From an uncultured delta proteobacterium (GTDB taxonomy: Bacteria > Desulfobacterota > Syntrophia > Syntrophales > Smithellaceae), in contig CAIVQG010000001.1 in the NCBI GenBank assembly GCA_903907985.1, positions 1 to 36,729 on the forward strand: a stretch of 36,729 nucleotides of DNA, written 5' to 3'. Shown in pieces: positions 1 to 36,729 of the stretch. The position numbers were made by a program, and so were the translations under genes. The notes beneath the pieces are model-generated. The model searched no databases. It was given only the letters and a program-made list of their open reading frames with translations, and was not told the DNA's origin. Positions within the stretch are counted from its first letter, which is position 1. Every line of letters starts with the position of its first letter.

Positions 1-2
1 CC

Positions 3-245
3 GGTAAACATGAAGGCAAAGGCAGGATAACTAAACGGGGCAATCGGCATCTGCGGAGGATCATCTGGATGATGACAACCAGCGTGATCCAATACACCGA
101 TATTTTTAACGCTTACTATCTCAAGCGAAGAAAGGAGGGATCGCCTTACAAGATGGCTGTGTTAGCCACCGCTCATAAGTTGATCCGTGTCATCTATGCC
201 ATGCTGACACAACGGACAACTTTCTGTCCGCAGGTGAATTTATGA
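3..245 (+). CDS. IS110-family transposase, C-terminal fragment (5' end outside window)
   Basis: An open frame enters from the left edge and ends at a TGA at 243-245, leaving 80 residues. It contains KRGNRHLRR followed by an amphipathic stretch and a conserved-looking end (YKMAVLATAHKLIRVIYAML). This is the usual C-terminal part of IS110/IS116/IS902 transposases, where the Transposase_20 domain carries a K-R-G-N-x-x-L-R-R motif. These enzymes are DEDD-type recombinases that insert without the long terminal inverted repeats of DDE elements, so I cannot mark the element's right end by eye. It should lie between 245 and the caspase gene at 382. Whether the copy is intact cannot be seen. It marks this edge as a site of mobile DNA. 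Confidence 0.85.
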   Translation, partial: GKHEGKGRITKRGNRHLRRIIWMMTTSVIQYTDIFNAYYLKRRKEGSPYKMAVLATAHKLIRVIYAMLTQRTTFCPQVNL

Positions 246-381
246 TAGTTGACTGAAATCAGTAAAATTGCTATCTCCTTTAGTATTCATTCTTTCAATC
301 GGAAATGCTTAAAATCAAATTGTCATTTAGAGATAGTTGAAGTATAAGAAATCCAGATTTCTTAAATAAAGGGGTATTTCT

Positions 382-1905
382 ATGCAAACCATGCGTATAA
401 GAATCTTCCTTGTCCTGTTTGTACTTGTTTTAAGCTATCCATCCTCATTGATTGCAGCGACGGAGAGGCGCATCGCTTTAGTTATCGGGAATGGCGCATA
501 CAGCTCTGGTCCGCTGAAGAATCCAGCCAATGATGCCACGGATATGGCCGCAGCGTTAAAACGGGCTGGTTTTACTGTAACATTGAAGAGGAATGCAAAT
601 CTCCAGGAGATGGTAGAGACCATTGAAGCCTTCGGAAACAGTTTGAAACGTGGCGGAGTAGGACTTTTCTACTATGCCGGCCACGGCGTGCAGGTGAACA
701 GCGTCAACTATCTCCTGCCCATTGGCGCGAGAATCAACAAGGAATCAGATGTGCGGTTCCAGGCTGTTGATGCTGGTAGAATATTGGCAGAGATGGAAAC
801 CGCCAACAACAGTCTCAATATCGTAATTCTGGATGCCTGTCGGGACAATCCATTCGGCAAGAGTTTTCGTAGTACCTCCCGTGGACTTGCTATAGTAACC
901 AACGCCCCGTCGGGCACATTTATTTCATATTCCACTGGCGCTGGTCAGGTGGCAAGTGATGGCGAAGGGAAAAACAGCCCTTATGCCAGAGCGCTTCTGG
1001 AGAATATTGCAAAACCGGGACTGACCATAAACAAAGTCTTTATGAATGTTCGCAGCAAAGTAAAGAAGGAGACTGGTCAGATACCGTGGGAGCTGTCTTC
1101 TTTGGAGGGCGATTTTTATTTTATTCCCGGATCCCCCGAGAAATCAGTTGCTATGGTTCCCTCTGGGAGAGCGACAGTGAAAAGAGAAGAATCATCCGTA
1201 TCAACGACAGAAGCTACTGATAATCTCGATGATGAGAACCGGAGATTGGAAGCGGAGCAGCGCCTTATCGAGGAAGAGAAGGCGGCATTGGAGGCAAAGG
1301 AAAGACAAGCGCTAGAGCGGGAAGCTTTGATGCGGAAGAAACAGGAGAAGGAGGAGAAGAAAGTGCGCGACACCGAGGTGGAGCAGTTGACTGTAGAGCT
1401 CCGCAAAATAAAATTGGAGATGAATCAGCTTGCCATGGCGAAGTCCCCTTCTCAAACCAAAGTTGTGGAGATAGGTAAGGACGGCAGGTTTATCGCATAT
1501 AATGATGGTACAGTCTTGGATACAAAAACGAAACTGATGTGGGCGGCTAAGGACAACGGGATAGCTATCTCTCACGCAGATGCAAAAGAATATTGTGAAA
1601 AATATCGGGGGGGCGGCTATACAGACTGGCGGATACCGAGCCAAGGTGAACTGTTGAGATTGTATGATAGGAGTGTAGGTTATGCACCTAAGTGTGTTGC
1701 CAGCGGAGATAAAGATAAGGTGCATTTGACTAACTTCATAACTTTGAGTTGTTGGTATATATGGGGCATAGAAAGTCTCAAGGGCGACAGAGGCTACGCC
1801 GATTTTATTAATGGCAAGGATTATTGGGCTAATTGGATGTTTGGTGGGTCTGGGGAGATGGTCGCTCGCCAATTCAGGGTTCTTCCGGTGCGTGATTACA
1901 AATAG
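382..1905 (+). CDS. Secreted caspase-like (peptidase C14) protein with coiled coil and DUF1566 C-terminus
   Basis: This 507-residue protein starts with a signal peptide (hydrophobic residues 7-25, likely cleavage after IAA). A caspase p20-like domain covers roughly 29-250. The catalytic dyad is visible as His101 in YYAGHGVQ and Cys153 in ILDACRDNPF. Residues 284-352 are a charged coiled coil rich in Glu, Lys and Arg. Residues 368-504 resemble DUF1566 (Lcl C-terminal), with the signatures GTVLDTKTKLMW, YTDWRIPSQGEL and FRVLPVR. Bacterial caspase homologues cleave after basic or acidic residues; here the substrate is unknown. The export signal suggests action in the periplasm or at the surface, not in a cytoplasmic defence circuit. 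AAAGGGG lies 8 nt before the ATG. The neighbouring transposase remnant fits an acquired gene. Family assignment is firm; role is unknown. Confidence 0.9.
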   Translation: MQTMRIRIFLVLFVLVLSYPSSLIAATERRIALVIGNGAYSSGPLKNPANDATDMAAALKRAGFTVTLKRNANLQEMVETIEAFGNSLKRGGVGLFYYAGHGVQVNSVNYLLPIGARINKESDVRFQAVDAGRILAEMETANNSLNIVILDACRDNPFGKSFRSTSRGLAIVTNAPSGTFISYSTGAGQVASDGEGKNSPYARALLENIAKPGLTINKVFMNVRSKVKKETGQIPWELSSLEGDFYFIPGSPEKSVAMVPSGRATVKREESSVSTTEATDNLDDENRRLEAEQRLIEEEKAALEAKERQALEREALMRKKQEKEEKKVRDTEVEQLTVELRKIKLEMNQLAMAKSPSQTKVVEIGKDGRFIAYNDGTVLDTKTKLMWAAKDNGIAISHADAKEYCEKYRGGGYTDWRIPSQGELLRLYDRSVGYAPKCVASGDKDKVHLTNFITLSCWYIWGIESLKGDRGYADFINGKDYWANWMFGGSGEMVARQFRVLPVRDYK

Positions 1906-2105
1906 GTCATTTGGTTCATTGATTATTTATTTATTGAATGTAGTAACCATACACATTTCTTTTGTTAATCTGCAATTCAGTTATCGATGCCTCACTGTTT
2001 CTTAGTAGGTGTACTACATAATGAAGGTGTAACTTTTCTTGAAAATGTCTGACAAATTAAAGTTAGATCAAAACAATTCAAACATATTAAGTCTCGGAAA
2101 ATAAT

Positions 2106-2990
2106 ATGATCATCAGTTGCAGCCGCCGCACGGATATTCCCTCCTTTTACAGCGACTGGTTTTTTAACCGGATTCGCGAAGGCTATGTTCATGTGCGCAA
2201 CCCACTGAAGGCCAATCAGGTTCGTCGGATTTCGCTTACGCCGTCGGATGTCGACTGTATCGTATTTTGGACAAAAGATCCGGCGCCCATGCTGGATCGG
2301 CTTAAACTCCTGCAAGACTATTCTTACTATTTTCAATTCACCCTGACACCCTATGACAACGACATTGAACCGAATCTTCCACCTAAAACAAAAATTATCG
2401 ATACGTTTCTAAGGCTTTCCGACAAAATAGGAGCCAAAAGAATTATCTGGCGGTATGATCCGATTTTGCTCTCGAAGAGAATCAGCAGCGCCTATCATAT
2501 TGATCATTTCGGTGATATGTCCCGACGACTTTCCGGATATACCGAAAAATGCATCATTAGTTTTATGGATATGTACCGCCACCTTCAGGGGAAAAGCGCA
2601 AACCTTGCCATAAGGCCTCCCGACGAATCCGAGATGTACACTATTGCTAAAGAAATTGCCTATATTGCCCGCGGCCATAATATTAAAGTAGAAACATGCG
2701 CCGAGAAGATCGATCTTGCCGCTCTGGGCATCGAGCACGGCAAATGTATTGATAATCGCTTGATTACGGAATTAACCGGAATGGATCTGAAAATTACCAA
2801 GGATAAAAATCAGCGGGAGCTTTGCGGCTGTGTCGTAAGTAGCGATATCGGCGAATACGATACATGCAGTCATGGCTGCCTTTATTGCTACGCCAATGTC
2901 AGTCCAAAGAAGATTGATCAAAACAGATCATTGCACAACGCTCAATCACCATTGCTGATTGGAGATGATTCATCATGCAAATCTCAGTAA
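2106..2990 (+). CDS. DUF1848 family protein with C-terminal CX3CX2C cluster
   Basis: The N-terminus (MIISCSRRTDIPSFYSDWF) and the segment around VRNPLKANQVRRI and DCIVFWTKDP (residues 29-59) are the signature of DUF1848, a family of uncharacterised, probably TIM-barrel proteins. Near the C-terminus there are five cysteines, C240, C242, C254, C258 and C261. The last three form CSHGCLYCYAN, a CX3CX2C arrangement like the Fe-S/AdoMet motif of radical SAM enzymes but placed at the opposite end of the chain. That placement is typical of the family and suggests a [4Fe-4S] cluster; radical chemistry is inference only. The start has a weak Shine-Dalgarno (CGGAAA). The 3' end overlaps the next gene by 16 bp, so the two are probably translated from one message. 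Confidence 0.85.
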   Translation: MIISCSRRTDIPSFYSDWFFNRIREGYVHVRNPLKANQVRRISLTPSDVDCIVFWTKDPAPMLDRLKLLQDYSYYFQFTLTPYDNDIEPNLPPKTKIIDTFLRLSDKIGAKRIIWRYDPILLSKRISSAYHIDHFGDMSRRLSGYTEKCIISFMDMYRHLQGKSANLAIRPPDESEMYTIAKEIAYIARGHNIKVETCAEKIDLAALGIEHGKCIDNRLITELTGMDLKITKDKNQRELCGCVVSSDIGEYDTCSHGCLYCYANVSPKKIDQNRSLHNAQSPLLIGDDSSCKSQ

Positions 2991-3586
2991 TTCTTGCTCA
3001 TCCCGACCCCGCAAGTTTCAACCACGCCATTGCGCAGGTCGCAATTGCGGCGATAACGGCAAACGGGCACACCGTCTTTTTTCACGATCTCTATTCGGAA
3101 AAATTCGATCCGCTACTCAACCCAAATGAAATAGCCAAAAACGTGGAACTACCCCCTGCCATCAAACAGCATTGTGACGAAATCGCCGCCGCGGACGGGA
3201 TCGTGATCGTTCATCCTAACTGGTGGGGGCAGCCACCGGCGATGTTGAAAGGCTGGGTGGATCGGGTTATTCGTCCGGGGGTTGCCTATGAGTTTCTGGA
3301 ATGCGACAAGGGCGAAGGTATCCCCAAAGGATTGCTCAAAGCAAGGGCGGCACTTGTTTTCAATACCTCCAATACGGAAACACAAAGAGAAAAATATTTT
3401 TTTGGCGATCCGCTGGGAATAATCTGGAAAAACTGTATCTTTGGACTCTGTGGTGTTGCCGGTTTCCATCGCCGAATGTTTAACGTCATCGTAACCAGTT
3501 CGGATACCGAACGTAAGAATTGGTTAAACTCTGTTCAGCTGGATATAGATCGTTTCTTTCCCCGGGAACCTGCTGCTATGATATAA
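2975..3586 (+). CDS. NAD(P)H-dependent flavodoxin-fold oxidoreductase (quinone reductase-like)
   Basis: The 203-residue product begins with a beta strand and phosphate-binding loop (ISVILAHPDPASFNHAIA). It carries HPNWWGQPPAMLKGWVDRV at 80-98, the flavin-contact motif of the Flavodoxin_2 family (NQO1/MdaB/KefF-like NAD(P)H:quinone oxidoreductases). Such enzymes are soluble FMN/FAD proteins that reduce quinones or related electrophiles by two electrons. GGAGATG precedes the ATG at a good distance, inside the end of the DUF1848 gene; the 16-bp overlap argues for coupled translation. The physiological acceptor cannot be read from sequence. The cupin gene follows 47 bp after the stop. Confidence 0.85.
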   Translation: MQISVILAHPDPASFNHAIAQVAIAAITANGHTVFFHDLYSEKFDPLLNPNEIAKNVELPPAIKQHCDEIAAADGIVIVHPNWWGQPPAMLKGWVDRVIRPGVAYEFLECDKGEGIPKGLLKARAALVFNTSNTETQREKYFFGDPLGIIWKNCIFGLCGVAGFHRRMFNVIVTSSDTERKNWLNSVQLDIDRFFPREPAAMI

Positions 3587-3633
3587 TCAGCAATCTCTTT
3601 AATGCGGAATGTCAATATTACGGGTATATAAAA

Positions 3634-4017
3634 ATGAAACAAGACATCAAACAGCTGAACCTTCGCGCTGAGTTTTACACTCCGGAGGGGTGCCATATTA
3701 CGGAATTGTCCAACACCCCCGACGATCCCGGTCTGTCCATTGCCCGGGCACGGGTGGAACCGGGTGTAACAACCAGGTGGCACCGTCTCCTAGGCATCTC
3801 AGAGCGCTACTATATCATCCAAGGCGCGGGGATTATGGAGGTGGGAGAACTGCCGCCACAGAAAGTAACTGCCGGTGACGTGGTGCTGATCCCGCCGTCG
3901 TGTCGTCAACGGATCACCAATACCGGCGCAAACGACTTGATCTTTCTGGCCATCTGCACGCCCCGGTTTTGCAACGATGTCTATGAAGATATTGATAACC
4001 GGGCAACGGCGAAATAG
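3634..4017 (+). CDS. Small cupin-domain protein
   Basis: Taking the ATG at 3634 gives 127 residues that are almost entirely one cupin beta barrel. The first conserved motif is around ARVEPGVTTRWHRLLGISERYYIIQGAGIMEVG and the second is around GDVVLIPPSCRQRITNTG. The first motif has a histidine (WHR), a glutamate (SERYY) and the usual glycine-rich turn; the second motif lacks the usual His, so metal binding may be incomplete. A longer reading from 3520 would overlap the previous gene and adds 38 residues with no cupin character, so I reject it. No strong Shine-Dalgarno is seen before 3634. Probably third gene of the 2106-4017 unit. Substrate unknown. Confidence 0.8.
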   Translation: MKQDIKQLNLRAEFYTPEGCHITELSNTPDDPGLSIARARVEPGVTTRWHRLLGISERYYIIQGAGIMEVGELPPQKVTAGDVVLIPPSCRQRITNTGANDLIFLAICTPRFCNDVYEDIDNRATAK

Positions 4018-4075
4018 GGACACATATGGTTTTTTAAAATACTTCCTTGCCGACCACATTCCTTGCCCCATGGCA

Positions 4076-4279
4076 TTATTCTCTTTGTTTTCTTTCCTTT
4101 TGAACAAAAAGGCCGCATTCCATATCGGAATTAATATAAACGTCTACGGAAGGCATGCGGGCAGATTTAAAACCAATAATGCGGCAGCCATAGGGATAAC
4201 GCTGTTCATATGTTATATAAAAATGTTCACAGGAGAAACAATTGATGTGCTGTATTGCCTCCTTGGTTTTCTCAGTCAT
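4076..4279 (-). CDS. Small four-cysteine protein, probable zinc-binding
   Basis: This 67-residue protein has a compact pattern: C14-x2-C17 followed by HFYITY, then PYGC32RIIGFKSARMPS, then C55GLF. Four cysteines plus H19 look like a zinc-ribbon or treble-clef-like site. I remember similar short proteins (C-x2-C-x-HFY...PYGCRAFGFKS...MPS) in other Proteobacteria without a tested function, sometimes labelled as uracil-DNA glycosylase; that label is not supported here. A good ribosome site (AGAGGTAG) lies upstream of the ATG, which with the motif argues for a real gene. It lies 103 bp downstream of the PreP gene on the same strand. A plus-strand open frame across the same DNA (3977-4378) is its shadow. 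Confidence 0.72.
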   Translation of the reverse strand: MTEKTKEAIQHINCFSCEHFYITYEQRYPYGCRIIGFKSARMPSVDVYINSDMECGLFVQKERKQRE

Positions 4280-4382
4280 GTACTACCTCTTCGCGCTCAC
4301 AGTCTAATTTTTATTGGCTGCAGCATCATCATTGTGAAGAAAAACAGTATGATTTGCGGAGCAACTATATTCTCCTGAAAAT

Positions 4383-7364
4383 CTAGTCCTCAGATATATG
4401 TTCCAAAACGAGCTTTTCTTCCAGGCTACTGTTAGCTTCGTTGATCTTTTCTTGCGCCGAATAAACCGCCACGGCCGCTGATTTTGCTACCCGGGGGAAG
4501 TATTCGCTTAATGTTTCCTTCATTTTTTGCGGCGTTGCCGACAATATTTCATCCCGGAATTTCTGACGCATCTCGTCGGTAATCCCCGCAATGCTGCGCA
4601 TTAATGACACATGGCCACGGCTTCCCGGATCCATTGGTTTATCCAGCATGCCGATCGTGCTGATGATGGCCTTTTCCATATCTTCTGTAGAAATTTCATT
4701 GAGTGCATAAAATGCCTCTGCATCCTGGAATACTTTTAGAGTTTCCACAAGGTGCGGATCGCGATAAGAAAGAAAAGAAAAGAGACCAAGCGATGGGTCA
4801 TAGGAAGACATTCCCCCATACGCTCCACCCTGCACCCGGATATGCTTGTAGAGATAACTATTGGATAATTCCCGGGCCATGACCATCAGCCGGGCGGCGG
4901 CGGGATCGATATATGCCGGTGCGGCCAGCACCCGGGCAACATAAGAAACTTGTGATGGCACTGCTATTCCCGCCCAAACCGCAGATAACCGTGGTGGCGC
5001 CTGCGGCTGCTTATTTGCTGTGGCCGGAAGTTTATTCAGGAGCCGGGCAATATTATCCGCGACCAATTTCAAGCCGCCGGTTTCGGCGGTTACGTTAATA
5101 ATCAAATTATCTCTGCTGAAAATCATTGCCTTTAACTGCTGAAGCTTTTCGGCCAACCCCTGCTTTGCCTCAGGGAAATTACGGGCGATAGCCTGGACAA
5201 AACGCAATTGCGTACGGCCGTTCCATTGCTCGTCGCGATACGCAGGTATAGTGAGCGCTGCCCCTGCCGCCCTGCGGGCAAAAACATGTCCCGAAGGAAC
5301 AATCGCCGATTGCAGATTATTTTTTCGCTCCGCAATCAAATCAGACATTCTTGCTTCATCGTTCAAATCGCCGTCACAGATAATCTCGCAGACAATATCC
5401 ATCGCTTCCGGCAGATTGCGATAAAGGGCAGCACCGGAAATAATCATCTTTTGCCAGCAGGAGCCGGCATCGGCGGATAATCCCGCACTGGTATCATAAC
5501 CGAATCCTCCCATTTTCAGGGCAATGCGTTTGGCCATTTCATCGTAAGAATGTCCTGCCGCCCCCATACCGGACATCATCTTGCCCAAAAGCGGCAGATA
5601 CTGCTGGAGTTCTTCGGGTATATGGGAAGTATCAAAAACCAAATCGAGATAAGCAATGCCGTTGGTAAAGATATCGTGTTCGAATGCCGGAACTCCACTC
5701 ATGGCAACATTTTGTACAGGAATTGTTGCCACGGCACGGGGAATATCGGAAATGTTTAACTTAGGGATAGTGGCCGCCGCTTCCGGGTAATCCGGTTCGG
5801 ACTGGAATTTCTTCAATTTCTTCGCCTGCGCGTTGATTTCTTCGAGCTGGACATTACTAAACGATGCCTTGAGCTTGTCCATCTTTTCCCGATACTCATT
5901 TTCTTTCTTTTCACCAAAATCAGGATCGGGTTCCATAATCGCCAAAATTCGATGCTGATTATCTAGGAACCAATGCTTCGTCATTTTCTGAAATAATTGT
6001 GGATCAGCTGCCCAGAGCTCGCGAATTCTCTCAATAATAACGGGAAAATCCAAGCCGACTAAGGGATCACCATCGTAAAGCCAGGATTGAAAGACATGGC
6101 CCATTAAGGAAATGCCGTAGGGATAGGAGCCCCGGACGATTTCTTTGCCGTGAAACTCAATTTGGTGCAGTATTCCTTCAATCAGTTCCGTGTCATATCC
6201 CGTAGATACTATATCCTCTAAGGTGGCCAGAATCAGTTTTTCAATATCCGGAGCGGCGGCACTATCCGTATTTCTCAGGCCGACGGCAAACAGCAATTGC
6301 TTTAAATCGCCTTCAATTCCGCTGACCGGTGTCAAATCTTCGCCCAAGCCCGAATCGATCAGGGCTTTGCGCAAAGGACTGGCTGAACTGCCCGTAAGCA
6401 GCCCCGCAATAATTTCCAGGATCAGCGAATTTTCATAATCAGTATTTTCGGACATCATCCAGGCCAGATTCACCGAAGTTTTCCCGGCAAGAGATTCATT
6501 TTTATCTACAGGATAAGTGCTGTGGATAATCCGCGGTTTTGTCAGGCGCTTCTGGCTTTTTATAGAAGACTTAACTTTCACGCGCTTAAAGTCCTTCAGC
6601 ATTTCTGCAAGAAAAGTGAGATGCTCGACAGTCGGAATATCTCCGTAAATAAAAAAACGGGCATTGGAGGGCGAATAATAAGTTCTATGGAACTGACAAA
6701 ATTGTTCATAGGTCAGAGTGGGAATGACATCGGGATCACCACCGGAATCAAAAGAATAAACGCTGTCGGGATATAAGCCCTCCTGGATCGCCTTGTACAT
6801 CAGCGAATCCGGCGAAGAGTACGCCCCTTTCATTTCATTATATACTATGCCGGAGATCGTCAGCGGGCTTGCCAAATCATCCGGTACGGTAAATTCCAGG
6901 TGATGGCCTTCCTGCAAGAAGGTCTCTTTCAGCAGGCGCGGATGCAGCACCAGATCGGTATAAACGCGGGCCAGGTTGAAAAAATCGCCTTTTATCTGGC
7001 TGGCCACGGGATAAATTGTTTTATCCGGATATGTAAAGGCATTGAGAAATGTTTGCAGCGTGGAACGCATCAACTCTTTAAAAACATCCTTGAGGGGATA
7101 TTTTTCGGACCCGGCCAGCACGGAGTGCTCTAAAATATGGGGCAGCCCCGTAGAATCCGCAGGCGGAGTGCGAAAGCCAATAGCATACAAATTTTCGCTG
7201 TCAGCGCTGTGCAGATGTAAAACTTTGGCGCCGGTTTTTTCATGCTCGATTTCATAGGCGGTAATCCTTACTCCCGGTAATGTTTCTACCCTCAGTACTT
7301 TAAATCCGTGTAATACATCACCGGCCTGCAGAGTCGGCTCGGGGCATTTCAACTGATCAGACAT
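4383..7364 (-). CDS. PreP-type M16C zinc metallopeptidase
   Basis: This 993-residue protein has the full length and layout of presequence proteases (M16C, PreP/Cym1): four homologous domains forming a closable chamber that degrades unfolded peptides of roughly 10-70 residues. The inverted zinc motif is HILEH at 76-80 (H76, E79 catalytic, H80). The distal ligand is E176 in VYNEMKGA, with the long spacing typical of the M16C group. R/Y substrate-binding features are likely in the C-terminal half around VQGGAYGG. No signal peptide is visible, so it should be cytoplasmic and clear peptide fragments. GAGGAG lies before the ATG. It is the last large gene of the minus-strand run that includes the lipoprotein and OmpA fusion. 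The symbol is left empty because bacterial naming varies. Confidence 0.93.
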   Translation of the reverse strand: MSDQLKCPEPTLQAGDVLHGFKVLRVETLPGVRITAYEIEHEKTGAKVLHLHSADSENLYAIGFRTPPADSTGLPHILEHSVLAGSEKYPLKDVFKELMRSTLQTFLNAFTYPDKTIYPVASQIKGDFFNLARVYTDLVLHPRLLKETFLQEGHHLEFTVPDDLASPLTISGIVYNEMKGAYSSPDSLMYKAIQEGLYPDSVYSFDSGGDPDVIPTLTYEQFCQFHRTYYSPSNARFFIYGDIPTVEHLTFLAEMLKDFKRVKVKSSIKSQKRLTKPRIIHSTYPVDKNESLAGKTSVNLAWMMSENTDYENSLILEIIAGLLTGSSASPLRKALIDSGLGEDLTPVSGIEGDLKQLLFAVGLRNTDSAAAPDIEKLILATLEDIVSTGYDTELIEGILHQIEFHGKEIVRGSYPYGISLMGHVFQSWLYDGDPLVGLDFPVIIERIRELWAADPQLFQKMTKHWFLDNQHRILAIMEPDPDFGEKKENEYREKMDKLKASFSNVQLEEINAQAKKLKKFQSEPDYPEAAATIPKLNISDIPRAVATIPVQNVAMSGVPAFEHDIFTNGIAYLDLVFDTSHIPEELQQYLPLLGKMMSGMGAAGHSYDEMAKRIALKMGGFGYDTSAGLSADAGSCWQKMIISGAALYRNLPEAMDIVCEIICDGDLNDEARMSDLIAERKNNLQSAIVPSGHVFARRAAGAALTIPAYRDEQWNGRTQLRFVQAIARNFPEAKQGLAEKLQQLKAMIFSRDNLIINVTAETGGLKLVADNIARLLNKLPATANKQPQAPPRLSAVWAGIAVPSQVSYVARVLAAPAYIDPAAARLMVMARELSNSYLYKHIRVQGGAYGGMSSYDPSLGLFSFLSYRDPHLVETLKVFQDAEAFYALNEISTEDMEKAIISTIGMLDKPMDPGSRGHVSLMRSIAGITDEMRQKFRDEILSATPQKMKETLSEYFPRVAKSAAVAVYSAQEKINEANSSLEEKLVLEHISED

Positions 7365-7422
7365 TCTTTAATTCTCCTCATACTGTTAATTCCATTTCCC
7401 GACACGGCAAAACAGGTTCCTG

Positions 7423-8295
7423 TTAAATATTTTGGAAGCGTTGCACTTGCTGCCGATAAAGCGTCATCTCTTCCGGGGTGACTTTTTCCAGAACACACTC
7501 CTCAACAATGTAACTTGATACTTTATCATCAAATTGCATTCTGGCATTGACCTTCCCCGTCAGTTGTTGTCCTATTTCATCTTTTACATACAAAAGAGTC
7601 CGTCCCCCCTCTTCCAGTTTCTGGGTGACGGTACCCTTTTTCGGGAGTGGGAGTCCCATCATTGTGACACGTTCTTCAAATTTCTGCCGGTCAATTTCCG
7701 TCTTGATCCCATCCACCAGAAATAAAATTATATTCAGGGGCATCAGTGTCACAACCCCCGCTATAGTTCCGGCCGTACCGGCGACGATTCCTGAATAATT
7801 AGCAAATTTCCTGGAACGCATCTCGGAAGGAGTTAATTTCCGGAATTTTAAAATAATACGACAGCCATAGAAATCCTTAAAACTCTCCTGCAGCTGATAG
7901 TGTTTTAAGGCACGCACAATAAATTCTGCAACATGACCAAGATAGATTTTTTCATCAGGCGGCAATTTTACCGATTCCGGATTGACATCCCTTGATAACT
8001 TCAGACAACTGAAAAGTGTATCTTGAGCTCCGGGCTTGCCTGCGCAACCCGGCAACAAAATTACATTGATGCTGCCGCGCGTCGCTTTTGCTTTTTCATC
8101 GTCAGTGGCAGAATCATCTTTTTGATCAACATAATTCCGATAAATTGAATTACATCCCGACAAATTAACAACAAGGGTGATACAGCAAAGCAGTGCTATT
8201 ACCAAGCGGACAAATGCTGCGCCCGGCAAATTGCTTTTATGCTTTTCGAAGCACAGAGGCAAATGTCGAAACAATAATTTACTCCAGACAGTCAC
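7423..8295 (-). CDS. Putative lipoprotein of unknown function
   Basis: I do not recognise a family. The protein has a hydrophobic segment at 29-45 ending in a lipobox, LSGC48, so it is probably acylated and anchored to a membrane. A second hydrophobic stretch (about 168-194, glycine- and alanine-rich, then LNIILFLVDG) could span or lie on the membrane. The rest is soluble with cysteines at 84, 96 and 144. The first in-frame start is a GTG at 8295 that overlaps the upstream gene by 17 bp. It would place 28 residues before the hydrophobic core, long for a signal peptide. A TTG at 8229 would give a better-shaped 26-residue signal, though without a clear ribosome site. Position suggests co-expression with the OmpA-type protein. 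Confidence 0.7.
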   Translation of the reverse strand: MTVWSKLLFRHLPLCFEKHKSNLPGAAFVRLVIALLCCITLVVNLSGCNSIYRNYVDQKDDSATDDEKAKATRGSINVILLPGCAGKPGAQDTLFSCLKLSRDVNPESVKLPPDEKIYLGHVAEFIVRALKHYQLQESFKDFYGCRIILKFRKLTPSEMRSRKFANYSGIVAGTAGTIAGVVTLMPLNIILFLVDGIKTEIDRQKFEERVTMMGLPLPKKGTVTQKLEEGGRTLLYVKDEIGQQLTGKVNARMQFDDKVSSYIVEECVLEKVTPEEMTLYRQQVQRFQNI

Positions 8296-9442
8296 TGATC
8301 AAAACATTACGGTTCTGCCGGCGCCCCTCCGGTGTGTCATTGTCAGCTGCCGGATTGAGTGAACCTGCTCCCCGCACATTCAGGCGTTGCGAATCAATGC
8401 CCAATTTTTCCACGAGATAATTACACACGCTTTGAGCACGCCGCTGAGACAAAGCCAAATTGTATTCTTCAGCTCCGACATTATCAGTATGCCCCACAAT
8501 GTTCAGCTTTGCTGTGCCATATTTCACCAGGTAATCAGCGGCTGTCTGCATTTCGTCGCGATAATCATCTTCAATCCTTGATGAATCCGTGTCGAATTCA
8601 ATAATGGTGCTGAAGCAAGTCGGCAGTGCGAGTATTTTCCCCGGCCGTTTTTTAGCAATTGCCGCCGGTTTAACCGCCGATATTATGGCAACCTTTTTAG
8701 GAGACGCTTCCTTGCCGGATTCAGCCAGGGCAATATCGGAAGGTTCATTGCTGAAATATATATCGCCGATCATGCTTTCGGCCGCACTTTTTGTATGTTG
8801 AGAATTAATGTAAATTTGTAATCCGGTTGTACCCTTTGGTTCGCCACCATCAATATCAGTAAAAAGCTTTTTATAATCCTGATACACATTACGTCTTTCC
8901 GTGTACCACTGACCAACATTATCTGCTTTACTTCTTAAAACGATATATCTTAATTTGTCGCCGCCGGTCTGCGAGCTCCTGCCGCTCCAGCCCCTGGGGG
9001 CCTCATTATCCCAGATATAACCGATTACGGGAGTATTCATTCCCATAAAACCAGACTCTTTAAAGGCGACATAAACTTGCAGGGCCTGGTCATCGGTAGA
9101 AGTTTTACGGACATCTCCCCCTTTGGGCAATTTGGTGACCCTCCACCGCCAGCACAGTATGGGATATTTTTTTACATCAACTCTGGCTTCTTTACGCACA
9201 CCGAAAGAAGAATCCCCCCCTGATATTAAATGCAGGTAAAAACTATCTCCGTCTTTTTCCATATTCATCAGGGGACGTCCGGTTTTTTTTTCCAATTTCC
9301 AGCCATCCGGAACTCCATCGGGCATTGCCGGCGTGGTAAATTTCATCACCGGAATAATTCCGGGATTGGCAATGCAATCGCCGGCCCCAGAGATAGACAA
9401 GGCTATAACGAACAAAAAAAGAACAGCCGCACTTCTTCTCAT
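8279..9442 (-). CDS. DUF3047 domain fused to OmpA-like peptidoglycan-binding domain
   Basis: A signal peptide covers residues 1-25. Residues about 33-232 match the DUF3047 pattern (CWRWRV, DDQALQVYVAF, IGYIWDN, YIVLRS, ERRNVYQDY, GLQIYINSQHT). A basic, alanine- and proline-rich linker follows, and 275-385 is an OmpA C-terminal domain: FDTDSSRI, NIVGHTDNVG (317-323, with D320 contacting diaminopimelate in characterised homologues) and LSQRRAQSV. The protein should sit in the periplasm, held to peptidoglycan, presenting the beta-rich DUF3047 domain. The start codon overlaps the pyrE stop by 4 nt (ATGA), which indicates translational coupling. DUF3047 proteins normally stand alone, so the fusion may be informative about where that domain works. 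Confidence 0.85.
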   Translation of the reverse strand: MRRSAAVLFLFVIALSISGAGDCIANPGIIPVMKFTTPAMPDGVPDGWKLEKKTGRPLMNMEKDGDSFYLHLISGGDSSFGVRKEARVDVKKYPILCWRWRVTKLPKGGDVRKTSTDDQALQVYVAFKESGFMGMNTPVIGYIWDNEAPRGWSGRSSQTGGDKLRYIVLRSKADNVGQWYTERRNVYQDYKKLFTDIDGGEPKGTTGLQIYINSQHTKSAAESMIGDIYFSNEPSDIALAESGKEASPKKVAIISAVKPAAIAKKRPGKILALPTCFSTIIEFDTDSSRIEDDYRDEMQTAADYLVKYGTAKLNIVGHTDNVGAEEYNLALSQRRAQSVCNYLVEKLGIDSQRLNVRGAGSLNPAADNDTPEGRRQNRNVLISDCLE

Positions 9443-10032
9443 TTAGCAGCACCGGCATTCATTTTTTTGGCGCGAATAGCCATTACTTCTGTTCGAGTCA
9501 AAACGGATCGAATGTTTTCGATGTGCTGCTGAATATTTTCCCGGCCACCTTCTTCCCGGTCAATTAATGTAATGACACTATCAACGATTAATCCGGCCTT
9601 GCGGGCCTGCTCGATGGCTGTGATGGTCGAACCGCCGGTTGTAATAACATCATCAATAATCAGCACCCTGTCACCGGCTTGAACACTGCCTTCGATGGCG
9701 CTTCTGGTTCCATGATCCTTCACATCCTTCCGCACGATGAAAGATTTAATCGGTTTTCCTTTTTGATAAGATATGACGGAGAGAGCATTGGCAATGGGAT
9801 CAGCCCCCAGGGTAAGCCCCCCCGCGGCAGTAATGCTGCTGTCCTTGACCATATCAAAGATAATACCGCCGATCAGGTTCATGCCTTCAGGATCAAGCGT
9901 CGTTGGTTTACAGTTGAAATAAAAATTACTTTGCCGTCCCGAAGCCAGCATGAAAGGTGGATTTTCGCTATACTTGAAAGACCGCTCCAATATTATTTCA
10001 CCCAGTCTTTCTTTCATTGTACTTATGCTCAT
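9439..10032 (-). CDS. pyrE: Orotate phosphoribosyltransferase
   Basis: This enzyme transfers ribose-5-phosphate from PRPP to orotate, giving OMP in pyrimidine synthesis. The PRPP loop is VLIIDDVITTGGS, the hallmark of type I phosphoribosyltransferases. FYFNCKPTTLDPEG and the flexible-loop region (FIVRKDVKDHGT) match PyrE of the longer-loop class found in thermophiles and deltaproteobacteria. An ATG at 10047 is in frame, but GGAGGAG occurs just after it and sits 7 nt before the ATG at 10032. I therefore choose 10032, which yields 197 residues starting MSISTMKERL. The 3' end overlaps the DUF3047-OmpA start by 4 nt. Upstream of it is the tonB gene on the same strand. Confidence 0.93.
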   Translation of the reverse strand: MSISTMKERLGEIILERSFKYSENPPFMLASGRQSNFYFNCKPTTLDPEGMNLIGGIIFDMVKDSSITAAGGLTLGADPIANALSVISYQKGKPIKSFIVRKDVKDHGTRSAIEGSVQAGDRVLIIDDVITTGGSTITAIEQARKAGLIVDSVITLIDREEGGRENIQQHIENIRSVLTRTEVMAIRAKKMNAGAAK

Positions 10033-10059
10033 TCCAAACTCCTCCATTCAGCTCAATAT

Positions 10060-10794
10060 TTATGATTGCGAATTATTGTCATCATGTAGGACAAATTTAA
10101 TCGGAAGTTCCACCCAGACGGTCAATGGTTTCCCCGATTTTTTGGCCGGCTCAAATTTCCACGGCTTTACCGCTTCTACAGCAGATTTATCCAAAATGGC
10201 ATACCCCGATGACTTTCTTATTTTCATGTTACCCACACGACCATCCGGCAATATTTCGGCATAAACCAGAACAACACCTTCGTAGCCCCGAATTCTTGCT
10301 ATTTCCGGATACACCGGTGGCAAATTTTCCCGGTAAAGCGGGTAGGCATCCGCTGCCGGTACGGACAAACTTACTGCCGGCTGGGCCAGAACACCCGGGG
10401 CCGAATTATATACCTGCTCCTTTGCCATAGCTGCAGCAGACCCATTGGAGCCGGATAAAAGGACAGACCCTGCAAAACCCGGTGCCGGATATGCTTCCAC
10501 CACTGCCCGGCTGCCCTGTGGGATTTGCGGAAAATCTTTTGTCATTAATCTCTGCGCTGTGTTGTTACGGGCGCTATCGGCAACAGGACGTACATCCGTA
10601 GCCACAATGCCCGTGAATTTGTTTGTTTCCAGTGCCACCCAAACCAGGTTTAATTTATTAAAGCTTTTCGAAAAACTAAAATTATTGGATAAATTATAGA
10701 ATAAGATTGCTCCCAAGGCCACGTGAATTGCCAGGGAAAATGCAACCGCAAATATTATATTCTGCCTGCTTTTTTTCATTTTTGTGGATTTCAT
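10060..10794 (-). CDS. TonB-family energy transducer
   Basis: This 244-residue protein has a short basic N-terminus, one membrane helix at 12-33 (FAVAFSLAIHVALGAILFYN, with the H24 seen in TonB proteins) and a long periplasmic spacer of low complexity. A TonB C-terminal domain covers about 155-236: LPPVYPEIARIRGYEGVVLV, LPDGRVGNMKIRKSSGYAILDKSAVEAVKPWKFEPA. TonB couples the proton-motive force from ExbB/ExbD to outer-membrane transporters. No exbB, exbD or receptor is in view. It lies 14 bp downstream of metH, so a link to cobalamin uptake is tempting but only an inference from position. A second, different TonB-like protein is at 32011. Confidence 0.87.
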   Translation of the reverse strand: MKSTKMKKSRQNIIFAVAFSLAIHVALGAILFYNLSNNFSFSKSFNKLNLVWVALETNKFTGIVATDVRPVADSARNNTAQRLMTKDFPQIPQGSRAVVEAYPAPGFAGSVLLSGSNGSAAAMAKEQVYNSAPGVLAQPAVSLSVPAADAYPLYRENLPPVYPEIARIRGYEGVVLVYAEILPDGRVGNMKIRKSSGYAILDKSAVEAVKPWKFEPAKKSGKPLTVWVELPIKFVLHDDNNSQS

Positions 10795-10808
10795 CCCGGA
10801 TAAAGATA

Positions 10809-13214
10809 TTATCTGTTAATTAATTTTTCCACAACTCTCACTGCTTCCACACCATCTTTGGCAAATGCCGCCCCGATGGAATGTGCGTAAGCTTCAGTAA
10901 CGACAGCTCCACCAAGCATAAAACTTGTCTTTAGGCCTGCGGCTCTCGCCGTATCAATAACTTCTTTCATATTAACCATTGTTGTCGTCATCAACGCGGA
11001 AAGGCCTATGACGTCGGGATTCTCTTTTTTCGCAGCCCCGATAATATCGGCAGTGGATATATCCTTGCCCAGATCAATGACATTGTAACCATAATTGCGC
11101 AAAAGCAACGCGACAATATTTTTGCCGATATCGTGGATATCTCCTTTAACCGTGGCAATCAATATTTTACCCTTATCGGTGGTAGCTGATTTCCTCAAAT
11201 GCGGCTCCAGATAACCAAGCGCCTTCTTCATTGTTTCCGCTGAAGCCATAAGTTGCGGCAGAAAATAAATTTTCTTTTCATATAAATCGCCGACCCGGAC
11301 AATTGACGGAATCATAACATTGTCCACAAGAGCAGCAGCTGTATTTCCCTCGGCCAGCACCGCTTCAATTAAGGATGTAATATTTTCCCGATTACCGTCC
11401 ATAATGGCCGCTGATACTTTTTCCTGCGGCGAAAGAATTTCGATTGCGGCGGCTTGCGGCATACCATTTTGTTTGTCGGAAAAATGTTCAATAAACTTCT
11501 GAGTACCTTTTTCCTTAGCCCCTAGAACATCACCGGCTTTCTTGACATTCATGAACTCGCTGCTCGCCGGATTGGCAATAGCCGCCGTCAGTCCGTTTAA
11601 TTGTGCCATGGCCAAAAAAGCGGCATTGAGCCAGGGCCGTCCCGGCATGCCGAACGACACGTTGGATAAACCGAGAATTGTTTTGCTATGGAATGTTTCT
11701 GTGCACCAACGCAGCGTTTTTAAAGTTTCCCGCGCCGCACCGGGATCGGATGCTACCGCCATAACAAGGCCATCGACGATAAAATCATCTTTAGTGAAAC
11801 CATATTTTCTAACTGAATCATAAATATTTTTAATAACCACCTGGCGTTTTTCAGCGGTCAGCGGAATATTCCCATCGGTCAACGGTAGAAGAATAAACAT
11901 GGCGCCATATTTAGCCGCCAGCGGCAGCAACTTGGCCATTTTTTCTCTTTCCCCGGAAATGGAGTTGATCAACATTCTACCGGGATAAAGACGCAGAGCG
12001 GCTTCAATCGTTTCTATTTTCGAGGAATCTACAACCAGCGGCAGTTTCGATACCGTTGTAAGCAAGCCGATTATTGATTTGATTGTGACAACTTCGTCAA
12101 TACCGGGTTGGCCAACATTTACATCGAGTAAATGCGCGCCCTGTTTTTCCTGCTCCACCGCCATCTGACGAATAATCGATGTTTTTCCTTCCAGCAATTC
12201 CTGCTGCAACGCTTTTTTACCGGTCGGATTAATTCTTTCACCGACGATATAAAGCGGATTATTTCCCTCAAAGATTAAATGTCCCCGCGATGAACTTACG
12301 GCACCGATTGACTTCCTTGTCGGAAACTTTGGCTTGCTGCCGTATATAGCTTTCGCCAGTTCCTGTATATGGGCCGGTGTTGTCCCGCAGCAGCCACCAA
12401 TCATATTAGCTCCGGCTTCCGCCAGCCCTTGGCCGAAAGAACCAAAAACCGGAGCATCCATGTCAAAAACAGTTTTCCCGTTCTCCAGGCGCGGCACTCC
12501 GGCATTAGGCTTAGCGATGAGGGGCACTGTGGCGTAAGGTTTCATCAGGGAAATGAATTCTATCATTTTCCCCGGACCGGTAGAACAATTGCAGCCGACG
12601 GCATCGGCGCCGAGACTTTGCAGGGTAATAAGCGCACTGACCGGATCGGTACCGTTCAGAGTATGACCATCATCTTCGTAGGTCATGCACACAATAGTAA
12701 AAATATCTTTTTTTGTTTCCTTGACAGCCAGCAGAGCGGCGCGGGTTTCCTGAATATCAATCATGGTTTCAATAACAATCAGATCACACCCGCCGTCAAT
12801 CAGGCCCCGTACCTGTTCTTTGAAGGCATCTACGGCTTCTTCAAAGGCAAGAGAACCGAAAGGCTCGACAAATAATCCCGTGGGACCAATATCTCCGGCA
12901 ACAAGAGTCTGTTTACCGACAGCCTGTTTGGCCAAACGCACAAGGTCGCTGTTGATTTGAAAAGTATTTCCCTTATTGCCATACTGTTCCAACTTAAAGC
13001 GGTTCGCTCCAAATGTGCAGGCATAAACTACTTGTGCTCCCGCGAACTGATAGGATGCATGGATCTCTTTGGTAATCGCCGGATTTTCCAGACACCAAAT
13101 CTCCGGACAAACCCCTGCCGGCATGCCTTTTTTCTGCAATTCCGTACCGGTAGCACCATCCAGAATGATTATTTCTTTTTTCCATAAACTTTGTATTCTG
13201 CTGCATTTACTCAC
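10809..13214 (-). CDS. metH: Cobalamin-dependent methionine synthase lacking the reactivation domain
   Basis: Methyl transfer from methyl-tetrahydrofolate to homocysteine via cobalamin. Domains in order: homocysteine methyltransferase (about 10-290) with zinc ligands C208 (GCNC), C275 and C276 (GGCCGTTP); pterin-binding domain (about 315-560, with VGERINPTG and LLDVNVGQPG); B12 cap (about 590-675); Rossmann-like B12 domain (about 680-801) with DIHDIG at 692-697, H694 being the lower axial cobalt ligand. At 801 residues it stops where E. coli MetH (about 1,230) has its AdoMet-binding reactivation domain. That domain is a separate gene at 15785. Starts with GTG, preceded by GGTGGAGT. No SAM or cobalamin riboswitch motif was seen in the 195 bp upstream. 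Confidence 0.94.
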   Translation of the reverse strand: MSKCSRIQSLWKKEIIILDGATGTELQKKGMPAGVCPEIWCLENPAITKEIHASYQFAGAQVVYACTFGANRFKLEQYGNKGNTFQINSDLVRLAKQAVGKQTLVAGDIGPTGLFVEPFGSLAFEEAVDAFKEQVRGLIDGGCDLIVIETMIDIQETRAALLAVKETKKDIFTIVCMTYEDDGHTLNGTDPVSALITLQSLGADAVGCNCSTGPGKMIEFISLMKPYATVPLIAKPNAGVPRLENGKTVFDMDAPVFGSFGQGLAEAGANMIGGCCGTTPAHIQELAKAIYGSKPKFPTRKSIGAVSSSRGHLIFEGNNPLYIVGERINPTGKKALQQELLEGKTSIIRQMAVEQEKQGAHLLDVNVGQPGIDEVVTIKSIIGLLTTVSKLPLVVDSSKIETIEAALRLYPGRMLINSISGEREKMAKLLPLAAKYGAMFILLPLTDGNIPLTAEKRQVVIKNIYDSVRKYGFTKDDFIVDGLVMAVASDPGAARETLKTLRWCTETFHSKTILGLSNVSFGMPGRPWLNAAFLAMAQLNGLTAAIANPASSEFMNVKKAGDVLGAKEKGTQKFIEHFSDKQNGMPQAAAIEILSPQEKVSAAIMDGNRENITSLIEAVLAEGNTAAALVDNVMIPSIVRVGDLYEKKIYFLPQLMASAETMKKALGYLEPHLRKSATTDKGKILIATVKGDIHDIGKNIVALLLRNYGYNVIDLGKDISTADIIGAAKKENPDVIGLSALMTTTMVNMKEVIDTARAAGLKTSFMLGGAVVTEAYAHSIGAAFAKDGVEAVRVVEKLINR

Positions 13215-13409
13215 AAAAATACTCCACCATAATAATTTATTGAGGTGTTCCTATATCATCTTTGCCCCAAGAAGTGTGATTTTTTTTATAACCTCTGAAA
13301 ACCCCAAAAGAGATTCCCGAGAACGGATACACATGCGTTTTCCCAGAATAACAAGGCAACAACTGTATTTACAGGCAAATTGGTTTGAGGCAAAACTTAC
13401 GCCTGCCCG

Positions 13410-15731
13410 TTATAAATTCCCGTCCAGAACATCCCTGACTTTAAGGGAAAGCTCCTCCATGCGGAATGGTTTTTGTATAAAAGCCTGACAGCCTTTATCC
13501 ATTATTTTCTTGGCCTGATCACTACCAAGATAACCGCTGGAAAGCATTACTTTGACTTGCGGGTCTATTCGTCTTAGCGCATCAAACGTCTCACCGCCAC
13601 TGAGGCCGGGCATAATCATGTCCAGAATTACCAGATCAATTTGGCCTTTATATTCTTCAAATATCTTCAGGGCCTCTTTGCCATTCCTGGCCTGCAATAC
13701 GTTATATCCTAAAGTGCTCAGGAGTTCTCCGCAAACTTCAACGATGGTGGACTCATCATCGACAAGCAATATTGTTTCATCACCTTTAATAATTGTTTTA
13801 TTCTTAGTCAGCTCTCTTGATATTTTCTTGGTGGAGGCAGGAAGATAAATACTGAAAATTGTGCCATGGCCCAATTCGCTGGCAACATTAATTATTCCGC
13901 CGTGCTCCTTAATAATGCCGTAAGCCGAAGCAAGACCTAAGCCCACACCCCTACCCTTTTCTTTAGTGGAAAAGAAAGGTTCAAAGACCCGGCGGCAGGT
14001 TTCTTCATCCATGCCAATACCGGTATCGGTAATCATAATTTGCACATAATTACCTTCCTGAATATTCATTATCAGAGCATCGGCAGCGCCAAGAACAATA
14101 TTGTTCGTTTCCAGATAAATGTCTCCGCCATCGCCCGGCATAGCCTGCCAGGAATTAACATAAAGATTAATCAGCACTTGCTCTATTTGGACGCGATCAA
14201 CTTCTACCGGCCAAATGTTTTTTTCATATTTCTGGTGAATCATTATCTCTTTTTTTGTCCGGCCAAATATATTGGCGGTTTTGGAAACTAATTCATTTAA
14301 ATCCGTTGGCTTCAGTTCATACTGTCCGCCCCGGGCAAACCCGAGAAGGTTGGCTGCCAAATCGGCGCCACTCTGAACCAGGGACTGCATATTATTTAAC
14401 TTACCAAAATCAGAATCACCGGAATCTCGCGATAAGAGCATCAAGGAAATATACCCCTGAATTCCCATAAGCAGGTTATTGAAATCATGGGCGATACCGC
14501 CGGCAAGAGTACCGATTGCCTGCATTTTTTGCGACTGCAGCAGCTGATCTTCCATCCGTTTGCGCATTGTTATATCACGGGCATTAATGATGATGCCGTT
14601 TATCGCCGGATTATCCAGACAATTATTGCCCAGTGCTTCCAGATAAACCCACGAACCGTCAACTTTGCGGAAACGGAATTCAGTGGCAATGCCATCATTC
14701 TCTCTGTTTACCACCTCTAAAAAATCATGAATTAACATTTTTTGATCGTCGGGGTGAATAAATTCGAAACAGCTTTTACCTATTAAATTCTTTTCCTGAT
14801 AATCGGTAATGGATGTTAATGACGGCGAAACGTATTGAAAAATACCGTTTTCATCGAAAACACAGATGATATCCAGCGAGTTACGTAAAATCTCCTGCAA
14901 AAGAGCGCTTGATTTGCGCAATGCCACTTCTGCTTTTTTCCGGTCTGTAATATCAATTATGGATATCAGAGTTTTTTTTGTTTTCGGGATTAGCCCATAA
15001 GTTATAAAAACATCTCTCAATTCGCCATTTTTTGTTGCTATCTGACATTCATAATTGCGGGGTGCCTTTTCCGGATCGGTCACCCGCAAGCTATGGTCGC
15101 TGATAAGACGCTCCCTGTCCTGGGGAATTACGAAGGAAGACCAGTCAGTATCTATTAATTCTTCTGGGGCAAAACCTGTAAGCTGGCACATTTCATCATT
15201 GACCAGCAGCGTTTTTCTGCTTTCATCGGCAATCCCCATGGCTGTGCCCGTATTTTCAAAAATAGTCCGGTAAGTATCTTCCGATTCCTGCAGTGCCTGC
15301 CGTATCTTCTTGTGTTCCGTTATATCGACAATAATTCCCTGAAAATGGCTGATCTTGCCTTTTTTGTCGAAAATGGCAATAGTTCTGTCCTGAACCCAGA
15401 GGACATCACCGTTCTTGCAGATAATCCGGTATTCCTGAAAACGGTCCAGCGTATCTTCGCTGATATCATCACTGGGCGCTTCTTCCGTACGGACGAGATC
15501 ATCCGGATGAGTAATGTTCAGCCAGGAAATCCGGCCCGAGAGAAAATCATCCTTTGTATATCCCAGATTGGTGATGTTTTCGGAAATGAATTCCACCGGC
15601 CAGCCCGCGGTGCACCGCCAGATAATGACTATGGCCGGCCCTTTATTGATAAGCCGCTCTATCTCTGCTAACTGTTGGAGAGTGATTTTTTGATCTTCAC
15701 TGATTTTTTTTGATTTGCCGGTTTTTTTCAT
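13410..15731 (-). CDS. Cytoplasmic PAS-PAS-PAS hybrid histidine kinase with C-terminal receiver
   Basis: No membrane helix is visible, so this is a soluble sensor. Counting from the ATG at 15737: three PAS units at about 40-145, 150-270 and 275-395 (each ending in a D-I-T-x-K/R-K pattern), a HisKA dimerisation helix with phospho-acceptor H417 (GGIAHDFNNLL) and an HATPase domain (N528 region, DTGIG at 571-575, GVGLGLA). A receiver follows with acidic pocket D660/D661, phospho-acceptor D706 and K756. The ATG at 15737 has AGGA only about 2 nt away, whereas the ATG at 15731 has it 7 nt away, so I prefer 15731 (773 residues). It sits between the MetH reactivation domain and MetH, and downstream of a single-receiver protein that may be its partner. 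The signal sensed is unknown. Confidence 0.9.
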   Translation of the reverse strand: MKKTGKSKKISEDQKITLQQLAEIERLINKGPAIVIIWRCTAGWPVEFISENITNLGYTKDDFLSGRISWLNITHPDDLVRTEEAPSDDISEDTLDRFQEYRIICKNGDVLWVQDRTIAIFDKKGKISHFQGIIVDITEHKKIRQALQESEDTYRTIFENTGTAMGIADESRKTLLVNDEMCQLTGFAPEELIDTDWSSFVIPQDRERLISDHSLRVTDPEKAPRNYECQIATKNGELRDVFITYGLIPKTKKTLISIIDITDRKKAEVALRKSSALLQEILRNSLDIICVFDENGIFQYVSPSLTSITDYQEKNLIGKSCFEFIHPDDQKMLIHDFLEVVNRENDGIATEFRFRKVDGSWVYLEALGNNCLDNPAINGIIINARDITMRKRMEDQLLQSQKMQAIGTLAGGIAHDFNNLLMGIQGYISLMLLSRDSGDSDFGKLNNMQSLVQSGADLAANLLGFARGGQYELKPTDLNELVSKTANIFGRTKKEIMIHQKYEKNIWPVEVDRVQIEQVLINLYVNSWQAMPGDGGDIYLETNNIVLGAADALIMNIQEGNYVQIMITDTGIGMDEETCRRVFEPFFSTKEKGRGVGLGLASAYGIIKEHGGIINVASELGHGTIFSIYLPASTKKISRELTKNKTIIKGDETILLVDDESTIVEVCGELLSTLGYNVLQARNGKEALKIFEEYKGQIDLVILDMIMPGLSGGETFDALRRIDPQVKVMLSSGYLGSDQAKKIMDKGCQAFIQKPFRMEELSLKVRDVLDGNL

Positions 15732-15784
15732 TAACATTTCCTACAGGTACTTATTTGTATAGAGAAGAAGCCGAAAATCGTTTC

Positions 15785-16405
15785 TCACTTCCATATTCCC
15801 GTAATCGCTGTAACTGTTTTTTCCGGCCGGAGAATAAAATTGGAACTTATAGCCACACCTATTTTTTGCATTTCCAGCAGATGATGAATACTTTTTTGGT
15901 TTTCCAGCTTAAAATCGCCATACCCGGCAGAAAACCTGCGCGGCAAAAGATTTTTGCCCTCCCGCCGTAACTGGCTGTTTAAATAGGCCATCAGCCAGTC
16001 CAGTGCAGCATCAGTCATTTCACTGGCTGTGGCATCATATACCACAGCAGCGGAAAGATTATCATTTTTTGTTTTATCGGCAATTGCCTCCATAATCGCA
16101 CTGCCGGCAGTCGCACCCATGAGCAAAGCCTCCGGACAATCACCCAAAAATCTGGACAGTTGCTTGCTCTCCCAATTCACATCACCGACAATGACCACAT
16201 TACTGCCATCATTTTTCTTAATGACGGCTCTCAGTGCACATCCTTTTAATGTTATGAAGGACAGGGCTTCTTCAATAAAAAGATCCGTTTCTTTTTGTTG
16301 TTGTGCTGTGAGCTCAGTCGTTTTTTTCTTAAACCCGAGTCGATGATAAATCTTTTTAAAGGGAGGATCAATAGATATTCTTTCCAGAATATTAACAGGG
16401 CTCAT
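15785..16405 (-). CDS. Stand-alone AdoMet-binding reactivation domain of methionine synthase
   Basis: MetH cobalamin occasionally oxidises to inactive Co(II); a reactivation domain supplies AdoMet for reductive methylation. In E. coli it is the C-terminal part of MetH; here it is a separate protein, as in Thermotoga. The recognisable motifs are the N-terminal IDPPFKKIYHRLGF, then SAAVVYDATASEMTDAALDWL, RRFSAGYGDFKLENQ (equivalent of the R-x-S-x-G-Y-x-D-x-P-L AdoMet region) and IGVAISSNFILRPEKTVTAITGI. An upstream in-frame ATG at 16516 would overlap the response regulator by 56 bp and add 37 residues unlike the family. The ATG at 16405 has GAAGG about 9 nt before it and gives 206 residues, so I choose it. 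It lies upstream of the kinase and metH on the same strand. Confidence 0.85.
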   Translation of the reverse strand: MSPVNILERISIDPPFKKIYHRLGFKKKTTELTAQQQKETDLFIEEALSFITLKGCALRAVIKKNDGSNVVIVGDVNWESKQLSRFLGDCPEALLMGATAGSAIMEAIADKTKNDNLSAAVVYDATASEMTDAALDWLMAYLNSQLRREGKNLLPRRFSAGYGDFKLENQKSIHHLLEMQKIGVAISSNFILRPEKTVTAITGIWK

Positions 16406-16460
16406 GGTCAGTGCCTTCTTTGCCTTACGTTCAACTGCCCTTAATGCTTTTTTAAAGTGG

Positions 16461-16853
16461 TTAACAGCGTTTTTCCCACCGTTCCAACCGCTCAAAAGCT
16501 TGTCCCACCAACACAAGAATCATTTCCATGTCCAGTGGCTTTTCGAAATAATCGTCAAACCCGGCTTCACGGCATTCAGCTACTTCAAATAGTGCCGACC
16601 AGCCGGTCATGGCATAAATCATCGATACTGGTTTGGTTTTGCGAATCTGACGGCAAAGTTCAATGCCGTTCATGCCGAATAGTTTCAAATCAAGAAAAAT
16701 AACATTGATATCATGCATTTTGAGAATAACAAGTGCATCGTTTCCTCCTTCAGCGAGAAAAACATCGTAGCCCGCCTCAGCAAAGACACTTTGAAATAGG
16801 TTGCGAACCGAAGCTTCGTCATCTACGATAAGTATTTTCCCTTTGTGCGCCAT
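16461..16853 (-). CDS. Single-domain response regulator
   Basis: The 130 residues are one receiver domain: KILIVDDEA with acidic pocket D11/D12, phospho-acceptor D55 in IFLDLKLFGMNG, T83 in AMTGW and K105 in YFEKPLD. No output domain is present, so it works by phospho-relay or by protein contact. Being upstream of a hybrid kinase (13410-15731) whose own receiver could pass phosphate on, a relay pairing is possible, but a histidine phosphotransfer protein would be needed and is not in view. GAAGG lies 6 nt before the ATG. The gap to leuB is 101 bp and may contain its promoter; I see no clear one. Confidence 0.9.
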   Translation of the reverse strand: MAHKGKILIVDDEASVRNLFQSVFAEAGYDVFLAEGGNDALVILKMHDINVIFLDLKLFGMNGIELCRQIRKTKPVSMIYAMTGWSALFEVAECREAGFDDYFEKPLDMEMILVLVGQAFERLERWEKRC

Positions 16854-16954
16854 GCTAGCCTTCGAAAGTTATTCTCCTGATCATAATTCGGGGCACTTTT
16901 TGTCATATTATCTTTTTCAACAAACCAGTGTATTTTTTTCCGGATCACCATTGC

Positions 16955-18049
16955 TTAGTTGAGCAATCCGGTCAATTTTTTTAAAGTCTGGTCGCCCATT
17001 TCGGCGGTGCCGACAAGAAGTTTCCCTTCCTGAAAAATATCCTGCGTCCGGTAACCGTCCTTTAATACCTCGGCAACTGCTTTTTCCACCAATTCCGCTT
17101 CCTGCGGCATAGCCATTGTATAGCGTAAAAGCAGTGCCACTGATAAAATTGTGGCCAGCGGATTGGCTATATTCTTCCCGGCAATATCAGGAGCTGAGCC
17201 GTGAATCGGCTCATATAAAGCCTTGTCTTTGCCCATACTGGCCGATGGCAGCATACCGATAGAGCCGGTAAGCATCGCCGCTTCGTCGCTTAAAATATCA
17301 CCGAACAAATTAGTTGTGACAATTACATCAAACTGCGCCGGATTGCGGATAAGCTGCATGGCACAGTTATCAACGTACATATGTTTCAGCGTCACATCGG
17401 GATAAGCGCAGCCGATTTCACTGACAACATTGCGCCAGAGTTCGGTACATTCCAGCACATTGGCCTTATCCACCGAAAGGAGATTCTTTTTGCGTTTTCG
17501 GGCAATTTCAAAGGCGCAAACGGCAATACGCGAGATTTCCTCCTCGGTGTAAACCATAGTGTTAGTGCCTTTGCGTTTACCGTTTTTCTCTATCGTTACT
17601 CCGCGCGGCTGGCCGAAATAAACATCCCCCGTTAATTCACGAACGATCATGATATCAATGCCGCGGACGACTTCTTTCTTCAGCGGTGAAGCATCCAGCA
17701 GTTCTTCAAAAACAACAACCGGCCGTAAATTTGCGTAGAGCCCGAGCTTTTCTCTTAAACCCAGCAGCGCTCTTTCCGGCCTGAACTTATATTCGAGTGC
17801 TTCCCATTTAGGGCCGCCGACAGCGCCCAGCAAAACGGCGTCGCTTTGCAGCGCCATCTCCAGACTTTGCCCGGGCAGCGGTTCACCGAAACGATCATAA
17901 GCGGCCCCGCCGATATAGCCTGCAGAAAGAACAAGACGAACTTTTGTTTTCTCGGCAATCAGCTTTAAAATCTTCAAGCTCTCCTGCATGATTTCCGTTC
18001 CTACGCCATCTCCGGCAAATACAGCTATATTAAAGGACTTCTTTTCCAT
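16955..18049 (-). CDS. leuB: 3-isopropylmalate dehydrogenase
   Basis: Oxidises and decarboxylates 3-isopropylmalate with NAD, the third committed step of leucine synthesis. The 364-residue length is typical. Motifs seen: GDGVGTEIM near the N-terminus, [10 protein letters not shown], the substrate-binding arginines in [36 protein letters not shown], the K-A-N motif (SVDKANVLE), and [19 protein letters not shown], with the metal-binding aspartates. GAGGAG precedes the ATG. It is the last gene of leuA-leuC-leuD-leuB, 34 bp after leuD. Confidence 0.97.
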
Positions 18050-18083
18050 TATCTCCTCATTTCTTAGGAGCCGTTCTCAGTAT

Positions 18084-18593
18084 TTATTTGACCAAATTAT
18101 TTTTGTTAAACGGCTTCGCAATATGTTTCATTAGACCGCCGGCGGCAATGAGTTGTTCCATGAACGGCGGGATGGGATTGATGCTGAATGTTAGATTACC
18201 GGTCAAAGTGGATATTTGACCCAGTGAACTGTCCAGGCAAATTTCTTCACCTTCGGCAATTGCTGTCCACAATTGAGCTGATTCAAAAATAGGCAATCCC
18301 ATGTTAAAAGAATTACGGTAGAAAATGCGGGCAAAACTTTTAGCGATAACGCAGGAAATGCCTGCAGCTTTGATGGCGATGGGTGCATGTTCGCGCGAAG
18401 AACCGCAGCCGAAATTTTCTCCCCCCAAAATTATATCTCCCGGTTTGATTTTACTGACAAATTCAGGATCAGCATCTTCCATGCAATGGGCTGCCAGTTC
18501 CCCGGGGTCCGACGTGTTCAAATATCGCGCCGGAATGATTGCATCGGTATCAATATTATCGCCGAATTTCCAGACTCTGCCTTGATAGATCAT
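18084..18593 (-). CDS. leuD: 3-isopropylmalate dehydratase small subunit
   Basis: The 169-residue swivelling subunit pairs with LeuC to isomerise 2- to 3-isopropylmalate. Seen: WKFGDNIDTDAIIPARYLN at the N-terminus and the substrate-recognition segment GGENFGCGSSREHAP (57-71). The short length and this motif form place it with the archaeal/deltaproteobacterial homoaconitase-like branch, shorter than E. coli LeuD (201). A ribosome site (GAAAGG) precedes the ATG by about 7 nt. Unlike the other leu genes it is separated from its upstream neighbour by 101 bp, most of it filled by the structured repeat at 18608-18681, which ends 14 nt before the start codon. Confidence 0.96.
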   Translation of the reverse strand: MIYQGRVWKFGDNIDTDAIIPARYLNTSDPGELAAHCMEDADPEFVSKIKPGDIILGGENFGCGSSREHAPIAIKAAGISCVIAKSFARIFYRNSFNMGLPIFESAQLWTAIAEGEEICLDSSLGQISTLTGNLTFSINPIPPFMEQLIAAGGLMKHIAKPFNKNNLVK

Positions 18594-18607
18594 TTTTTAA
18601 ACCTTTC

Positions 18608-18681
18608 TAATGAGACGCCAATTACGCAAGCAAAGCGCAGCGGAATTGGTCAGTCGAATTATCCCGCGGAAGCGGGGTATG
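18608..18681 (-). repeat. Structured repeat copy 1, in the leuC-leuD gap
   Basis: About 74 bp match the element at 21566-21646, with about six differences in the first 58 positions (shared core GCAAGCAAAGCGCAG, then GTCGAATTATCCCG). It contains two foldable parts: CCAATT...AATTGG flanking the core, and CCCGC-GGAA-GCGGG at 18663-18676. Copy 2 keeps the second hairpin but with a longer, differently sequenced stem. The end reading TCTCATTA on the transcribed strand is 14 nt from the leuD ATG. It could be a small mobile repeat or a mRNA control element. Confidence 0.8.
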
Positions 18682-18694
18682 TAACTTAAAAGTG

Positions 18695-19957
18695 CTATTC
18701 CAGTTCCTCAGGAGATGCAATTCTTCCCAAAACTGCCGAAGCAGCACAGATTGCGGGGTTAGCCAGATAAACTTCGCTTTTCGGATGTCCCATGCGGCCG
18801 ACGAAATTTCTGTTTGTCGTCGCAATAGCTCTTTCTCCTTCCGCTAAAATTCCCATATGGCCGCCTAAACAGGCTCCGCAGGAAGGTGGACTAATGATGG
18901 CGCCGGCAGAAAGAAATGTTTCCAGCAAACCTTCTTGCAATGCCATCCGGTAAATTGCCGGAGTAGCGGGAATGACAATCAAACGCACGTACGCTGCGGC
19001 TTTCCTGCCTGTCAAAATCCGGGCGGCAATTCTTAAATCTTCAATGCGGCCATTTGTACAGGAACCAATCAAAGATTGATCAATTTTTACATTGCCGGCC
19101 ACGCTGATACCTTTGACATTCGAAGGCAAATGGGGAAAAGCAACCTGCGGCTCAATTTTTCTGGCGTCAATTTCGATAACATCGCAATATTCTGCGTCCG
19201 CATCGGAGGAATAAAATGTGTATTTTCGTTTTGCTCTTTTTTCCACATATTCCCGGGTAATTTCATCCGGCGGGAAAATGCCGTTTTTTGCTCCTGCTTC
19301 AACAGCCATGTTGGCCATGGAGAGACGATCGGCCATAGATAATTTACTGATCGTTTCACCAGTAAATTCCATGGCCTTATAAAGAGCGCCATCTACGCCG
19401 ATACGTCCGATGATATTCAAAATCAAATCTTTACCGGAAACCCATTTTTGCAGAGAACCGGAAATAATAAATTTCATGGATTGGGGAACTTTAAACCAGA
19501 GCTCTCCCGTGAGCATTGCCGCCGCGAGATCGGTGCTTCCGACTCCCGTGGCAAATGCGCCCAGGCCTCCATAGGTGCAAGTATGACTGTCCGCACCGAT
19601 AACCAGATCACCGGGTAATACAATGCCCGCTTCCGGCAACAGGGCGTGCTCAACCCCCACATTGCCGCCTTCATAAAAGTGAGTCAGGTTCTGCTCCAGA
19701 GCAAACTCACGAACGAATTTACATTGCATAGCCGAGTTGATATCTTTGTTCGGCGTAAAATGATCCAGCACGAGGGCAATCTTGTCTTTATCAAAAACTT
19801 TCCGGCCTTCAGCTTTGCGGAATTCCTTTATTGCTATGGGCGCTGTTATGTCATTACCCAGAGCAATATCCACCCGCGCATTGATCAGTTGGCCCGGATG
19901 AATATTCGGTAGATCAGTATGCGCCATTAATATTTTTTCAGTGATTGTATGTCCCAT
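18695..19957 (-). CDS. leuC: 3-isopropylmalate dehydratase large subunit
   Basis: The 420-residue [4Fe-4S] subunit of isopropylmalate isomerase. Cluster cysteines are C300 (GSCTNGR), C360 and C363 ([10 protein letters not shown]), as in the aconitase superfamily. Other matches are [10 protein letters not shown]-like text at 61-69, [23 protein letters not shown] and [11 protein letters not shown] near the C-terminus. The length is that of the archaeal-type LeuC (about 420), shorter than E. coli LeuC (466), in line with the short LeuD. AGGAGA precedes the ATG. It starts 51 bp after leuA ends. Confidence 0.97.
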
Positions 19958-20008
19958 TTTTTCTCCTAGCGATAAGAATGAAAATTATGCTTATCTTATT
20001 TCCGGCGG

Positions 20009-21553
20009 TTATTCAACTTTAACCTTTTTCACGTTTTCCTTGAGAAATTCAAGACGGTTAAGAGCATTGATATAAGCTTTTGCCGAAGCAACTATAACAT
20101 CCGGATGAGCGCCGCGGCCAATTACAGAATATCCGTCATATTTCAGTTGTACGTTAACCTCGCCTTGGGCATCACTGCCGCCGGTTATCGCGTTTACCGC
20201 ATATTTCAATAAAGGATAATTGGTTTTAGTAATGTTCCGAATCGCGGCAAACGTAGCGTCCACCGGGCCGTTGCCAAATCCGGCCTCACGGATTATTTCC
20301 TTGTCCACCTGCATTTCCATAGTAGCCGAAGGAATCGCAACATTGCCACTGACAACATTTAAGTAAACCAGAGCATATTTATCTTTGCCGCGGTAAACCT
20401 CTTCGTAAAGAATCGCTTCCAGATCCTCATCATAAATATCCTTCTTTTTATCAGCCAGATCTTTAACTTTTGCGGCTATTATATTTAATTGATCCTCAGT
20501 CAGGCTATAACCCATTTTTTTATAATGCTGCGAAATTGCATTGCGTCCGGAATGTTTGCCCATCACTATATGGGTTTCGGTTATGCCAACCGATTGCGGT
20601 GTCATAATTTCATAGGTACTTTTTTCCTTAATCAAGCCATCCTGATGAATGCCGGATTCATGGGCAAACGCATTGGCGCCGACAATGGCTTTATTCGGCT
20701 GCACCGGAATGCCGGTGACCTGAGTCAAAAGCCTTGATGATTTAAATATCTGCTCGGTTTTAATTTTAGTATGCAAACCAAAAAGGTCTTTACGGGTATT
20801 GAGCGCCATAACGACTTCTTCCATGGCCGTATTGCCGGCGCGCTCACCGATGCCGTTGATGGTGCACTCTACCTGCCGGGCACCGTTTTTTACGGCGGCC
20901 AGCGAATTGGCCACAGCCAATCCCAGATCGTTGTGACAATGGACAGAGATAATTGTGTTACCTATATTTTTCACCTGAGCGAATAGATAAGCGATCAAAT
21001 TGCCGTATTCTTCGGGAATGGCATAGCCGACGGTATCGGGAATGTTTACCGTACTTGCACCGGCTGCAATCACGGCAGAAACCATCTCTACAAGATAGTC
21101 TTTATCGGTGCGCGTGGCATCCATTGCCGAAAATTCGACATTATCCGTATAAGCACGTGCCTGCGAGACTGCAGCTATTGCATCCTCCAGCACCTGCCCG
21201 CGCGTTTTTTTCAGCTGATATTTTAAATGGATATCCGACGAGGAGATAAAAGTATGAATGCGCGGCTGGGCGGCATTTTTAATGGCCTGCCAGGCGCGAT
21301 CAATATCAGTCTTGTTGGCCCTCGCCAGGGCCGCAATCTGACATTTCTTTATTTCCTTCGCAATTCGCTTGACAGCATTAAAATCCCCTTCGGATGCTAT
21401 CGGAAACCCCGCCTCAATTATATCAACACCCAGGTTTTCCAATTGTTTGGCGATAATTAGTTTTTCTTCTGTGTTCATACTCGCGCCGGGTGATTGTTCA
21501 CCATCTCTGAGAGTCGTGTCAAAGATGTAAATTCGATTTTTGTCCTTCTGCAT
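20009..21553 (-). CDS. leuA: 2-isopropylmalate synthase
   Basis: Condenses acetyl-CoA with 2-oxoisovalerate, the entry step to leucine. The 514 residues contain [16 protein letters not shown] (R16 and D17 in the active site), the metal ligands H205 and H207 in [26 protein letters not shown], and ESGIHQDG. The C-terminal LeuA allosteric domain (about 390-510) binds leucine for feedback inhibition in homologues and includes NGPVDATF and [12 protein letters not shown]. First structural gene of the operon, with AAAGGAGATTAAT before the ATG. The 5' region carries a leader peptide, a factor-independent terminator and a structured repeat, described separately, so control by transcription attenuation is likely in addition to enzyme feedback. 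Confidence 0.97.
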
Positions 21554-21565
21554 ATTAATCTCCTT

Positions 21566-21646
21566 TAATGAGACTCCAATTCTGCAAGCAAAGCGCAGTG
21601 GAATCGGTTAGTCGAATTATCCCGTAAGCAGAGCTTATCGGGTATG
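21566..21646 (-). repeat. Structured repeat copy 2, in the leuA 5' UTR
   Basis: This is the second copy of the element at 18608-18681. The shared part runs from TAATGAGAC through GTCGAATTATCCCG. The distal hairpin here is CCCGTAAGC-AGA-GCTTATCGGG with one bulged T; copy 1 has CCCGC-GGAA-GCGGG. The stem is kept although its sequence and length changed, which hints at selection for structure. It lies downstream of the attenuator-like terminator, and its end is 12 nt from the leuA ATG, almost the same position as copy 1 relative to leuD. Confidence 0.8.
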
Positions 21647-21669
21647 GTGCCTCCAGTTTCCCAAAATAA

Positions 21670-21701
21670 AAAGGCCGTGGGTTTTGCCACCCACGGCCTT
21701 T
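21670..21701 (-). terminator. Intrinsic terminator before leuA, probable attenuator
   Basis: A perfect 13-bp stem (AAAGGCCGTGGGT / ACCCACGGCCTTT, loop 21683-21688) is followed on the minus strand by TTATTTT, so transcripts from the leu promoter would stop here before leuA. A competing hairpin, TTTCAGGT (21736-21743) with ACCTGAAA (21699-21706), uses the base of the terminator stem. CCAAGGCC (21757-21764), inside the leader peptide, could pair 7 of 8 with GGCCGTGG of the terminator's 5' arm. The stem also ends in a short A/T run on the plus strand, but no plus-strand gene leads into it. Confidence 0.85.
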
Positions 21702-21726
21702 CAGGTAATCTGTTATTGCTGGGATG

Positions 21727-21846
21727 TTACAGGTAACCTGAAAACGATGGGCGTTGGGCCTTGGCTAAAAGGCACAACAGAGCGAAACCCGGCAGCAGGG
21801 GTAGTATATTAATTGCTATAATCAGATCTCTTTGCGCACTAAACAT
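21727..21846 (-). CDS. Leucine-rich leader peptide of the leu operon
   Basis: The ORF encodes 39 residues. Nine are leucine, with clustered Leu codons (CTG CTG, CTG TTG, CTT TTA) at 17-18, 23-24 and 26-27, including less common CTA, CTT and TTA codons. Four isoleucines precede them. Its stop is 26 nt upstream of the terminator stem. The layout (promoter, leader ORF, terminator, leuA) is that of classical leucine attenuation: ribosomes stalling at Leu codons when charged tRNA-Leu is low would favour an alternative RNA fold. Weak point: no good Shine-Dalgarno precedes the ATG. It could also be a small hydrophobic peptide unrelated to control, but the position makes that less likely. Confidence 0.6.
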   Translation of the reverse strand: MFSAQRDLIIAINILPLLPGFALLCLLAKAQRPSFSGYL

Positions 21847-21882
21847 CGTTTTTCGGGAACCATTTCTTAAATTTGATGTAAG

Positions 21883-21911
21883 ACACTAAATCATCTCGAA
21901 ATTTTTGTCAA
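21883..21911 (-). promoter_or_regulatory. Probable sigma-70-type promoter of the leu leader
   Basis: On the minus strand a perfect TTGACA (-35, 21906-21911) is followed after 17 nt by TAGTGT (21883-21888), a weak -10. A shifted reading, TTTAGT at 15 nt, matches the -10 better but has short spacing. Transcription would begin near 21876, about 30 nt before the leader peptide ATG. Confidence 0.5.
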
Positions 21912-22051
21912 AGTATTTTTATTTTCAGGGATATTGATATCTCCAATGCAATAACGATTATCACTTTTTGCTGTCACCTAATTTGGGCAACAGTTTCTGT
22001 GCCCAATAATTATGTTTTGCTGCATTATTTTTCATCGCAGTCATCATAAAA

Positions 22052-22078
22052 AAAGGGGAGCGTCGGGCGCTCCCCTTT
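22052..22078 (-). terminator. Intrinsic terminator after the spy-like gene
   Basis: AAAGGGGAGCG (22052-22062) pairs with CGCTCCCCTTT (22068-22078) over a 5-nt loop. On the minus strand the stem is followed by four further T residues after its TTT. It lies 25 bp past the stop of the spy-like gene and should end that transcript. The 140 bp between here and the leu promoter hold no gene; an inverted repeat TTGGGCA/TGCCCAA (21983-22006) is the only structure I see. Confidence 0.88.
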
Positions 22079-22102
22079 CATGAGGGTGGAAAAGGATTAT
22101 TA

Positions 22103-22609
22103 TTAGTAGCAGATTCCCGGCCCGCCTGCGCCATGCCCTCTCATACCCCCGCGGGGACCAAAGCCCATGCCCCTGCCCCAGCCGGAGTTAGCCAGTTTTT
22201 CCTGCTGCTCGGGTGTAAGCAATTTACGAATTTCTAATTTTTGCGCGGTTGCCTTATCTTCCAATTGATCACGCAGTGCCCTTACTTCCTTTTGCAAGGC
22301 AAGAATCTTATCCTTATCAGGATTTACTTGCAACCACATCCTGCGCAGCTCTACAGATTTATCGAACATCTTTTCTCTGACCGGTCTTATTTCTTTCTGG
22401 TGGTCAAGCTGCAGAGCTTCAATTTTTGTTTTCTGTTCAGCCGAAAGATTTAACTTTGCCCATGCTGCATCACGATGATAACCGGGACCATTGCCCGGCC
22501 CCATACCTTCGCCAGGTCCTCTGCCGGAACCGGGGCCAAAAGCGAATACCGGTACGCTCAAAATCATGCCAATCGCAACCGTAATCAATGTCAATGTTAA
22601 CTTTTTCAT
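22103..22609 (-). CDS. Spy/CpxP/ZraP-like periplasmic chaperone
   Basis: The 168-residue product has a signal peptide ending at VFAFG (about 23). A Gly/Pro-rich stretch follows, then a helical core with LNLSAEQKTKIEALQ and LLTPEQQEKL, the two L-T/S-x-x-Q motifs of the Spy/CpxP/ZraP family. The tail is rich in Gly, Met, Arg and His and ends GICY. Homologues are periplasmic, assemble as helical cradles or rings, bind unfolded proteins and, in ZraP, zinc. Neighbours make the case for ZraP: a sensor kinase and a sigma-54 activator are divergent from it, and a sigma-54 promoter lies upstream. AAAGGAGATTAAT before the ATG is nearly identical to the site of the preceding small ORF and of leuA. Confidence 0.88.
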   Translation of the reverse strand: MKKLTLTLITVAIGMILSVPVFAFGPGSGRGPGEGMGPGNGPGYHRDAAWAKLNLSAEQKTKIEALQLDHQKEIRPVREKMFDKSVELRRMWLQVNPDKDKILALQKEVRALRDQLEDKATAQKLEIRKLLTPEQQEKLANSGWGRGMGFGPRGGMRGHGAGGPGICY

Positions 22610-22621
22610 AATTAATCTCCT

Positions 22622-22807
22622 TTAAATCAAATTTTCTTGCGTGTAAATTACATCAGCAGTATTTTTGTTTATTAATTTGCCTAATCTGGAAGCCAGACAT
22701 GCAACCGTGATATATTCCAATATCAATTTCTTAGAAATATACGGATAGTATCTAACCAATAGCAGGCTAAACACGATGCTCATCAATGTCACGGTTAAAT
22801 TTTTCAT
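22622..22807 (-). CDS. Small membrane or exported ORF, possible relic of a Spy paralogue
   Basis: This 61-residue ORF has a strong ribosome site (AAAGGAGATTAATA) and a hydrophobic N-terminus (MKNLTVTLMSIVFSLLL). Its first about 15 codons and ribosome site closely copy those of the downstream spy-like gene (MKKLTLTLITVAIGMIL), yet after residue 17 the two share nothing recognisable and no LTxxQ motif is present. I infer a duplicated 5' end followed by decay or replacement. Its stop codon TAA merges into the ribosome site of the spy-like gene, so translation of the two could be coupled. It is the first ORF behind the sigma-54 promoter. No function can be given; it may act mainly as a leader. 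Confidence 0.5.
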   Translation of the reverse strand: MKNLTVTLMSIVFSLLLVRYYPYISKKLILEYITVACLASRLGKLINKNTADVIYTQENLI

Positions 22808-22857
22808 TATTAATCTCCTTTCGGGCGTTCCATATAACGTAAGTTGCTTTGATATAG

Positions 22858-22873
22858 AGCAAAGGCTATGCCA
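22858..22873 (-). promoter_or_regulatory. Sigma-54 (RpoN) -24/-12 promoter
   Basis: The minus strand reads TGGCATAGCCTTTGCT, which fits TGGCAY-N5-TTGCW at every conserved position, including the GG and GC pairs in correct phase. Start of transcription is expected near 22847, about 40 nt before the small ORF's ATG at 22807. The divergent regulator encoded at 24781 has the GAFTGA loop needed to activate such promoters. Confidence 0.85.
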
Positions 22874-22959
22874 TTTACAAAAAAGTCAATTAACATATAG
22901 ATAATATTAGAGATATCTTTCATATACCAAATTATCATTTGTATTTTTTCCAGATAAGC

Positions 22960-23007
22960 GGATAATATGTATCCACACGAAGGTATCCAGATGGATAAAT
23001 AGTATCC
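22960..23007. promoter_or_regulatory. Candidate enhancer sites (UAS) for the sigma-54 activator
   Basis: Two dyads of the same form, GGATA-N5-TATCC, occur at 22960-22974 and 22993-23007, exactly 33 bp apart (about three helical turns). An extra TATCC at 22984-22988 makes a further palindrome, TATCCAGATGGATA (22984-22997). Their centres lie about 120 and 153 bp upstream of the predicted sigma-54 start, the usual distance for enhancer-binding proteins. They also lie about 50-90 bp before the kinase ATG, so could autoregulate the divergent operon. Confidence 0.7.
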
Positions 23008-23056
23008 AGAAACGGCTCAGCAAATTTTTTATCATGCAGCAACCGGAGAATCAGTT

Positions 23057-24775
23057 ATGCAGGCAAAAGCCAAAAAAAAGTTCCGCTTTGATATTTCAAT
23101 TTGGGTAGCAATAAGCGCTATTGCCGTATTAGCCATGATTTCTGCCGTGATGACCTTAACTCACTTCCAGCGGCAAAAGGAACAGGCAGTCGAGTTGCTG
23201 ACAGAAAAAGGAGCCACACTGATCAGATCATTTGAGGCAGGTTTACGCAGTCAAGCCGTAAAAGGCGCGGATATCTTTAAGGTACAAAAACTGCTGATGG
23301 AAACAGCGCAGCAGCCCGATATTGACTACATTGTTATTACCGACAACAAGGGCAAAATAATCGCTGACAGTGATCCTTCCATGGCCAGTCAGCAATACGG
23401 CCTTGATTTGGATACCGGGAAAATTGCCTTAAGCAAAGACACAAAATGGCGACAGGCGACAAACCCCGAAGGCGCCGGCACCTTTGAAGTTTATCGCGGC
23501 TTCTTCCCGCAGGAAAGAAATAACGAAAGACAAATTGCACCATCAAATCCAAAAAGCAACAATATGATTATTTACGTCGGCTTTAACATGGCTATGATTG
23601 AAAAGGCCGGCAAGGAAGATACTCGAAACACCATCATCATTGCTCTGATCCTTTTATTAATCGGCTCCTCGGCCATTGTTTCACTATTTCTCGCGCAGGC
23701 CTACAGGACAGCGCGCACTTCGCTTTCCCGCATTACTGCTTTTTCCGAAGCACTGGTTAAAAATATGCCCATCGGTCTTATAGCGCTCGATGAGAGTGGC
23801 AATATTGCCACTTGTAATGAAAAGGCCGATGCCATCTTGAATATATCCTGCAGCAATGCCGAAGGCAAACAAATGGATTCAATAATGCCTGCGCCTCTGC
23901 AAAGAATATTTACTGAACTTTCCGCACGGGACGGCCTGGTAGAAGAAGATTTGCAAATTATTTCCGGGCAGAAGGAAAGCAAAACACTGGAAATTGTCGC
24001 GGCAGGACTTACCGACAATGGAATTTCCACTGGAAAAATAATGCTGCTGCGTGATGTCACAGCGCTGCGGCAATTGGAGAGCGAAGTGGCGAAGAGCCGT
24101 CATTTAACTTCCATCGCTAGCTTGGCGGCTGGCGTTGCCCATGAGATTCGCAATCCGCTAAGCTCCATCAAAGGCTTTGCCGTGTATTTTAGGGAACGCT
24201 TTTCCGGGAATATTGAAGACCAGCAAACGGCAGACACCATGATCGCCGAAGTAGAACGCCTCAATCGTGTAATCAGCCAGTTGATTGAGTTCGCGCGGCC
24301 ATTGGAGTTGAAGCCGGAAAAAACATATTTCCCCGATTTAATCCAACACACACTAAGCTTGATTGCGGCCGAAGCAAAAAAGAATCATGTCACTATTACT
24401 ACAGATACTGCATTTGATTTGCCGCTAACCGAAGTTGATCCCGACAAAGTCAAACAGGTGCTGCTAAATATTTTTCTCAACTCGCTTACGGCAATGAAAA
24501 ATGGCGGTAATCTGGCAATCAAGCTTGTGACCCAAAAAGATAAGCTGGTCACCATTATTTCCGATACCGGCACAGGAATCGAGAAAATGGATTTGCCGCG
24601 CATCTACGATCCCTATTTTACTTCGAAGCCCGCAGGAACAGGCCTGGGGCTGGCAGTCGTTCAGAAGATAATGGAAGCGCACGGCGGAACGATTAATATG
24701 GAAAGTGATCTCAGCCAGGGGACTACGGTATCACTGCAATTCCCGCTTACACCTGCTGACAAAAAGGATATATAA
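23057..24775 (+). CDS. Membrane sensor histidine kinase, ZraS-like
   Basis: This 572-residue kinase has two membrane helices (about 13-35 and 191-213) enclosing a periplasmic sensor domain of about 155 residues. A linker and PAS domain (about 228-340) follow. The HisKA helix has H362 in VAHEIRNPLSSIKGF, and the HATPase domain has N475 in NIFLNSL, DTGTGI at 503-508, and GTGLGLAVV. The layout and the neighbouring sigma-54 regulator and Spy-like gene match ZraS, which responds to zinc and envelope stress in enterobacteria; the ligand here is not established. CCGGAG precedes the ATG. Five nucleotides separate it from the regulator gene, so both are one transcript. Confidence 0.92.
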   Translation: MQAKAKKKFRFDISIWVAISAIAVLAMISAVMTLTHFQRQKEQAVELLTEKGATLIRSFEAGLRSQAVKGADIFKVQKLLMETAQQPDIDYIVITDNKGKIIADSDPSMASQQYGLDLDTGKIALSKDTKWRQATNPEGAGTFEVYRGFFPQERNNERQIAPSNPKSNNMIIYVGFNMAMIEKAGKEDTRNTIIIALILLLIGSSAIVSLFLAQAYRTARTSLSRITAFSEALVKNMPIGLIALDESGNIATCNEKADAILNISCSNAEGKQMDSIMPAPLQRIFTELSARDGLVEEDLQIISGQKESKTLEIVAAGLTDNGISTGKIMLLRDVTALRQLESEVAKSRHLTSIASLAAGVAHEIRNPLSSIKGFAVYFRERFSGNIEDQQTADTMIAEVERLNRVISQLIEFARPLELKPEKTYFPDLIQHTLSLIAAEAKKNHVTITTDTAFDLPLTEVDPDKVKQVLLNIFLNSLTAMKNGGNLAIKLVTQKDKLVTIISDTGTGIEKMDLPRIYDPYFTSKPAGTGLGLAVVQKIMEAHGGTINMESDLSQGTTVSLQFPLTPADKKDI

Positions 24776-24780
24776 ATGAA

Positions 24781-26145
24781 ATGAAATCAAATCAATCCAT
24801 TCTGGTCGTTGATGATGACGTGGCACATCGGATCATGCTCAAAAAGCTGATCGGCAGCTGGGGCTATGATATTTCCGAGGCTGAGGATGGGTCAATTGCT
24901 ATTTCCGAAGTCCGGGCACGGGCATTTGACCTCATTTTAATGGATATTCGTATGCTCAATGTTTCCGGTATTGAAGCACTCGAACAAATTAAGATTATTA
25001 ACCCGGCAATCCCGGTGATCATTATGACAGCCTATGCCTCTGTGGAGACGGCAGTTCACGCCTTGAAAAAAGGCGCTTACGATTATCTCACCAAACCACT
25101 GGATTTTGACGAATTAAAAATCGCCATCGCCCGCGCTACTGAGCATACCAGACTCAAAAGAGAAAATGAGTATTTGAAGGAAAGATTGGGCGAGAGGTTT
25201 GACCGGCAAAGCATTATAGGTCAGAGTAAGGCAATGGTTAAACTTCTGGATAACGTTTCTCAGGTAGCGTCTACAGAAGCAACTGTCCTGATCACCGGTG
25301 ATTCGGGAACAGGCAAAGAAATGATTGCCAATGCCCTCCATTATAACAGTCAACGCTCAGAAGCACCTTTTATAAAAATTAATTGCGCGGCGCTCTCCGA
25401 AACGCTTTTGGAATCAGAATTATTCGGCCATGAAAAAGGAGCCTTCACCGGTGCTGACCGCAAGCGGGAAGGAAAGTTCCGGCAAGCCGACGGCGGCAGT
25501 ATTTTTTTAGATGAAATCAGCGAAATGTCACCAGCCATGCAGGTTAAGCTTTTGCGTGTTTTGCAGGAAAGAGAAATTACCCGTGTCGGCGGGTCGGAAG
25601 TCATTAAAATTAATGTCCGTGTGATTGCCGCTTCCAATAAGGATTTGAAAAAGGAAATAGCCAAGGGACGTTTCCGTGAAGATTTGTTTTATCGCCTGAA
25701 TGTTGTGGCTTTGCACGCGCCGCCGCTCAGGGAAAGAAAAGAAGATATCCCCATACTGGCGCAGCATTTCTTAAATCTCTTTGCCGACAGGAATTCTAAA
25801 AGCATCAAAGGCTTTACGCCACAGGCAATGGAAAAGCTAATAAAGTATCCCTGGCCGGGTAACGTCCGGGAGTTGATGAATGCCGTGGAAAGAGCGGTTG
25901 TCCTTTCCCGCACGGAATATCTGGATGTCGATGAACTGGCGTTACTGATGGCAGATAATGCTTCAGCTGAAAAATATGATCAAAACGGTTTGACGGAAAA
26001 CGTTCCGCTCACGGAAATGGAAAAGAGGACCATTCTGGAAACTCTGAATGCCGCGGGTGGCAATAAGAGCGAAGCTGCGCGGCGTCTGGGTATCACCCGC
26101 AAAACGCTCCGCGCCAAACTGGAGAAGTATGAAGGTGCGAGCTGA
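24781..26145 (+). CDS. Sigma-54-dependent response regulator, NtrC/ZraR-like
   Basis: The 454 residues comprise a receiver (acidic pocket D11/D12, phospho-acceptor D55 in LMDIRM, K105), an AAA+ domain and a Fis-type helix-turn-helix. The AAA+ part shows Walker A GDSGTGKE (173-180), ESELFGHEKGAFTGA with the sigma-54-contacting GAFTGA at 220-225, Walker B IFLDE (241-245) and an R-finger region around FREDLFYRLNV. The C-terminal 40 residues (ILETLNAAGGNKSEAARRLGI) are the DNA-binding domain. It should bind the GGATA-N5-TATCC dyads upstream and activate the divergent RpoN promoter; that target pairing is inference from position. A nearer ATG at 24776 is out of frame. Confidence 0.94.
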   Translation: MKSNQSILVVDDDVAHRIMLKKLIGSWGYDISEAEDGSIAISEVRARAFDLILMDIRMLNVSGIEALEQIKIINPAIPVIIMTAYASVETAVHALKKGAYDYLTKPLDFDELKIAIARATEHTRLKRENEYLKERLGERFDRQSIIGQSKAMVKLLDNVSQVASTEATVLITGDSGTGKEMIANALHYNSQRSEAPFIKINCAALSETLLESELFGHEKGAFTGADRKREGKFRQADGGSIFLDEISEMSPAMQVKLLRVLQEREITRVGGSEVIKINVRVIAASNKDLKKEIAKGRFREDLFYRLNVVALHAPPLRERKEDIPILAQHFLNLFADRNSKSIKGFTPQAMEKLIKYPWPGNVRELMNAVERAVVLSRTEYLDVDELALLMADNASAEKYDQNGLTENVPLTEMEKRTILETLNAAGGNKSEAARRLGITRKTLRAKLEKYEGAS

Positions 26146-26206
26146 TGGCTGGTGGGAAACATGCGGAATTTATCTTTTATCTCTAGCTTCGCAATAAAGG
26201 GGCAGC

Positions 26207-26548
26207 ATGGTCGCATACATGAAAAGGCATGAGCGCTATGTGCAAGAGATGCTCGCGAAGAATCTACCGGAAGAAGCATTGCAGGAACTTCTCGAGTATC
26301 ACGACAAACAGATTCAATGGATGCATCAGGAAAGAATGGCTCATCTTATTACAATGCTCTTTGTTTGCCTCTTCACATTGCTCTCCCTGGGATTCACAGT
26401 CGTATCATCATCTCTTCCGTGTATTCTCATTTGCGCACTGCTGATGATGCTGACATTAGCATACATTATCCATTATTACCGGCTCGAAAACGGTGTGCAA
26501 AGATGGTATGATTTATCCAATAAAATCAGGCAGAGCAAACAGCGGTAA
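26207..26548 (+). CDS. Small protein with two membrane helices, unknown function
   Basis: A 113-residue protein with a charged, helical N-terminal part (about 1-42, with LPEEALQELLEYHDKQIQWM), two adjacent hydrophobic helices (about 45-67 and 69-87) and a basic tail. It looks like a short hairpin membrane protein. I have the impression of similar short proteins in anaerobic Firmicutes but cannot name a family. AAGGGG sits 5 nt before the ATG at 26207; a second ATG at 26219 is possible. It lies 61 bp after the sigma-54 regulator on the same strand and could be a passenger of that operon. Confidence 0.75.
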   Translation: MVAYMKRHERYVQEMLAKNLPEEALQELLEYHDKQIQWMHQERMAHLITMLFVCLFTLLSLGFTVVSSSLPCILICALLMMLTLAYIIHYYRLENGVQRWYDLSNKIRQSKQR

Positions 26549-26638
26549 GCCCTGTTTGTTTACAAATAAAATTCCAGAAACATAATCCAGATTTAAGACG
26601 ACATTAGATCATCGATACTCGTGAGCTTATTTGTGATA

Positions 26639-27361
26639 TCAGTTGATCTCAGTTTGGTTATTACCGTTGTCTTGCTTTTTAAAATCGGGGTTCTTTGATC
26701 TCTTTTTAAGAAAGGCTAATAACTTGTCCTGATAGAAGTATGCTGCAATAAAGATGATTATACCGGCACCGACAAAGCATCCCAGGAGAAAATAATGGCC
26801 GGCGCGGGCGGAACTTCCGGTTACCGAAAGCATTATGGTGCCCAGCAAACGTCCGACAGCGGAAACGATGAGGAATATCCCGACCGGCATCCGGCTGACA
26901 CCCATAATGTAACACAGATAATCCTTGGGAAATCCCGGAATTAGAAAGAGAAAAAAAGATACCAGAATGCCCTGGTGTTCCACGAAATGATCAAACTTTT
27001 CAAAAACTTCCGGTTTTACAACCTTTTCCAACAGAGGCTCGCCGAAGAAATGAGCCAGGATAAAAGCCAGCCATGAACCCAAAGTCAAGCCGATTGTCGA
27101 ATAAATAGTTCCCAAAACAGACCCATAAAGGTAACCACCGATGAATCCGGTTAACTCTCCGGGAATAGGAGCAGCAACGACTTGCGCTATCTGGAGAAGA
27201 ATAAAAATTATTTCATCATAAGGATGGAATCTTTGAACAAAATTAATTATTCTATCTTTGCTGGTAAACAATCCGTAAAGATCATATTGTATTGCAAGAT
27301 ATACTATTGCAGCAACTATCAGAATCAGAATAAATACTTTGAAGGCGAGGCGTTTATTCAT
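26639..27361 (-). CDS. VTT (TVP38/TMEM64, DedA-like) membrane protein
   Basis: Integral membrane protein with about six hydrophobic segments. The family signatures are GELTGFIGGYLYGSVLGTIYSTIGLTLGS and, later, FFLFLIPGFPKDYLCYIMG, the re-entrant regions of VTT proteins. Relatives in bacteria and eukaryotes (DedA, TMEM41B) are linked to phospholipid scrambling or flipping, so lipid transport is a reasonable guess; the substrate here is unknown. An ATG at 27439 would overlap tatA by 62 bp and add a highly basic stretch. The ATG at 27361 begins the first hydrophobic region cleanly and starts 16 bp after tatA's stop, so I choose it (240 residues), although its ribosome site is weak. Confidence 0.85.
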   Translation of the reverse strand: MNKRLAFKVFILILIVAAIVYLAIQYDLYGLFTSKDRIINFVQRFHPYDEIIFILLQIAQVVAAPIPGELTGFIGGYLYGSVLGTIYSTIGLTLGSWLAFILAHFFGEPLLEKVVKPEVFEKFDHFVEHQGILVSFFLFLIPGFPKDYLCYIMGVSRMPVGIFLIVSAVGRLLGTIMLSVTGSSARAGHYFLLGCFVGAGIIIFIAAYFYQDKLLAFLKKRSKNPDFKKQDNGNNQTEIN

Positions 27362-27377
27362 GCAGATTGTAATTATC

Positions 27378-27575
27378 CTATTTTTTATCCTTATCTTCCA
27401 GTTTTTTTGCTTCCTCTTCTGGTTTCTTCTCCGGTTCATTCATCGATTGTTTAAAGCCGCGGATTGCCTTTCCTATGGCACTGCCCATATCGGGTAATTT
27501 GCCCGGACCGAAAATAATCAATACGATCACTAAGATAACAATCAGATGCATCGGCTGAAAAAGTCCTTCAAACAT
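27378..27575 (-). CDS. tatA: Twin-arginine translocase subunit TatA/TatE
   Basis: The 65-residue protein has a single short helix (about 9-22, LIVILVIVLIIFG), the FGPGKLPD hinge, an amphipathic helix (GSAIGKAIRGFKQSM) and a charged Lys/Glu tail. TatA oligomers form the export path for folded proteins bearing twin-arginine signals. No tatB or tatC is next to it, so this may be an extra TatA or one lying away from its partners. GGAGAG precedes the ATG. Followed on the same strand by the VTT gene. Confidence 0.92.
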   Translation of the reverse strand: MFEGLFQPMHLIVILVIVLIIFGPGKLPDMGSAIGKAIRGFKQSMNEPEKKPEEEAKKLEDKDKK

Positions 27576-27805
27576 TAGTAGTTACTCTCCTTTTTTTATT
27601 AACCCTACATTATTATATCTCCCGCGTCAAATTTTAAAACTTCTGAAAAAATCTCTTCCCCGTAATTTTTTGTCGGAAATTTGCTGATAAATTTCATTGA
27701 CTAAAAATCGGCTCCCTGTAAGAAAAACAAGCAATTAAAAACTGAAATGAGCTGTTTTGTTTCCAATATAATATAAATATTCCCGGAGCCTGAAGAGGAG
27801 GAGAC

Positions 27806-28451
27806 ATGTCGAAAGTACCCCAGAAGTTAAAAAGACAAGATCAGAGGTTTATAAATATGCTCCCATTGCTAAATTTGGTGAGCGCAAGCCCGATCATACT
27901 ACAATGGGCAGAAAAATAAAAATCCCTCACAAGAAATTCCGCGAAGTGGTTTGTGTGGCGGCCTGCCGGACTCCTTATGGCCGTGCCGGAGGAGCGCTCA
28001 AAGATTTTTCGGCAATGGAACTGGGTGCTCTGGCCATAAAAGAAGTCCTCGAAAGAACCGCCGGCAAGATCAAACCCGCCGATGTGGATTATGTTTTCAT
28101 GGGACAGGTTATTCCGGCCGGCTGCGGTCAAATACCCGGACGGCAGGCGACAATTCTGGCCGGCGTGCCCGAATCGGTGCCCTCTATCACTATTAATAAG
28201 GTTTGTTCTTCCGGCATCAAAACCATTGATTTGGCTTTTCAGATGATTCTATTGGGAAGCACCGATATTTGTATTGCCGGAGGGCAGGAAAGCTTGATGA
28301 TGAAGTTTTTCCGGTAGAAGCAAAACGGAGCAAAAAAATTATCGTTATGACATTAGGCTATGAACTGAAGCGCCGGGGCGGCGGCTATGGAGTCTGTGGT
28401 ATTTGCTCGGGACATGCGCAGGGCGATGCTATGCTGATTCGTGTAGACTAA
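27806..28451 (+). pseudogene. Decayed acetyl-CoA acetyltransferase (thiolase)
   Basis: A strong ribosome site (GAGGAGGAG) and ATG at 27806 begin MSKVP..., but the frame breaks at a run of four C (27820-27823). Reading on as if one C were extra gives PEVKKTRSEVYKYAPIAKF and then the long frame from 27904, a clear thiolase N-terminal half with active-site C102 (counted from 27904) in NKVCSSGIKTI. After GGQESL (about 28295) the frame shifts to one encoding [14 protein letters not shown], normally near residue 210, and then [28 protein letters not shown], the normal thiolase C-terminus with the second catalytic cysteine. About 180-200 residues are missing in two internal deletions. Not functional. 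It is evidence of a lost beta-oxidation-type gene whose ends survive. Confidence 0.88.
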
Positions 28452-28476
28452 AAATAATTGCAGCAATCGTTAATTT

Positions 28477-28522
28477 AGTCCCGGCTTTTTTACAATGACG
28501 TGTAAATTAGTCGGGACTTTTT
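28477..28522 (+). terminator. Probable terminator after the thiolase relic
   Basis: AGTCCCG (28477-28483) and CGGGACT (28512-28518) can pair and are followed by TTTTT. The loop of 28 nt is long and contains its own small pairing (TTTACA/TGTAAA-like), so the strength is uncertain. It would end a plus-strand transcript from the pseudogene, before the convergent glmM. Confidence 0.5.
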
Positions 28523-28605
28523 CCATAACGCTGATTATTCCATAAACATAAATCAGGAAACACTGGTTGCCATTTTCTGTATAAGGCGCAGCTGCATTTT
28601 CCCGA

Positions 28606-29955
28606 TCACGCCAGCATCTTTTCCACAACATCCGCGATCCGGCGGCAGTAGGTCTGGGTTTCTTCTTTGGTAGGGCCTTCGACCATGACGCGACACATAT
28701 TCTGGGTGCCGGAGTAACGCACTAAAACACGGCCTTTATCGCCCAGCGCCTCTTCAGCCTGCTTGATAGCGGCTATGATTTCCGGCACGGCTTCGATGTC
28801 CGGTTTTCTTTGGACATCCAGATTGATGAGCACTTGCGGAAAGACCGTCATGACGCGGGCAAGCTCGGAAAGCGGCTTGCCTTCCTTTTTCATTGCGGCC
28901 AGTAACTGTAACGCCGTGATTAGGCCGTCGCCGGTAGTGTGATGTTGCATAAATATTAAATGCCCGGAATCTTCGCCGCCGATAACTGCACCACAAGCGC
29001 GCATTTCTTCCAGGACAAAGCGGTCGCCGACATTGGCAAAAACCGAATCAATGCCCAGCTTTTGGAAAGCAACGGAAAGACCCATATTGCTCATGACCGT
29101 CCGCACGACAAAATTGTTTGTCAGCATCCCTTCTTTTTTCAGGGCAACTGCACAAATGGCCAGTATTTGATCGCCTGTGAGTACGTTGCCTTTTTCATCC
29201 ACGGCAATCAGGCGGTCGCCGTCGCCGTCAAAGGCAAAGCCAACATCAGCTTTTTGCCGGAGCACTTCCTGCGCCAGCGCTTCGGGATGCTGCGATCCGC
29301 AATTGGCATTGATGTTTCGGCCGTCGGGTTGATCAAAAAGAGTGGTGACTTGCAGGCCTAATTCCAGAAAAGTCGCGGGGGCAACGCGGTAGGTCGCGCC
29401 ATTAGCGCAATCGAGAACAACCTTCATGCCTTCGGGATTCAGCTCCTTCGGAAAAGCATGCTTCAAAAATACTATGTAGCGTCCGGCGGCGTCATCCATC
29501 CGCGATAATTTCCCCAGTTCCCCAGGTGAAGGATGAAGCTTATGCATGTTATTGAAGAAGATCATTTCTTCGATAAGAGTTTCTTTTTCATCGGCAAGTT
29601 TGAAGCCATCAGAATTAAATATTTTTATACCATTATCCTGCAACGGATTATGAGATGCGGAAATGACAACACCGGCATCGGCGCGCATACTGTTGGTCAG
29701 AAAGGCAATGCCCGGCGTGGGGACTACACCGACGGAAATGGCATTGACACCCATCGAGCAAATGCCGGAGATAATCGCGGTCTCAAACATATCACCGGAA
29801 AGGCGTGTGTCACGACCCACAATTATCCGGGGCATATGTCCTTCTTTTTTGGAGATGCAGGCCAGAGCCCGGCCAACGTTCATCGCCATTTCCGCCGTCA
29901 TGGGGTAAACATTGGCCATTCCTCGAATGCCGTCGGTACCAAAGAGCTTTTCCAT
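28606..29955 (-). CDS. glmM: Phosphoglucosamine mutase
   Basis: Interconverts glucosamine-6-phosphate and glucosamine-1-phosphate on the way to UDP-GlcNAc for peptidoglycan and lipopolysaccharide. The 449 residues contain the N-terminal LFGTDGIRG, the phosphoserine loop S101 in VISASHNPLQDNGIK, the metal loop DGDGDR (243-248), the sugar-binding GEDSGH and the phosphate-binding RYSGTQNM near the C-terminus. The sequence after the serine (HNPLQDNGIKIF) is typical of GlmM and not of phosphomannomutases. GGAGG precedes the ATG. It is divergent from mdh across a 141-bp gap. Confidence 0.97.
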   Translation of the reverse strand: MEKLFGTDGIRGMANVYPMTAEMAMNVGRALACISKKEGHMPRIIVGRDTRLSGDMFETAIISGICSMGVNAISVGVVPTPGIAFLTNSMRADAGVVISASHNPLQDNGIKIFNSDGFKLADEKETLIEEMIFFNNMHKLHPSPGELGKLSRMDDAAGRYIVFLKHAFPKELNPEGMKVVLDCANGATYRVAPATFLELGLQVTTLFDQPDGRNINANCGSQHPEALAQEVLRQKADVGFAFDGDGDRLIAVDEKGNVLTGDQILAICAVALKKEGMLTNNFVVRTVMSNMGLSVAFQKLGIDSVFANVGDRFVLEEMRACGAVIGGEDSGHLIFMQHHTTGDGLITALQLLAAMKKEGKPLSELARVMTVFPQVLINLDVQRKPDIEAVPEIIAAIKQAEEALGDKGRVLVRYSGTQNMCRVMVEGPTKEETQTYCRRIADVVEKMLA

Positions 29956-30087
29956 AATTATCCTCCAGAGTATTAGTAAAATTTCTACCTTATGGATTTC
30001 TTTTTTGCAACAGAGAAAAAAGATTTGCGGTTGTTTTTATTTGCATTTTATTATACTACGCGCAAAACGGACCTAATAATAATTTGA

Positions 30088-31029
<942 letters not shown>

Positions 31030-31058
31030 CGAATTTATATCAAACCAGAAGAAATGGC

Positions 31059-31098
31059 AAAGGCGGCAGACATTTTCTCATGTCTGCCGCCTTTTTGT
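31059..31098 (+). terminator. Intrinsic terminator after mdh
   Basis: A perfect 15-bp stem, AAAGGCGGCAGACAT with ATGTCTGCCGCCTTT (31059-31073 / 31080-31094), has a 6-nt loop and is followed by TT. It lies 30 bp beyond the mdh stop. On the minus strand it also follows the tRNA genes and would serve them (AAA turns to TTT), so it may be bidirectional. Confidence 0.92.
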
Positions 31099-31119
31099 AG
31101 TTATAATCAGACGTAAAAC

Positions 31120-31213
<94 letters not shown>

Positions 31214-31282
31214 GGTTTTGTTATGTTGTGTCATTGTGGAATGACAAATTAATTATCAAAAAGCAATTACTATTTTTAAAAA

Positions 31283-31376
31283 TGGCGGAGAGAGGGGGAT
31301 TCGAACCCCCGTGGGAGCTTGTGGCCCCCAAATCGATTTCGAGTCGATCCCGTTACGACCACTTCGGTACCTCTCC
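31283..31376 (-). tRNA. tRNA-Ser(CGA)
   Basis: The minus strand begins GGAGAGGTACCGAAG. The anticodon arm ATCGA-CTCGAAA-TCGAT gives anticodon CGA (UCG codon). A long variable arm, a T arm identical to its neighbour's (GGGGGTTCGAATCCCCC) and an encoded CCA (31283-31285) complete the 94-nt gene. The acceptor ends in one G-U pair. It probably shares a transcript with tRNA-Ser(GGA) and lies 9 bp from the tadA stop. Confidence 0.97.
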
Positions 31377-31385
31377 GCATTTTTT

Positions 31386-31862
31386 TTACTTCACCGCAAC
31401 GGCGGCGGATACTACTCTTTTTTCCCGGAAAAATCTACTGATTATTTCCCCGCATTCTTCTTTTAATATTCCTTCCGTCACGGCAACATGGTGATTCAAC
31501 CTCTTGTCTGTTAAAACATCATATAATGAAGCCACTGCACCACATTTGGGATCACGCGTCCCGAAAATCACCCGGGCCAGCCGCGCCTGAATGATTGCTC
31601 CCGCACACATGATGCACGGTTCCAGTGTCACATAGAGTTCGGCTCCGGTCAGCCGGTAATTGCCGATTGCTTCGGCAGCCTGCCGTAGGGCCAGCATTTC
31701 CGCATGCGCCGAAGGATCATGCCGGGTAATCGGTTCGTTATGTGCCCGTGCAATAATGCGGCCGGAAAACACCACCACTGCACCCACCGGAACCTCATCC
31801 TTTTTAAACGCCGATTCGGCCTCACTCAGCGCTATTCTCATAAAATCTTGATCGGTTTGCAT
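31386..31862 (-). CDS. tadA: tRNA-specific adenosine deaminase
   Basis: Deaminates A34 of tRNA-Arg(ACG) to inosine. The 158 residues show the cytidine-deaminase-fold zinc site: H53-A-E55 (with E55 as proton shuttle) and PC83IMC86. Other TadA features are EVPVGAVVV, HNEPITRHDPSAHAEMLAL, GTRDPKCGAVASLYDVL and the C-terminal helix ISRFFREKR. The ribosome site is weak (GGATGA). It reads directly into the two serine tRNA genes, which lie 9 bp past its stop, so they may be transcribed together; serine tRNAs here have no A34, so the closeness is not substrate-related. Confidence 0.95.
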   Translation of the reverse strand: MQTDQDFMRIALSEAESAFKKDEVPVGAVVVFSGRIIARAHNEPITRHDPSAHAEMLALRQAAEAIGNYRLTGAELYVTLEPCIMCAGAIIQARLARVIFGTRDPKCGAVASLYDVLTDKRLNHHVAVTEGILKEECGEIISRFFREKRVVSAAVAVK

Positions 31863-32010
31863 TATTCATCCACAAAAAAATATGTTTCTTCTTTAATTAG
31901 CAGAAAATTGCTGCACCCGGAGCTGCAATTACTGCATTTATTCGTTGCGATATCATATTGTTGATTTTGTAGCAAATGCCGTATATGATTATTCTTCGGT
32001 GGAATAAACC

Positions 32011-32577
32011 ATGGATTCAAAAAAAGTTATACTTTGGCCGGTAATTATATCCATTATCGGACATGTTGCACTGATTTCGGCCTCCGGCATGATTGATTTG
32101 CGTGATAATGTCAAAGCTGCAGAGATATTTACGGTCGACATCAAAGAGATGGAACCGGACAAATCCCTTCTCGAAGAGGAAAAGAAAGAAGAAAAACAGG
32201 TCAAAGCAACCAAAGAAGCAAGGCCGGCAAATAATAGCGGCTGGCGCGAAGACACCGTAGATCTGAACAGCAGCGACGTCCGGTACTCAGCATATTTGGT
32301 TAAACTGAAAAGAAAACTTTTGCAAATCTGGACATACCCGCAAAAAGCTTATGATCAAAACGAAGAAGGAGCGGTGTCAGTAATAATATCTATTGATGCC
32401 AACGGGGGGCTTGCCGGTGCCAACCTTGTGTCTTCATCCGGGTCGAAGCTCCTCGATGAAAGCTCGATCGGCGTTGTGCACAGCGCTGCTCCCTTCGAGC
32501 AACTCCCGGCAAGCTACAATCTGGCGCGCCTGCATATAAATGCGTCTTTCATCTACACGATTTCGGGAAAAGATTAA
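32011..32577 (+). CDS. TonB/TolA-like protein with a C-terminal TonB domain
   Basis: This 188-residue protein has one N-terminal membrane helix (about 7-26, ILWPVIISIIGHVALISASG, with H18 as in TonB), a short acidic and lysine-rich spacer (about 48-75) and a TonB/TolA-type C-terminal domain (about 95-185). The latter is seen in YSAYLVKLKRKLLQIWTYPQKAYDQNEEGAVSVIISIDANGGL and SSGSKLLDESSIGVVHSAAPFEQLP. The KRKLLQIW...YP text is closer to the TolA-like subgroup common in deltaproteobacteria than to the protein at 10060. No ExbB/ExbD partner is in view. Convergent with the metallo-beta-lactamase gene. Confidence 0.85.
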   Translation: MDSKKVILWPVIISIIGHVALISASGMIDLRDNVKAAEIFTVDIKEMEPDKSLLEEEKKEEKQVKATKEARPANNSGWREDTVDLNSSDVRYSAYLVKLKRKLLQIWTYPQKAYDQNEEGAVSVIISIDANGGLAGANLVSSSGSKLLDESSIGVVHSAAPFEQLPASYNLARLHINASFIYTISGKD

Positions 32578-32642
32578 GATATTGACATTTGCATCAAAAA
32601 ATCAAGAAAATCGTCAGGCCATTTGGAATAAGGCCCGATACG

Positions 32643-34253
32643 CTATAAGCGTGCTTTCACTTCAGCAAAATTCCGGTCTGCTTCCTTTAATAATTCACTG
32701 ATTTCTGACTTCCGGGCGGAAGATAATTGCTGGATATTCTGCCTTATATTATTAAGATACTCAATTTTTTCTTTCAGATCATCCAATGTTGTATTCAGGT
32801 CAACCAGTGGCTCCAATAGCTCCGGCTTTTTCACGGTTTCTATTGGAGCATCCACGTTCAATTGAATTTCTTCCAGATATTCGGGGATATCTACCGCAAA
32901 ACCATATCTATTCTTGATTGCCGTCGCCAGTTGTTCCTGGGCTGTCAATTCGCCATGCACTAAAAATATTTGCATTTTTTTATTTTGGAAATTACCCAGC
33001 CAATCCAAAAGTTGATCCTGACCGGCATGAGCGGAAAAACCGCCAATAGTAAATATTTTAGCGTTGATAGCAATATCTTCGCTGAAGATACGGATTTTTT
33101 TCGCACCATCCACCATCTTGCGACCAGGCGTGCCTTCCGCCTGAAAACCGACAAAAACAACACTCGCACCCGGACGCCACAAATTATGCCGCAAATGATG
33201 CTTGATCCTGCCGGCATTAGCCATACCGCTTGCGGAAATAACTACTGCCGGACCCTGCATTTCATTAATTTCCATGGATTGTGCTGTTGTCAACGAAAAC
33301 TTAAGCTGCGGCAGATCCAGAGGATCTTCACCCTTTTTCAAAAGGCTTTGTGTTTCCCCATCCAGATATGACCGGTAGCGGCGGAATATTTCCGTAACCT
33401 GAATCGCCAGAGGGCTATCCAGAAAGACAGGCATGTCTTGGGGCAATTTCCCGGCACGGTGCAGAAGATACAGCGAATAAAGAATCTCCTGCGTTCTTTC
33501 CACGGCAAAGGCGGGGATGATGACTTTTTCGCGCCGGGAGTAACTGAAGTTTATCGCTTCGGCCAGTTCCTGCAAACTGTCTTCTTCACCTTTGTGATTG
33601 CGGTTGCCATATGTGGACTCCATAAAAAGGAAGTCGGCATCACTGATTGTGCTGGGGTCTTTCATTAACAACTGGTGGCGGCGGCCAATGTCACCGGAGA
33701 AAACTAATTTTGTTGTTGTGCCATTTTCCTCGATAAATACTTCCAGGATAGCCGCACCCAGAATATGGCCGGCATCCTGAAATTTTACTTTTACTCCCGG
33801 TGCCGGGCTGAAGGCATCATCATAAGCCCGGCATTTAACCAGCGGACCTACGGCTTCGGCATCTTTCAAATAATACAGCGGCAAAATTTCGGGCTGCCGT
33901 CCATTGCGCTGCATCTTTTTGTTTTTCCAGCTGGCTTCAACTTCCTGAATATGAGCGCTATCCAGCAGCAATATTTTCAACAGATCTCCCGTAGGTTCGG
34001 TTGTATAAACAGGACCGGAAAAACCTTTTTGCGTCATCCGGGGCAGCAATCCGGTATGATCAATATGGGCATGGGTGATGATGAAAAAATCAATATGCAC
34101 CGGATCGTACACACCGGTTTCCCAATTGCGCTTTTCTATTTCCGCCGCGCCCTGAAACATTCCGCAATCGACGGCAAACCTGATTTTTCCGGTTTCAATA
34201 ATGTAACAAGAACCGGTAACAGTTCTGGCAGCTCCCAGAAATATAATTTTCAT
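32643..34253 (-). CDS. Metallo-beta-lactamase/beta-CASP ribonuclease-like protein
   Basis: The 536-residue protein has the MBL zinc motif HAHIDH (61-66), H163 (DAGHILGA) and D188 (FSGDIG). It then has the beta-CASP motifs ESTYGNRNH (212-220) and PAFAVERTQE, and a C-terminal RMMBL segment (IGGFSAHAGQDQLLDWL). This is the CPSF-73/Ysh1-like branch, whose bacterial and archaeal members are endo- or exoribonucleases. The final 45 residues are a predicted coiled coil (LEEKIEYL-type heptads) that the core family lacks and that may mediate oligomerisation. No signal peptide; cytoplasmic. The target RNA is unknown. Confidence 0.92.
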   Translation of the reverse strand: MKIIFLGAARTVTGSCYIIETGKIRFAVDCGMFQGAAEIEKRNWETGVYDPVHIDFFIITHAHIDHTGLLPRMTQKGFSGPVYTTEPTGDLLKILLLDSAHIQEVEASWKNKKMQRNGRQPEILPLYYLKDAEAVGPLVKCRAYDDAFSPAPGVKVKFQDAGHILGAAILEVFIEENGTTTKLVFSGDIGRRHQLLMKDPSTISDADFLFMESTYGNRNHKGEEDSLQELAEAINFSYSRREKVIIPAFAVERTQEILYSLYLLHRAGKLPQDMPVFLDSPLAIQVTEIFRRYRSYLDGETQSLLKKGEDPLDLPQLKFSLTTAQSMEINEMQGPAVVISASGMANAGRIKHHLRHNLWRPGASVVFVGFQAEGTPGRKMVDGAKKIRIFSEDIAINAKIFTIGGFSAHAGQDQLLDWLGNFQNKKMQIFLVHGELTAQEQLATAIKNRYGFAVDIPEYLEEIQLNVDAPIETVKKPELLEPLVDLNTTLDDLKEKIEYLNNIRQNIQQLSSARKSEISELLKEADRNFAEVKARL

Positions 34254-34361
34254 TAAGACACTTTCTAGCCCTCAGCGGACTATGAGACACCCGACAAAAA
34301 CGAAACTACAAAATAACTATCTGTCGGCACCATAACCAGTTAAATACAGGTCTGAAAAAAC

Positions 34362-34463
34362 CTACAAGCCGGATTTTTTCATTTTCTTTGCTTCTTTCTT
34401 TTCCTTGGCCGTCTTTGCCGGTTTCTTCTTTTCGTCTTTCTTCACATCTTTTGATTTACCCAT
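34362..34463 (-). CDS. Very small lysine-rich protein
   Basis: A 33-residue ORF encodes MGKSKDVKKDEKKKPAKTAK followed by EKKEAKKMKKSGL, 16 lysines in all. A strong ribosome site (AGAAGGAGA) precedes the ATG, which is why I accept so short a gene. Proteins of this kind (MGKSxDxKKxxKKxPxKTxKEKK...) occur in other deltaproteobacteria as far as I recall, with no known function; binding to nucleic acid or polyphosphate is a guess from charge. It lies between the beta-CASP gene and the first PilZ gene on the same strand, with 60 bp before it and 108 bp after. Confidence 0.75.
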   Translation of the reverse strand: MGKSKDVKKDEKKKPAKTAKEKKEAKKMKKSGL

Positions 34464-34523
34464 TGCTTTGTCTCCTTCTAGTTATTCAATCATCATGCTT
34501 TACCGTCTGGTTCTTTCCCCGCG

Positions 34524-35204
34524 TTAAATTTTCCCTTCACTGAGCAGTTGCCTTTCAATTGCTAAAATTGCTTTTCCCAGCGAGGCTTCCAGTTGCTTGT
34601 TGTTATATTGAAATTCAACACTAACATATTGGAGGTTATGATTCCCCGATACATCATCCTGCGTCTGCACTTCGCGCACTTTGGTCTCCAGATCGAATAC
34701 CGAGGGACCGATTAATAACTTGAATTTAACCTGATCGGCAGGACGCAGTAAATAATCCTTCGGACAAATGAACTTGGCACCCGCTAAAGATATATCGATT
34801 AAATTAACTTTTTCTTCTTTGAAAAAAAGATTGATATCGCTTTGCAGCGGCAGTTTAATACGAAAAAATGTCCGGAAATCAATCTGCTCAGATTCGTCAT
34901 ATTGCTGTAGCACAAGTGCTTCCACGATTTTCTCAGAGGCAATTTTATAATCATAAACCAGATCAATCAGCTTGGCAGGAAAACCAAAGCGCAAATTACG
35001 TCTTTCCATTCTGGCTAAAAAAGAAACCATTATCCGGCGATTAAGAAAGTTGCGATTTAATGCCGGAGACGTTTGTGAGATGATGATTTTACGATCATCG
35101 ATATCATAAACCAGTGCTTTCATGAAATGGGCATTGCTTTTATTGATCTCGTTTTCAAAAACAATATTTACGTTTGCTCCTACTTTTAATTGGGGTATTA
35201 TCAT
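34524..35204 (-). CDS. PilZ-domain (c-di-GMP receptor) protein, copy 1
   Basis: The 226-residue protein has an N-terminal beta-rich YcgR-like region (about 1-105) and a C-terminal PilZ domain. The c-di-GMP motif is intact: R111-x3-R115 (RTFFR) and D137-x-S139-x2-G142 (DISLAG). Such proteins change swimming, adhesion or export on binding c-di-GMP; no partner is nearby. It is a paralogue of 35603-36283, same length and co-linear throughout, with about half of residues identical by eye. A matching promoter lies before each copy. The ribosome site is modest (GTGGAT). Confidence 0.9.
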   Translation of the reverse strand: MIIPQLKVGANVNIVFENEINKSNAHFMKALVYDIDDRKIIISQTSPALNRNFLNRRIMVSFLARMERRNLRFGFPAKLIDLVYDYKIASEKIVEALVLQQYDESEQIDFRTFFRIKLPLQSDINLFFKEEKVNLIDISLAGAKFICPKDYLLRPADQVKFKLLIGPSVFDLETKVREVQTQDDVSGNHNLQYVSVEFQYNNKQLEASLGKAILAIERQLLSEGKI

Positions 35205-35602
35205 TATTTATCCACATTACCTCAGCATTATTGGTTTATCGTAAGCTACTAAAACTCAGTTCATAGATCAAATCTTTGTCTTACGCGACTAATATAATAA
35301 AACGAGTGCATTTAATCAAACATTTTCTAAAATGGAGTCAATATAATATTAATAACTCTTCCATCAGCAAGCCGCCAATTTCTGAATCATTCGATTTATT
35401 CTTGTTTCAAATAAAGTTGGATGATATCAAGGGGGCCAGGAAGGGACAACGAAGGCTCACAACCTAATAACTTGGGTCACTCGAGGTCACATGTTGTACA
35501 TAAACCAAAGAGCCGCTAGCTACTCAAGATATCCCTCCGGCGCAGGCCAGACAAACCAAGCTTCGCTGTCAGCAAAGACCGTGCGTTGATGGGGAAAAGG
35601 TA
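35205..35602. other. Gap between the two PilZ genes
   Basis: The left 115 bp hold the promoter and 5' UTR of PilZ copy 1. Both are recognisably related to those of copy 2, for instance ATTTAATCAAACA at 35310-35322 and 36367-36379. The remaining 280 bp, downstream of copy 2's stop, contain no ORF I can support, no terminator-like hairpin and no repeat. A 63-codon plus-strand frame at 35276-35467 crosses the promoter and lacks a ribosome site. Confidence 0.6.
35291..35319 (-). promoter_or_regulatory. Promoter of PilZ copy 1
   Basis: Minus strand: TTGATT (35314-35319), 17 nt, TATATT (35291-35296). The arrangement is repeated before PilZ copy 2 with the same spacing, and the flanking sequence is also conserved. 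The expected 5' UTR is about 80 nt. Confidence 0.7.
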
Positions 35603-36283
35603 TTAGTTCATTTTCCCTTCGGCAAGCATCTGTCTTTCAATGCTGATAATTGCCCTCCCCAGTACGGCATCAAACTGCCTGTTGTCGTGTTCAAATTCAA
35701 TACCGATGTATTGGATGGTTTCTTTTGCAGGCAATGATGACTGTGGCGTTATTATATTCCGCACCCGGCCCTTGAGATCAAATACAGTAGAATCGATTAT
35801 TAATTTACAATTTATCGTATCCCCATGAAGCAATAAATTTGATTTGAGATAAGCAAACTTAGCTCCACCCACAGATATGTCAATTAGATTAACCTTTTCC
35901 TCTTTGAGAAAAAGACTGATATTGCTTTGCGAAGGCGGCCGGACGCGGAAATGCATGCGAAAGTCCACCTGCTCCGGTGTATCACGTTGCTTGAGAACAA
36001 GCGCTTCGACGCTTTTATTCGAAGAAATTTCGTAATTGTTCAGCAAATCAATTAGCAGTGCCGAAAAGCCAAAACGTAAAACACGCTTTTCCACGTTCGC
36101 TAAAAAAGTAACCATTATCCGGCGATTGAGAAAGTGACGACTCAGCGGAGGAGAAGTTTGTGAAATAACAATATCGCTTTTTTCATAATCATAAACCAAT
36201 GCCTTCATATAATGGGCATTGCTTTTATTGATCTCATTTTCAAAAACAATATCTATTCTTGTTCCTACTTTTAATTCGGGCAT
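35603..36283 (-). CDS. PilZ-domain (c-di-GMP receptor) protein, copy 2
   Basis: Tandem paralogue of the gene at 34524. N-terminal YcgR-like region, then PilZ with R109-x3-R113 (RMHFR) and D135-x-S137-x2-G140 (DISVGG), so c-di-GMP binding should be kept. The most conserved stretches between the copies are FENEINKSNAH, KALVYD, FLNRRIMV, LKEEKVNLIDIS and the C-terminal IERQ-L-EGK. The segments just after the PilZ core (TINCKLII..., ITPQSSLPAK) differ most, suggesting divergence in partner contact or output. AAGG lies 6 nt before the ATG. Own promoter upstream. Confidence 0.9.
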   Translation of the reverse strand: MPELKVGTRIDIVFENEINKSNAHYMKALVYDYEKSDIVISQTSPPLSRHFLNRRIMVTFLANVEKRVLRFGFSALLIDLLNNYEISSNKSVEALVLKQRDTPEQVDFRMHFRVRPPSQSNISLFLKEEKVNLIDISVGGAKFAYLKSNLLLHGDTINCKLIIDSTVFDLKGRVRNIITPQSSLPAKETIQYIGIEFEHDNRQFDAVLGRAIISIERQMLAEGKMN

Positions 36284-36347
36284 CTTCAGCCTTAGACGCT
36301 TCTAAATTGATATTAAACGCAGTTTATCTGCTCATATTGATTAAATA

Positions 36348-36376
36348 GATATAATAAATTGATTGGATTTAATCAA
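36348..36376 (-). promoter_or_regulatory. Promoter of PilZ copy 2
   Basis: Minus strand: TTGATT (36371-36376), 17 nt, TATATC (36348-36353). It is the counterpart of the promoter at 35291-35319. The upstream AGAAACTG/AGAAAATG stretch and part of the 5' UTR (AACTG-GTTT-A) are also shared, so the duplication unit included control sequence. Confidence 0.68.
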
Positions 36377-36488
36377 ACAGTTTCTGTCCTGTAGCGCAAA
36401 AAATCGTCCTTGACTATTATTCAATAGTATGAGCTTGTGAAAACAGCACTTTAGAATGCTGAAGCTGAATTTTCTATACAGGCGGCAT

Positions 36489-36517
36489 AACCACCACACA
36501 AATGTCGGTGGTTTTTT
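36489..36517 (+). terminator. Orphan plus-strand intrinsic terminator
   Basis: AACCACC (36489-36495) pairs with GGTGGTT (36507-36513), extended by ACA/TGT around a CAAA loop with a bulged C, and followed by a T run. No plus-strand gene ends here; the nearest upstream plus-strand gene is tonB at 32577. It may end a small RNA or act as a leader terminator for the gene at 36717. Upstream, 36380-36488 contains only small hairpins (CTATT/AATAG, AGCA/TGCT). Confidence 0.7.
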
Positions 36518-36543
36518 CTTTCCACAGGGATTACCATTCCATC

Positions 36544-36716
36544 TGGCAATCATTAAATTGCCACCCTAAATGTTCAGAAAGAGACGTTATCTAAAGGCTG
36601 CGAGGTAAGGCATGCAAGCCCCTCACTTTTTCCTTCCTTCTCAACCAGGAGCCGGATGGGGGTGATTTTGATGCTTTGTGGTACCCCATCGGGGAGCGAA
36701 GGTTTAATAAAAATTT
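36544..36716 (+). promoter_or_regulatory. Structured untranslated leader, possible riboswitch of unassigned class
   Basis: Three foldable units lie before an ATG at 36717. The first is TGGCAAT/ATTGCCA (36544-36563). The second is GAGG-TAA-GGC-ATGCAA-GCC-CCTC (36602-36624), two stacked helices with an asymmetric TAA bulge. The third is CCGGATGGGG (36652-36661) with CCCCATCGG (36684-36692), one bulged G, where the 3' part can instead fold as CCCC-ATC-GGGG. The alternative pairings, and the conserved-looking GGGGAGCGAAGG just after, resemble an aptamer with a switchable 3' stem. I could not match it to a class I know; a molybdenum-cofactor-type motif crossed my mind but is unverified. Confidence 0.4.
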
Positions 36717-36729
36717 ATGAAAAAGAAAG
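36717..36729 (+). CDS. Start of a gene cut by the window edge
   Basis: ATG AAA AAG AAA opens a frame that leaves the window after four codons. The lysine-rich start would suit a signal peptide. There is a GAAGG about 15 nt upstream, rather far for a ribosome site, so the start is uncertain. Proposed mainly because it follows the structured leader. Confidence 0.3.

Follow-up and report, generated by a model that had tools for sequence, protein, structure and literature searches.

A predicted sigma-54-dependent envelope-stress switch with a paired GGATA-N5-TATCC operator in Syntrophales

Architecture of the locus

Our analysis of the window, the whole 36,729-nucleotide stretch of DNA from an uncultured Smithellaceae bacterium, indicates that positions 22103-26145 very probably constitute a self-contained sigma-54-dependent envelope-stress switch working like the ZraPSR system, whose operator binding, phosphorylation, DNA looping, transcript start and inducing signal are predicted from the sequence. 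The gene order of the window places a ZraP/Spy-type periplasmic chaperone gene (22103-22609, minus strand; 168 residues with a signal-peptide-like start and LTXXQ/Metal_resist matches) divergently from a plus-strand operon encoding a membrane sensor histidine kinase (23057-24775) and an NtrC-family response regulator (24781-26145). The region between them can be read directly. It contains a predicted sigma-54 (-24/-12) promoter on the minus strand, TGGCATAGCCTTTGCT (22858-22873), with a predicted transcript start for the chaperone operon near 22847, and two operator dyads of the form GGATA-N5-TATCC, namely the promoter-proximal GGATAATATGTATCC (22960-22974) and the promoter-distal GGATAAATAGTATCC (22993-23007), with a plus-strand half-site TATCC (22984-22988; as GTATCC it spans 22983-22988) between them. 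The promoter, both dyads and the half-site had been claimed in a preliminary description of this DNA, and all of them are present. Between the promoter and the chaperone gene lies an ORF for a small membrane-type protein of 61 residues (22622-22807, minus strand). The dyads are 33 bp apart from start to start, i.e. about three helical turns, and their centers precede the predicted start by approximately 120 and 153 bp, at the distance of about 100-150 bp typical of paired operators; a GG-N10-GC promoter with paired upstream operators is the arrangement of an NtrC-type enhancer and its promoter.

In statistical terms the window alone is weak evidence, because shuffled sequences often reproduce both the promoter pattern and the count of dyads with one mismatch. 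Among the 284 GG-N10-GC sites of the window, none but that at 22858-22873 reaches a consensus score of 10 out of 12; the strict -24/-12 pattern nevertheless occurs on average 1.01 times per shuffled window and at least once in 66 of 100 shuffles. Similarly, three dyads with at most one mismatch were found in the window against 1.11 expected, a count reached by 8 of 100 shuffles. Taken by itself the promoter does not exceed chance in the window, but the arrangement does. Thirteen -24/-12 sites score at least 9 on the two strands of the 36.7 kb, and no site of this score in the window faces the kinase, for which reason the earlier characterization of the locus as a "complete" control circuit was too strong. 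The decisive evidence appears to be the conservation of the arrangement in relatives rather than the window itself.

Protein components

The chaperone is matched by the Pfam models PF13801 (9e-15) and PF07813 (8.3e-9); it misses the NCBIfam equivalog cut-off for ZraP (19.7 versus 200 bits), and the CpxP-family model scores slightly above that of ZraP (21.4 against a cut-off of 148). A profile built from 23 relatives matches the ZraP structure (PDB 3lay) and Spy. In Foldseek searches with the predicted fold (mean pLDDT 72.5, with helical hairpin blocks at 90-97) the first six matches are all 3lay ZraP chains, with probability 1.00 and target-normalized TM scores of 0.79-0.89, at E values of only 0.007-0.04 and none below 0.001; the next structural neighbors are CpxP, Spy and the metal sensor CnrX. 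By both sequence and modeled structure the chaperone is thus nearest to ZraP in the PDB, with a predicted ZraP-type fold. Its C-terminal cysteine, Cys167, is nearly invariant in the alignment; chaperones of the E. coli type are characterized by zinc binding and by an activity that zinc enhances.

The kinase contains HisKA and HATPase domains, along with Cache and PAS matches that are weak and below cut-off. The regulator combines a receiver domain, an AAA+ domain with the GAFTGA motif and a Fis-type HTH, the composition of an NtrC-type activator as judged from Pfam and the translation. The best NCBIfam models are ZraS for the kinase (387.3 against the equivalog cut-off of 479 bits) and ZraR for the regulator (581.5 against 760 bits), so that both fall short of equivalog status.

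Homologs of the 61-residue ORF occur at the equivalent position in five other loci, and 9 of the 155 genomes contain a match to its profile, of which one covers only the first 18 residues and one contains two stops. Distribution within the genus is uneven: one genome (G004) has no match, a second (G005) only the 18-residue start, and a third (G006) the copy with two stops. Over the first 41 codons dN/dS is 0.09-0.43. The 18-residue profile matches reflect a start of the signal-like sequence that is common to the ORF and the chaperone; a reading of the ORF as a decayed chaperone copy was rejected, and the ORF treated as a gene, because its remainder is conserved in six loci with dN/dS below 1. 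It thus appears to encode a conserved, patchily retained protein.

Conservation of the operator and promoter

We compared 41 close loci, the window included, in which the kinase is at least 51% identical, with 40 distant loci from the order Syntrophales outside the family, in which it is 43-49% identical. L058, with 48 bp of upstream sequence, and L086, whose upstream region is missing, were left out of the close counts; L080-L083, L087 and L090 were kept apart from the close loci as distant; L103, L104 and L119, found through the motif itself, were left out of the distant pair count; and L091-L102, comprising a fragment and weak unrelated kinase matches, were not used, nor was G071. A dyad with no more than one mismatch is present in 39 of the 41 close loci, and a divergent -24/-12 site (score at least 9, chaperone strand, within 500 bp), mostly 90-106 bp from the dyad, in 40 of them; a minus-strand ZraP-like gene occurs in 39 of the 41, and the sole locus devoid of the promoter site, L066, has no chaperone gene either. 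These counts are not independent, since the loci are related and a few are nearly identical (L054/L057, L056/L060). Of the distant loci 29 of 40 have a dyad pair, always spaced 31-32 bp, whereas each of seven control palindromes was found in 0 of 40; a minus-strand -24/-12 site is present in 37 of 40 and a ZraP-like gene in 35 of 40. Eight of the 11 distant loci in which the pair is missing at the threshold used still have the chaperone and the -24/-12 site, which suggests that the operator has drifted or is different there. The preliminary description had named an absence of the dyads ahead of spy-like orthologs in related genomes as grounds for refuting its reading; instead, the dyads, their helical spacing and the -24/-12 site are retained within the family and, in drifted form, across the order.

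The central half-site, which did not serve as an anchor of the alignment, is about as conserved as the dyads, at 0.93 against 0.44 and 0.41 in its flanks; across 65 loci with 32-bp spacing its positions stand at 0.98 (T), 0.97 (A), 0.94 (T), 0.80 (C) and 0.94 (C), with L090 left out of this position-by-position comparison. In the distal dyad the right half is kept and the left half drifts. Spacing in relatives is held to 31-33 or 40-44 bp; in L056, L059 and L060 it is 32 bp, with a weak third site at 35 bp tying with the second. A jump between these two classes amounts to one whole helical turn and would keep the same face of the helix.

These observations bear on two alternatives. That the dyads are chance palindromes in AT-rich intergenic DNA, common only through the kinship of the genomes, could draw on the shuffle results and on the many loci from a single family, near-duplicates among them. 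It is already contradicted by conservation beyond the family: the remainder of the intergenic region has diverged while the spacing is held, the control palindromes are absent and the motif recurs before unrelated envelope genes, leaving this explanation a negligible probability. Alternatively, the dyads, which lie less than 100 bp from the kinase start, might mainly autoregulate the kinase-regulator genes via a plus-strand sigma-70 promoter, the chance-level -24/-12 match being incidental. The divergent promoter site is retained in almost all close and distant loci, at a largely constant distance from the dyad in the former, and dyad-plus-promoter units also precede genes that have no kinase beside them; we therefore consider autoregulation as the main role very improbable.

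A proposed wider regulon and its probable regulator

A scan of the full 3.4 Mb genome yields 14 exact dyads, against one match for a reversed control. Twelve of the 14 lie outside the region, 10 inside ORFs of at least 80 residues and two not, and we accordingly rejected single exact dyads, other than that at C6:39276, as a list of regulon members in this genome. Exact pairs at 30-50 bp are found once in this genome (reversed control, 0) and in 24 of 155 genomes (reversed control, 2 of 155), and of the 26 pairs 14 are spaced at 32 bp, 11 at 33 bp and one at 43 bp. In a draw across the phylum they are rare, being present in 5 of 395 genomes, that of the window included, versus 2 with the reversed control. 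At a second locus of the genome two independent finds coincide, a dyad pair with three mismatches, for which the reversed control gave 0, and another Metal_resist (ZraP-like) gene; the -24/-12 candidate there is weak (score 8 of 12). In relatives the operator lies upstream of ZraP paralogs, TolC-type genes and DUF3300 genes; 18 of the 24 non-kinase motif matches were followed up. ZraP-like genes are present in L104 and L120. The proposal that GGATA-N5-TATCC could serve as a search pattern was thus borne out by the recovery of other envelope genes. The occurrence of the operator upstream of such genes, combined with its recurrence in distant relatives, suggests an envelope-stress regulon that has an operator of its own, recognizable from the sequence.

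An rpoN gene is present in the genome, as are 22 matches to the sigma-54 activator domain, of which 19 are strong. With so many candidates, the region might be a genuine sigma-54 control region bound mainly by one or more other NtrC-family activators, the adjacent regulator having other targets. Fis-type HTHs resemble one another, and most of the recognition helix is common to the present regulator and E. coli ZraR, which stands beside a different operator; furthermore, G060 and G120, both among the 24 genomes with exact pairs, have no kinase match at an E value of 1e-60. Against this, the dyads track the kinase-regulator pair across families, even in L081-L083, where the spacing is 40-42 bp and the -24/-12 site lies on the other strand, and the regulator at 24781 is the only one of the 19 strong matches with an exact dyad within 5 kb. 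We judge another main binder to be unlikely, and take the co-conservation and the latter exclusivity as grounds for regarding the dyads as probable binding sites of the regulator at 24781.

Proposed mechanism and implications

Under the switch model favored here, the kinase would sense a periplasmic signal and phosphorylate the regulator, whose dimers would occupy both 15-bp dyads, touch the central half-site as well and assemble into an AAA+ oligomer. DNA looping would carry this oligomer approximately 100 bp to the sigma-54 polymerase waiting at 22858-22873 and thereby allow transcription to proceed leftward across the genes for the small protein and the chaperone. The same operator and sigma-54 promoter would bring ZraP paralogs, TolC/MacAB-type exporters and DUF3300 proteins into the regulon, with more such members in relatives than were detected in the genome itself.

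Taken together, a broader scenario seems to us moderately probable: Syntrophales, with some further members of the phylum, may have their own sigma-54 envelope-stress regulon defined by a TGGATA-N5-TATCCA dyad, half-site and dyad enhancer. Around the core ZraP-kinase-regulator locus, lineages would have added ZraP paralogs, TolC/MacAB-type efflux, DUF3300 proteins and the small membrane-type protein, which may modulate the kinase or the chaperone, and the spacing would have shifted by its whole turn between groups. If this is correct, syntrophic anaerobes of this group gain a readable operator of fixed geometry for envelope stress, the response becomes a searchable regulon, and DUF3300 proteins, small secreted-looking proteins and the 50-61-residue membrane-type protein become tied to envelope stress.

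Comparison with known systems

CpxR belongs to the OmpR family of regulators and acts together with sigma-70. The Cpx/Spy/CpxP system resembles the present locus in its periplasmic LTXXQ-type chaperone and differs from it in that the window encodes an NtrC-family sigma-54 activator. Literature searches yielded no described envelope-stress circuit for syntrophic anaerobes of this group, and a search by the operator letters gave nothing relevant among the papers listed. For Desulfovibrio vulgaris the operator motifs of many sigma-54 activators have been deduced by comparative genomics (PMC4641369, PMC3333781); the main texts of these studies contain neither a GGATA or TATCC string nor ZraR, and overlap is possible with the motif logos in their figures. 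In Vibrio cholerae, zraP2-zraS2-zraR2 combines a Zra-like chaperone with a two-component system and is linked to envelope stress; these genes are likened to both Zra and Cpx, and their kinase is 35% identical to E. coli ZraS (PMC10848872).

The closest parallel is the ZraPSR system of E. coli and Salmonella, with its divergent chaperone, NtrC-type regulator, -24/-12 site toward the chaperone and ZraP-like fold, the last a prediction in our case. In E. coli, too, the intergenic region contains two 15-bp dyads separated by about three turns (31 bp, against 33 bp in the window), but the operator, which we read from that region rather than from a curated motif, is GAGT-N7-ACTC. E. coli also has -24/-12 sites on both strands, whereas in the window the only one of score 9 or more at the locus is that on the chaperone side; the small ORF and the central half-site are additional features of the window. 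The breadth of the envelope regulon does not by itself set the two systems apart: E. coli ZraR was called single-target by gSELEX in a study that also cites 25 further ChIP-seq targets, mostly of envelope stress (Rome 2018, in PMC8249747), and ChIP-exo targets are zraP, zraSR and mgtA (PMC7657598). If our reading holds, these loci form a natural series: a single regulator family retains 15-bp dyads at a distance of three or four turns, and both the letters of the operator and the side of the promoter change. The earlier label "ZraPSR-like" stands as a resemblance and fails as membership: judged from its sequence, the locus works like ZraPSR yet lies outside the E. coli type by the NCBIfam cut-offs for ZraP, ZraS and ZraR, by its operator and by the lack of a kinase-side -24/-12 site of score 9 or more.

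Layout of the predicted control region

The preliminary description had reported a minus-strand -24/-12 site and two dyads of the form GGATA-N5-TATCC, and direct reading of the sequence bears out its coordinates. All these elements fall in the gap that separates the chaperone operon from the kinase gene. The -24/-12 site (TGGCATAGCCTTTGCT, 22858-22873, minus strand) is the leftmost, followed by the proximal dyad (GGATAATATGTATCC, 22960-22974), a TATCC half-site (22984-22988) and the distal dyad (GGATAAATAGTATCC, 22993-23007). The dyads lie 33 bp apart from start to start, and their centres precede the predicted transcript start near 22847 by about 120 and 153 bp. Leftward from the promoter run a small ORF of 61 aa (22622-22807) and the ZraP/Spy-type chaperone gene (168 aa, 22103-22609); in the other direction lie the genes for a membrane histidine kinase (23057-24775) and the NtrC-type regulator (24781-26145). 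The same genome contains rpoN. At the far left of the window, positions 382-1905 (plus strand) encode a protein of 507 aa that combines a caspase-type (Peptidase_C14) domain with an Lcl C-terminal domain.

By itself the window is unconvincing, because about one match to the -24/-12 pattern alone is expected per shuffled window and the observed count of one-mismatch dyads was matched in 8 of 100 shuffles. Both strands of its 36.7 kb hold 13 -24/-12 sites scoring at least 9, which gives a scale for the counts in relatives. Across the whole genome the exact dyad occurs in 14 places, as against one for a reversed control motif, and 10 of the 12 other than the window's two fall within ORFs of at least 80 aa. 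An exact pair spaced 30-50 bp occurs once (reversed control, none), and of the 19 strong matches among the genome's 22 to the sigma-54 activator domain, only the window's regulator lies within 5 kb of an exact dyad.

Conservation in related genomes

A kinase scan of named genomes recovered 60 loci, of which 47 and the window were carried forward; with L058 (too little upstream sequence) and the distant loci L080-L083, L087 and L090 left out, the close set comprises 41 entries including the window, with kinases at least 51% identical to that of the window and some near-duplicates among them (L054/L057, L056/L060). The dyad is present with at most one mismatch in 39 of the 41 and with two mismatches in L088 and L089, a divergent -24/-12 site (score at least 9, within 500 bp) in 40, and a ZraP-like gene in 39. 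The sequence of L046 stops short of the chaperone position, and in L066, which retains the dyad, both the -24/-12 site and the chaperone are missing. The motif had also been put forward as a search pattern for the rest of the regulon, and it served as one: the strict unit of dyad and -24/-12 site at a set distance gave 52 matches in 35 of 51 family genomes, against one for the reversed control. The kinase is present in 42 of these 51, a set that overlaps widely with the named-locus genomes and is not independent of them, and 28 of the matches, from 27 genomes, adjoin it.

In the class draw, where every genome outside the family is marked as the same order, the kinase or a near relative (E 1e-60) was found in 117 of 155 genomes. 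From the 44 best kinase matches outside the family we took 40 upstream regions (kinases 43-49% identical), with the threshold set in the script at no more than two mismatches per dyad and three in total, 28-50 bp apart. The pair was recovered in 29 of the 40 (two at 31 bp, 27 at 32 bp) and each of seven control palindromes built to the same pattern in none. A -24/-12 site on the minus strand is present in 37 of the 40 and a ZraP-like gene in 35. Among the 11 pairless loci, L171 stops early, both the chaperone and the -24/-12 site are missing from L174 and L192, and the other eight contain the two but show no pair at the threshold used. A looser threshold gave a pair at 31-33 bp in 82 of 86 upstream regions, some of them weak and those of L081-L083 spurious.

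Operator anatomy and spacing

In the 65 upstream regions with 32-bp spacing the proximal dyad extends to TGGATA-N5-TATCCA, the central half-site is conserved about as strongly as the dyads (T 0.98, A 0.97, T 0.94, C 0.80, C 0.94), and the distal dyad keeps its right half as its left half drifts. Over 64 of these rows the mean majority fraction is 0.95 in the half-sites of the proximal dyad and 0.93 in the central one, with 0.95 and 0.66 in the right and left halves of the distal dyad; the dyads served as alignment anchors, so that selection raises their own figures. The flanks average 0.44 (89 upstream columns) and 0.41 (nine downstream), and one upstream column reaches 0.84, so the flank is not entirely unconstrained. 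As the central half-site is conserved without being an anchor, the predicted operator is a dyad - half-site - dyad element and more than a pair.

Exact pairs, with 30-50 bp allowed, number 26 in 24 of the 155 genomes, compared with two genomes for the reversed control, and are spaced 32 bp (14), 33 bp (11) and 43 bp (1). Among the 395 genomes of the phylum draw five, one of them the window's own, have such pairs, against two for the reversed control, so that there the count alone says little. The five exact pairs outside the class are spaced 33, 33, 42, 43 and 44 bp; those of L149 (44 bp), L151 (42 bp) and L152 (43 bp) adjoin a kinase relative, and in L149 and L151 a ZraP-like gene lies opposite it across the pair. 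Spacings of 40-42 bp are seen in L080-L083 and L087, loci whose record titles read Deltaproteobacteria, Desulfobacteraceae or Desulfobacterales. A spacing of three or four whole turns fits binding to one helix face, though homologous loci have a common history and the cases are not independent. In L081-L083 (titled Desulfobacteraceae/Desulfobacterales) the dyads are kept at 40-42 bp and the best -24/-12 site points toward the kinase from the opposite strand; here the promoter appears to have switched sides.

Other genes behind the predicted operator

The kinase is not adjacent to 24 of the 52 strict-unit matches, and 14 of the 18 examined precede a gene of secreted or envelope look, as judged by eye from the N-terminus. 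These comprise four ZraP-like genes, two TolC-type OEP genes with HlyD behind (one with an ABC ATPase next), three DUF3300 genes, two genes whose products match a glycine zipper at a score short of the Pfam cut-off, and three for a secreted-looking protein of 190-194 aa with no Pfam family (L136:1944-2528, L140:3256-3828 and L141:1736-2320, in genomes G025, G030 and G023). The DUF3300 genes (L135:2181-3575, 464 aa; L137:2308-3642, 444 aa; L138:1947-3404, 485 aa) come from three family genomes, and the dyad and -24/-12 site preceding each provide a putative link between this uncharacterised family and the operator. The match on contig C158 of G015 is followed by a 62-aa ORF and an OmpH/Skp-like ORF whose first 50 residues are identical to an OmpH match; that on G006:C24 lies at a contig end, and those on G013:C10 and on C9 of the window's genome look incidental. 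The 26 exact pairs divide into 11 at kinase loci, six before an OEP gene, five before a ZraP-like gene (one of these a weak match, E 6.5e-4) and four left unassigned.

Within the window's own genome, a dyad-pair search allowing three mismatches and an independent Metal_resist family search converge on contig C32, the only further target established there. Its dyads (9324-9371) are followed by a 104-aa ORF, a ZraP-like gene, an ABC ATPase and a permease-like ORF; the candidate -24/-12 site at this locus is a weak one, with a score of 8. On contig C6 of this genome, an exact intergenic dyad at 39276 (L001, 2577-2591) adjoins a ferritin-like ORF, with a strong -24/-12 site (TGGCACAAGCCTTGCT) 328 bp on and then an HlyD-type gene and an RND-like ORF. 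As a similar ferritin-like ORF flanks a dyad pair before an OEP-HlyD operon in the relative G005 (L128), this may be a rearranged regulon member.

The encoded proteins

The best NCBIfam models are ZraS for the kinase, ZraR for the regulator, and a CpxP-family model followed by ZraP for the chaperone, all below equivalog cut-offs; the best ZraS-model stretch covers kinase residues 335-569 only, with the sensor part outside. A profile of 23 chaperones retrieved ZraP (PDB 3lay, E 5.5e-4) first, then Spy and a VirG-like protein, and the aligned sequences share the tail GFGPRGGMRG as well as an almost invariant Cys at the C-terminus. The AlphaFold model of the chaperone, which has a mean pLDDT of 72.5 with 90-97 in the hairpin blocks and poor values in the tails, is nearest to the 3lay ZraP chains, then to CpxP, CnrX and Spy, all hits having E of at least 0.001.

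Homologues of the 61-aa ORF occupy the same position in L045, L047, L049, L050 and L085, and its profile matches 9 of the 155 genomes, all from the same family as the window; the G005 match is confined to the first 18 residues, and the fuller one in G006 is interrupted by two stops. Its dN/dS is 0.09-0.43 over 15 pairs, computed on the first 41 codons only, which are short and often saturated in dS. The ORF appears to encode a genuine small protein of membrane type that has been retained patchily, and from its position it is probably on the chaperone transcript.

Comparison with known systems

We found no description of a GGATA-N5-TATCC operator or regulon in the literature text covered, which leaves aside figures, supplements and RegPrecise. 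The E. coli zraP-zraS region contains no match to this dyad with fewer than two mismatches; in its place are GAGTAAAAATGACTC and GAGTCATTTTTACTC at a spacing of 31 bp, with -24/-12 sites on both strands, whereas the window has a single promoter direction. The regulator's HTH (GNKSEAARRLGITRKTLR) is nearly invariant among close loci; that of E. coli ZraR reads GNKTEAARQLGITRKTLL. NtrC sites (TGCACC-N5-GGTGCA) have a 6-5-6 form like that of the window's dyad. The geometry is common to the kind; what sets the present system apart is its operator letters, its one promoter direction and its central half-site. E. coli ZraR is termed a single-target regulator by gSELEX, but the paper concerned also cites 25 further ChIP-seq targets, mostly of envelope stress (PMC8249747); in view of the latter, a wider envelope regulon may be shared with E. 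coli ZraR.
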